NCBI GenBank assembly: GCA_021806685.1
Contig: JAJZQU010000006.1
Coordinates: forward strand, 1-36,697
DNA from: a bacterium
GTDB taxonomy: Bacteria; Patescibacteriota; Patescibacteriia; 2-12-FULL-60-25
Length of the DNA stretch: 36,697 nt
Direction of reading: 5' to 3'
Shown: positions 1 through 36,697 of the stretch, in pieces
How positions within the stretch are numbered: position 1 is the stretch's first letter
Layout: every line of letters begins with the position of its first letter
Notes under the pieces: model-generated
Seen by the model: the letters and a program-made list of their open reading frames with translations, nothing else
The model's database searches: none
What the model was told of the DNA's origin: nothing
Program-made: the position numbers and the translations under genes

Positions 1-82
1 CTTGAATCGTAAATATATTCCATTCTTCCGGAATGGGTCCGAGTTCGGTTTGTTTAAATTTGGTCCGATCAAGTTTTTGCAT
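1..82 (-). CDS. hsdS: Type I restriction enzyme specificity subunit HsdS, N-terminal fragment
   Basis: Only the first 27 codons are in the window; the gene continues past base 1. The ATG at 82 begins a peptide containing TELGPIPEEW, the characteristic opening of HsdS proteins, whose target-recognition domains choose the DNA sequence that the HsdM/HsdR complex methylates or cuts. It overlaps the end of the DUF4145 gene by 14 bases, so the two are probably translationally coupled. The assignment rests on this short motif plus the operon context (hsdM upstream on the same strand). Confidence 0.8.
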   Translation of the reverse strand, partial: MQKLDRTKFKQTELGPIPEEWNIFTIQ

Positions 83-701
83 CTCTTAAAGTTATTTGCT
101 GTTTTTTAGTTTCCGGAAGCTTATTATAGATTTCGTCAACTTCCTTTGGTTCAGTGATCAATTTTTCAGCAATAAAATTTATCAAGCGAAATAATGAAGT
201 CGCAGTATTAGCATCATCCTTTAAGTCCATTTGCCCAGGGTGTACCGCCTCGTTACCGATAACACGAACTGCATCGAGTGATTCTTTTACTTTTGTTGGC
301 AAACCTTTTGTAACTAAGTTTCCGATATCCGTATTCAGATCCACTCCCTTTTCTCCTAGTTGAACACACAATTTTTGTAATGCCAGCCTCAATAAAGCAG
401 CCGCGCCCCTCGGTGACCGTTGTAATATTTCCGCAGCTTCCTGATAATCGCTTTGAATTTCTTCACTCAAATCCTGATTCGGTGGTTCGATGCCGGAAAA
501 ATTTGGATATATCATTATGTCATCATGCCAAATTGAATACTTATCGCAGTGAGAGCAAAAACAAACGGTACAATCGTCTAGTGTACTACGCATATTCCCA
601 ACTACAAGCCACGACCAATTCTGCTTTGCAAAAGCATTACAAAATGGACAATTAAACGAGGTCTCATTTAATTCTGGTGCTCTATAAGGTATAGTCGTCA
701 T
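69..701 (-). CDS. DUF4145 domain protein in type I R-M operon
   Basis: A 210-aa protein. The N-terminal third has two Cys pairs (CPFC near residue 18 and CSHC near residue 49), which look like a zinc ribbon. The rest is helical and contains the DUF4145 signature around SPRGAAALLRLALQKLC and a later RVIGNEAVHPG stretch. DUF4145 domains are often found in or beside type I restriction-modification loci, but their biochemical role is not settled. Its ATG overlaps the stop of the upstream RhuM gene (ATGA arrangement) and its end overlaps hsdS, which indicates one operon. A role as an accessory or modulator of the R-M complex is inference from context. Confidence 0.8.
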   Translation of the reverse strand: MTTIPYRAPELNETSFNCPFCNAFAKQNWSWLVVGNMRSTLDDCTVCFCSHCDKYSIWHDDIMIYPNFSGIEPPNQDLSEEIQSDYQEAAEILQRSPRGAAALLRLALQKLCVQLGEKGVDLNTDIGNLVTKGLPTKVKESLDAVRVIGNEAVHPGQMDLKDDANTATSLFRLINFIAEKLITEPKEVDEIYNKLPETKKQQITLRDAKT

Positions 702-1711
702 ATCTTTTTACTTTGTTCAATCACCTTTCTCGCCGCCTCGTCAAAATCAGAGATAAATTCCTGATCCTGGATAACGCGGAACTTTTCAAACTCCTGCTCG
801 GCCAAGGCTTTTGCCACCTCATGCGAAATCTTACCCGGATTATCCAATATTTCATATTCGTTGAATCTCAAAAAGGAATCCAGTTTTTCGGCCCAGTCGG
901 CCATGGTCATGGCGTGCTGTTTCTTAGCCTGATTTTCAGCGTAATCAAGATACATAGACACAACCAAGTTAAGCTCTGAAAGTTCGCTTTTTTCTAGATA
1001 ATTCTTAGCAACCGAGACATCAGATTTTAGAACCTTGCCTGTGGGCGCATTCTTCCACGTGGTCAAACCCATATGCGGTTTAACACTATCTGCACGACCT
1101 GCAATCAGTTCGGCTGCGGTCTGGCCAGTAATGGCCCAGTGCAATTTATTCTGAACTGTTTTGTAAAATGTCTGAGTTATTTCGGATTCTTTGCTGTAAT
1201 CCACGCTGGCCTGCATATATAAATCCGTGATCTTTTGGTAAAACCTGCGCTCGCTGGCGCGGATCTCGCGGATCTTTTCCAACAGTTCGTCAAAATAATC
1301 TTTGCCAAAATGCTTTCCATTCTTGAGCCGGTCATCGTCCATTACAAAACCCTTAATAATATACTCCCGCAACTTTTGCGTGGCCCAAATGCGGAATTGG
1401 GTGCCTCGATGCGATCTCACCCTGTAACCGACCGAAATAATCACATCAAGGTTATAATAACTAGTCGGCTTAGTTAAGCCAATTCCGGAATTTCCGGATT
1501 TACGCAAGGTTAGCTCTTTTCCCAACTCGCCTTCCTCATATATATTTTGTATATGCTCAGAAATGGTTCGTATGTCTTTATCAAAAAGTTCTGCCATTTG
1601 CTTTTGGCTGAGCCAGACCGTCTCGTCCTGAAAAAGCACATCAACCCTCACCTCCCCGCCCGGGGTTGTGTATAACAGGAACTCTGATTCGGGCAGAGAG
1701 ATGTCAGACAT
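698..1711 (-). CDS. RhuM family protein (Virulence_RhuM)
   Basis: About 337 aa from the ATG at 1711. The N-terminal part carries the typical RhuM run: VWLSQKQMAELF, then YYNLDVIISVGYRVRS and GTQFRIWATQKLREYIIKGF. This region resembles a DNA-binding Bro/KilA-N-like domain. The C-terminal half is helical. RhuM proteins were first named from a Salmonella pathogenicity island and commonly lie between hsdM and hsdS; their molecular function is unknown. A TTG at 1759, four bases after the hsdM stop, would add 16 residues, but these do not resemble the family's start, so I prefer the ATG. The gene is sandwiched between hsdM and the DUF4145 gene. Confidence 0.85.
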   Translation of the reverse strand: MSDISLPESEFLLYTTPGGEVRVDVLFQDETVWLSQKQMAELFDKDIRTISEHIQNIYEEGELGKELTLRKSGNSGIGLTKPTSYYNLDVIISVGYRVRSHRGTQFRIWATQKLREYIIKGFVMDDDRLKNGKHFGKDYFDELLEKIREIRASERRFYQKITDLYMQASVDYSKESEITQTFYKTVQNKLHWAITGQTAAELIAGRADSVKPHMGLTTWKNAPTGKVLKSDVSVAKNYLEKSELSELNLVVSMYLDYAENQAKKQHAMTMADWAEKLDSFLRFNEYEILDNPGKISHEVAKALAEQEFEKFRVIQDQEFISDFDEAARKVIEQSKKI

Positions 1712-1762
1712 ATGCTTCAATTTTATCAAATATGGAACAAAACTAGAACAGGATGTCAAGCC

Positions 1763-3304
1763 TTAAACTTCAAACCCTATGCTCTTTAAATTTTGCTTTA
1801 TTTGCGCCTCCAGCTCCTTTGATTTTTCAAACTGCCCTGATAATTCCTTGGTCAATTTTGCCATCTTTTCCTCAAACACTTCGTCATCCTCTTCCACATA
1901 ATCAGACCCGACGTAACGCCCGGGCGTGAGGACAAAGCCGTTCTTTTCAACTTCAGTGATCTTGGCGGCTTTGCAAAAGCCCTTTACATCTTCGTATTTG
2001 CAATCTTTAGTGCGCCAACAGTGATAAGTCTCTGAAATTTTCTTGAGATCTTCGTCAGTCAGCTCGCAATTTTTGCGCGAAACCATGGTGCCCATCTTAC
2101 GGGCGTCAATAAACAAGATCTCATCGTGACGGTCGCGGAATTTGTGATCGTGTCTGTCGCGCGACACGAACCAAAGGCAAGCCGGTATTTGAGTTGTATA
2201 AAATAATTGCGATGGCAACGCGACGATACAATCAACCAAGCCATTCTCGATAAAGTTCTTTCTGATCACGCCTTCTCCGCTTGTATTCGATGAAAGAGAG
2301 CCATTAGCCAAAACAAAACCCGCAATACCAGCAGGTGAAAGATGATGGATCATGTGCTGGATCCAGGCATAGTTAGCGTTGCCCGCCGGTGGCACGCCAT
2401 ATTTCCAGCGCGCATCATCGCGCAAGCGCTCGCCGCCCCAATCACTGATATTAAATGGTGGATTGGCCAAAATAAAATCAGCTTTAAGATCTTTATGCTG
2501 ATCATTATGGAAACTATCCGCCCACTGCTGGCCAATATTGCCCTCAATGCCGCGGATGGCCAGATTCATCTTGCATAAACGCCAGGTTGTAGGGTTAAGT
2601 TCCTGGCCATAGATTGAAAGATCATGTTTGCTCCCGCCGTGGGATTCAATGAACTTTTCACTCTGGACAAACATGCCCCCGCTGCCGCAACATGGGTCAT
2701 AAACACGGCCCTTGTAAGGTTGGAGCATCTCAACCAAAAGCTTAACCACGGATTGCGGAGTAAAAAACTCACCGCCGCCTTTACCTTCGGCCGATGCGAA
2801 ACGACCCAAAAAGTATTCGTAAACGCGACCAAGAATATCCTTGCTCTTGCTCTCTTTGTCGCCGAGACCGATACTGCTCATCAAATCAATCAATTCTCCT
2901 AGCCTCACCTTATCCAAATCCGGCCTGGCATAATTTTTTGGTAAAACTCCTTTTAAGCTTGGATTATCTTTTTCAATCAAATGCATGGCATCATCCACCA
3001 TCTTTCCAATCTCGGGCTTTTTGGCATTTGATTTTAGATATTCCCAACGTGCTTCTTTGGGCACCCAAAACACATTTTCTCCGGCATAGACATCCCTGTC
3101 CTCTTCTTGCCCTTCGTAATGCTCTGGATCAACCAGAATCTGACGGTAAATTTCCTCGAACGAATCAGAGATATATTTAAGAAAAATCAAGCCCAGCACA
3201 ACATGCTTGTATTCGGCCGGATCCATGTTGTTACGCATCTTATCTGCCGCAGACCAGAGCTTTTCTTCAAAGCCGATAACGGCTTTATTATTTTGTTTAG
3301 GCAT
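1763..3304 (-). CDS. hsdM: Type I restriction-modification DNA methyltransferase subunit HsdM
   Basis: A 513-aa N6-adenine DNA methyltransferase. The N-terminal HsdM helical domain (about residues 8-130) is followed by the SAM-binding motif DPCCGSGG (residues 203-210) and the catalytic NPPF motif (residues 281-284). The length is normal for the family. With HsdS it methylates adenine in the recognition sequence; with HsdR, which is not in this window, it would form the restriction complex. It is the first gene of a minus-strand operon running off the left edge. A GGGAAG sequence about 9 bases upstream of the ATG could serve as ribosome binding site. Confidence 0.95.
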
Positions 3305-3320
3305 ATAAAAATCTTCCCTA

Positions 3321-3349
3321 AGCCTACTCTAATCTTAGCCAAAAATCAA
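3321..3349 (-). promoter_or_regulatory. Candidate promoter of the hsdM operon
   Basis: On the minus strand TTGATT (3349-3344) and TAGGCT (3326-3321) are separated by 17 bases, directly after the terminator of the transporter gene. The -10 match is weak. Read by eye. Confidence 0.35.
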
Positions 3350-3353
3350 CTCT

Positions 3354-3389
3354 AAAAAAAAACACCCGCCCAATTAGCTTTGAGCGGGT
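3354..3389 (-). terminator. Intrinsic terminator of the MFS gene
   Basis: The inverted repeat ACCCGC/GCGGGT (3364-3369 and 3384-3389) is followed on the minus strand by a run of nine T. The distal arm overlaps the last codons of the MFS gene. Confidence 0.75.
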
Positions 3390-4618
3390 AGAGAGCCTCG
3401 CTTGATCTTGATCTCTGACAAGAGCGAGCGCGGGCGGAAGAGGAAGAGGGCCAAGATGCAGAGCACGAGCAGAGCGCCGCAGACGGTCCAGATGCTGACG
3501 ATCTTGGATTCGCTGTCGGGGATGCCGCGCGTAAAGAACCAGACGCTGGCCAAGACGGTCATGTTGCCCATGCGACCAAGGAAGGAATGGAGTGAGCCGT
3601 AAGTGGCGCGATAGCCGCTCTCGATACGCCGCTGGACAAAGACGTCGGCTAAAGGCACGTAAGCTCCCCGGCCAATCTCGTGGATGACGGTGATAGCCAA
3701 CGGACAAGTGAGACCAGGGAAGTGACCGACAAAAGTCAGGCCAAGCCCCGCTAGGCCGAGCATGCCCAGCATGGCAGCAGCTTCGCGGCCGCGTGAGAAC
3801 TTGAGGCGGCGGACGATAACGGCAGACAAGGCGCATGATCCATAGAGCGGGATCCAGATCCAGCTGAGAGAGTGTCCGTGCAAACGCGGCTCGAAGAACT
3901 GGTTCCAGAAATGATTGAACGGATTTATGAAACCCAGCGTCATGGCCGCGAGCACGACCCAGAGCAAACCGGAGTTTAGCTTGAGCGCCTTGAAGCTGGC
4001 TTTGAGAGCCTGCATTTCCGTCAAGCGGTAGGCCGGCTCGCCTTGCGTGCCCATGCAACGGTAGGCCGCCCCAAAGGCGAAAAGCAGCGCCGATGCGCTC
4101 AAGACCCATGTCATTCGAAAACCGAAAGCCTGGCTCATCAAGTCGCCTGCCACTCCGCCGATGAGCATGGCCGCCGCCGACCAAACCGTAGCCGAGGCAT
4201 AAACATTTTTAAGCGACTTAACCTCATCACGCGCGGACAAGGCATCCGTCAGCCAGGCTTGCTCAGCGCCAGATAAAAAAGCCAGCGCCACGCCGATCAT
4301 GACTTCGGCTGCCAAAGCCGACCAAAAACCTTGAGCCAGCGAGTATGACAGCACGGAGATGAACATCGTTAACATGCCAACCTTAATCGACCAGGCTCGG
4401 CTCCGTCCGTCGGCCAACATGCCGGTGGGCAACTCAGAGAGGATCAGGGCCAACCAAAACAATGAATTCAAGAGGGCGATCCTGTCCTGGCTGACGCCGA
4501 TCTGCTTGAGGAACAAAGAATAGATCGTGGCATGGCAACCCATGCCAAGCGAACGCGAGGCCGACACAAATTTGTAGATGGTCGCCGGGTGCAAGTTATT
4601 CAATTTTTCAAAGAACAT
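3374..4618 (-). CDS. Major facilitator superfamily (MFS) transporter
   Basis: A 414-aa integral membrane protein with about 12 hydrophobic segments in the usual 6+6 MFS layout. The loop after the second segment has the MFS motif-A-like stretch PTGMLADGRSRAWS, and SGAEQAWLTDA follows in the fourth or fifth helix, a pattern seen in drug/solute efflux-type MFS proteins. The substrate cannot be read from sequence. The start at 4618 is chosen because GAGGAGG lies 6 bases upstream; an in-frame start 18 bases further would lie over that site. A terminator-like hairpin ends only about 17 bases before the start codon, so expression probably needs read-through (see the leader entry). It has its own downstream terminator. 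The gene looks more GC-rich than the R-M genes beside it. Confidence 0.9.
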   Translation of the reverse strand: MFFEKLNNLHPATIYKFVSASRSLGMGCHATIYSLFLKQIGVSQDRIALLNSLFWLALILSELPTGMLADGRSRAWSIKVGMLTMFISVLSYSLAQGFWSALAAEVMIGVALAFLSGAEQAWLTDALSARDEVKSLKNVYASATVWSAAAMLIGGVAGDLMSQAFGFRMTWVLSASALLFAFGAAYRCMGTQGEPAYRLTEMQALKASFKALKLNSGLLWVVLAAMTLGFINPFNHFWNQFFEPRLHGHSLSWIWIPLYGSCALSAVIVRRLKFSRGREAAAMLGMLGLAGLGLTFVGHFPGLTCPLAITVIHEIGRGAYVPLADVFVQRRIESGYRATYGSLHSFLGRMGNMTVLASVWFFTRGIPDSESKIVSIWTVCGALLVLCILALFLFRPRSLLSEIKIKRGSLPAQS

Positions 4619-4634
4619 CACAGCCTCCTCACAC

Positions 4635-4660
4635 AAAAAGACCCGGGTCTATTCCCGGGC
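4635..4660 (-). terminator. Leader terminator (possible attenuator) before the MFS gene
   Basis: On the minus strand GCCCGGG (4660-4654) pairs with CCCGGGT (4647-4641), loop of 6 bases, followed by CTTTTTG. It lies between a strong promoter-like sequence and the transporter start codon, with no obvious room for another promoter before the Shine-Dalgarno site. Confidence 0.65.
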
Positions 4661-4683
4661 CTGCTCGAAATCAAATCTATTGT

Positions 4684-4794
4684 TTAGCCAATAAGATTAG
4701 ACTTCACGCATACCCGGGAATTCGTCCACGACAAAATACCCATGGTATCGACGTGGGCGTCGCAGTTGCACTGCGGGTAAAAACAGAAGTTCAT
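4684..4794 (-). CDS. 36-aa upstream ORF, possible leader peptide
   Basis: A small ORF with ATG at 4794, starting about ten bases after the predicted transcription start. The peptide opens MNFCFYPQCNCDAHVD and contains four Cys (residues 4, 9, 11 and 29). There is no obvious Shine-Dalgarno site. It ends 23 bases before the leader terminator, and codons 25-28 overlap the antiterminator strand. I do not recognise it. It could be a regulatory leader peptide, a real Cys-rich micropeptide, or a chance ORF within a structured RNA leader. Confidence 0.35.
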   Translation of the reverse strand: MNFCFYPQCNCDAHVDTMGILSWTNSRVCVKSNLIG

Positions 4795-4810
4795 AATCTT
4801 GTATATTTCT

Positions 4811-4839
4811 TTGATACCATTTGTATTAAAAACTGTCAA
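4811..4839 (-). promoter_or_regulatory. Candidate promoter for the MFS leader
   Basis: A consensus TTGACA (4839-4834), a 17-base spacer and TATCAA (4816-4811), starting immediately after the stop codon of the flavin oxidoreductase gene. The implied transcription start is near 4804. Confidence 0.6.
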
Positions 4840-4840
4840 C

Positions 4841-6796
4841 CTATATCTCCAACCCTGCCATCGCCCCTTCCAGCATGGCATCCGTCACACGACGGGGCTT
4901 GATGGCATCACCCACAACTTTGACTGTCTTGAGGAGGTAACGCAGCTTTTGCGCCAAGCCGTTGTTGGGCACGGCGCCGATGCACATGACAACCGTCTCG
5001 ACTGGCAAATCCTGCTGGCCTTGCTCGCTCCGGACAACCACCTTTTCATCCAAAATCCTCATGACCTGGGTCTTGGTTAAAATATTGACGTTGAGTTTTG
5101 CCAAACGCTCCAACAAAAGGTAACCATCATCCAACGGCGCTTCGGCTGCCACCTTGTCCCCCATCTCAACAATGGTCACCGGATGATTTTTCATTGCCAG
5201 ATATTCTGCTGTTTGCGCACCCATGCAACCTCCGCCCACGACAACCACTTTGCCCTTGGCTTCTGATTTCCCCTCATAAAGATCGCGCGCAATGATGACA
5301 TTAGCCCTTTCAGCCCCAGGGATCCTGGGCCGCAAGGCAGAAGAACCCATAGCCACAATCACTGCATCGAACTTTATTGCGCCAATATCCTCGGGTGACT
5401 TGGGCGGTTCGCGCAAATCATCCATAACAAATTTATGTCCAAGCACGACTTTGACTTTGAGCCGCTTCATCTCGTCGATTAGAAACTCACGCAACAAATT
5501 CCAATCCTGGCGATGCGGAGCCATGCCGGCCGAAGCTAGTTGGCCGCCTAGCTGGTTTTCTTGCTCAAACAAAGTGACCTTATGGCCGCGTTCGGCCGCG
5601 ACTTTGGCTGCGCTCATGCCAGCCGGCCCGGCGCCGATGATGGCCACGCGCTTTTTGATCTTGGCCGGCAAAGCAAACATTGCCTCACGTCCGCAAAGCG
5701 GGTTGACCGTGCACCAAACATCTTGCTGCATGAAAAGCCGCGAGATGCATCCTTGATTGCAAGCCACGCAATGGTTGATGAGCTTGGCTTGGTTGACCTT
5801 GGCTTTATTGGGCCAGTTGGGATCAGCCAAGAGCGAACGGCCAATGGCCACAAAATCAGCTGATTTTGTTTTGATGATTTTCTCGGCCATTTCCGGCGTG
5901 CGGATTTTGGCCACCGTGATCACCGGAATTTTTATTGACTCCTTGACCTCTTTGGCCAGCGGCACCAATACCCCATCTTCAATGGCCATGGGCGGGATCA
6001 TCTTGCCTTGGGCATAAGAAGCATAATTGCCGGATGAGATGTGCAAACCATCTGCCCCGAGCTTTTCCAAATGCTTGGCAATCTGCACAGTATCTTTGAT
6101 GGTCAGTCCGCCTTTGACCCACTCGTCGCCCGACAAACGGACTGTAATAGGAAAATCCGGACCGACAGCTTGCCGCACTGCTTCAAAAACTTCTTTTAAA
6201 AATCGAAAACGTTTTTCCGGCGTGCCGCCATATTCATCCTTACGCTCGTTGGTAAAAGGCGAAAGGAATTGCGTGATTAGATAACCGTGCGCCCCATGGA
6301 TCTCCACAAAATCCAAACCAGCTTTCTTGGCGCGCAAGGCAGCTTTGGCATAAGCCTTGACTAGCTGCTTGATCTCAGCGACTTTGAGCGCACGGGGAGC
6401 TTCTGGCTCAAGCGGGTCTTGGATGGCAGACGGGGCAACGGGTTTTTGGCCTGTTATTGTTGGATTGGTTTGGCGGCCGGCATGATGGAGTTGGATGCCA
6501 ATGGCTGCCTTATTTTCATGAGCCACTTTGGCTAACTTCTTGAGGCCTAAAATACAATTGTCAGAATAGATCCCTAACTGGTTGGCAAATCCCCTGCCTT
6601 CTTGGCTGATAAAACTCGCTTCTAAAATCAACATGCCAACCCCGCCTTGGGCAATACTGGCGATATGGTCAACGTAACGCTTGGTGACCAAGCCTTTAGT
6701 ATCAGCATAATTGCGCACCATGGGCGGCATAGCCAACCGATTCTTGAGCTTCAGCTTGCCAATGCGGCCCGGCGAGAAAAGGGCTTTGTACTTCAT
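4841..6796 (-). CDS. NADH:flavin oxidoreductase, old yellow enzyme / 2,4-dienoyl-CoA reductase type
   Basis: A 651-aa three-part enzyme of the FadH/trimethylamine dehydrogenase family. Residues 1-335 form an FMN-binding TIM barrel with HGAHGYL (168-174). C343, C346, C350 and C362 are spaced C-x2-C-x3-C-x11-C for a [4Fe-4S] cluster. The FAD-binding motif GAGPAG is at 388-393 and a second nucleotide-binding loop GGGCMG at 521-526. Such enzymes pass electrons from NAD(P)H through FAD and the cluster to FMN, reducing activated C=C bonds; the substrate here is unknown. The ATG at 6796 matches the family start (KYKALFSPGRIG). Longer in-frame starts would run over the divergent promoter and the neighbouring gene. 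The implied 5' leader is very short. Confidence 0.93.
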   Translation of the reverse strand: MKYKALFSPGRIGKLKLKNRLAMPPMVRNYADTKGLVTKRYVDHIASIAQGGVGMLILEASFISQEGRGFANQLGIYSDNCILGLKKLAKVAHENKAAIGIQLHHAGRQTNPTITGQKPVAPSAIQDPLEPEAPRALKVAEIKQLVKAYAKAALRAKKAGLDFVEIHGAHGYLITQFLSPFTNERKDEYGGTPEKRFRFLKEVFEAVRQAVGPDFPITVRLSGDEWVKGGLTIKDTVQIAKHLEKLGADGLHISSGNYASYAQGKMIPPMAIEDGVLVPLAKEVKESIKIPVITVAKIRTPEMAEKIIKTKSADFVAIGRSLLADPNWPNKAKVNQAKLINHCVACNQGCISRLFMQQDVWCTVNPLCGREAMFALPAKIKKRVAIIGAGPAGMSAAKVAAERGHKVTLFEQENQLGGQLASAGMAPHRQDWNLLREFLIDEMKRLKVKVVLGHKFVMDDLREPPKSPEDIGAIKFDAVIVAMGSSALRPRIPGAERANVIIARDLYEGKSEAKGKVVVVGGGCMGAQTAEYLAMKNHPVTIVEMGDKVAAEAPLDDGYLLLERLAKLNVNILTKTQVMRILDEKVVVRSEQGQQDLPVETVVMCIGAVPNNGLAQKLRYLLKTVKVVGDAIKPRRVTDAMLEGAMAGLEI

Positions 6797-6808
6797 AGCA
6801 ATATCCAT

Positions 6809-6841
6809 AGTATAGGCACGAGCCTGATCTTTGTCTAAAAT
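6809..6841. promoter_or_regulatory. Interlocked divergent promoters
   Basis: Minus: TAGACA (6837-6832), 17 bases, TATACT (6814-6809). Plus: TAGGCA (6813-6818), 17 bases, TAAAAT (6836-6841). The -35 of each promoter overlaps the -10 of the other, so a single 33-bp segment could serve both genes but not both at once. Read by eye. Confidence 0.55.
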
Positions 6842-6847
6842 AGCTAG

Positions 6848-7633
6848 ATGCATATCGTCTTCTTGGGTACAGGCCCGTCCAGGGCTATTCCGCGCAAAGG
6901 TCATCGTGATGCCCTGTGCCGCGATGCTCGTTCTGGCGGCAAGAGCCGACGTTTGCGTTCCAGCGCACTCATTACTTCAGGCAAGACAACCATCCTTATT
7001 GACTCTGGCCCTGATATTTTGAAACAACTCAAGCAACACAAGCCAAAACAGATTGATGCCGTGTTACTTACCCATGGCCACGAGGATGCTATCGACGGCC
7101 TAAAAGATTTGGACAAGTGGCTGCGGCAACAGCAAATACCGGTCTATACAGATCGGCTTACGGCTCAGCTTTTAACCCACCGTTTTGGCAAATTCAAACA
7201 TCTGTTTTTCTCAAAATTGAAAGATTATTCTCCCTTCAAAATCAAACAAGTCGAGGTCATCCCATTCCCTGTTTTGCACACGCAGGACAAGCGTTTTAAA
7301 ACCTATGGGTATAAATTTGGTTCTTTTTGTTATGCCAGTGACTTCCACGAGTTACCAAAAAGAACAAAAACTTTGCTCAAAGGCCTTAACACCACGATCT
7401 TGGACGGTGCCATGTACCTGGGTGTCAAAATGCCTACCCATATGTCAGCTGATGCCACTGTCAGGCTGGCCTCAGAACTTAAAGCTCGCCAACTAATCCT
7501 AACTCAAAGCGGCCACACTTATCCCCCACATAACCAGGCAGAACTGGCCATCAGGAGATATGCTAAGGCCAATCAACTGGCTTTTCCCAAAAAAATCAGG
7601 TTAGCTTTTGACGGCCTAGAGCTCAAAAACTAA
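6848..7633 (+). CDS. MBL-fold metallo-hydrolase (PhnP/COG1235-like)
   Basis: A 261-aa protein of the metallo-beta-lactamase fold. It opens MHIVFLGTGPSRAIPR and has a Cys-rich-looking early loop, as in PhnP-type phosphodiesterases. The metal-binding motif is HGHEDAIDG (about residues 76-84), followed by HTQ, YASDF and SGHTY segments that would supply the remaining ligands. The sixth motif position is Ala rather than His, a variant also found in the COG1235 group. The likely activity is phosphodiester hydrolysis; the substrate is unknown. The predicted -10 box ends six bases before the ATG, so the transcript is probably leaderless. It is transcribed divergently from the flavin oxidoreductase. 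Confidence 0.85.
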   Translation: MHIVFLGTGPSRAIPRKGHRDALCRDARSGGKSRRLRSSALITSGKTTILIDSGPDILKQLKQHKPKQIDAVLLTHGHEDAIDGLKDLDKWLRQQQIPVYTDRLTAQLLTHRFGKFKHLFFSKLKDYSPFKIKQVEVIPFPVLHTQDKRFKTYGYKFGSFCYASDFHELPKRTKTLLKGLNTTILDGAMYLGVKMPTHMSADATVRLASELKARQLILTQSGHTYPPHNQAELAIRRYAKANQLAFPKKIRLAFDGLELKN

Positions 7634-7639
7634 GGCACC

Positions 7640-7668
7640 TTGCCATAACCCTATATATCTGTTATATT
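7640..7668 (+). promoter_or_regulatory. Promoter of secE-nusG
   Basis: TTGCCA (7640-7645), 17-base spacer, TATATT (7663-7668). Transcription would start near 7675, giving a leader of about 33 bases. Confidence 0.6.
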
Positions 7669-7674
7669 CTTGTC

Positions 7675-7693
7675 GCCCTGGGAAGGGCTTTTT
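7675..7693 (+). promoter_or_regulatory. 5'-terminal hairpin with T5 before secE
   Basis: GCCCT (7675-7679), a GGGA loop of GNRA type, AGGGC (7684-7688), then TTTTT. It lies at the predicted transcript start, so it could be a 5' stabilising hairpin, a weak attenuator, or the terminator of the MBL gene 40 bases upstream. Confidence 0.5.
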
Positions 7694-7707
7694 AAGAAGC
7701 AAATAAT

Positions 7708-8067
7708 ATGTCAATTTTCACGAAAATCACCGATTACCTGCTCTCAGCCAAAAACGAGCTGACCAAAGTCACTTGGCCCTCACGCCAAGACACCTTCCGC
7801 TATTCAGCGCTGGTCATTGCCATTAGCGTAGGCGTAGCTGCTTTCTTCGGCTTCCTGGATGTGGGCTTGAGCCGGGTTGTCACAACTGCCCTGGCCAACA
7901 AAAAAGTTGAGCAAACCCAACCGGCCCAAACGCCAGTTGTCCCAGTCACAACTCAACCTGCCAGCCAGGATACGACCCAACCCCAGACCATCCAATTTGA
8001 TAACGTGACGCCAATCACCACGCCAACGGATAACAAGGCACCGGCCACTGACACCAACAAAAAGTAA
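7708..8067 (+). CDS. secE: Protein translocase subunit SecE
   Basis: A 119-aa protein. Residues 1-60 are canonical SecE: an amphipathic start with ELTKVTWPSRQDTFR, then one membrane segment (about residues 31-53). SecE clamps the SecY channel in the Sec translocon. The remaining half is a Gln/Thr/Pro/Val-rich, probably disordered tail (TQPAQTPVV and similar), which makes it about twice the usual bacterial length of about 60 aa. An AAGAAG sequence lies eight bases before the ATG. It is co-transcribed with nusG, four bases downstream, the conserved secE-nusG order. Confidence 0.95.
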   Translation: MSIFTKITDYLLSAKNELTKVTWPSRQDTFRYSALVIAISVGVAAFFGFLDVGLSRVVTTALANKKVEQTQPAQTPVVPVTTQPASQDTTQPQTIQFDNVTPITTPTDNKAPATDTNKK

Positions 8068-8071
8068 AAAT

Positions 8072-8620
8072 ATGCCTAAACAAACTTTACAACTCGGCCG
8101 CCGCTGGTATGCCATCCATACCTACTCTGGTTATGAAGAAGCTGTGGCCGATAACCTCAAGCGCCGTATTGCCACTTTGGGCATGCAGGACAAAATCTTT
8201 GACGTGATAGTGCCCATTGAAAAGAAGATCAAGATCAAGAACGGCAAGCGCAAGCTGGTTGAAGAAAAAATCTACCCGGGTTATGTGCTGGTTGAGATGA
8301 TCGTGACTGACGATTCCTGGTACGTGGTGCGCAACACGCCCAGCGTAACAGGTTTTATCGGCACAGGCACCACACCTTCCCCGCTTTCCGAAGCCGAAGT
8401 CACCAGCCTCTTCAAGCGCATCGGTACGCAAGAAGAGCCAGCCTACACCATTGACATCCAGCCCGGTTCTCCGGTAAAAATCGGCGAAGGCCCATTCAAG
8501 GGCTTTGAAGGCAAAGTCATTGAAATCGACGGCGCCCGCGGCAAGGTCAAGATCCTGGTTTCCATGTTCGGCCGCGAAACTCCGCTTGAGTTGGACTTTA
8601 CGCAAGTTAAGAAAATCTAA
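8072..8620 (+). CDS. nusG: Transcription termination/antitermination protein NusG
   Basis: A 182-aa protein with the N-terminal NGN domain (RRWYAIHTYSGYEEAVADNL to about residue 115) and a C-terminal KOW domain (GSPVKIGEGPFKGFEGKV). NusG binds RNA polymerase, raises processivity, and couples it to Rho or the ribosome. The length is typical and no insertions are seen. It sits four bases after secE and is followed by a repeat and a structured leader before rplK, so rplK may be controlled separately. Confidence 0.97.
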   Translation: MPKQTLQLGRRWYAIHTYSGYEEAVADNLKRRIATLGMQDKIFDVIVPIEKKIKIKNGKRKLVEEKIYPGYVLVEMIVTDDSWYVVRNTPSVTGFIGTGTTPSPLSEAEVTSLFKRIGTQEEPAYTIDIQPGSPVKIGEGPFKGFEGKVIEIDGARGKVKILVSMFGRETPLELDFTQVKKI

Positions 8621-8636
8621 ATTTCATGTAACACGC

Positions 8637-8695
8637 AACATGTATCATGTAGCAAACGAATTTGCTTTATTGTTACATGCTACATGATACATGTT
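8637..8695. repeat. 18-bp perfect inverted repeat
   Basis: An 18-base arm at 8637-8654 (beginning AACATGTATCATG) is exactly reversed and complemented at 8678-8695, with a 23-base loop. Shorter direct copies of the CATGTA unit surround it, suggesting a REP-like element. There is no T-run, so it is not an ordinary terminator. Confidence 0.7.
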
Positions 8696-8701
8696 ACAAG
8701 A

Positions 8702-8772
8702 GTCGGTGACGTTGCACGCAAGATGGTCCTGCTAACAGGGCGCTTCTCGTCCTGCGTGCCTGCGTCCCCGAC
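8702..8772 (+). promoter_or_regulatory. Structured leader upstream of rplK
   Basis: Three stacked helices: GTCGG/CCGAC (8702-8706, 8768-8772), GACG/CGTC (8708-8711, 8763-8766) and GCACGCA/TGCGTGC (8714-8720, 8753-8759). The apical region contains CCTG/CAGG (8728-8731, 8736-8739). It ends 15 bases before the rplK start. It could be a ribosomal-protein autoregulation site, or another repeat. No Shine-Dalgarno is evident. Confidence 0.5.
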
Positions 8773-8787
8773 GCTTAAGTAAATTGT

Positions 8788-9213
8788 ATGGCAAAAAAGA
8801 TCAAGACACTTATCAAACTGCAAATCCAAGGCGGCAAGGCTAATCCGGCCCCTCCGGTCGGTACGGCTCTTGGCCCCCAAGGTTTGAACATTGCTGAGTT
8901 TTGCAAGAAATTCAACGATGCCACCAAGGATCGAATGGGCGAAGTCGTGCCGTGCGTCATCACAGTCTACGAAGACCGCACCTACGAATTCATCCTCAAG
9001 ACTCCTCCGGTACCAGAACTTTTGAAGAAAGCAGCTAACATCCAAAAAGGTTCACCCAAGCCGTTGACCGACAAGGTCGGCAAGGTAACCAAAAAGCAGG
9101 TCCGCGAAATCGCTGAAAAGAAAATGCCTGACCTGAACTGCACCACAGTTGAAGCTGCCATGAGCCAAGTCGAGGGCACTGCCCGAAACATGGGACTCGA
9201 AGTCATTGGCTGA
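8788..9213 (+). CDS. rplK: 50S ribosomal protein L11 (uL11)
   Basis: A 141-aa protein of normal length. The N-terminal domain has the conserved [20 protein letters not shown] and [11 protein letters not shown] stretches; the C-terminal RNA-binding domain carries [19 protein letters not shown] and a final [10 protein letters not shown]. uL11 binds the GTPase-associated centre of 23S rRNA. In most bacteria rplA follows directly, but here rplA is 1.3 kb downstream, after two unrelated genes and three terminator or palindrome elements. A strong terminator follows rplK. Confidence 0.98.
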
Positions 9214-9222
9214 TCCTCCCTG

Positions 9223-9241
9223 CCCTCCTTAATAAGGAGGG
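9223..9241. repeat. Short palindrome, CCCTCCTTA family
   Basis: CCCTCCTTA and TAAGGAGGG separated by one base, just after rplK. Similar GC-arm/TTA-centre palindromes occur at 9325-9341 and 15234-15254. Confidence 0.6.
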
Positions 9242-9255
9242 GTATACAAGCAACA

Positions 9256-9287
9256 AAACTCCGACATTTGGTCGGAGTTTTTGTTTT
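9256..9287 (+). terminator. Intrinsic terminator after rplK
   Basis: AAACTCCGAC (9256-9265), loop ATTTG, GTCGGAGTTT (9271-9280), then TTTTGTTTT-like sequence. The A-rich left flank lets it work on both strands. Confidence 0.85.
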
Positions 9288-9324
9288 GCGTTCAGACAAG
9301 GTATTATATTCTAATCCTAAAACT

Positions 9325-9341
9325 CCCCCTTATTAAGGGGG
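9325..9341. repeat. Short palindrome, CCCCCTTA type
   Basis: CCCCCTTA and TAAGGGGG around a single T, about 20 bases before the next gene. Possibly a member of the same dispersed palindrome family as 9223-9241. Confidence 0.55.
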
Positions 9342-9362
9342 ATTAAGAGGGATCAAACTTAT

Positions 9363-9749
9363 ATGCTCAACAAATCATCACTCATCAAGACCATTTACTT
9401 TTATTTGGTTTCCTTGATAGCTTTGCTCATGGTTGTCTTTTCAACGGCTGACCTGATTAACCTCGGCCTTAAGACCTGGGTCTTCCCCAAGACTAACCAA
9501 AATTATTATGGCATGCCCTGCCCTTCACAAGTCTATCCAATGCCAGTTGAAAAAGGAGTGACCCAAGCAACGGCCACTGTTGATTATGTTAAGCAGTGCG
9601 AGGTAGACCGCAAGAACCAGGAAGAAATGGCCATCATCCAAAACCAACGCGATGCCATCCGCGACATCTCAATGATCGTAGTCGGCATTCCCCTGTTCTT
9701 ATACCACTGGATAACCATCCGGAAAGACAAAGAAACCGAAAAGGCTTAA
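9363..9749 (+). CDS. Uncharacterised two-span membrane protein
   Basis: A 128-aa protein I do not recognise. It has a hydrophobic segment at about residues 8-32 (IYFYLVSLIALLMVVFSTAD) and a second at about 99-117 (DISMIVVGIPLFLYHWI), with a loop containing a CPSQVYP motif and a helical, charged DRKNQEEMAII stretch between them. The layout suggests an inner-membrane protein with the loop on the outside. It lies after a strong terminator and before one (9769-9799), so it is a single-gene unit placed between rplK and rplA. Confidence 0.75.
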   Translation: MLNKSSLIKTIYFYLVSLIALLMVVFSTADLINLGLKTWVFPKTNQNYYGMPCPSQVYPMPVEKGVTQATATVDYVKQCEVDRKNQEEMAIIQNQRDAIRDISMIVVGIPLFLYHWITIRKDKETEKA

Positions 9750-9768
9750 GGCTATTTTGTAGAAAAAG

Positions 9769-9799
9769 ACAGCTTACGCTTGACAGGTAAGCTGTTTTT
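9769..9799 (+). terminator. Intrinsic terminator with TTGACA in the loop
   Basis: ACAGCTTAC (9769-9777) and GTAAGCTGT (9787-9795) form a perfect 9-bp stem followed by five T. The nine-base loop GCTTGACAG contains the -35 hexamer of the next gene's promoter. Confidence 0.85.
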
Positions 9800-9808
9800 G
9801 TGTATCCT
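9780..9808 (+). promoter_or_regulatory. Promoter embedded in the preceding terminator
   Basis: TTGACA (9780-9785) lies in the terminator loop, the 3' arm and T-run make up the 17-base spacer, and TATCCT (9803-9808) is the -10. Start predicted near 9815, followed by an AAGGAGG site for the 163-aa gene. Confidence 0.6.
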
Positions 9809-9837
9809 CCATCACCGTCCCTTTCCAAGGAGGCACC

Positions 9838-10329
9838 ATGCACACGCTCGTGGTTATCAAGCCCAGCATCCTCGTCTTCACACACGATGACGACTACTTC
9901 CGCTGGCTGCAGGACCAAAGCCAAAACCAAGAAAGTCGGCAGGCCAAGCTGATGCTGCAGGCCAACACGCCGGCGGCCGGCCTGCTCATGCTCCACACTG
10001 ATCCGCACATACTGATTGTGGTCGTTGACCAGTGCGAAGACTTGGAGCGCCCGGACTACACCAAGCTCAGCCTGATCCGCTCCATCCACTCCGTGACCCG
10101 CAGGCGAAGGCCTGTTATCACGGTCGGGCCCTTTGAGCCGCACTCCTTCATGCTTGGTGGCGCCACTCGCGAATCGACCAGGAGACTTCTGCCTACCGTC
10201 TTGGCAGAGCTCTACTCCTTCCAATACGCCGTCTGGTCGGCCAGCCTCAATTCCTCTTCATTGGTCGTCCAAAAGACGCCGAAAATGCCAAGAAGAGGCA
10301 GGCGACGCAAGGCCGCCCTGATCTGCTAA
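9838..10329 (+). CDS. Uncharacterised protein, possibly receiver-like
   Basis: A 163-aa soluble protein I cannot name. AAGGAGG lies five to six bases before the ATG, unusually strong compared with nearby housekeeping genes. The pattern (beta strand plus acidic loop ILVFTHDDDYFRWL at 11-24, HILIVVVDQ with D64, then RRPVITVGP and an MLGGATRES segment) follows the order of a response-regulator receiver domain, with D64 where the phosphorylated Asp would be. No Lys of the usual type is clear, and no kinase is nearby. The C-terminus is basic (PRRGRRRK). The gene is flanked by terminators and interrupts the rplK-rplA neighbourhood. The receiver idea is inference. Confidence 0.65.
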   Translation: MHTLVVIKPSILVFTHDDDYFRWLQDQSQNQESRQAKLMLQANTPAAGLLMLHTDPHILIVVVDQCEDLERPDYTKLSLIRSIHSVTRRRRPVITVGPFEPHSFMLGGATRESTRRLLPTVLAELYSFQYAVWSASLNSSSLVVQKTPKMPRRGRRRKAALIC

Positions 10330-10330
10330 G

Positions 10331-10364
10331 ACCCGACTCGAGACTCTCGACGGGTTATTTTTTT
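10331..10364 (+). terminator. Intrinsic terminator of the 163-aa gene
   Basis: ACCCG/CGGGT (10331-10335, 10351-10355) and TCGAG/CTCGA (10338-10342, 10346-10350) with a two-base bulge, followed by a T-run to 10364. Confidence 0.8.
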
Positions 10365-10382
10365 ACCCTTAAGATGCCTGGC

Positions 10383-10411
10383 TTGACTCTTTCCAAAAAT
10401 CGGCCTAACAT
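10383..10411 (+). promoter_or_regulatory. Promoter of rplA
   Basis: TTGACT (10383-10388), 17-base spacer, TAACAT (10406-10411); start near 10418. It gives rplA a promoter separate from rplK. Confidence 0.55.
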
Positions 10412-10417
10412 ACGGCC

Positions 10418-10541
10418 ATTATTCACGTGGGAGGTTTGACTAACGTCGGACCGACCAATCCCCGTAGAGACGTTGCATTGCAACGTCTCTACGGGACTTA
10501 CCACGGGAATGGGCTAAATAAGCCTGTTCTCAGCCAAAACT
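10418..10541 (+). promoter_or_regulatory. rplA leader resembling the L1-binding stalk of 23S rRNA
   Basis: The leader contains CGTGGGAGGTTTGA (from 10426), a GGACCGACC stretch (10448-10456) and ACTTACCACG (10496-10505), with CGTGG pairing to CCACG. The 23S rRNA L1 stalk (helices 76-77) of E. coli has GGTGGGAGGCTTTGAAG, GCCGACC and TACCACC in the same order, so this looks like a mimic for L1 autoregulation. The space between is filled by a 17-bp inverted repeat (10461-10477, 10479-10495). A further structured tail reaches the start codon. L1 autoregulation by rRNA mimicry is established elsewhere; its presence here is inferred. Confidence 0.6.
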
Positions 10542-11234
10542 ATGGCGCAAAGCAAGCGCTACTTGGAGGCCAAAAAGCTGGTCGACAAGTCTAAGAAATA
10601 CACCCCGGCCGAGGCTATTGAATTAGCCAAAAAGACGGCTACAACCAAGTTCGTGGGCAGCCTGGAAGTCCATGTCCGTTTGGGTATTGACCCAAAAAAG
10701 ACTGACCAGACAGTGCGTGCCACTTTGGTTTTGCCTAACAGCACTGGCAAGACCAAGAAGGTTGTGGCTTTTGTAAGCGCTGACAAGGAAAAGGATGCCA
10801 AAGACGCTGGCGCTGATATGGTGGGCGGCGAGGAACTGATCAACGAGATCCTGTCGAGCGGCAAAATTGATTTTGAGGTCGCTGTAGCCACTCCTGACAT
10901 GATGCCTAAGCTGGCCAAGTTGGCTAAAATCCTTGGTCCTAAGGGCATGATGCCTAACCCCAAGACTGAAACTGTCGGGCCCAACGTCAAGAAAATGGTT
11001 GAGGAATTAAAGAAAGGTAAAATCGCTTTCAAGAATGACGTGGCCGGTATCATCCACCAGGCCATTGGCAAGACTTCACTCGAAGCCAGCCAACTCTTGG
11101 AAAACTTCAACGCCTTGATGGAAGCCATCAAAAAGCAAAAACCAGCTTCAGCCAAGGGCACGTTCTTCAAGAACATCACTGTCACCACTACCATGGGTCC
11201 GGGCGTATCGGTTGATCCATCAGTGTTCGCCTAA
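10542..11234 (+). CDS. rplA: 50S ribosomal protein L1 (uL1)
   Basis: A 230-aa protein, full length for the family. It starts MAQSKRYLEAKKLVDKSKKY and has the domain II centre PDMMPKLAKLAKILGPKGMMPNPKT, then IHQAIGKTSLEASQLLENF and the closing TTTMGPGVSVDPS. uL1 builds the mobile stalk at the E site and commonly represses its own mRNA. Here it is detached from rplK and has its own promoter, leader and hairpin terminator, forming a one-gene unit. Confidence 0.98.
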   Translation: MAQSKRYLEAKKLVDKSKKYTPAEAIELAKKTATTKFVGSLEVHVRLGIDPKKTDQTVRATLVLPNSTGKTKKVVAFVSADKEKDAKDAGADMVGGEELINEILSSGKIDFEVAVATPDMMPKLAKLAKILGPKGMMPNPKTETVGPNVKKMVEELKKGKIAFKNDVAGIIHQAIGKTSLEASQLLENFNALMEAIKKQKPASAKGTFFKNITVTTTMGPGVSVDPSVFA

Positions 11235-11243
11235 AGTATTTCG

Positions 11244-11274
11244 AGAGACGTAGCAATGCTACGTCTCTTTGTTT
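11244..11274 (+). terminator. Palindromic terminator after rplA
   Basis: AGAGACGTAGCA and TGCTACGTCTCT (11244-11255, 11257-11268) with a one-base centre, then TTTGTTT. The arm closely resembles the repeat in the rplA leader (GAGACGTTGCA), so both may be copies of one dispersed palindrome. Confidence 0.65.
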
Positions 11275-11319
11275 AAAAACGGAATATTGACATGTTCACC
11301 TTAATTCTGTTTGGCGATG

Positions 11320-11328
11320 TGCTAAACT
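11320..11328 (+). promoter_or_regulatory. Extended -10 promoter
   Basis: TGCTAAACT ends eight bases before the ATG at 11337, so the transcript would begin at or just before the start codon. No clear -35. Confidence 0.45.
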
Positions 11329-11336
11329 AAAAACCT

Positions 11337-11579
11337 ATGCGACGACAATTTGAAAACCCACAAGACGACAATAAGGGCGACGAGCTCCCTCCTCCGGATG
11401 AGGAAGAGGAACGTCTTAGCTCCGAACAAATGGAGCAAGCTCAAGCTTATTCATTCGACAATAAGACTTTTTACCTGACCACGAATGGCTACATGTACAA
11501 CGAGCAAGGCAAGGTCGTGACTACGGGTCGGAGGCGACAAGTTTTGACAGAAGGTCAACTCATGAAAAAGGCGGCTTAA
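11337..11579 (+). CDS. Small acidic hypothetical protein
   Basis: An 80-aa protein I do not recognise. The first 35 residues are very acidic and Pro-rich (ELPPPDEEEER) and probably disordered. The second half (FYLTTNGYMYNEQGKVVTTG) could form a short beta hairpin, and the end is basic. It is probably translated from a leaderless transcript and lies four bases before the kinase-like gene, so the two are likely co-expressed. Confidence 0.65.
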   Translation: MRRQFENPQDDNKGDELPPPDEEEERLSSEQMEQAQAYSFDNKTFYLTTNGYMYNEQGKVVTTGRRRQVLTEGQLMKKAA

Positions 11580-11583
11580 TATT

Positions 11584-12135
11584 ATGCCAAAACTTATTAT
11601 TGGTTTTGTTGGCCAGGCCGGGTCTGGCAAAGGTACGGCTGCAAACATATTGCACGAAAAATATGGGGCAGTTGTTTTTACTTTTAGCAGCATCCTGACA
11701 GATATCTTGAACCGGCTGTTCCTGCCTTCTTCCCGCGACAACCTGGTCAACATGTCTATTACGCTCAGGCAGGGCTTTGGGCAAAATATCCTGGCCAAGG
11801 CCATGAGCCGGCAAATCGAAAACTCCCCAGCTGAGATCGTGGTCGTGGATGGCATCCGGAGGCTTGAAGACATCGAGGATCTTAAGTCTAACCCGACCTT
11901 TCATTTTATCGAGATTGTGGTTGACCCTAAGACAAGGTTTGAGCGGCTCAAGAAGCGCAACCAAAAACCAGGCGAAGCAGAGATGACTTGGGAAGGTTTC
12001 TTGGCTGTCGGACAAATGGAGACCGAACTCACCATAGCCAAAGTGGCTGAGCAGGCCCAAATCAAACTAAATAACGATGGTGACATCAAAGCTTTGGAAA
12101 AAAACTTGGATGAATTAGTGGCAAAGTTTAAATAG
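11584..12135 (+). CDS. P-loop NMP/dephospho-CoA kinase-like protein
   Basis: A 183-aa protein with a Walker A motif GQAGSGKGT (about residues 10-18), a Walker B-like IVVVDGIRR (about 84-92) and an Arg-rich lid around RFERLKKRNQK. The arrangement fits small nucleoside or deoxynucleoside monophosphate kinases and the dephospho-CoA kinase-like archaeal/CPR family. Which substrate it phosphorylates cannot be told from sequence. It lies upstream of dut in the same direction, and dTMP-pathway genes follow further on, which mildly favours a nucleotide role. Confidence 0.75.
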   Translation: MPKLIIGFVGQAGSGKGTAANILHEKYGAVVFTFSSILTDILNRLFLPSSRDNLVNMSITLRQGFGQNILAKAMSRQIENSPAEIVVVDGIRRLEDIEDLKSNPTFHFIEIVVDPKTRFERLKKRNQKPGEAEMTWEGFLAVGQMETELTIAKVAEQAQIKLNNDGDIKALEKNLDELVAKFK

Positions 12136-12140
12136 CTCCG

Positions 12141-12168
12141 CAGATTCCTCACCTTCGTTCGGAATGAC
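12141..12168. repeat. dRS3-like short repeat
   Basis: ATTCC and GGAAT (12144-12148, 12161-12165) separated by 12 bases containing CTTCGTTC, followed by GAC. It resembles the ATTCCC-N-GGGAAT class of dispersed repeats and lies directly before the dut start codon. Confidence 0.45.
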
Positions 12169-12170
12169 TT

Positions 12171-12596
12171 ATGCAAGTTCGCATCACAAGATTGAAAGAT
12201 GACATTGCTTTGCCGGCTTATCAGACGCCCGGAGCTGCTGGCTTTGATTTGGCTTCTGCTGAAGATGTTGTTGTCCCGGCCGGCCAATCGTTTTTAATCC
12301 CGACGGGCTTGGCCATTGCGACTCCACCCGGGCATGTTTTGATATTAACCGCGCGTTCCAGCTTGTTCAAAAAGAAAGGCTTGATGCTGGCCAATGGCGT
12401 CGGCACGATTGACAGCGATTATTGTGGGCCTAACGATCAACTTTATCTATCTTGCTATAACCCAGGCCAATCACCTGTCTCAGTTGCCAAAGGTGAACGC
12501 TTGGCCCAAGGCATTTTCTTGCCTTTTATGCGCGCTGAATTCCAAGAGGGAGCAGCTGATGCGCCCGACCGCGGCGGTTTCGGTTCAACCGGCTGA
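12171..12596 (+). CDS. dut: Deoxyuridine 5'-triphosphate nucleotidohydrolase (dUTPase)
   Basis: A 141-aa trimeric-type dUTPase. All five family motifs are present: AAGFDLAS (about 22-29), ARSS (about 62-65), GVGTIDSDYCGPN (with the catalytic Asp), GERLAQ, and the C-terminal RGGFGSTG arm that closes over the active site. It converts dUTP to dUMP and pyrophosphate, keeping uracil out of DNA and supplying dUMP for the thymidylate synthase homologue encoded about 1 kb downstream. No clear Shine-Dalgarno site is visible. Confidence 0.96.
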   Translation: MQVRITRLKDDIALPAYQTPGAAGFDLASAEDVVVPAGQSFLIPTGLAIATPPGHVLILTARSSLFKKKGLMLANGVGTIDSDYCGPNDQLYLSCYNPGQSPVSVAKGERLAQGIFLPFMRAEFQEGAADAPDRGGFGSTG

Positions 12597-12598
12597 TT

Positions 12599-13525
12599 TT
12601 AACCTCCGGTTGCAAGCTTGTATTTAAATCTCGCAAAATTACCAGTAACTGTGGTTGCTTTTAACGTATACAAGTCATCTGTTGTGCGGGCAATGCCTTT
12701 TTGCGCACTGCGGGCTGCGATATAACCAGCCTCTTTAGCCATAGTCGCTAAACTGGAGTTATAAGCGCCGTAAGGATAAGCGAAAACAGTGATTGGAATG
12801 CCTAAATGCTCTTCAATGATTTTCTTGCTGCCAACGATTTCATCTTCCTGGCGCGCCACATCATGCAAGCGATTGAGGTAAGGATGTGACTTGGTATGGC
12901 TGCCGATTGTCATGTTGGCCTTAGCCAGCTCCTTAGCCTGCTCCCAAGTCATTGTCTTATCATGACCGATTTCATTCGTTATCAAAAAGAAAGTTGCTGT
13001 AAAACCAAATTCTTTGAGTAAAGGAAAGGCATTTTTATATTGCGTTTCCCAACCGTCATCAAAAGTTATGATAATTGATTTTTTTGGCAAAGCTTTTTTA
13101 GTTTTGGCATTCGCAACCAAATCAGCCAATGAGATGCTGGTATAGCCTTGGTCTTTTAAATATTGGAGTTCTTGCCTGAATAAATCAGGAGAAACACTCA
13201 TCAACTGTTCCATGCGGGTCTCGGTAGGCGCGGCCTGCCTGATCTGGTGATACATCAAAATTGGCACTAGCTTGGTGCTTTTGGCAGAAGCCAACTCCAC
13301 TGTGGATGTAACTATTGGCACTCGGAAGCCTGAGGCAACACCCGACCCGAGCACTATGGCGTCCTTAAGGCTATCTGCCTGAGTTTGGTTGCCACTTAAA
13401 AAATACATGATCGCCACGTAACCAAGCATGACAAAGACAACTGCACAAACAGCATAAAGCAACCAATTTTGCGTCTTTGGGCTGGTCTTGATTTCCGGTG
13501 TTAACTCATCCATAACTGCGGCCAT
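12599..13525 (-). CDS. Membrane-anchored polysaccharide deacetylase (NodB domain)
   Basis: A 308-aa protein with an N-terminal membrane anchor at about residues 21-45 and a catalytic NodB domain. The key motifs are ILMYHQI, TFDDGW (the Asp-Asp pair) and SHTKSHP (metal-binding His pair, H-x3-H). These enzymes remove acetyl groups from N-acetylglucosamine polymers such as peptidoglycan or capsular glycans on the outer face of the membrane; the polymer here is unknown. It converges on dut, with two bases between the stops, and its start region is back to back with the thyX-like gene. Confidence 0.9.
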   Translation of the reverse strand: MAAVMDELTPEIKTSPKTQNWLLYAVCAVVFVMLGYVAIMYFLSGNQTQADSLKDAIVLGSGVASGFRVPIVTSTVELASAKSTKLVPILMYHQIRQAAPTETRMEQLMSVSPDLFRQELQYLKDQGYTSISLADLVANAKTKKALPKKSIIITFDDGWETQYKNAFPLLKEFGFTATFFLITNEIGHDKTMTWEQAKELAKANMTIGSHTKSHPYLNRLHDVARQEDEIVGSKKIIEEHLGIPITVFAYPYGAYNSSLATMAKEAGYIAARSAQKGIARTTDDLYTLKATTVTGNFARFKYKLATGG

Positions 13526-13616
13526 TCTACCGTCCCCAACCCCTTTTAATCAAATCTATTGCCTGCCCATTACCCATGTGCCAAGGTATAGCCGTTTGAA
13601 ATATTTTTTGATGATT

Positions 13617-15200
13617 ATGCCTACCAATGACCAGCCTAAAAAGGCCAAACTCATCCAGCCGGCTGACACGGCTACGCGCCGCATTTACTGGCTCAACCAC
13701 ATACGCACCAAACGGGAGGATGGCGAAGCAGTAGAACTCCGTCCCACGCCCGAACAGCTGGCTGTGGCTGTTGCCAAATGCTCCAGGAGCTCAACGCCTT
13801 TTGACCAGAATGTGGATGATGTGAGCTTGGAAAAAGCAGCCGAATTCCATGAGAAATGGGTCGTGGGTTATGGCCATGCGTCAGTGGCCGAGCACGCCGT
13901 GGCTTCTGTGGCTTTCCAAAACATCCCGCAAACCGTCATCAAGATACTTGAGGACACCCGCTTGGCCTCGTTTACCGAAGTTTCATCGCGTTACCAGGTC
14001 TTTACTCGCCAAAGGGTTGGCTTTCCCAAGAGCTTGTCCCAGAGCGAGTGGGGCGGCAGGGTTAACGAGCTTTTTGACGCCCTGTATGGCCTTTACGAGG
14101 AGTGTTACGCCTTGCTTGATCCGATTTTCCGCGAGCGCCAACCGCAAGGCGACATGCCTGACGCGGCTTATAAGGCAACTATCAAGGCCATGGTCTGCGA
14201 CCGTGTCAGGTACTTGTTGCCGGCTGCAGCTTTGGCCTCACTGGGCATGACTGCCAATGCCCGCGTCTGGGAACATGCGATCGTTAAGTTGCTTTCGTCG
14301 GCTGATCCATTGGCACGACAAATAGGTGACGAAATTAAAAGCGTGTTACGCGGTTTTGCCAGCCTGGACCGCGACCAGGCTTTGCGCTATTTCCCTCTGC
14401 CGACTTTGCTCAAATACGCTGATCCTAATGAATATCTGGCGGGCTTTGCACCAAAACTTTCTGCCTTGTCCCAGGAAATCACAAAAAGCCATGGCCTGAC
14501 GCCGGAAAAAGGCGGAGAGCCTATGGGTGGCGCTACAGCTGACCACCCGGTTGTCTGCACTTTTGACGACCATCTGGCCGAACAAAGAATCGCAGCTTCA
14601 TTGCTTTCCCGTTACTCATTGATCCCGATGGAAAGAGCTTTGGAGATTGTGAGCAAGGATAAGCAGCTGCAATCACAACTGATTAAAGCCGCTTTGGAAA
14701 ACCGCGGCCCGCACGATGCTCCGCCACGCGAGTTTGAGCACGCTTGGTTCCAGCACGAAATTGTCATGGATTACGGAGCTTGGCGCGATATCCAACGCCA
14801 TCGCATTTGTACACAAACCAACCAGCCGCTGGGCACTGATTTGGGGTATGACATGCCTGATGAAATCGGCGAGATTGGCAAGGCCAAAGAGTTTGGCGAG
14901 GTTATGGATATGGCCCGCACCCTCAACCGTGAACTCTTGGCAGCTGGGATGGTGGCTGAAGCCCAATATGTCGTGCCCATGGCTTATCGCCGGCGCTTGC
15001 TGGTGGGCTGGAACATGCGCGAGCTTTTCCACTTCATTGAACTTCGTTCCGGCAAGAAAGGCCACCCTTCTTACCGCCGCATTGCCCAAGAAGTTTGGAA
15101 AACCATTAACGAATCACATCCAACCATCGCTGAGTTTATCCGGGTTGACTTAAGCACTGAAAGCATCTCAACGCTTGGCGCCAAACCAAAAGGGTTTTAA
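13617..15200 (+). CDS. Tandem-domain FAD-dependent thymidylate synthase-like protein
   Basis: A 527-aa protein containing two ThyX-related halves. The first (about residues 50-240) has GYGHASVAEH (84-93) and DTRLASFTEVSSRY (113-126); the second (about 335-505) has RHR (394-396) and NMRELFHFIELRSG with GHPSYRRIA. The standard ThyX motif RHR-x7-S-x-R is thus divided: half one keeps the Ser/Arg part and lacks RHR, half two keeps RHR and lacks the Ser/Arg part. ThyX makes dTMP from dUMP using methylene-tetrahydrofolate, FAD and NADPH. The start at 13617 is preferred because upstream extensions overlap the deacetylase start and are not ThyX-like. A dTMP kinase gene follows. Confidence 0.85.
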   Translation: MPTNDQPKKAKLIQPADTATRRIYWLNHIRTKREDGEAVELRPTPEQLAVAVAKCSRSSTPFDQNVDDVSLEKAAEFHEKWVVGYGHASVAEHAVASVAFQNIPQTVIKILEDTRLASFTEVSSRYQVFTRQRVGFPKSLSQSEWGGRVNELFDALYGLYEECYALLDPIFRERQPQGDMPDAAYKATIKAMVCDRVRYLLPAAALASLGMTANARVWEHAIVKLLSSADPLARQIGDEIKSVLRGFASLDRDQALRYFPLPTLLKYADPNEYLAGFAPKLSALSQEITKSHGLTPEKGGEPMGGATADHPVVCTFDDHLAEQRIAASLLSRYSLIPMERALEIVSKDKQLQSQLIKAALENRGPHDAPPREFEHAWFQHEIVMDYGAWRDIQRHRICTQTNQPLGTDLGYDMPDEIGEIGKAKEFGEVMDMARTLNRELLAAGMVAEAQYVVPMAYRRRLLVGWNMRELFHFIELRSGKKGHPSYRRIAQEVWKTINESHPTIAEFIRVDLSTESISTLGAKPKGF

Positions 15201-15203
15201 CTC

Positions 15204-15271
15204 ATACCACCCCGTCTCGCTAGTCGCTCGACTCCCCTCCTAATTTAGGAGGGGAAGCAAAGGGGTGGTAT
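15204..15271. repeat. Nested inverted repeat between thyX-like and tmk genes
   Basis: Outer arms ATACCACCCC and GGGGTGGTAT (15204-15213, 15262-15271) enclose CCCCTCCTAA and TTAGGAGGGG (15234-15243, 15245-15254). The right outer arm supplies the GGGGTGG that may act as ribosome binding site for the kinase gene. Confidence 0.7.
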
Positions 15272-15274
15272 TAT

Positions 15275-16054
15275 ATGGCCGATATGATAAAACGCGAGAA
15301 GAACGATGGCCTACATGCCATTATTGAAGGTATTGATGGTTCGGGCAAATCAACGGTTTTGAATGCCTGTCGCGCCTGGGCTGAAGACCGCGGCGTGACT
15401 TTTTTTAACGTGATTGAATTCTCCGAACGCGAGGGCCGTTTGCCCAATGTGGAAGAGGTCGGCAGTGCAACAGGGCTCATTACGGCCGAACCGACTTTTT
15501 GTTGGGTGGGCAAAGCCATCCGCGAAGAAATTATTGCCAAACATGATGGAGATGGGCAACGCTATACCGGATGGGAAACTGCCCAGGCTTTTGCTTTGGA
15601 TAGGTTGGTCCAATTCCGACGGCTGGTCATCCCCTTTCTGCAAAACCACCCAGAACGCATCATCTTCCAAGATCGCGGCCTTGGTTCATCCCTGGCCTAC
15701 CAACCATTGCAAGACACAAGCCTGACAACAGAGCAGCTGGTTGAGCTCCCCGGCAATGCACAGACCCTGGCTTTCTCTCCGAGCTTGTTAATACTGATCC
15801 GGGCAGAAGCCACGGCTACTATGGCGCGCCTGGCCCAAAGGACGGAAAAACAGGACAAAGACATCTTCGAAGAACCTAGCTTCCAACAAAAGCTGGCCCA
15901 AAGATATTTATCTGATGATGTTTTAGGCCATTTTAAGCAAGCTGGCACTAAAATCGCGGAAGTCGACGGCAACCAGGGCATAGACCAAGTAGCCTCTGCC
16001 GTCAAAAGCTTGCTCTCGCAAAACCTACCCGATTTTGGTAGGATTAAGACATAA
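15275..16054 (+). CDS. tmk: Thymidylate kinase-like protein
   Basis: A 259-aa P-loop kinase. IIEGIDGSGKST (about residues 16-27) is the Walker A motif of dTMP kinases, and FQDRGLGSSLAYQ (about 129-141) corresponds to the DRY/DRxxxSSxAYQ dTMP-binding motif. The lid near RLAQRTEKQDKD is basic. It is longer than the usual 200-215 aa, with an insertion after residue 50 containing EPTFCWVGKAIREEI. It would convert dTMP to dTDP, the step after thymidylate synthase, in keeping with its position behind the thyX-like gene. An alternative start exists at 15284. Confidence 0.85.
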   Translation: MADMIKREKNDGLHAIIEGIDGSGKSTVLNACRAWAEDRGVTFFNVIEFSEREGRLPNVEEVGSATGLITAEPTFCWVGKAIREEIIAKHDGDGQRYTGWETAQAFALDRLVQFRRLVIPFLQNHPERIIFQDRGLGSSLAYQPLQDTSLTTEQLVELPGNAQTLAFSPSLLILIRAEATATMARLAQRTEKQDKDIFEEPSFQQKLAQRYLSDDVLGHFKQAGTKIAEVDGNQGIDQVASAVKSLLSQNLPDFGRIKT

Positions 16055-16058
16055 AAAT

Positions 16059-17267
16059 ATGCTTGACCAAACCCAAGCGAAATTAAGTTTTCGCACTACC
16101 CTTTCCCTTTTGCTGGCCACTGTTCTCTGGCCGATCGTTGCTATTTTCATTGCCAGCCTATTGGCCGTGTTGGGCGTTAAATACCTGGGCATAGTCCTTG
16201 CCTTAATGTCTGTGGTTTGGCTGGCGCTTTTTGTCTGGCTGTTTATCCAGTGCTGGAAGTTAGCGCCAGAAGCAGGCGTTACCCCTTGGGTTACTTTCTG
16301 GATCTTCCTTCCCTTCTTTGGAATTTTCATTCTGGCCATGCTCATCCTTGAACCTATTAAGTATTTGGCTGACAATAAACCAACAGACAAGCAACTGCCC
16401 ACGACCTGGAAGCTGATTAAAGAAACCTGGAAATTCTATACTGAAAACTTTAAAGCCAGCATCAAGATCTCCTTGCTTTTCCTTTATACCTATATCGTGA
16501 TTGGCGCGATCATGGCCGTTGTCGCTTATTTCAAACCGCTCTGGGTAAACTTTTTTCCGATCATCCTCATCATCCCGCTGGGCGTCATGTCAGCCTGGAT
16601 TACCCTTAAACTCCTCCACCAAACTGCAGCTCTGGAATCAGGTCAATTGCTCGAACCATTAAAAGACAGTGGCCGTAAGCTGCTATCTTTTATCTGGATT
16701 TTTATCGAGATGATGGCCATTGGCGCCGGCCCCCTGATTTTGGTTAACATCATCTTCTCTTTGACATTTGTCATGATAGTCGGTTGGAGCGCCTTCTTTA
16801 AGGATGCGTCTGAGATGATCCGGACAGTCTCCCTGGGAGCTTCGGCAGTAACTATGCTCTTGGCACTTTTTATCTGGGGCGTCCTGATACTGGCCTCTCT
16901 TGCCTGGTTGATTTACAAATCCGCTGTTTGGAACAGCTTTGCCATGCCAGCGCTCATCCTGCAGGACAAAAAAAGCTTAGCAGCCCTTAAAGAATCAGAT
17001 CGTATAGCCAAGGGCCGTTGGTGGGGCTTGTATTGGAAAAATTTCATGTCGGGCATGGTCTTTGGCGGCTATAGCATGTTAATCAGCCTTGGTATGAGCG
17101 TTGCGGCCTTGGTCCTGACTGCCATCTTCCAGGCCCTTAATATGGGTTATATCTTCACAGAATTTTTGGGCCAGGCCCTGAACGGAGTCGTACAGATGAT
17201 CATCATGCCGTTGCTCATTGCCTTTACCGTTAAACTTTACCGCGTCTTCCTTAAAACAGCCGGCTAA
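16059..17267 (+). CDS. Uncharacterised polytopic membrane protein
   Basis: A 402-aa protein with about eight or nine hydrophobic segments and short charged loops; a conserved-looking ALKESDRIAKGRWWGLYWKNF stretch precedes the last three helices. This resembles membrane domains of the DUF975 / glycerophosphodiester phosphodiesterase-membrane type, but I cannot assign a function. The start at 16059 lies four bases after the tmk stop, suggesting co-transcription with it and with gatB 11 bases downstream. The earlier in-frame start overlaps tmk and was not chosen. Confidence 0.75.
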   Translation: MLDQTQAKLSFRTTLSLLLATVLWPIVAIFIASLLAVLGVKYLGIVLALMSVVWLALFVWLFIQCWKLAPEAGVTPWVTFWIFLPFFGIFILAMLILEPIKYLADNKPTDKQLPTTWKLIKETWKFYTENFKASIKISLLFLYTYIVIGAIMAVVAYFKPLWVNFFPIILIIPLGVMSAWITLKLLHQTAALESGQLLEPLKDSGRKLLSFIWIFIEMMAIGAGPLILVNIIFSLTFVMIVGWSAFFKDASEMIRTVSLGASAVTMLLALFIWGVLILASLAWLIYKSAVWNSFAMPALILQDKKSLAALKESDRIAKGRWWGLYWKNFMSGMVFGGYSMLISLGMSVAALVLTAIFQALNMGYIFTEFLGQALNGVVQMIIMPLLIAFTVKLYRVFLKTAG

Positions 17268-17278
17268 AACTGGAGCTG

Positions 17279-18835
17279 ATGTTGCTTATGAAATTTATAC
17301 CGATTATCGGATTGGAAATCCATGTCCAATTAAATACTGCCAGTAAGATGTTCTGCCCTTGCCCGAATGTGGATGATGGGGCTTTGCCCAATACTGCCAT
17401 CTGCCCGATTTGCACCGGCCAGCCAGGCGCTTTGCCGGCCTTGAATGCCACTGCCCTGGAAAAAGGCATTTTGGCCGGGCTAGCTTTAAGCTGCCGCATT
17501 CCCAGCCAAAGCGCTTTTGACCGCAAGAACTATTTTTATCCTGACTTGCCCAAGGGTTACCAGATCTCGCAATTTGCCTTGCCGATTGCTTTGGGCGGAT
17601 CAATGGAATTGGAAATCCCAGAACAAGCACTGCCCGGAAGGGAAAACATCAAAATCGGCATTACCCGGGTCCATTTGGAAGAAGATGCTGCCAAAAACTT
17701 CCACGCGCCCCAAGGTTTGAACGGCCGTCCGGCGACTTTGGTTGACTATAACCGGGCCGGCACGCCGCTGATTGAGATCGTAACCGAACCAGACCTCCGC
17801 TCCCCTTTCGAAGCCAAATACTTTTTGCAGGAACTCCGCGCCATCATGCGCGCCATCAAAGTCTCCAATGCTGACATGGAAAAAGGCCAGATGCGCTGTG
17901 ACGTCAACATTTCCTTGCTCGAGGTTGATGACCAAGGCTTCCCTCTCAAAGAAAAGTTGAATGCCAGAACTGAAATCAAGAACCTGAATTCTTTTAGGGC
18001 AGTTGAACGGGCCATTGCTTACGAGGTCCAGCGGCAGACGGCCATGTACGAGTCTGGCACGCCTCCTGTCGAATCAACTCGCGGCTGGGATGACAACCAA
18101 GGCAAGACTTTGGAGCAAAGGACAAAAGAGACGTCTGCTGATTACCGTTATTTCCCGGAACCGGACCTGCCTCCCCAAGATTTATCAGAAGCCAGGGAGC
18201 GTTTGATTCCTGAATTGCCGGAGTTGCCGGCTGATGCCCGCCGCCGTTTACAATCTGAATGGGGTTTTCCGGCAGCTGCCGCCGCTTTCTTTACCCTGGA
18301 CGAAGCTTGGCAAAACTATGCCGAAGAAGTCATGGGCGAGTTGGGCGCCTGGCTGGAAAGCACTGACCCTAAGTTAAAAAGCGGTGGAGACATTTTGATA
18401 GCCCGTAAAGCTGAATTAGCCAAGCTGGCCAGCGGTTGGCTGACTTCCAAACTGGCAGGCCTGCTAGCAGAGAGAGGGTTGACCATTAGCCAAGCCAATA
18501 TCACTCCGGAAAACTTTGCCGAATTTCTGACTTTAATTGATTCCAAGGTAATCAATAGCACGAACGGGCAAAAACTCCTCCAACTCATGATGGACTCGGG
18601 TGGCGACCCGTCTGATTTGATGGAAACCCACAATCTCGGACAAAACCTCAAAGGCAACGAGCTATCCGACGTCGTTAAACGCAACTTGGAAGCAAACCCC
18701 GAAAAAGTAGCTGACATTAAAGCCGGCAAAATTCAGATCATTAAATGGTTTGTGGGCATTGTCATGCGCGAAACCGAAGGCCGCGCCAACCCCATCCAAG
18801 CCGAAGAAGAAATTAGACGACAGCTTGAAGTGTAA
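17279..18835 (+). CDS. gatB: Aspartyl/glutamyl-tRNA amidotransferase subunit B
   Basis: A 518-aa protein. It has the GatB opening IPIIGLEIHVQLNTASKMFC, the metal/tRNA-binding Cys set in CPCPNVDDGALPNTAICPIC, the DRKNYFYPDLPKGYQISQ signature, VDYNRAGTPLIEIVTEPD, and a C-terminal helical GatB/YqeY domain from about residue 370. With GatA and GatC it amidates Glu-tRNA(Gln) and Asp-tRNA(Asn), an activity needed when GlnRS or AsnRS is missing. It is slightly longer than the usual 475-490 aa. GGAG lies close before the ATG at 17279; the ATG at 17288 is the alternative. It ends one base before the convergent miaA. Confidence 0.97.
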   Translation: MLLMKFIPIIGLEIHVQLNTASKMFCPCPNVDDGALPNTAICPICTGQPGALPALNATALEKGILAGLALSCRIPSQSAFDRKNYFYPDLPKGYQISQFALPIALGGSMELEIPEQALPGRENIKIGITRVHLEEDAAKNFHAPQGLNGRPATLVDYNRAGTPLIEIVTEPDLRSPFEAKYFLQELRAIMRAIKVSNADMEKGQMRCDVNISLLEVDDQGFPLKEKLNARTEIKNLNSFRAVERAIAYEVQRQTAMYESGTPPVESTRGWDDNQGKTLEQRTKETSADYRYFPEPDLPPQDLSEARERLIPELPELPADARRRLQSEWGFPAAAAAFFTLDEAWQNYAEEVMGELGAWLESTDPKLKSGGDILIARKAELAKLASGWLTSKLAGLLAERGLTISQANITPENFAEFLTLIDSKVINSTNGQKLLQLMMDSGGDPSDLMETHNLGQNLKGNELSDVVKRNLEANPEKVADIKAGKIQIIKWFVGIVMRETEGRANPIQAEEEIRRQLEV

Positions 18836-19873
18836 TTATTTAGCCAGCCATTGGTTGACGAACCCTACTGCCTCATCTTCATCCTTGGCCCACTGGATAC
18901 GCGCATCACGCTTAAACCAGGTCTCTTGGCGTTTGGCATAATGGTAAGTGGCGAGTTTGATCAGCTGGACAGCTTCATTCAGCATAATCTCGCCGCGTAA
19001 ATAACTGGCGATTTCCCTGTAACCAATGGAAGTCATGGCCGGGGCATTCCATGGCACGCCCTTATTATGCTGGGCGCGCACTTCGTCCGGCCAGCCATCT
19101 TCCATCATGCGCCTAATGGCGCCATCAATGCGCCGCCTCATTTCCTCGCGCGGCCTTTTAATGCCAACCTGGAAAGCATCAATCACGGGCGGATGTTTTT
19201 TGCGTTGCTTGGCAATCGGCTGGCCAGTAAAAGTACAAATCTCAATCGCCCTGATTACCCGCCGCGGATTTTTCAAATCAACAACCGTGGCAGCTGTTGG
19301 GTCAAGCCTTAATAAGTGCTCAACTAATTTATTGAGGGGTTGCTTTTCAAAAGAGGCCCGCAAACTTGCATTGGGCGGGACTCGTGGAATGTCGAAGTTA
19401 TCGACCAAGGCAGAAGTGTAAAGCCCGGTCCCGCCAACAATAATCGGCAAATGGCCGCGCTGCACAATGCCTTTAACGGCTTTAAGCGCCCTTTCCCGCC
19501 ATTCAGCCACTGTCATCAATTGGTTGGGTTCTAAAAAATCCATCAAGTAATGGGGAATCTCGGGAAAAGCAACTTCAATATCCTTATGGGCCGCTTCAGC
19601 CTTTTCCATAACCTCACCATGCTGCACCCTGACAAGATAAGCGCTATGGCCCGCGTACTTCCCCTTCCTGCCCGGAGGTTTGCCGGTGCCAATACTAAAT
19701 CCCTTATACATTTGCCGGGCGTCTGCATTGACTATCTCGCCGCCGTGCTCGCGGGCAATACGCAAACTTAAGGCTGTTTTACCGGATGATGTAGGCCCAA
19801 CAATCACAACCGCGCACGGCAGCGGCTTTTTAACCTTGGGTTTGGCCGTTTCGCGTGATTGGATTTCAGACAT
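18836..19873 (-). CDS. miaA: tRNA dimethylallyltransferase
   Basis: A 345-aa protein. IVGPTSSGKTALS (about residues 25-37) is the P-loop, followed by NADARQMYKG, GGTGLYTSAL and RRVIRAIEI, all diagnostic of MiaA. It transfers a dimethylallyl group to N6 of A37 in tRNAs reading UNN codons, making i6A. Its length is slightly above the usual 300-315 aa because of an insertion around PPGRKGKYAGHSAYLVRVQH. It lies downstream of miaB on the same strand, with one small membrane gene between. Confidence 0.96.
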   Translation of the reverse strand: MSEIQSRETAKPKVKKPLPCAVVIVGPTSSGKTALSLRIAREHGGEIVNADARQMYKGFSIGTGKPPGRKGKYAGHSAYLVRVQHGEVMEKAEAAHKDIEVAFPEIPHYLMDFLEPNQLMTVAEWRERALKAVKGIVQRGHLPIIVGGTGLYTSALVDNFDIPRVPPNASLRASFEKQPLNKLVEHLLRLDPTAATVVDLKNPRRVIRAIEICTFTGQPIAKQRKKHPPVIDAFQVGIKRPREEMRRRIDGAIRRMMEDGWPDEVRAQHNKGVPWNAPAMTSIGYREIASYLRGEIMLNEAVQLIKLATYHYAKRQETWFKRDARIQWAKDEDEAVGFVNQWLAK

Positions 19874-19883
19874 AAACTTTAGT

Positions 19884-20231
19884 TTATTTTGGTGTGGTGA
19901 CGATTGCCTGGCAACTAGTTTTGAAATTGATATCTTTGATGGAATTGCAATCTAAAGCCACGTTCAAAATTTCTGCATAAGAATTCAAACAATCAACTCT
20001 TTGGGCTGGCCCAACGTCATTACAGAGATTAATGTCTTTGGCTGCCATGGCCTTATCCAAATAACAGGCGAACGGATATTGGGCTGTTTCGCACGAAACC
20101 GGGCCGGTCTTACCAGCCTTGCCTTTTACGCCAGATTTGGCCTTATAACCGTAGTTCCAGTAGAAGAGGACTGCCCCAACGCCAATAACGACTATGGCTA
20201 AACCTAAAAACCAATAGTACTTTTTCGGCAT
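19884..20231 (-). CDS. Small single-span Cys-containing protein
   Basis: A 115-aa protein I do not recognise. Residues 1-26 form an N-terminal membrane anchor or uncleaved signal (YYWFLGLAIVVIGVGAVLFYW). The rest contains five Cys in a regular pattern (SCETAQYPFACYLDKAMAAK, LCNDV, DCLNSY, DCNSI, SCQAI), typical of extracytoplasmic domains with disulfides and found in many CPR small surface proteins. It sits between miaB and miaA and may simply be carried in the same operon. The start at 20231 avoids overlap with miaB. Confidence 0.7.
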   Translation of the reverse strand: MPKKYYWFLGLAIVVIGVGAVLFYWNYGYKAKSGVKGKAGKTGPVSCETAQYPFACYLDKAMAAKDINLCNDVGPAQRVDCLNSYAEILNVALDCNSIKDINFKTSCQAIVTTPK

Positions 20232-20238
20232 ATGGCTA

Positions 20239-21567
20239 TTATAGCACAATTTGGCCTTCCAGCTGCCAAGTCATGGCTTTTTCGACTTTAACCGGCATGA
20301 TCTTGCCGACCATCCAATCATTAGCCCCTGTGGCGCGTACGCTCTTTAATTCTTGCGAAGTGCCGTAAGCAATATCCTTATCAATTTTTTCAATAAAGAC
20401 CTGTAAAACTTTTCCGCAAAAATCCTGGTTCTTGCGCAAAGTGTTTTGCTCCATCAAGTCTTGCAAGACCTGCCAACGGCGTTTCTTTTCTTCATCAGGA
20501 ACATCATCCTTAAACAAGCGATAACCCAAAGTACCTGTTCTCGGGCTGTATTGCGCGGTATATGAAATATCAAAATCAGATTCCTTATAAAGGCTGACCG
20601 TATCTTCAAAATCTTTTTCTGTTTCACCGCAAAACCCGACAATGATATCAGTACCCAAAGCAATGCCCGGACGCGCGGTTTTTACTTTTTTGATTACATC
20701 CAAATATTCCTCGCGTGTGTACTTGCGGTTCATGCGGCGCAGGACTTCATTGGATCCGGCTTGCACTGGCAAATGCAAATAGTTCACCTGCTTGGGCAAA
20801 GTCAGGGCCTGTATAATCTCGTCTTCCATGGACATTGGATGGGCGGCTGTCCAATGCAATCGTTTAACGCCGTCTATCTGGTTTATCTCCCAAAGCAAGG
20901 CTGCAAAATGGTTCTTATACGGATTGTGCGCACTAAAAGAACCAGGATCAGGGGCTTTATAATCGTTTACAGCCTGCCCCAGCAAAGTGATGTCGATGAC
21001 GCCTTTGGCAGCCAAACCATTAATCTCCTCCAAAATATCAGCTACCGACCGGTTGCGCTCCAACCCACGGGCATAAGGCACAACGCAATAAGTGCAAAAA
21101 TGGTTGCAGCCTGTTTGGATTGTGACATATGCCTGGTAATCCTTTTGACGCAAAGGGTTGATCTTTAAATAGTCTTCTGCCACGTCGCCGCTAATAATCC
21201 ATTCTGGGCGCAGCTCAGCTATCCAACGCGGCAAGCTGACCATGTCAGGCGTCGCAAAAAACAAATCAGCCATGCTCAAGCGCCTGCGTAGCTCACCTGA
21301 CTTATCCCGGCCGGCCATACAGCCTGTCACGGCGATCAAAACATCCTCTCCCTTTTTCTTACGCTCCATCAATTCCTCCATCCTGCCGTAAATCCTTTCT
21401 TCAGCGTGCGCCCGAACTGAACAAGTGTTGAAGATGACCAAATTCGCTTCTTGCTCCACCAATGATTCATCCAAACCAATGGACTTTAACAGCCCAGAAA
21501 GCCTTTCCGAATCATTAGTATTCATCTGGCAACCGTAAGTTTGGATAAAATATGATGGACGTTTCAT
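20239..21567 (-). CDS. miaB: tRNA-2-methylthio-N6-dimethylallyladenosine synthase
   Basis: A 442-aa radical-SAM methylthiotransferase. The N-terminal UPF0004 domain starts SYFIQTYGCQMNTNDSERL with three cluster Cys (GCQMN, NTCSVR, TGCMA). The radical-SAM motif CNHFCTYCVVPYARG is at about residues 155-169, and a C-terminal TRAM-like region follows. MiaB adds a methylthio group to i6A37, acting on the product of MiaA encoded just downstream. The length is typical. Confidence 0.97.
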   Translation of the reverse strand: MKRPSYFIQTYGCQMNTNDSERLSGLLKSIGLDESLVEQEANLVIFNTCSVRAHAEERIYGRMEELMERKKKGEDVLIAVTGCMAGRDKSGELRRRLSMADLFFATPDMVSLPRWIAELRPEWIISGDVAEDYLKINPLRQKDYQAYVTIQTGCNHFCTYCVVPYARGLERNRSVADILEEINGLAAKGVIDITLLGQAVNDYKAPDPGSFSAHNPYKNHFAALLWEINQIDGVKRLHWTAAHPMSMEDEIIQALTLPKQVNYLHLPVQAGSNEVLRRMNRKYTREEYLDVIKKVKTARPGIALGTDIIVGFCGETEKDFEDTVSLYKESDFDISYTAQYSPRTGTLGYRLFKDDVPDEEKKRRWQVLQDLMEQNTLRKNQDFCGKVLQVFIEKIDKDIAYGTSQELKSVRATGANDWMVGKIMPVKVEKAMTWQLEGQIVL

Positions 21568-21616
21568 GCGCGCGAGAGTAACATAATAAGCAATAAACGT
21601 CCAACGTTCCGTGGAT

Positions 21617-21793
21617 ATGAGCTACGCACAGCAACTAACAGAAGAACAGCAAAAAGCTATCCAAGAAATCTTGCGTCAATACCGCGAAGAGGCTGATTCG
21701 ATTATTGCTGCCCACGGTAACCGGGTAAAAGAAATTCTAAATGATTTAGATAAAAAAAAGGCTGAAGAGTTGCAGAAGATGATTAATAGCTAA
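21617..21793 (+). CDS. Small coiled-coil hypothetical protein
   Basis: A 58-aa, almost wholly helical, charged protein (EEQQKAIQEILRQYREEADS, then DLDKKKAEELQKM). I do not recognise it. It is divergent from miaB, and a GTG two codons upstream is an alternative start. The regular heptad-like spacing of hydrophobic residues suggests a coiled coil or small dimer. The absence of a clear ribosome binding site lowers confidence. Confidence 0.5.
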   Translation: MSYAQQLTEEQQKAIQEILRQYREEADSIIAAHGNRVKEILNDLDKKKAEELQKMINS

Positions 21794-21801
21794 ACAGAAG
21801 A

Positions 21802-21857
21802 GCCGGCATCTGCGAGACGCGAGCTCCTCTGCGAAGCGTCGCGTTGTAGATACCGGC
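21802..21857. other. Long GC-rich hairpin between convergent genes
   Basis: GCCGG/CCGGC (21802-21806, 21853-21857), ATCT/AGAT (21808-21811, 21848-21851) and an inner GCGA-CGC/GCGTCGC helix (21812-21820, 21836-21842) stack into one stem. It lies between the 58-aa gene and the 269-aa gene. There is no strong T-run, so it may be a Rho-type end, an RNA element or a repeat. The rest of 21794-21925 holds nothing else I can name. Confidence 0.5.
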
Positions 21858-21925
21858 CAAGTTGGAACGGAAGAACCAAGGCCTGAAAACTAAGGCTCCT
21901 CCAAGTCCCAAGTGCCGAGAGCCTG

Positions 21926-22735
21926 CTACTCCCGGAAGGCAGGATTGGCGAGATTGCCGTTGGAGCTGTCAACCCTGTCCGAGCGGAGCTCCACCTGACA
22001 GTCCCCGCGCGAGAAGGAGCCGCGGGGAACGTAGCACAGAGCCTCCTCGCCGGGCGCCGAACACTTCAGGCCTGAGAGCCAGAAGCCGAAGCGCTTCTCG
22101 TAGTCCGTGGCCTTGATCCGGGCCGGGTGCTCCGCGCTCATGAAGAGCAAGGCGCAGCCGGGCGAGGACTTGGAGTCGCGGACGTCGATGGGCTTCTTTC
22201 CGACGTTCATGTCGAGCTTGATGCGGACCCAGCGGAGCGTGTACGGTTTGAACTCGGGACTGTCGCCTTCGGCGTCGATCTCGCGTCCGTCGGACAAGAG
22301 CCGCAGCTTCTTGGAGTCCGAGATCATGCCGTCCCAGCGCCACTTGTCGTCCTGCCCGTCGATTGTCCACAACCAGGCGAACTCGAATGTGTTCTGGAGC
22401 GTGTCGAGCGTCGCGTCGAGGACAACCACCGTCTCGGGATCGTTCGGATCGAACTCGGGAGCCTGCTCAGAGCCGACCCACGAGAGCTTGCCGAAGTCGA
22501 TGCCCTTCGCCGCACAGCGCGCCTTGAAAGCCGCAAGCACGTTGACGGTCGTGTTGAACACGCCGTGTACGAGCCGGAACTCCGGGAACTCGTCGAGCTG
22601 GTTGACCCAGGCCTCCATCAACTTGTCGTTTCCGAGGAGTTTCTGGAACTTGACCATGTTACCGCCGAAACGGCCGAACCGAGCGAAGAACTCCGAACCC
22701 TGCGGGATGCTGACTTCCGATGCGAAACTGGCCAT
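21926..22735 (-). CDS. Uncharacterised GC-rich 269-aa protein
   Basis: A 269-aa soluble protein I do not recognise, without signal peptide or membrane segments. It has a helical N-terminal region (GRFGGNMVKFQKLLGN) and a Trp-rich middle (FAWLWTIDGQDDKWRWDGM), then strand-rich sequence with paired Cys in the last quarter (PGCALLF, LKCSAPG, ALCYVP, GDCQVEL). GGAGAGG lies about 10 bases before the ATG. Base composition is visibly richer in GC than the flanking miaB and eno genes, which suggests a different origin. A near-consensus promoter lies 230 bases upstream, so it has a long leader containing a repeat. Confidence 0.7.
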   Translation of the reverse strand: MASFASEVSIPQGSEFFARFGRFGGNMVKFQKLLGNDKLMEAWVNQLDEFPEFRLVHGVFNTTVNVLAAFKARCAAKGIDFGKLSWVGSEQAPEFDPNDPETVVVLDATLDTLQNTFEFAWLWTIDGQDDKWRWDGMISDSKKLRLLSDGREIDAEGDSPEFKPYTLRWVRIKLDMNVGKKPIDVRDSKSSPGCALLFMSAEHPARIKATDYEKRFGFWLSGLKCSAPGEEALCYVPRGSFSRGDCQVELRSDRVDSSNGNLANPAFRE

Positions 22736-22811
22736 GATGACCTGCCTCTCCTTTATGTCGAAACCTGCCCGGATCCCGCAACATTGCGGGGTTACCGAAC
22801 CTGCCTCTTGG

Positions 22812-22935
22812 TTGAAAACGGAATATCATCCACATAATTGTTGTCATCCTCGCGAATGCGGGGATCCATCCGATTTTTATTTCTGGATTCCCTTTTTCGA
22901 AGGAGTGACAAATATGAAAAATACGCCGTTTTCAA
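22812..22935. repeat. Nested inverted repeats, MITE-like
   Basis: The outer 10-bp perfect arms TTGAAAACGG (22812-22821) and CCGTTTTCAA (22926-22935) enclose a second imperfect inverted repeat from TTGTCATCC (22841) to GGAGTGACAA (22902-22911) with GGATCCA/TGGATTCC inside it, similar to dRS3-type repeats. It lies in the leader of the 269-aa gene. Confidence 0.55.
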
Positions 22936-22964
22936 GCCAATTTCTTTTCAATGTTCAATAAAAT

Positions 22965-22993
22965 AATATAGCACAAAAAAGGGGTTCTGTCAA
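22965..22993 (-). promoter_or_regulatory. Strong promoter for the 269-aa gene
   Basis: TTGACA (22993-22988), 17-base spacer with a T6 tract, and TATATT (22970-22965) preceded by TG, i.e. an extended -10. The best consensus promoter in the window; start near 22958. GGGT and ACCC flank the -35, so the segment may double as the weak terminator of eno, whose 3' region (22994-23045) shows no other hairpin. Confidence 0.75.
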
Positions 22994-23045
22994 TAATCTT
23001 AGGCTCACCCGATTTTCTACATTTATTCTTATTTTTTGGCTAGAA

Positions 23046-24314
23046 TCAGCTTAACTCCGCCTCTTCTATTTCCATTAACCTATTGTATTTCTCAACCCGT
23101 TCAGACCGCGACAATGAGCCCGTTTTAATATATTCCGAACCGCAAGCCACGGCCAGGTCAGCAATAAAGGTGTCTGATGTCTCGCCCGAGCGGTGCGAAA
23201 TGCTGGTTGCAAAATCATGCTTGTGGGCCAGGATGATTGTCTCGGCTGTTTCCGTCAGGGAGCCTATTTGGTTCAATTTGATGAGAATGGCATTGGCTGC
23301 TTTTTCTTTTATGCCTTTGGCCAGACGTATTGGGTTGGTCACAAACAAATCATCCCCGACAATACGGCAATGGCGACCTAAACGGGGCATGGAGCCTGAC
23401 CAGGCGGCCCAATCATCCTCAGCAAAAGGATCTTCCAAACTGATGATGGGATATTTCTTTTCCCAGGCTAAGTAACGCTCCAAAAGTTTATCTGCTGTAA
23501 AACGACGGCCGCCCTCGGCTTTGAAGACGTACTCCGCAGATTTCTCGTCATAAAACTCAGATGATGCTATGTCAGCTGCAATGCCTACCTCACGTCCAGC
23601 ATGATAGCCAGCTTTTTTGATGGCAAGTTTGAGCAGATCAAAGGCAGCTTCAACATTCTTGAGTTTTGGCGCAAAACCGCCTTCATCACCAACAGTTGTG
23701 GCAAAACCCTGTTCTGACAAAAGTGACTTTAGGGCATGGAAAACTTCAGCTCCTGCCCGGACGCGCTCAGCCATCCGCTTTTGCAAGGGCACAATCATGC
23801 ACTCTTGGATGTCTAGCGACCAATTAGCATGCGCTCCGCCGTTCAATACGTTCATGGTGGCAATAGGCATTTTGGCCGCATGCGGAAAGCGATAAACACG
23901 GCGTAAAGTTTTCCAAAGCGGTTGGCCGATGGCAAGGGCGTGAGCTTGGGCACAAGCCAAAGAAACCGAAAGGATGGCGTTGGCGCCGAGTTTCTTCTTG
24001 TTTGGTGTCCCGTCCAGCTCAAGCATGACATGGTCAATGTCTTGCTGGCGGCGGACGTCGACGCCTTTTAAAACTTTAGCGATCTTTTGGTTAACATTGC
24101 TGACTGCTTTCTGCACGCCCTTGCCGCCGTAGCGCTTGCCGTTGTCGCGCAGCTCCAGCGCCTCGTGTGAGCCGGTTGATGCGCCAGAAGGTACTTTGGA
24201 TTCGGCGCTTGTGCCGCCCTTCAGCGTCACCCGGCAAGCCACAGTTGGGTTACCGCGAGAATCTAAGATCTCCCTGGCGTGGATGGATTGAATATCAAAT
24301 TTGGACATATACAT
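23046..24314 (-). CDS. eno: Enolase
   Basis: A 422-aa enolase of normal length. Conserved pieces include IHAREILDSRGNPTV, SGASTGSHEALELRD, the catalytic loop VGDEGGFAP, IISLEDPFAEDDW, GDDLFVTNP and SHRSGETSDTFIADLAV. It interconverts 2-phosphoglycerate and phosphoenolpyruvate. The first ATG overlaps the pgk stop (TAATG), indicating coupling; a second ATG at 24308 is also possible. It is the last gene of the gap-phosphoesterase-pgk-eno run. Confidence 0.98.
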   Translation of the reverse strand: MYMSKFDIQSIHAREILDSRGNPTVACRVTLKGGTSAESKVPSGASTGSHEALELRDNGKRYGGKGVQKAVSNVNQKIAKVLKGVDVRRQQDIDHVMLELDGTPNKKKLGANAILSVSLACAQAHALAIGQPLWKTLRRVYRFPHAAKMPIATMNVLNGGAHANWSLDIQECMIVPLQKRMAERVRAGAEVFHALKSLLSEQGFATTVGDEGGFAPKLKNVEAAFDLLKLAIKKAGYHAGREVGIAADIASSEFYDEKSAEYVFKAEGGRRFTADKLLERYLAWEKKYPIISLEDPFAEDDWAAWSGSMPRLGRHCRIVGDDLFVTNPIRLAKGIKEKAANAILIKLNQIGSLTETAETIILAHKHDFATSISHRSGETSDTFIADLAVACGSEYIKTGSLSRSERVEKYNRLMEIEEAELS

Positions 24315-25624
24315 TATGATTTTTTTCCGCCAGAGGCGGATCCGCCTTTGGCGGAAGTTGAACCTTTTTTGTGAACAATGTTTCTAATCTTTTGAATAAT
24401 TTTTGTAGACTTTGTCTCGCGCATTGGTTCTCTATAAAGCGCTTCAATACCAGGCAACTTACCCTTCTTCTCGATGAACTCAAGCAAGGCTCCTCCACCC
24501 ATTGAAATATGGTCAAACCATTCACTCATGCCAGTTTGGATGGCTACTGGCACCGTGTCCCCTCCTCCGACTAAACCATAGGCCTTACCCTTGCTGCGTG
24601 CGGCAATCGCCCGACCGATGACTAATGAGCCGTGGCTAAAGGCCGGAATCTTGGCCACGCCCACTGGCCCATTCCAAAGTATTGTCTGGGCTTTTCTCAA
24701 AAGCGTTGCCCATTCACGCATGGTTGTTGTCCCGATATCGCCTATCGCTTCATTGGCCTTAACTGCTTTGACTGACACGACGTGCGGCCTGGCGTGAGCA
24801 TCAATTTTTTTAGCGACCAAAACATCTGTCGGTAAAATGATCTTGGAGTTTTTGATAATGGCCTTGGCATATTTAACGCCTTCTTTCTCAGTCAATGATT
24901 TTCCGATCTTCCAATGCTTAGCAACGAAAAAAGGGTGGGCCATGGCGCCGCCGATCATTATCTTATCAGCCACTTTAAGCAAAGACTTGATAACCGGCAT
25001 CTTGGTCGAAAGTTTAGCCCCGCCAATCACCGCCATGAACGGTTTCTTTGGCCTGTCTATTAAATGGTTGGCCGCATCAATTTCTTTGACTAATTGTGGC
25101 CCGGCAAAATGCGGCAAGTAATTCGCTATGCCAGAAACTGAGACATGAGCGCGATGGCATGAAGCAAAAGCGTCATTGATAAAATAGTGCCCCAACGAAG
25201 CATAAGCCTGGCTCAATTTATGGTCATCCTTTTCCTCACCTGCATAAAAACGAACGTTCTCCATTAAAAATAAGTCCCCCGGACCAGCCACCTTCAACGA
25301 ATCTTCGACCATGGCCATCCCCTCTTTAGTCAAGATATCTTCACCGCAAAACATGAGCGGCTGGTCCAAATAAGCCTCGGCCAAGGGCAGAAGGCGCGCT
25401 GTTGAGAGTTCCTTCTCCCGCTTCTTAGGTCGCCCTAAATGAGTCAGAATAATCACAATGGCCCCGCGCTTCTGCAGGTCATGGACTGTAGACACTGACA
25501 TTTCGATTTTAGCCAGGTCCTCCTTGGATGGCATGCCTTGGACAGGGATATTCCAATCCAAGCGTAAAAGCACGCGCTTCCCGCGCAAGGCCACACGCGA
25601 GTTCAAAACTGGCAGTTGTTTCAT
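24314..25624 (-). CDS. pgk: Phosphoglycerate kinase
   Basis: A 436-aa protein. The N-lobe has RVLLRLDWNIPV, ILTHLGRPK and ENVRFYAGEEKDD; the C-lobe has GGAKLSTKMPVI, WNGPVGVAKIPAFSHG and the nucleotide-binding GLVGGGDTVPVA with GGGALLEFIE. It makes ATP from 1,3-bisphosphoglycerate. About 40 extra residues follow the usual C-terminal helix, ending SAKGGSASGGKKS, and are partly encoded by a 32-bp palindromic repeat. The gene lies 53 bases after the phosphoesterase gene, where an extended -10-like TGATAAAAT could add a promoter, and overlaps the eno start. Confidence 0.97.
   Translation of the reverse strand: MKQLPVLNSRVALRGKRVLLRLDWNIPVQGMPSKEDLAKIEMSVSTVHDLQKRGAIVIILTHLGRPKKREKELSTARLLPLAEAYLDQPLMFCGEDILTKEGMAMVEDSLKVAGPGDLFLMENVRFYAGEEKDDHKLSQAYASLGHYFINDAFASCHRAHVSVSGIANYLPHFAGPQLVKEIDAANHLIDRPKKPFMAVIGGAKLSTKMPVIKSLLKVADKIMIGGAMAHPFFVAKHWKIGKSLTEKEGVKYAKAIIKNSKIILPTDVLVAKKIDAHARPHVVSVKAVKANEAIGDIGTTTMREWATLLRKAQTILWNGPVGVAKIPAFSHGSLVIGRAIAARSKGKAYGLVGGGDTVPVAIQTGMSEWFDHISMGGGALLEFIEKKGKLPGIEALYREPMRETKSTKIIQKIRNIVHKKGSTSAKGGSASGGKKS
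24325..24356. repeat. 32-bp palindrome inside the 3' end of pgk
   Basis: Two CCGCC...GGCGG half-palindromes mirror each other around GGATCC (centre 24340/24341), differing only at one central pair in each arm. It encodes the Gly/Ser/Ala-rich tail of Pgk in frame. I recall similar GGCGGATCCGCC palindromes as common in Parcubacteria genomes; the copy number here cannot be checked. Confidence 0.75.
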
Positions 25625-25677
25625 ACCGGCCTATTTTATCACGTCTGTAGCCGGAATATAACGCCCTGTCACGGGGG

Positions 25678-26580
25678 CTAGATCCCCAGTTCGAGTACGA
25701 CGATTTCCGGTGGGCAAAGCAGGCGAGCGCGGCACAAAACTTCGCCCAGACCCCTGGTAATAAAAGTTGGAATACCGTTGATAACTTTACGGCCCATATC
25801 CACCCGCCGACCGAGCTTTGACGGCACAACCAAGCAACCGATTAATGGGAATCTGATCTGACCGCCATGGGTATGGCCACAAAGCACTAAATCAGCTTGG
25901 CCTTCGGACAAATCAAGTAAAGCATCCGGCTCATGAGCTAAAGCTAATAACGGTTTTTCTGGTATTCTTTTTGAGATCTTCGGCACTCCGTACAAAGTCT
26001 CATCCAAACCGGCCAACTGCAGCTCTAATCCCTGAAAAGAAATCATCTTTGTCTCGTTAGTCAAACTCTCAAATCCCCAGGCAGACAACTGTTCTTTGAC
26101 AATCTGCGGGTCATCCAAGTAATCATGGTTGCCTAAAACAAAATATTTGCCATGTCTCATGTCCAGTTTCGACAAACCTTGCAGCCTGTCCAAATATGAC
26201 GTGTCACAAACCGAGAAATCTCCGCCAACCAATAGCAGTTCCGGATCAATCTCTTTGATCATAGAACACAACTTTTTGTACCAGGCTTCTGATTTGTTAC
26301 TTCCGGCATGCAAGTCCGCAATGTAAACAGCCTTAAGCCAGGCCTGGGGCGACTTGGATAAGGCTTCACGCAAATGAGTGACCTTTAAGCGTTTGGGCGC
26401 AATCCAAATGCCATAAGCCAAAATGGCCAGACAAAAAACCATTAAATAGGCTAGCCATTGCCAAGCTCCGCCCAACCACCATCCAAGGCCGACTAAAGCC
26501 AAACCCAAAACAGCCAAAATAGCCATGGCCACATCGAAAAGGACAAAGGACTGGTTGTTGGTTTGTAAATTTAGTTTCAT
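25678..26580 (-). CDS. Membrane-associated metallophosphoesterase
   Basis: A 300-aa protein with two hydrophobic segments near the N-terminus (about residues 15-55) and a calcineurin-like phosphoesterase domain. The metal-binding motifs are all present: IADLHAG, VGGDFS, LGNHDY, LAHEPD and CGHTHGGQIRFP. The YkuE/YaeI-type family includes lipid-linked phosphoesterases, but the substrate here is not known. Its ATG overlaps the gap stop (TAATG), so it is embedded in the glycolytic transcription unit. Confidence 0.9.
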   Translation of the reverse strand: MKLNLQTNNQSFVLFDVAMAILAVLGLALVGLGWWLGGAWQWLAYLMVFCLAILAYGIWIAPKRLKVTHLREALSKSPQAWLKAVYIADLHAGSNKSEAWYKKLCSMIKEIDPELLLVGGDFSVCDTSYLDRLQGLSKLDMRHGKYFVLGNHDYLDDPQIVKEQLSAWGFESLTNETKMISFQGLELQLAGLDETLYGVPKISKRIPEKPLLALAHEPDALLDLSEGQADLVLCGHTHGGQIRFPLIGCLVVPSKLGRRVDMGRKVINGIPTFITRGLGEVLCRARLLCPPEIVVLELGI

Positions 26581-27584
26581 TACAAATTCTTGCCGACCAC
26601 CAGCGCGATCTCGGCCAAACGCATGGAATATCCCAATTCATTATCATACCAGGCAACCACTTTGACTAAATCGCCATCAATGACATTGGTCATGGCCAAA
26701 TCAACAATGCAGGAATGCGGATTACCCACGATATCAGATGAGACAAGCGGCTCTTCGGTTGTTGTCAGAATGCCCTTCCACCTGTTTTTACGCGCTTCTT
26801 GCTTAAAGACCTTGTTGATTTGGTCAATCGTAACTTTTTTACGAGTCACGGCCGTGATGTCTGAAATGGAACCGACTGCCACTGGCACGCGGATGGATAT
26901 ACCATCAAATTTATTTTTAAGGCTGGTAATGACTTCTGTTACGGCCAAGGCTGCGCCAGTGGTCGTTGGTATGATATTTTCAGCAGCTGCACGGGCACGC
27001 CTAAGATCCTTATGCGGGCCGTCCTGCAAAACCTGGTCAGCTGTGTAAGCGTGCACAGTAGTCATCATGGATTTTTTGATGCCAAAATGCTCCTTGAGTA
27101 CAGCCATGACCGGAGCGATGCAATTGGTAGTACAAGAAGCATTATTGATAATCTTGCTTTTTTTGCCTGCGCCTTTTTGGTTCAAGCCAATCACATAAGT
27201 TGGTACTCCCCTGCCTTCGGCCGGCGCGCTGATGATGACGCGCTTGGCCCCTGCTTTAAGGTGCGGCGAGGCTTTTTCATAAGTCCGGAAACGGCCAGTG
27301 CACTCTAAGACAACATCTACTTTGAGCTTGCCCCAAGGCAAAGCTGTCGGATCCTTTTCAGCATAAACCGGCACATGCTTGCCTTGGATAACCAAAGTAT
27401 CCTTCGTATAGTCTACCTCTTTGTCATAAAGGCCATAGCTCGTATCGTGCTTAAGCAAGAAAGCCAAAGTTTTCGTGTCGGTCAGGTCATTGACGGCCAC
27501 GACATTAAAACCCTTCATGCCAAAGCCCGCCTTAAAGACGCCCCGGCCTATGCGGCCAAAACCATTGATTGCAATGTTTGTCAT
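26580..27584 (-). CDS. gap: Glyceraldehyde-3-phosphate dehydrogenase, type I
   Basis: A 334-aa protein with the NAD-binding start IAINGFGRIGRGVFKAGF, the catalytic SCTTNCIAPV (Cys about residue 150), HAYTADQVLQDGPHKDLRRAR and the C-terminal WYDNELGYSMRL. It oxidises glyceraldehyde-3-phosphate to 1,3-bisphosphoglycerate, the substrate of Pgk encoded two genes downstream. The length is normal. It follows the 274-aa membrane-anchored gene by eight bases. Confidence 0.98.
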   Translation of the reverse strand: MTNIAINGFGRIGRGVFKAGFGMKGFNVVAVNDLTDTKTLAFLLKHDTSYGLYDKEVDYTKDTLVIQGKHVPVYAEKDPTALPWGKLKVDVVLECTGRFRTYEKASPHLKAGAKRVIISAPAEGRGVPTYVIGLNQKGAGKKSKIINNASCTTNCIAPVMAVLKEHFGIKKSMMTTVHAYTADQVLQDGPHKDLRRARAAAENIIPTTTGAALAVTEVITSLKNKFDGISIRVPVAVGSISDITAVTRKKVTIDQINKVFKQEARKNRWKGILTTTEEPLVSSDIVGNPHSCIVDLAMTNVIDGDLVKVVAWYDNELGYSMRLAEIALVVGKNL

Positions 27585-27592
27585 AGATAAAA

Positions 27593-28417
27593 TTATTTAA
27601 CCTTAACGTGGACTTCTCCGCTTTCAGTCGTACCGGTCATGTCGGTAATATACTCCTTGATAAACAAATTCTTGGCATCCTGCCAACGTATCGCTGCCAC
27701 TCCGGTCGGACCCATGAAAGTACGATGGGCCTTGGCCTTGGCGCCTGAAACAACTTTGTCATCCTTAAGGTTAACAATCATCAAGTCCTGGATATCATTG
27801 CTTATTACGCTGGCATAAGCCGCATATTTATAATCCGGAGAAAAAACAGCTCCAACCGGCACAGAAGAACTTTCCAGGACGCTGCCATCCTTGGTGTCAT
27901 ACAGCCAGATGCGTCGGTCATTGGCATTACGGCCAGAACCAAAAGCCCAGGCCCCAAAGACAATGTATTGGCCACCCACGCTCAGCTCAATGGGCTGGAG
28001 CAGCTCATTGGTCATGGGCGCGCCCGGTATTCGCCTCAAACTTGGGATAATGACTTGTTTAGAGCCGTCCGCCGCCAGGCGATAAAGGCTGGCATCATCA
28101 CAAGCCCCCGTAAAACTCGGGGCACAGGCTTGGTAAGCAAGATAAAGGCCCGAAACATCTGATGCTTGGTATAAATACTGTGTTTGGTTGGCACTGCTTT
28201 CTTGGTCCACTTTGATGCCCAGGTTATTCAGAAACAAAGCCATGCTGATCTGCTGCCGATAAAGCAAGGCCGTAATTGACCCCATGATAAAAACCCCGGC
28301 AAACAGAAAGAGAAAAGCAAAGAAGACCCAGAAGGACCGATGCTTATAAGTGGGTTCGCATCGGCATTCTGGCTTGGCGGCAACAGCCGCGGAAGAACGA
28401 GCTCTCTTGATTGGCAT
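27593..28417 (-). CDS. Membrane-anchored beta-propeller-like protein
   Basis: A 274-aa protein: a basic cytoplasmic start, one membrane segment at about residues 29-52 (VFFAFLFLFAGVFIMGSITA), then an outside domain with repeated strand patterns (SLYRLAADGSKQVII, RRIWLYDTKDGSVLESS, VFSPDYKYAAYASV) like TolB/WD40-type propeller blades. Function unknown. It is the first gene after the trxA terminator and lies eight bases before gap, so it likely leads the glycolytic transcript. An AT-rich -10-like sequence immediately precedes its ATG. Confidence 0.7.
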   Translation of the reverse strand: MPIKRARSSAAVAAKPECRCEPTYKHRSFWVFFAFLFLFAGVFIMGSITALLYRQQISMALFLNNLGIKVDQESSANQTQYLYQASDVSGLYLAYQACAPSFTGACDDASLYRLAADGSKQVIIPSLRRIPGAPMTNELLQPIELSVGGQYIVFGAWAFGSGRNANDRRIWLYDTKDGSVLESSSVPVGAVFSPDYKYAAYASVISNDIQDLMIVNLKDDKVVSGAKAKAHRTFMGPTGVAAIRWQDAKNLFIKEYITDMTGTTESGEVHVKVK

Positions 28418-28440
28418 ATATTATGGTTTGGGAAGGATCT

Positions 28441-28468
28441 AAAAATCCCCTCCTATTAGGGAGAGGAT
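28441..28468 (-). terminator. Intrinsic terminator after trxA
   Basis: On the minus strand ATCCTCTCC (28468-28460) pairs with GGAGGGGAT (28453-28445), 9 bp with one G-U, six-base loop, then TTTTT. Confidence 0.85.
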
Positions 28469-28495
28469 ACCATAAACGCAGTGACTTAGTAACTA

Positions 28496-28813
28496 TTAGG
28501 CGTGTGCCAGGACTTTTTCTTTCAAGGCATCTTTGGTCATGCCGCCCACCAACTGGTCGACGACCTTGCCATCCTTAAATATCAAGAAGGTCGGGATAGA
28601 CATGATGTTAAACTGGCCAGCCAACCCGGGGTTTTCATCCACATTGAGTTTGGCAATCTTGGCTTTATCTTTTATCTCTTCAGCCAGCTCTTCGACTATG
28701 GGGGCCATCATGCGACACGGGCCGCACCAAGGCGCCCAAAAATCCACTAATACCGGCAAATTTGACTTCATGACTTCGCTCTCGAAATTGTCCTGAGTGA
28801 TGTTGATTTCCAT
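28496..28813 (-). CDS. trxA: Thioredoxin
   Basis: A 105-aa protein with the active site WAPWCGPCRMMAP (Cys about residues 31 and 34), the cis-Pro segment SIPTFLIFKDG and the usual length. It reduces protein disulfides in the cytoplasm. It starts 17 bases after infB ends, so the two are probably co-transcribed, and a strong terminator follows. Confidence 0.98.
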   Translation of the reverse strand: MEINITQDNFESEVMKSNLPVLVDFWAPWCGPCRMMAPIVEELAEEIKDKAKIAKLNVDENPGLAGQFNIMSIPTFLIFKDGKVVDQLVGGMTKDALKEKVLAHA

Positions 28814-28830
28814 ATGACAGTAAAAAAGAG

Positions 28831-30864
28831 TTAGCGTTGAATTTCAACCTTGCGTATTTTAGTCTCTTCGCTGAAAATTTCCAACCTGTCGCCTGTTTGC
28901 AATTTTTCCTTGCCCCGGTAAGAGATGCCGCACTCCTGCCCGGAATGCACTTCCTTAACCTTTTCCTTGCCAACTTGCAGTGATTCAACCAAACCTTCTC
29001 CCACTGGTTGCTCTTCCCCGCCGGATTCCTTGCGCCAAACAATGAGTTTGGCTCCGCTCTGGGCCATGCCTTGCCTTATCTTGCAGCCAACCACCATCCT
29101 GTCCTTTTCCGTGCGGAAGACGGCTACGACCTCTCCGCTGCCGAGCGGCGTGCGGATGACTTCAGGCGGCAAAAGCTTGTTTAAGCGGGCCACAACATCA
29201 TCAATCAACTCGTAAATGATTTTGACTTGCTTGACCTCAACCTTTTTTTCGCGGGCCATGGCTGCGGCGGCTGGCGTAGCGACTGTGTTAAAGCCGTAAA
29301 CAATCGACGGCGTGGCTCCGGCCGCGCTCTCAATATCGCTTTCCGTGATATTGCCCAAGCCTTTTTTCAAGACCTCAACGCCTACGTATTCATGGTCGAT
29401 TTTTTCCAGCATGCCCAAGATGGCTTCGAGCGAACCCAGGACGTCAGCTTTGACCACGATGTTAAGCATGACCTTCTTTTGCTCGCCTTCCTTGCCTTCT
29501 GCCTTGGGTGCCTTAATAGCCGTGAACTGGTTGGCAATCTGCTGGCTGGTTTTGGCTTTTCTCTCCAACTTATGGAAATCCTCAGGAACTTCAACAATAT
29601 CTCCCACGGCCGGGGCAACTTTAAAACCCAAAACTTTAACTGGCACGCCAGGGCCGGCTTCGTCCAATAGTTTACCGTTCCAATCGCGCATGGCACGCAC
29701 GCGGCCATAAAGGTTACCGCCCATGCCCAACCAATCGTTGCGGTGCAAAGTGCCGGTCTGGACCAAAATGGTGGACACTGGCCCTTCAGCCTTGTCCACG
29801 TGCGATTCAATGATGGTACCGGCAGCTAAACGGTTCGGATCAGCCTTGATCTGGTCGGCATTCATGTCAGCAATCAGCAGAATCATTTCCAAAAGGTCAT
29901 CAATGCCAATGCCTTGCTTGGCAGAGATTTTGACCATGGGTACGGTGCCGCCCCAAGCTTCGGTTGTCACTCCGTAATCCGCCAGTTGCGCCAAAACGCG
30001 ATCAGGGTCAGCTTCTGGTTTATCAATTTTATTCAAAGCCACAATAAACGGCAGGTGAGCCGCGTGGATGATGTCGATGACTTCTTTGGTCTGAGGTTGC
30101 ACGCCGTCATCAGCAGCTACGACTAGGATGGCAATGTCAGCGACTTTGGCGCCGCGCGAACGCATGACAGTAAAAGCCTCGTGGCCCGGGGTGTCGATGA
30201 AAGTCATCATGCGGCCTTTGCGTTGCACTTGGTAAGCGCCGATATGTTGCGTGATACCGCCGGCCTCTCCTTCCATGACATTGGTTTTGCGGATGGCATC
30301 CAAAGTCCTGGTCTTGCCGTGGTCAACGTGACCCATGACAACCACCACCGGCGGACGGGAAGCTGTTTTTTCAACTGTCTGTGAATCTAAAATTTCCTTA
30401 AGCCTGTCTTGGGCTTGCACTGACTCATGGCTTTCTGCGCCAGCCGTTTCACGTTTGGCTTCGAACCCAAGTTCGTCAGCGATGATGGCTGCTGTTTCAA
30501 AATCAAGGCGCTCATTCTGCGAAGCCAAGATGCCGGCACGCATGAGTTCTTGGATGACGCGCGTCACTGGCAGGTTCATCTTGCCGGCCAACTCACGTAC
30601 GATAATAATTTCGGGCAATAAAACTTCTTTCTTGGCGCCTGATTCGGCTGCGAGTTTATCCTTTGTTTGCTGGCTGGTCGAGAGTAACTGCCCGCGCAAC
30701 CGGTCACGTCTGGCTTTTTCAATCCATTTGCGGAAAATCTTTTCCGCCATCATGTTGTCGATCTTGATGGCTCGGGCTCCAATATCAAAACCTAACTCCG
30801 GGAGTTTATCGAGGAGTTCTTGCGGGGTCACCTTAAGGCGACGGGCCAAATCACTGACGTTCAT
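28831..30864 (-). CDS. infB: Translation initiation factor IF-2
   Basis: A 677-aa protein. Two IF2-N type helical modules ([20 protein letters not shown] and [20 protein letters not shown]) precede the GTPase domain with [16 protein letters not shown] and NKID, followed by domains II to IV. IF-2 places initiator tRNA on the 30S subunit and promotes subunit joining. The ATG at 30864 is chosen because it matches the family start and follows the promoter's -10 by six bases; the longer frame to 30957 runs through the neighbouring gene's terminator. The transcript is probably leaderless. Confidence 0.97.
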
Positions 30865-30870
30865 GGCGGC

Positions 30871-30899
30871 ATGATAGGCTTTTAAGCCCCAATCGTCAA
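30871..30899 (-). promoter_or_regulatory. infB promoter, leaderless arrangement
   Basis: TTGACG (30899-30894), 17-base spacer, TATCAT (30876-30871), then six bases to the ATG. Confidence 0.65.
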
Positions 30900-30919
30900 G
30901 ATTTGGTGATGGTTGAGGT

Positions 30920-30955
30920 AAAAAAAGAGCCCGGCTAGAAAGACGCTGGCTGGGC
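30920..30955 (-). terminator. Terminator of the 154-aa gene
   Basis: GCCCAGC (30955-30949) and GCCGGGC (30935-30929) with one mismatch, followed by TCTTTTTTT on the minus strand. It overlaps the stop codon of the gene. Confidence 0.7.
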
Positions 30956-31399
30956 ATTGGGCGAGAAGATAAAGGGTGGATCCATGGTAATCAGGAGATG
31001 CCTATCTCTCATGAACCACATCAGTTGAAGATGCAAGATAGTTGCCTTTTCCCCTTTTCTGAAAAAATCAACGTGAACCATCACTCCCGCATTTTGACCA
31101 AGCCCCTCTACAACACATTGAACCCGGGAGGCTCTCCCGATGGCTAATCGCAGACCAGCCTCTTTCGTTGATCCGTGCTTGATATCTAAACCGTCGCAGT
31201 ACTTGCTCAGCATCGCGATCTGGCTAGCTGAGAGAAAGGGCTCCGATCTCAACATCACTCGGTAAACAAGACAATACCGCTGAAGTAGGCTGAGGCCATC
31301 CATGGCTGAGATGAAAACCTGTAGCCATTTTGGGTCGGCGGCAACACATTCAGTAAGATCCTTGTCGACGAACACGTTAAACTTGATCTCTGGCTTCAT
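30935..31399 (-). CDS. Uncharacterised 154-aa protein
   Basis: A soluble 154-aa protein I do not recognise. Its opening (KFNVFVDKDLTECVAADPKW) and the later GVMVHVDFFRKGEKATILHL stretch suggest an alpha/beta domain; the middle is helical (SASQIAMLSKYCDGLDIKHG). AAGGAG lies eight bases before the ATG. It forms a single-gene unit with a terminator-linked promoter in front and its own terminator behind, placed between tsf and infB. Confidence 0.65.
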   Translation of the reverse strand: MKPEIKFNVFVDKDLTECVAADPKWLQVFISAMDGLSLLQRYCLVYRVMLRSEPFLSASQIAMLSKYCDGLDIKHGSTKEAGLRLAIGRASRVQCVVEGLGQNAGVMVHVDFFRKGEKATILHLQLMWFMRDRHLLITMDPPFIFSPNAQPASF

Positions 31400-31471
31400 C
31401 GTAATTCTCCTTGCGGACGGGCTTACTATGGCCCTTGTTTGCCGTGACGAGATTGCCGCGGCATTAGACTG

Positions 31472-31500
31472 ACCCTAACAAAAAACAACCGCCTTGTCAA
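31472..31500 (-). promoter_or_regulatory. Promoter linked to the tsf terminator
   Basis: TTGACA (31500-31495) lies in the loop of the tsf terminator; the 3' arm and T-run fill the 17-base spacer; TAGGGT (31477-31472) is a poor -10. The spacer has the same T-tract as the other terminator-embedded promoters. Confidence 0.4.
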
Positions 31501-31513
31501 TGCTCGGCGGTTG
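31481..31513 (-). terminator. Intrinsic terminator of rpsB-tsf
   Basis: CAACCGCC (31513-31506) pairs with GGCGGTTG (31493-31486), 12-base loop containing TTGACA, then TTTTTTG. It can also work on the plus strand. Confidence 0.85.
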
Positions 31514-31532
31514 TTGTTTTTGAATAACCGGA

Positions 31533-32141
31533 TTAAGAGATCGTCCCCTTCTTACCAAGTTCCCAGCGCACAAAACGGGCAATGACTATTTTCTCACCAA
31601 TCTTGGCGATCTTTTCGTTGATTAACTGCTCAACAGTCTTTTCCTCATCCTTGAAGAAAGCCTGCTTGGTCAAGCAAACCTCATTGGTCCACTTGTCGAG
31701 CTTGCCTTGGACGATTTTGGCTTTCATTTCTTCCGGCTTATTGTCGCCGGAAACTTCTTCCAAAAACATTTGGCGTTGGCGTTCGAGGTCAGCCGAAGGA
31801 ATTGTTTCCGGTGAAAGGAAATCCGGGTTCATGGCAGCCACTTGCATGGCCAAGTCATTGGCAAAAGCCACGAAGTCTTCATTGCGCGCCACAAAATCAG
31901 ACTCGCATTGCAACTCGAGCATGGCTCCCATTTTTTTATTGTGGTGCAAGTAGGTGGCAATCAAGCCTTCGGCCGTTGTGCGTTCAGCTGTTTTTTGGGC
32001 GGCCTTGATTTCACCCATCTTACGCAGCTCTTCCAAGGCCTTTTCCATATCACCGTTGGCCAAGTCCAAAGCTTTTTTGCAGGCCATCATGCCTGCGCCT
32101 GTCTTTTCGCGTAATTCCGCGACTAATTTCATGTCTGTCAT
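31533..32141 (-). CDS. tsf: Elongation factor Ts
   Basis: A 202-aa protein from the ATG at 32141. The N-terminal UBA-like domain has LVAELREKTGAGMMACKKAL, and LQCESDFVARNEDF is the family signature in the core. EF-Ts exchanges GDP for GTP on EF-Tu. It is a short form like that of Thermus, lacking the longer dimerisation region of E. coli. An ATG at 32132 is an alternative start. It lies 37 bases after rpsB, the conserved rpsB-tsf order. Confidence 0.96.
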   Translation of the reverse strand: MTDMKLVAELREKTGAGMMACKKALDLANGDMEKALEELRKMGEIKAAQKTAERTTAEGLIATYLHHNKKMGAMLELQCESDFVARNEDFVAFANDLAMQVAAMNPDFLSPETIPSADLERQRQMFLEEVSGDNKPEEMKAKIVQGKLDKWTNEVCLTKQAFFKDEEKTVEQLINEKIAKIGEKIVIARFVRWELGKKGTIS

Positions 32142-32178
32142 AAAGTTCAAAATTATTATTTGTCCTCCCGACCGCTTG

Positions 32179-32946
32179 TTATTTCTTCTCCTGCGGTTTG
32201 CGCATGTCACGCGGGCCGCCTTGGAGCAAGGTGCCGGCTAAGCGAGAACGGTTAGCTTCCCATTCATCTTTGCCTTGCTTACAGGCCTGGCCAACCAAGC
32301 CGACGATTAAGGTAATGGCCTTAACCGCATCATCATTGGCCGGAATCGGGTAATCGATATCTTTAGGATTGACGTTCGAATCGCAGATGGCAATGACTTT
32401 GATGCCGCGGCGTGTGGCTTCAGCCAAAGCAGTTTTATCTTTATGGATGTCTTGGATAAAGATGGCGTCAGGGATGCGTGTCATGTCCTGGATACCGCCT
32501 ACCTTGTCTTCCAACATCTTAATCTGTTCGCTGAATTTTAGTTGCTCAAGTTTAGTGTATTTGCCCAACTCACCCTTCTCATGCCTGCGCTTCAAATCCT
32601 TAAAGCGTTTTAAAAGTTGTGCGATGACCGAAAAGTTGGTCATGGTGCCGCCCAGCCAGCGCTTGGTGATGTAAGGCATTCCGGCATCCTTGGCAGCAGC
32701 TTCGACAATTGAGGCGGCCTGCTTTTTTGTTCCAACGAACAAAATCTGTCCGCCGCGCGCGGTTGTTTGCTTGCAGAAAGCCAAAGCCTCTTCCAAAGCT
32801 TTTAGGGTGGTCTCTACATTAATGATATGGATGCCCTGCCGTGAACCGAACAGGTACTTCTCCATTTTGGGATGCCATTTGGAAGTCCGGTGCCCAAAGT
32901 GCACGCCGGCTTCCAGCATCTCCACGAGTGTGGGTACTTTAACCAT
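32179..32946 (-). CDS. rpsB: 30S ribosomal protein S2 (uS2)
   Basis: A 255-aa protein starting MVKVPTLVEMLEAGVHFGHRT, the family opening, which fixes the start at 32946. Further signatures are WHPKMEKYLFGSRQGIHIIN, RWLGGTMTNF and a VNPKDIDYPIPANDDA segment. uS2 binds late to the 30S head-platform junction. The upstream region is a structured leader of about 170 bases. Confidence 0.98.
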   Translation of the reverse strand: MVKVPTLVEMLEAGVHFGHRTSKWHPKMEKYLFGSRQGIHIINVETTLKALEEALAFCKQTTARGGQILFVGTKKQAASIVEAAAKDAGMPYITKRWLGGTMTNFSVIAQLLKRFKDLKRRHEKGELGKYTKLEQLKFSEQIKMLEDKVGGIQDMTRIPDAIFIQDIHKDKTALAEATRRGIKVIAICDSNVNPKDIDYPIPANDDAVKAITLIVGLVGQACKQGKDEWEANRSRLAGTLLQGGPRDMRKPQEKK

Positions 32947-33117
32947 AGATATTTTTGATCTCGATGAAACATCGAGAGCCTTATAACCTCCCCCTGGTAA
33001 GCTTAGGGACCCTCCTTCGCTAAAGCTTCGGGGGGCAGGCACCTAAACAGATAGAACCAAGGGTGGGAATTTGTCCCAAGTTAAGGGACATTTAGTTATT
33101 AGATTGCCTAATTTGGC
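32947..33117 (-). promoter_or_regulatory. Structured rpsB leader
   Basis: Hairpins: TGTCCC/GGGACA (33090-33072) and TCTCGATG/CATCGAGA (32977-32959), the latter just before the start codon, with a GGGGGAGG purine tract between. S2 represses its own leader in other bacteria, so an autoregulatory role is plausible but inferred. Confidence 0.45.
33010..33035. repeat. Palindromic repeat in the rpsB leader
   Basis: CCCTCC and GGGGGG arms around TTCGCTAAAGCTTCG. The transcript side has GAAGC-TTTA-GCGAAG with facing GAA runs. I recall similar CGAAGCTTTAGCGAAGG palindromes as frequent in CPR genomes. Confidence 0.5.
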
Positions 33118-33123
33118 GTGAGG

Positions 33124-33153
33124 AGTTTAGCAGGATAAGCCCTAAAGCGTCAA
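33124..33153 (-). promoter_or_regulatory. rpsB promoter
   Basis: TTGACG (33153-33148), 18-base spacer, TAAACT (33129-33124) with upstream TGC (extended -10). It starts 12 bases after the T-run of the preceding lipoprotein terminator. Confidence 0.6.
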
Positions 33154-33164
33154 GATTAACGGGT

Positions 33165-33202
33165 AAAAAAAAGAGGCCTTACGCGCAGGACGCACGCAAG
33201 GC
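33165..33202 (-). terminator. Terminator of lipoprotein gene 1
   Basis: GCCTTGCGTGC (33202-33192) pairs with GCGCGTAAGGC (33186-33176) using two G-U pairs, five-base loop, then eight T. Confidence 0.85.
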
Positions 33203-33215
33203 TTCGGAGGTGGGG

Positions 33216-34118
33216 CTACTGCCAGCAGTGGAGCTGCTGGAAGGTCATGGTGGCATTCAGCTTGGTCTCGCAGTTACCATGCATGGTGCCGCCCGAGTAG
33301 CTGCCTACAAAGGTTTCGCCGACGCAGACGATATATTCGTCAGTGTCCGGACAGCCGGTGTTTGAGCAGCGGTATGTCCAGCCAACGAAGGTGTTATTGC
33401 CTGGGGCGGTAAACCCAGGTTCAAAGGTGATGTCCAAGCCGACCGTGGCAGCCACGGGCGTGACCATAAGCACCTTCTCTCCAGGATTGGCTAGCTTCCA
33501 AACTGCGTAACCTTGCGGCGTACCAGCGTCAGAAACAGAAAACGAGTACTCGCCGAAAATTCCCAGCACTTTGCCTACCGGCGGGTCGTCGCTGACAGTT
33601 ACGACAACAGTTGCCCAGCCCGGCTTGCCATACTTCTGGCAATCGGTCAGCACAACAGCGTCTTCCTGGGCAACGTCCTGCAGTTCGACGTCCGGTTCGG
33701 CGTCAGGTCCAGAGTCAATCTCGACGTCAGGCCCTGCTTCGGGTGAAGCTTCGGGCTCGACCTCGGGTGACGAAGCTTCGGCTTCAACCTCAGCCTCGGG
33801 TGAAGCTTCGGGCTGGACTTCTGGCTCTGCCTCTGGAGAGGCTTCCTTGTCCAAACCAGTGTCCTTGGGGCCGGTCTCAGCCTCGGGCTTGGCATCAACC
33901 GAAGCTTCTGCCTCGGGCTTGACGTCCGGCTTACCTGCCTCAACATCGTGCTTGACGTCAGGTTTGGTTTCTTGCTGGACATCAGGAAGCTTGGAATCCT
34001 GAGCTCCTGAATCTACGTCGCCTGGGGGGAAGGGGGTGAACTCATCACCACCGCAACCCAGGATGGATGACGCCAAAAGCGCCACCATGGAAAGAACTAC
34101 ACACGTAAATCTGTTCAT
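33216..34118 (-). CDS. Predicted lipoprotein with Pro/Glu/Asp-rich stalk, paralogue 1
   Basis: A 300-aa protein. The signal peptide ends in the lipobox SSILGC with Cys 22, so it should be lipid-anchored outside. Residues about 30-150 are a repetitive acidic stalk of PEASPEAE/KPDV units. A Cys-containing C-terminal domain follows (DCQKYGKPGWATVVVTVSDD, RCSNTGCPDTDEYIVC, NCETK, LHCWQ). GAGGAG lies seven bases before the ATG. The next gene upstream is a clear paralogue sharing the signal peptide and C-terminal domain. Function unknown; a surface-exposed stalked domain is inferred. Confidence 0.8.
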   Translation of the reverse strand: MNRFTCVVLSMVALLASSILGCGGDEFTPFPPGDVDSGAQDSKLPDVQQETKPDVKHDVEAGKPDVKPEAEASVDAKPEAETGPKDTGLDKEASPEAEPEVQPEASPEAEVEAEASSPEVEPEASPEAGPDVEIDSGPDAEPDVELQDVAQEDAVVLTDCQKYGKPGWATVVVTVSDDPPVGKVLGIFGEYSFSVSDAGTPQGYAVWKLANPGEKVLMVTPVAATVGLDITFEPGFTAPGNNTFVGWTYRCSNTGCPDTDEYIVCVGETFVGSYSGGTMHGNCETKLNATMTFQQLHCWQ

Positions 34119-34165
34119 CACGTATCTCCTCTTTGCGATGGTTGATCGGAATCAGTGTGCTCATT

Positions 34166-34194
34166 TATATACACGAAAAAAGCCTAGTTGTCAA
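34166..34194 (-). promoter_or_regulatory. Promoter of lipoprotein gene 1
   Basis: TTGACA (34194-34189), 17-base spacer containing T6, TATATA (34171-34166). AAAAGCCT of the upstream terminator can also pair with AGGCTTTT in this spacer, placing the -35 in a second terminator-like loop. Confidence 0.65.
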
Positions 34195-34205
34195 GAATAA
34201 TGGGT

Positions 34206-34246
34206 AAAAAAAAGAGGCTTTTGGCGCTAGGTTGCGCCAAAAGCCT
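34206..34246 (-). terminator. Terminator of lipoprotein gene 2
   Basis: A perfect 13-bp stem AGGCTTTTGGCGC/GCGCCAAAAGCCT (34246-34234, 34227-34215), six-base loop, then eight T. Confidence 0.95.
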
Positions 34247-34256
34247 GTGAGGCTGA

Positions 34257-34994
34257 CTACTTTACCACGCAATGGATCTGCTGCTTGTAATGCACATCCA
34301 GCTGGTATTCGCAGTCTTTCGCGAAGTTGCCGCCCGAGTACTTGCCCACGAAGTTCTTGCCCGCGCAGACCAGGTAATCGTCCGTGTCAGGACAGCCTGA
34401 CTGGTCGCAACGGATGGCCCAGGTGGACAAGTCTTTGTTGCCAGCAGTAGCGAACCCTGGTTCGAACACGATGTTCAGGCCGATGACGTCTGCCACGGGC
34501 GTGGCTACGATCAGCTTCTCGCCTTGGTCGCCAAACTTCCACGGAGCATAATCTTGCGGCGTGCCAGAGTCCAAGACGGCGAAGAAGTACTTGCCGTACA
34601 TGGCCAGGACCTGGCCCGGAGGTGGATCGTCGCTGACCCTGATGACCACGGTCACGAAACCAATCTCGCCCCATTGCTGGCAATCGCCCAATGGGGCGAT
34701 CTCTTCCACCACGTCTGGGAGCTCGACGTCGGGCGAAGCCTCGGGCAACGAGGCTTCGGCTTCTGCCTCGGTCCCTGCTTCAGGCGCAGCTTCGGGCTGG
34801 ACTTCCTGGTCCAACCCAGTGTCCTTTGCATCGGCGTCGGGCTTGTTGGCGTCATGCTGCTTATCGGGCTTGGCGTCCTCGACAGAGCCATCTGCCTCAA
34901 AAGGAGCGGCAGTGAACTCGCCACCACCGCAACCCAGGATGGATGACGCCAAAAGCGCCACCATGGAAAGTACTACGCAGACAAATTTGTTCAT
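34257..34994 (-). CDS. Predicted lipoprotein with acidic stalk, paralogue 2
   Basis: A 245-aa protein. Its signal peptide VVLSMVALLASSILGC is identical over the core to paralogue 1, with the lipid-carrying Cys at 22. The acidic stalk (about residues 30-95) is shorter, which explains the length difference. The C-terminal domain matches paralogue 1 in order (DCQQWGEIGFVTVVIRVSDD, RCDQSGCPDTDDYLVC, DCEYQ, HCVVK). GAGGAG precedes the ATG by seven bases, and the spacing and sequence of the leader are shared with paralogue 1, pointing to duplication of gene plus signals. Confidence 0.8.
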   Translation of the reverse strand: MNKFVCVVLSMVALLASSILGCGGGEFTAAPFEADGSVEDAKPDKQHDANKPDADAKDTGLDQEVQPEAAPEAGTEAEAEASLPEASPDVELPDVVEEIAPLGDCQQWGEIGFVTVVIRVSDDPPPGQVLAMYGKYFFAVLDSGTPQDYAPWKFGDQGEKLIVATPVADVIGLNIVFEPGFATAGNKDLSTWAIRCDQSGCPDTDDYLVCAGKNFVGKYSGGNFAKDCEYQLDVHYKQQIHCVVK

Positions 34995-35042
34995 CACGCA
35001 TCTCCTCTTGTGCGATGGTCACTAGAAACGGTGTACTTCTCT

Positions 35043-35074
35043 CTTATAACAAAAAGGCCTTTTTGTCAAGGCCT
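35043..35074 (-). terminator. prfA terminator fused to lipoprotein gene 2 promoter
   Basis: AGGCCTT (35074-35068) pairs with AAGGCCT (35061-35055), then TTTTG. TTGACA (35069-35064) starts in the first arm and runs into the loop; TATAAG (35048-35043) follows after 15 bases, a short spacer, or TAAGAG after 17. Confidence 0.7.
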
Positions 35075-35094
35075 AGTGGCTAATTTAAGCCATT

Positions 35095-36159
35095 TTATTC
35101 TTCTTCGTTCCCCATCTTGCCACTTTTAACAGCTGCGATTATGACATCTAAGCCGCCGTCTAAAATGTTTTGGATATTATGCCAAGATTTTTTGATGCGA
35201 TGATCAGTGATTCTATCTTGAGGATAGTTATAGGTACGAATCTTTTCCGAACGATCACCCGAACCGATTTGCGACCTGCGTTCTGCATCCAGTTCTTGCC
35301 TGCGCTTTTGCTCTTGGTGCTCCCAAATCCTGGCACGCAAGATCTGCATGGCGCGTTCGCGGTTCTGCTGTTGCGACCTTTCGTCCTGGCAGTTAACGAC
35401 GGTGTTGGTCGGTATGTGAGTGATCCTGACTGCGGAGTAAGTTGTGTTTACGGATTGCCCGCCCTTGCCGCCGGCACAGAAAGTATCAATGCGTAAATCT
35501 TTTGATTCAATTTTTAATTCTTCTTCTTCCAGTTCCGGCAAGACAGCTACCGTAACGGTTGAGGTGTGGATTCTCCCCTGCTTTTCAGTTTCCGGCACAC
35601 GTTGCACGCGGTGGACACCCATCTCAGTCTTAAGCATGCCATAAGCATTGGTGCCTTGCACCGAAAAAATAACTTCTTTATAACCGCCTTGCTCTGCCAA
35701 AGATTGGCTGGCCAAAGAAGTCTTCCAGCCTTGGCGTTCGGCAAAACGCACAAGCATCCTAAAAATATCAGCTGCAAAAATAGCCGCCTCTTCCCCGCCA
35801 ACTCCGGCGCGAATTTCGATGATAGCATTGGCATGGTCGTATGGCCCGGGAGGGACAAGCGCCAGTTCAAAAGCTTCTTTAGCCGCCTCATAATCTGACT
35901 TGAGGTGAGGCAGCTCAGCTTCGGCCAATGACCTCATCTCTTCATCATCTGAGCCTGCCGTTTGTTCCGCCTCTTCCAGAGCAACTTTCAAAGCTGCAAA
36001 TTTTTCACCGCATTCAACTAAAATTTTTGCTTCTGAATAAGCACGCGAAACATCCCTGACTTTTTCAGGGCTCGAGAGAAAGGCCGGGTCAGCCATCTCA
36101 TCCTCCAGCTTGACCAACTTTTCCCTGGCTTGTTTTAAACCTTCCATCAAATCAGACAT
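35095..36159 (-). CDS. prfA: Peptide chain release factor 1
   Basis: A 354-aa class I release factor. The catalytic GGQ is in [20 protein letters not shown] (about residues 222-241). The codon-recognition region has [20 protein letters not shown], where P-E-T fits the RF1 PxT motif (reads UAA/UAG) rather than the RF2 SPF type. The start at 36159 has GGGAGG nine bases upstream, contributed by the arm of the preceding terminator. It is followed by a terminator that doubles as a promoter. Confidence 0.97.
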
Positions 36160-36167
36160 AACAAAAG

Positions 36168-36207
36168 ACCTCCCCAGCATTATAGTCTGGGGAGGTGTTT
36201 TTATCTA
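36168..36207 (-). terminator. rpmE terminator overlapping the prfA promoter
   Basis: ACCTCCCCAG (36196-36187) and CTGGGGAGGT (36177-36168) make a 10-bp stem followed by CTTTTG. The loop contains TATAAT (36184-36179), and TAGATA (36207-36202), 17 bases upstream, may be its -35. Confidence 0.75.
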
Positions 36208-36513
36208 CTCTTCAATCAAGGCGGCCGGTTGCTTGGCAGCACGCTTTACGGCCTTGGCTTTGGCCCGCTTTTCAGTCTTGGCCTTTTTGCCCAAAACAGC
36301 CTTCTTGGCTTCCTTAGCAGCTGCCTTGCCCTTAAACTTTTCGACGCGACCTTCGGTGTCAATCAGGACTTTTTTGCCAGTATAAAAAGGATGGCACTTG
36401 GCGCATAACTCAACGTGGATCTCCTTAACAGTAGATCCTACGGTCATTTCGTTGCCGCAAGCGCAAATAATCTTGGCATCCGGGTAATAAGCCGGATGAA
36501 TCTTGGCTTTCAT
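36205..36513 (-). CDS. rpmE: 50S ribosomal protein L31 (bL31), extended
   Basis: A 102-aa protein starting MKAKIHPAYYPDAKIICACG. Its first 65 residues are canonical bL31, with the Cys set CAC...CAKC of the zinc-binding type and HPFYTGKKVLIDTEGRVEKF. About 37 further residues are a Lys/Ala-rich tail, absent from the typical 70-aa protein and probably in contact with rRNA. bL31 bridges the subunits near 5S rRNA. The ATG at 36513 is preferred to a GTG at 36522. Confidence 0.95.
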   Translation of the reverse strand: MKAKIHPAYYPDAKIICACGNEMTVGSTVKEIHVELCAKCHPFYTGKKVLIDTEGRVEKFKGKAAAKEAKKAVLGKKAKTEKRAKAKAVKRAAKQPAALIEE

Positions 36514-36697
36514 AGTGGCCACAGGTTAACAGACCTTTTAACTCTTGGCAAGCCAAGGGGTCATGGGTTACCCTGGGGCCATGTTAACCAGAGACTTTTG
36601 GTACGATTTGCCCCAAGACAGGATAGCCCAAGAGCCGGTCCGGCCTCGTGATAGCTCAAAGCTCATGGTCTTGGATTGTCACCGGGCTAAAAGATCG
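36514..36697 (-). other. Unassigned region upstream of rpmE, possibly its leader
   Basis: No gene is evident. The segment is rich in short inverted repeats on the minus strand: GGTTA/TAACC (36593-36570), CTTGG/CCAAG (36557-36544) and GCCGG/CCGGC (around 36635). Autoregulatory L31 leaders are known from several phyla, so this may be one. The first bases could also be the end of an upstream gene, but all three minus frames stop within 45 bases. Confidence 0.35.

Follow-up and report, generated by a model that had tools for sequence, protein, structure and literature searches.

The bmrB leader of the Bacillus subtilis bmrCD ABC transporter contains a short translated ORF, alternative stem-loops and a terminator in front of a drug transporter; read-through follows exposure to ribosome-targeting antibiotics, and without translation of the leader expression is lower and induction is lost (PMC4191407). 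The mef(E)/mel leader likewise acts by transcription attenuation before an MFS efflux pump, via a ribosome stalled on a leader peptide (PMC4335068). In E. coli, the toiL uORF of topAI senses several antibiotic classes and carries segments that pair with the controlled region, and uORFs are known to sense several ribosome-targeting drugs via stalls at different codons (PMC12121999). Leaderless polycysteine sORFs of mycobacteria also serve as short-ORF sensors that attenuate downstream genes (Canestrari et al., cited in PMC9031893). The enteric trp and his attenuators are built on alternative 1:2, 2:3 and 3:4 pairings, and a ribosome stalled at early codons leads to read-through.

Here we analysed a leader in front of an MFS transporter gene in a window of 36,697 nucleotides, the window being the whole stretch of DNA under analysis (GCA_021806685.1, contig JAJZQU010000006.1, positions 1-36,697; GTDB Patescibacteriota, Patescibacteriia, 2-12-FULL-60-25). 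This leader is likely, with a probability of about 0.84, to be a ribosome-mediated transcription attenuator of the trp-like, four-segment type that controls a DHA1-like MFS exporter, although the reading rests on computation alone, without RNA, expression or wet-lab data. By analogy, the putative switch would resemble bmrB and mef(E)/mel in purpose and the trp attenuators in logic. However, it shares no homologous sequence with bmrB, and it combines an MFS target with an ORF that lacks a Shine-Dalgarno sequence (SD) and is often predicted to be leaderless, whereas bmrB has an ABC target, a GTG start, upstream RBS candidates and a terminator inside the leader ORF (PMC4191407). The mef(E)/mel leader differs in its 8-codon Mef(E)L (MTASMRLR), consensus RBS, MRLR macrolide stall motif and TSS 327 bp upstream (PMC4335068); an MRLR-type stall motif is not present in the Patescibacteria leader peptides. 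Control by toiL involves ribosome-site access and Rho-dependent termination, with no intrinsic terminator (PMC12121999), and the mycobacterial sORFs respond to Cys through contiguous Cys codons, whereas no Cys is conserved in the Patescibacteria leaders. Compared with the trp and his attenuators, the present leader has an exporter-like MFS target, no tandem control codons and an SD-less ORF.

Our full-text literature search returned no paper joining Patescibacteria with leader peptides or riboswitch-type regulation, and an earlier note, made from sequence alone, likewise knew of no such switch in these bacteria. As far as the searched literature goes, the switch has probably not been described before in Patescibacteria, and it differs in detail from the known ribosome-mediated attenuators. 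Patescibacteria are mostly uncultured and their regulation is little known; the leader offers a specific, testable system recurring in many families. It is transferable to a laboratory reporter, which could reveal what Patescibacteria cells sense, and its SD-less ORFs bear on translation initiation by the reduced Patescibacteria ribosomes.

The leader and the transporter gene

On the minus strand, the promoter is followed by a 36-codon ORF (4794-4684), a terminator (4662-4639), a Shine-Dalgarno sequence and the MFS ATG (4618). The promoter was read directly as a -35 box TTGACA (4839-4834), the same hexamer as in most relatives, and a -10 box TATCAA with 4/6 consensus matches (4816-4811). The two boxes are 17 nt apart, and the spacing is 16-18 nt in most relatives. 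Transcription is predicted to start at about 4804, which would leave a 5' UTR of ~10 nt without an SD. The leader ORF, MNFCFYPQCNCDAHVDTMGILSWTNSRVCVKSNLIG, runs from the ATG at 4794-4792 to the TAA at 4686-4684 in a conserved geometry, passing through segment A and stopping 21 nt upstream of the terminator.

Segment 1 (TACCCG, codons 6-7, minus strand 4774..4779) is complementary to CGGGTA of segment A; it is weak in this leader (6 bp) and stronger in relatives. Between the two segments, folding places hairpins within the ORF (4723..4775). Segment A (ATTCCCGGGT, 4721-4712, ORF codons 25-28), read directly and supported by covariation, is the 5' arm of the antiterminator and forms 10 pairs, one of them G-U, with segment B (GCCCGGGAAT, 4660-4651). 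Segment B, also supported by covariation, is common to the antiterminator (with A) and the terminator (with C). The folded antiterminator hairpin (4651..4721) has a stem of ~29 pairs over 77 nt with A:B at its base, and its stability of -39.9 kcal/mol (z -7.6) was equalled in 0/200 shuffles. The intrinsic terminator, found by terminator scan and folding, reads AGGCCCGGG-AATAGA-CCCGGGTCT and then TTTTGTG, and its 3' arm is segment C (4662-4639). Its stem (4662-4654/4647-4639) contains 9 pairs, one of them G-U (-19.5 kcal/mol, z -3.6). The two hairpins are mutually exclusive, and the whole leader RNA is more stable than shuffles (z -5.1). The stop codon of the ORF sits at the loop end of the antiterminator hairpin; thus a ribosome completing the ORF has opened the 5' arm of this hairpin. 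A dispersed-repeat reading of the hairpin was ruled out because it occurs in one copy in the genome.

The promoter scan detected no promoter-like site above threshold from the leader promoter to the MFS start, and the Rfam search of the window gave no match at gathering score, cis-regulatory families included. The earlier note had claimed the 36-codon ORF, the position of A in codons 25-28 and A:B pairing over 10 positions, all of which held on direct reading, while its terminator stem of 7 pairs is corrected to the 9 given above.

The regulated gene (3374..4618 on the minus strand, ATG 4618-4616) encodes a 414-aa MFS transporter (PF07690, MFS_1). It is preceded by the Shine-Dalgarno sequence GAGGAGG (4630-4624), and the terminator scan placed its own terminator at 3390-3363. 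The nearest solved structure by sequence is NorA (E 3.5e-8), and the closest folds to the structure model (pLDDT 92) are VMAT (VMAT2), MdfA and NorA. None of the curated resistance cut-offs was reached by the protein. We regard it as likely that the transporter is a DHA1-like MFS protein and a probable drug exporter, drug export and resistance being inferred from fold and sequence similarity. Its minus-strand neighbours in the window are an old-yellow-enzyme/BaiCD-like flavin oxidoreductase gene upstream (4841-6904) and an HsdM-like type I restriction-modification gene downstream (1763-3304). A similar oxidoreductase gene lies upstream of the transporter in one relative (G006), and not in two others (G001 and G002).

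Recurrence and covariation in relatives

Homologues of the MFS protein were sought in family, class and phylum genomes and in GTDB contigs, and 62 distinct leaders of such homologues were extracted and analysed by one script. They come from Candidatus Uhrbacteria and further families of the class, and the named records also include unclassified Parcubacteria/Patescibacteria. Dozens of genomes show the architecture in front of relatives of the pump. Nearly all 62 leaders contain an intrinsic terminator within 230 nt upstream of the transporter. In 60/62 leaders, an ATG mini-ORF with a minimum of 26 codons (counting the stop) crosses A and ends 12-45 nt upstream of B, compared with 6.2±2.4 in dinucleotide shuffles of the same stretches; across relatives the leader ORFs measure 26-54 codons. 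This ORF geometry is shown by computation. Selection on the leader peptide itself is weak, with an N/S ratio of 0.66 in frame versus 0.90 and 0.81 for the two alternative frames. Three leaders (L045, L066 and L070) carry an extra base in A (TTTCCCGGGT); the resulting frameshift brings the ORF to a UAG where A ends. As the ORF still covers A in these cases, translation through A, rather than the C-terminal peptide, seems to matter.

The pairing of A with B is specific to each leader. The cognate A:B score was 24.2 versus 17.7±0.4 when arms were permuted, and 0/10,000 permutations reached the observed value (62 leaders). Similar results were obtained with one leader for each of the 39 arm types (24.1 versus 16.5, z 13.8) and in a test restricted to the class's other families (24.7 versus 15.9, z 10.8). 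The register of A was picked by best match, but the permutations re-sought the best match for each foreign B arm, so the choice of register gives the cognate pair no advantage. Many of the arm types are non-palindromic, and the complementarity is kept despite the changing arm sequences, as in L005 (TTCTCGGGC with GCCCGAGAA), L047 (TTTGCCGAGTTT with GACTCGGCAAA) and, outside the class, L103 (TATCTAACCAAGGCG with CGCCTTGGTTAGATA). Moreover, A:B pairing extends into the terminator loop, at 90-98% for three loop positions in the core set, and hence cannot be explained by terminator pairing alone. The segments and their specific complementarity are in this way shown by computation.

Outside the class, the ORF, terminator and A were all found in seven leaders (L103, L105, L107, L108, L110, L112 and L115), with p<0.1 for A in all seven and p<=0.02 in four. 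No such leader was seen before the more distant phylum homologues L109, L113, L114, L116, L118 and L119, and no convincing segment A in some far relatives (L082, L089, L090 and L111). As a genome-scale control, 800 kb of G001 was scanned and the 39 terminators located before a gene were scored; among them the MFS leader gave the top A:B score, and only one other candidate scored close.

Initiation and ribosome-dependent folding

Only 4/62 leader ORFs have an SD, compared with 56/62 transporter genes. In 31/62 leaders, 8-9 nt separate the end of the best promoter from the AUG, whereas an even spread would give about 5 by our own estimate, based on the 24 scanned offsets; in such leaders transcripts would start at or next to the AUG. 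The predicted 5' UTR is ~10 nt both in the window and in G001, which belongs to the same genus. The SD absence and the promoter spacing are shown by computation, and all start sites are predicted. The leader ORF would thus be translated without an SD and is probably leaderless, or nearly so, in about half of the leaders.

Partition-function folding from the ORF start to A revealed the partner of A upstream. The pairing of A with codons 6-10 amounts to 0.06-0.11 per codon, versus 0.014-0.020 in shuffles (4-7x), and A pairs with little else in this region; the cognate segment 1:A score also exceeds that of permutations (p=0.0002). The region between segment 1 and A folds at a mean z of -1.31 versus shuffles (62 leaders), and a T-rich stretch follows the hairpin region directly before A. 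Together they resemble an RNA polymerase pause signal, a possibility for which they are no more than candidates.

A simulated ribosome was then placed at successive codons, and the probability of B:A pairing, P(B:A), was computed by folding with occlusion. Over the 62 leaders it was 0.05 without a ribosome, 0.28-0.35 with a stall at codons 4-18 and 0.00 with the ribosome at the stop codon. Before C is made, the value with a stall at codons 4-18 rose to 0.75-0.76. For the window leader, P(B:A) was 0.87 without a ribosome, 0.37-0.87 for stalls at codons 3-20 and 0.00 once the ribosome had reached the stop. Therefore, an early stall allows read-through and complete translation forbids it. For more than half of the leaders, equilibrium folding still prefers the terminator when the ribosome stalls early, and read-through in these leaders would need co-transcriptional kinetics. 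A simpler model, in which the untranslated leader is always ON, was contradicted by folding in 57/62 leaders and gave way to the four-segment model.

In the proposed mechanism, transcription would start at or shortly before the AUG of the SD-less, 26-54 codon ORF. When the ORF is translated completely, the ribosome would cover A, B would pair with C and transcription would stop before the transporter. When the ribosome stalls at about codons 4-18, it would cover segment 1 and leave A free; A would then pair with B, no terminator would form and the transporter would be transcribed. For untranslated RNA the model predicts a fate that varies by leader: 1:A pairing would lead to termination in most relatives, while the antiterminator of the window leader is so strong that its RNA should read through. 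Given the segment 1:A pairing, the ribosome must in most relatives start and then stall early. The folding behaviour is shown by computation, whereas function in cells, translation of the leader and the effect of a stall on termination are inferred from folding with an occluding ribosome.

The central claim of the earlier note, ribosome-controlled attenuation with an A:B antiterminator, held on covariation, ORF conservation and folding, and ribosome-position folding supported its proposal that a stall upstream of A gives read-through and full translation gives termination. Its three-segment picture is refined by the fourth segment at about codons 6-10, which pairs with A, and its account of the leader ORF by the lack of an SD and the leaderless or nearly leaderless start. 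It had set beforehand what would refute it, namely no conservation or covariation of A, B and C in relatives, or a separate promoter between the hairpin and the transporter start; the three segments co-vary, the scan gave no second promoter, and the small ORF, whose conservation the note had proposed to check, is conserved.

The stalling signal and rival explanations

The 62 leader peptides differ from one another, but their residues 2-10 are enriched beyond local composition in Asn (0.183 versus 0.096), Tyr, Cys, His and Trp, and 25/62 leaders carry the motif [CWFY][HYQF] within residues 4-9, compared with 6.6 in shuffles and 3/104 ordinary genes. Pairing of segment 1 (TAC with GTA) may account for part of this bias, as may CA-rich starts, which are known to aid leaderless translation (PMC9031893). 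A tandem or conserved amino acid was sought in the 62 peptides and none was found, which argues against a sensor of any single amino acid, Cys included. Cys limitation, which the earlier note had offered beside a drug as the signal, found no support: the window peptide has three Cys codons, and they are not conserved even within the genus. Because the transporter resembles drug antiporters and known uORFs sense several drugs, a translation-inhibiting drug or general translation stress is the most likely candidate, and it remains an unproven inference. A bolder reading, which is possible, would make the leader a widespread Patescibacteria translation-stress sensor whose mRNA starts at the AUG of the sensor ORF, with [CWFY][HYQF] marking a new family of arrest peptides that activates the exporter. 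With an mRNA beginning at the AUG, leaderless initiation itself would load the sensing ribosome.

The rival that survives best, though an unlikely one, keeps the same switch and replaces its signal by limitation of Cys, His, Trp, Tyr, Phe or Asn, with the transporter serving amino-acid or peptide supply. In its favour are the early residue enrichment, the [CWFY][HYQF] excess and a seemingly true His attenuator in the same lineage. However, the MFS leaders, unlike that His leader, have no conserved or tandem residue, the transporter resembles drug antiporters, and the bias is partly accounted for by segment 1 pairing and CA-rich leaderless starts. A ligand-binding riboswitch or protein-binding leader with an incidental short ORF is very unlikely. 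Alternative terminator and antiterminator structures alone would suit it, but there is no Rfam match, no conserved unpaired aptamer-like core was seen, the arms vary freely, and in 60/62 leaders the ORF stays open across A and its stop keeps a nearly constant distance to B. All but excluded is a plain terminator of the upstream oxidoreductase gene, with chance-pairing CCCGGG arms and leaky read-through into the MFS gene: the terminator does follow a same-strand oxidoreductase gene in the window and G006, and A-like pairing comes easily because CCCGGG is self-complementary, but A and B covary across 39 arm types, many not palindromic, the ORF geometry holds in 60/62 leaders, a promoter is present between the upstream gene and the terminator, and G001 has the same leader between flanking genes of the opposite orientation, so that the terminator serves the leader transcript and not an upstream gene.

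A second leader of similar style precedes a gene for an AstE/AspA-like hydrolase (PF24827) and contains short ORFs with tandem His codons. The set comprises L160 (G001 contig C4, gene at 431685), L161, L162, L164, L165, L166 and L168, and the tandem-His ORFs read MRKAKCLYFNHHVLNRLRK, MTTFKQQVHHIADLK, MKKTNLVHHHNTF, MNFQQAQSVHHHTSTTRSRK, MKLNANKLMHHYTFSRG, MKFMSIQNQVHHHGDSARAV and MKNISLYTTHHTRLLG. Inferred from sequence, this leader is likely a histidine-responsive attenuator in Patescibacteria. The tandem His leader was found in 7/12 hydrolase homologues, most of them with a scanned terminator directly before the gene.

Follow-up and report, generated by a model that had tools for sequence, protein, structure and literature searches.

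Candidate fused terminator-promoter elements, with a −35 box in or at the terminator loop, recur in an Uhrbacteria-like genome

Can one short piece of intergenic DNA both end one gene and begin the next? The question is raised by positions 9768–9808 of the window, by which we mean the whole 36,697-base stretch that was analysed. Here the −35 hexamer TTGACA lies in the loop of a terminator hairpin, and the T-run behind the hairpin falls within the spacer to a −10 box. A sequence-only reading of the window had reported this overlap at four further places, had described it as repeated across the window and had tied it to a single class of downstream genes.

Genome and scoring of terminators

As contig C15, the window belongs to a genome of 920,260 bases (61 contigs, 84.8% complete) from an Uhrbacteria-like member of the Patescibacteria; several next-best prfA matches are named Candidatus Uhrbacteria. 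The whole genome was taken in, and its 288 intergenic terminators formed the base set for the promoter-in-loop counts, a promoter being counted when its matrix score exceeded 14 with the −35 box within the loop. An initial low-threshold promoter matrix ran off into AT-rich noise, and a new matrix took its place. The matrix takes in the T-tract, so that terminators score partly for free. Because T-runs imitate a promoter spacer in this way, a shuffled-loop control was chosen as the main null, in which each terminator keeps its stem and T-run, the loop letters are shuffled and the downstream sequence is exchanged among terminators. A second test, in which upstream sequences are swapped among promoters, is biased toward terminators with T-runs, and the shuffled-loop test therefore counts as the fair one.

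Three overlapping sites in the window

At the first site the stem gacagcttac/gtaagctgtt encloses the loop GCTTGACAG and is followed by T5, a 17-nt spacer and the −10 box TATCCT. The RNA fold has an energy of −15.0 kcal/mol (z −4.8). The orphan gene behind it was found in only two of the 37 relatives searched, G004 and G005.

9768–9796, plus strand: intrinsic-terminator hairpin of the gene at 9363–9749, −35 box in loop (RNA fold; same in G004)
9780–9785, plus strand: −35 box TTGACA, in loop
9795–9799, plus strand: T5 run, predicted to serve as terminator U-tract and as part of the promoter spacer
9803–9808, plus strand: −10 box TATCCT, 17-nt spacer
9827–9833, plus strand: Shine-Dalgarno sequence AAGGAGG of the orphan gene
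9838–10329, plus strand: orphan gene downstream, 163 aa, without a match in Pfam or NCBIfam

The second site, at 31472–31515 on the minus strand, follows tsf. Its stem aacaaccgcc/ggcggttgtt encloses the loop GAGCATTGACAA, the promoter reads TTGACA-17-TAGGGT, and the fold has an energy of −16.4 kcal/mol (z −4.7).

31533–32210, minus strand: upstream gene tsf (EF-Ts)
31484–31515, minus strand: tsf terminator hairpin, TTGACA in loop (RNA fold; compensatory changes in G002 and G004)
31495–31500, minus strand: −35 box TTGACA, in loop
31472–31477, minus strand: weak −10 box TAGGGT; G002 has TAGCCT and G004 lacks the box
30935–31399, minus strand: orphan gene downstream, 154 aa; G002 has a homologue behind tsf (25.6%, E 5e-7), G004 has none there

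The third site, at 35041–35074 on the minus strand, follows prfA and has the form aggcctt-GACAAA-aaggcct, so that TTGACA overlaps the top of the stem. Its fold has an energy of −11.2 kcal/mol (z −2.9), and its promoter is the weakest of the three.

35095–36180, minus strand: upstream gene prfA (RF1)
35055–35074, minus strand: prfA terminator hairpin overlapping TTGACA (RNA fold; G002 and G006 have other stems around this box)
35064–35069, minus strand: −35 box TTGACA
35041–35048, minus strand: −10 region, TATAAG (spacer 15) or TAAGAG (spacer 17)
34257–34997, minus strand: downstream small lipoprotein-like orphan, paralogue of 33216–34121

The two paralogous lipoprotein-like orphans, which together span 33216–34997, are 48% identical and abound in repeated acidic PEASPEA/DAKP segments; several congeners likewise have a promoter and a lipoprotein-like gene behind prfA.

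The −10 boxes of the three confirmed sites are weak (TATCCT, TAGGGT, and TAAGAG). At the remaining two of the five places where an overlap had been read, the hairpin is not distinguishable from shuffled sequence. At 34166–34246 terminator and promoter stand in tandem: the terminator stops short of the TTGACA at 34189–34194, and the second hairpin that had been proposed there folds at the level of shuffles (z −0.8). At 22965–22993 a near-consensus promoter is present without a significant hairpin (z +1.0).

34215–34246, minus strand: strong terminator of the ordinary kind, with a separate promoter behind it (RNA fold)
34166–34194, minus strand: promoter TTGACA-17-TATATA, 3' of that terminator and outside its loop
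22965–22993, minus strand: near-consensus promoter TTGACA-17-TATATT, no significant hairpin

An intergenic repeat, GGATCCCCGCAT(T/G)CGCGAGGATGACA, occurs in two copies, at 22842 in the window and at C55:60633, and resembles a piece beside tsf in G001.

The spacers had also been described as holding T5–6 followed by G or GTG. This pattern is real, although it belongs to the promoter consensus of the whole genome (TTGACA, a T-tract spacer, ~(T)GTGC, TATATT) and is not peculiar to these sites. TTTT occurs in the last 11 spacer bases of 16 of 47 TTGACA-17-TAWNNT sites, as against 5.6% of random 11-mers. Since promoters of this lineage favor a T-tract spacer, the U-tract of a terminator can double as one.

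Frequency of the design in the genome

Across the 288 intergenic terminators, 12 carry a promoter above the cut-off with its −35 box in the loop, compared with 0.9 ± 0.9 under the main null (maximum 3 among 60). Exact TTGACA is present in nine terminator loops (null 1.2), whereas the 180 letter permutations of this hexamer give a mean of 0.7. The design thus repeats above chance. Shuffling the loops alone gives a null of 2.3 and exchanging the downstream sequences alone one of 5.6, and therefore the −35 and −10 halves both carry signal. A stricter test for TTGAC[AGT] together with a −10 box of 4/6 matches gave a smaller excess (5 versus 1.3). Swapping upstream sequences among promoters, the test with the bias described above, gave 17 stems versus 1.9.

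These counts bear on the view that the sites are terminators only, with T-runs that mimic a spacer and with both the loop TTGACA and the −10-like hexamer there by accident. Terminators with shuffled loops do occasionally still reach the matrix threshold, which speaks for this view; the excesses of the exact hexamer and of the two-part match speak against it, and we regard it as distinctly unlikely.

The hexamer TTGCAA is also frequent in terminator loops, but as part of a repeated palindrome. A dispersed and mostly intergenic palindrome, GTAGAGACGTTGCATTGCAACGTCTCTAC, occurs seven times or more in the 0.92 Mb (C3:6420, C14:9064, C14:35894, C38:6123, C45:12105, C46:6234, and C46:12319; loci L012, L023, L075, L046, L053, and L054).

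The starts of −35 boxes relative to the T-run are bimodally distributed, with 12 in the loop at −20 to −11, one in the stem at −10 to −1 and 18 behind the stem at 0 to +29. Promoters directly 3' of a T-run therefore outnumber those in a loop by 18 to 12.

At all 12 sites the upstream gene is co-oriented, with its stop codon 15–25 nt away at eight of them, and at nine a co-oriented called gene lies 19–84 nt downstream. The upstream genes are often conserved ones and include prfA, prfB, tsf, rlmH, and nrdR; another was judged by eye to be yraN-like. The downstream genes are mostly orphans. No Pfam family was found for 8 of the 9 identifiable downstream proteins, compared with 10 of 20 behind ordinary promoters, a borderline contrast that is suggestive only (one-sided Fisher P ~0.05). 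A tie to one class of genes is not supported in the form proposed, since the downstream proteins are unrelated and one of them has a HAD domain. Between the rlmH element and the 136-aa orphan behind it lies, in the stretch 5952–6050 of L019 (contig C10, minus strand), a 5-codon open reading frame, ATGAACATCTGGCAGTAG, with its own Shine-Dalgarno sequence; it is possibly a leader peptide, and a similar short frame is found at the corresponding rlmH position in G004.

Comparison with relatives

The sequence-only reading had called for related genomes to be compared with shuffled controls, and three genomes of the same genus do show an excess of TTGACA in terminator loops (G002, 3 versus 0.28; G004, 7 versus 0.32; G006, 3 versus 0.33). 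Other Patescibacteria gave 4 against a null of 0.84, and a set mainly of Acidobacteria and Nitrospirae loci gave 0 against 0.14. With the stricter hexamer test no excess was seen in the G002 and G006 samples, where the counts are too low to decide.

After tsf, the TTGACA of the loop is invariant in three species (this genome, which is G000, G004, and G002). Two pairs of the stem have changed on both sides, among A-U, G-C, and G-U, with every position still paired, although this covariation is not significant against column shuffles (111/500; three sequences only). Both G000 and G002 have a −10 box at this place (TAGGGT and TAGCCT) together with homologous orphan genes. In G004 the terminator and TTGACA are kept, and the −10 box and the orphan gene are missing. 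After prfA, TTGACA lies within unlike stems in four species: AGGCC/GGCCT in G000 and G004, AAAGCCC/GGGCTTT in G002, and ACGGCCGT/ACGGCCGT in G006. In G001 and G008, of the same genus, the promoter is kept without such a hairpin. The rlmH and prfB sites are common to this genome and its closest relative G004 only, among the genomes examined.

The boxes and stems compared after tsf and prfA thus suggest that both signals are maintained across relatives and yet are separable; among congeners the putative terminator and promoter halves come and go independently of each other. The loop of G004 after tsf, with TTGACA and no −10 box, is what would be expected if the sites were terminators alone, but the replication of the excess in relatives and a box that is kept as its stem changes speak against that view.

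The inverted repeat around the −35 box could instead be a DNA operator for a regulator. A few promoters do have such a repeat without a good T-run (C20:1669 and C2:1612, and loci of G016 and G013). At the sites described here, however, the stem sequence is unlike at nearly every one, T-runs follow on the 3' side, stem pairs change together and every upstream gene is co-oriented, all of which make an operator very improbable. The G016 locus after prfA (L156) has the inverted repeat ACGACG-aggaTTGACAaaa-CGTCGT around the −35 box, no T-run, and an ordinary terminator directly 3'.

Discussion

The best reading of these sites, to which we give a probability of about three in four, is an economical fusion of an intrinsic terminator with a σ70-type promoter on one strand. 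That one piece of ~40 bp holds both predicted signals, as was first read at 9768–9808, is supported by the computation and by the comparison of relatives, and about a dozen such pieces seem to serve at once as the end of one gene and the beginning of the following one. The co-location of the two signals, its excess over the nulls and its conservation are established at the level of sequence.

RNA polymerase leaving the upstream gene would transcribe a GC-containing hairpin and then a U-run, and the transcript would be released. Read as a promoter, the same DNA would present TTGACA at or within the loop of the hairpin, and the 3' arm of the stem together with the T-run would form the ~17-bp spacer to the −10 box. 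The downstream transcript is predicted to start ~6–8 bp past the −10 box, so that the hairpin would not be part of the new mRNA. We infer that both halves are active. Such a fusion would be easy in this lineage because ordinary promoters already favor a T-tract before the −10 box, and it could arise by two routes, either by the addition of the complement of the first spacer bases upstream of a −35 box or by the placing of TTGACA in a terminator loop. In this compact genome, where no Rho was detected, an end and a start would fit into ~40 bp between two genes of like orientation. No Rho protein above the TIGR00767 cut-off was found in the 19 genomes searched (this genome and 18 relatives), in agreement with a probable dependence on intrinsic terminators; two weak Rho-family matches in this genome are the ATP synthase alpha/beta subunits.

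The fusion might go further and couple the two genes. Polymerase released at the T-run would stay on the DNA, no more than ~15 bp from the following start, and reinitiate there, or terminating polymerases would occlude the promoter, so that downstream expression would be tied to upstream transcription. In vitro, post-terminational RNA polymerase remains on the DNA and reinitiates at nearby promoters (PMC6978380, PMC6978322), and the coordinates would place the termination point ~12–15 bp before the predicted start. Reinitiation is, however, estimated to act over up to ~1000 bp (PMC11347151), and overlap is therefore not required. Congeners also show promoter and hairpin separated from each other at prfA and tsf, and promoters directly 3' of a T-run are commoner than those in a loop. 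Coupling is thus rather unlikely.

The fused element, as the preferred reading, would mean that tiny genomes may save regulatory DNA by letting a terminator's U-tract serve also as the promoter spacer of the following gene. For Patescibacteria it supplies a concrete rule by which promoters and terminators can be annotated; it also offers natural templates for asking whether RNA polymerase recycling at terminators operates in cells, and suggests a route by which orphan genes obtain a promoter at their landing place. A fairly improbable extension is that, where Patescibacteria lack Rho and have T-tract promoters, new promoters come recurrently from the terminators of conserved genes. The appearance of TTGACA in the loop would then give a promoter to a lineage-specific gene behind a core gene, and released polymerase would be able to restart at the fused element, tying the orphan to core-gene expression.

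The literature searches returned no transcription mapping in Patescibacteria and no report of a recurrent −35-in-terminator-loop design, an absence that is no proof. Overlap of a terminator with a promoter is known singly, from frdD-ampC of Escherichia coli, where the frd terminator reportedly lies in the ampC leader, past the start, and acts as an attenuator. That case is alike in that one operon's terminator and the next gene's promoter occupy overlapping DNA, and differs in being a single case with the hairpin after the start, whereas here about a dozen hairpins enclose the −35 box and lie before the start. In Neisseria and Pasteurellaceae, uptake-signal sequences occur genome-wide inside terminator hairpins (PMC1852404). 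There too a second short DNA signal is repeatedly built into intrinsic terminators, but it is a DNA-uptake word, and it forms the hairpin (PMC1852404); at the present sites a promoter element occupies the loop. RNA polymerase recycling and reinitiation involve a terminator adjoining a promoter, as the fused element would supply, whereas the sections available of those studies concern separate terminators and promoters in vitro and describe no fused element (PMC6978380, PMC6978322, PMC11347151). Ordinary tandem regions have terminator and promoter in the same order and are also frequent in this genome, as the 18 promoters at 0 to +29 indicate; in these the two signals are adjacent, whereas at the fused sites they share bases.
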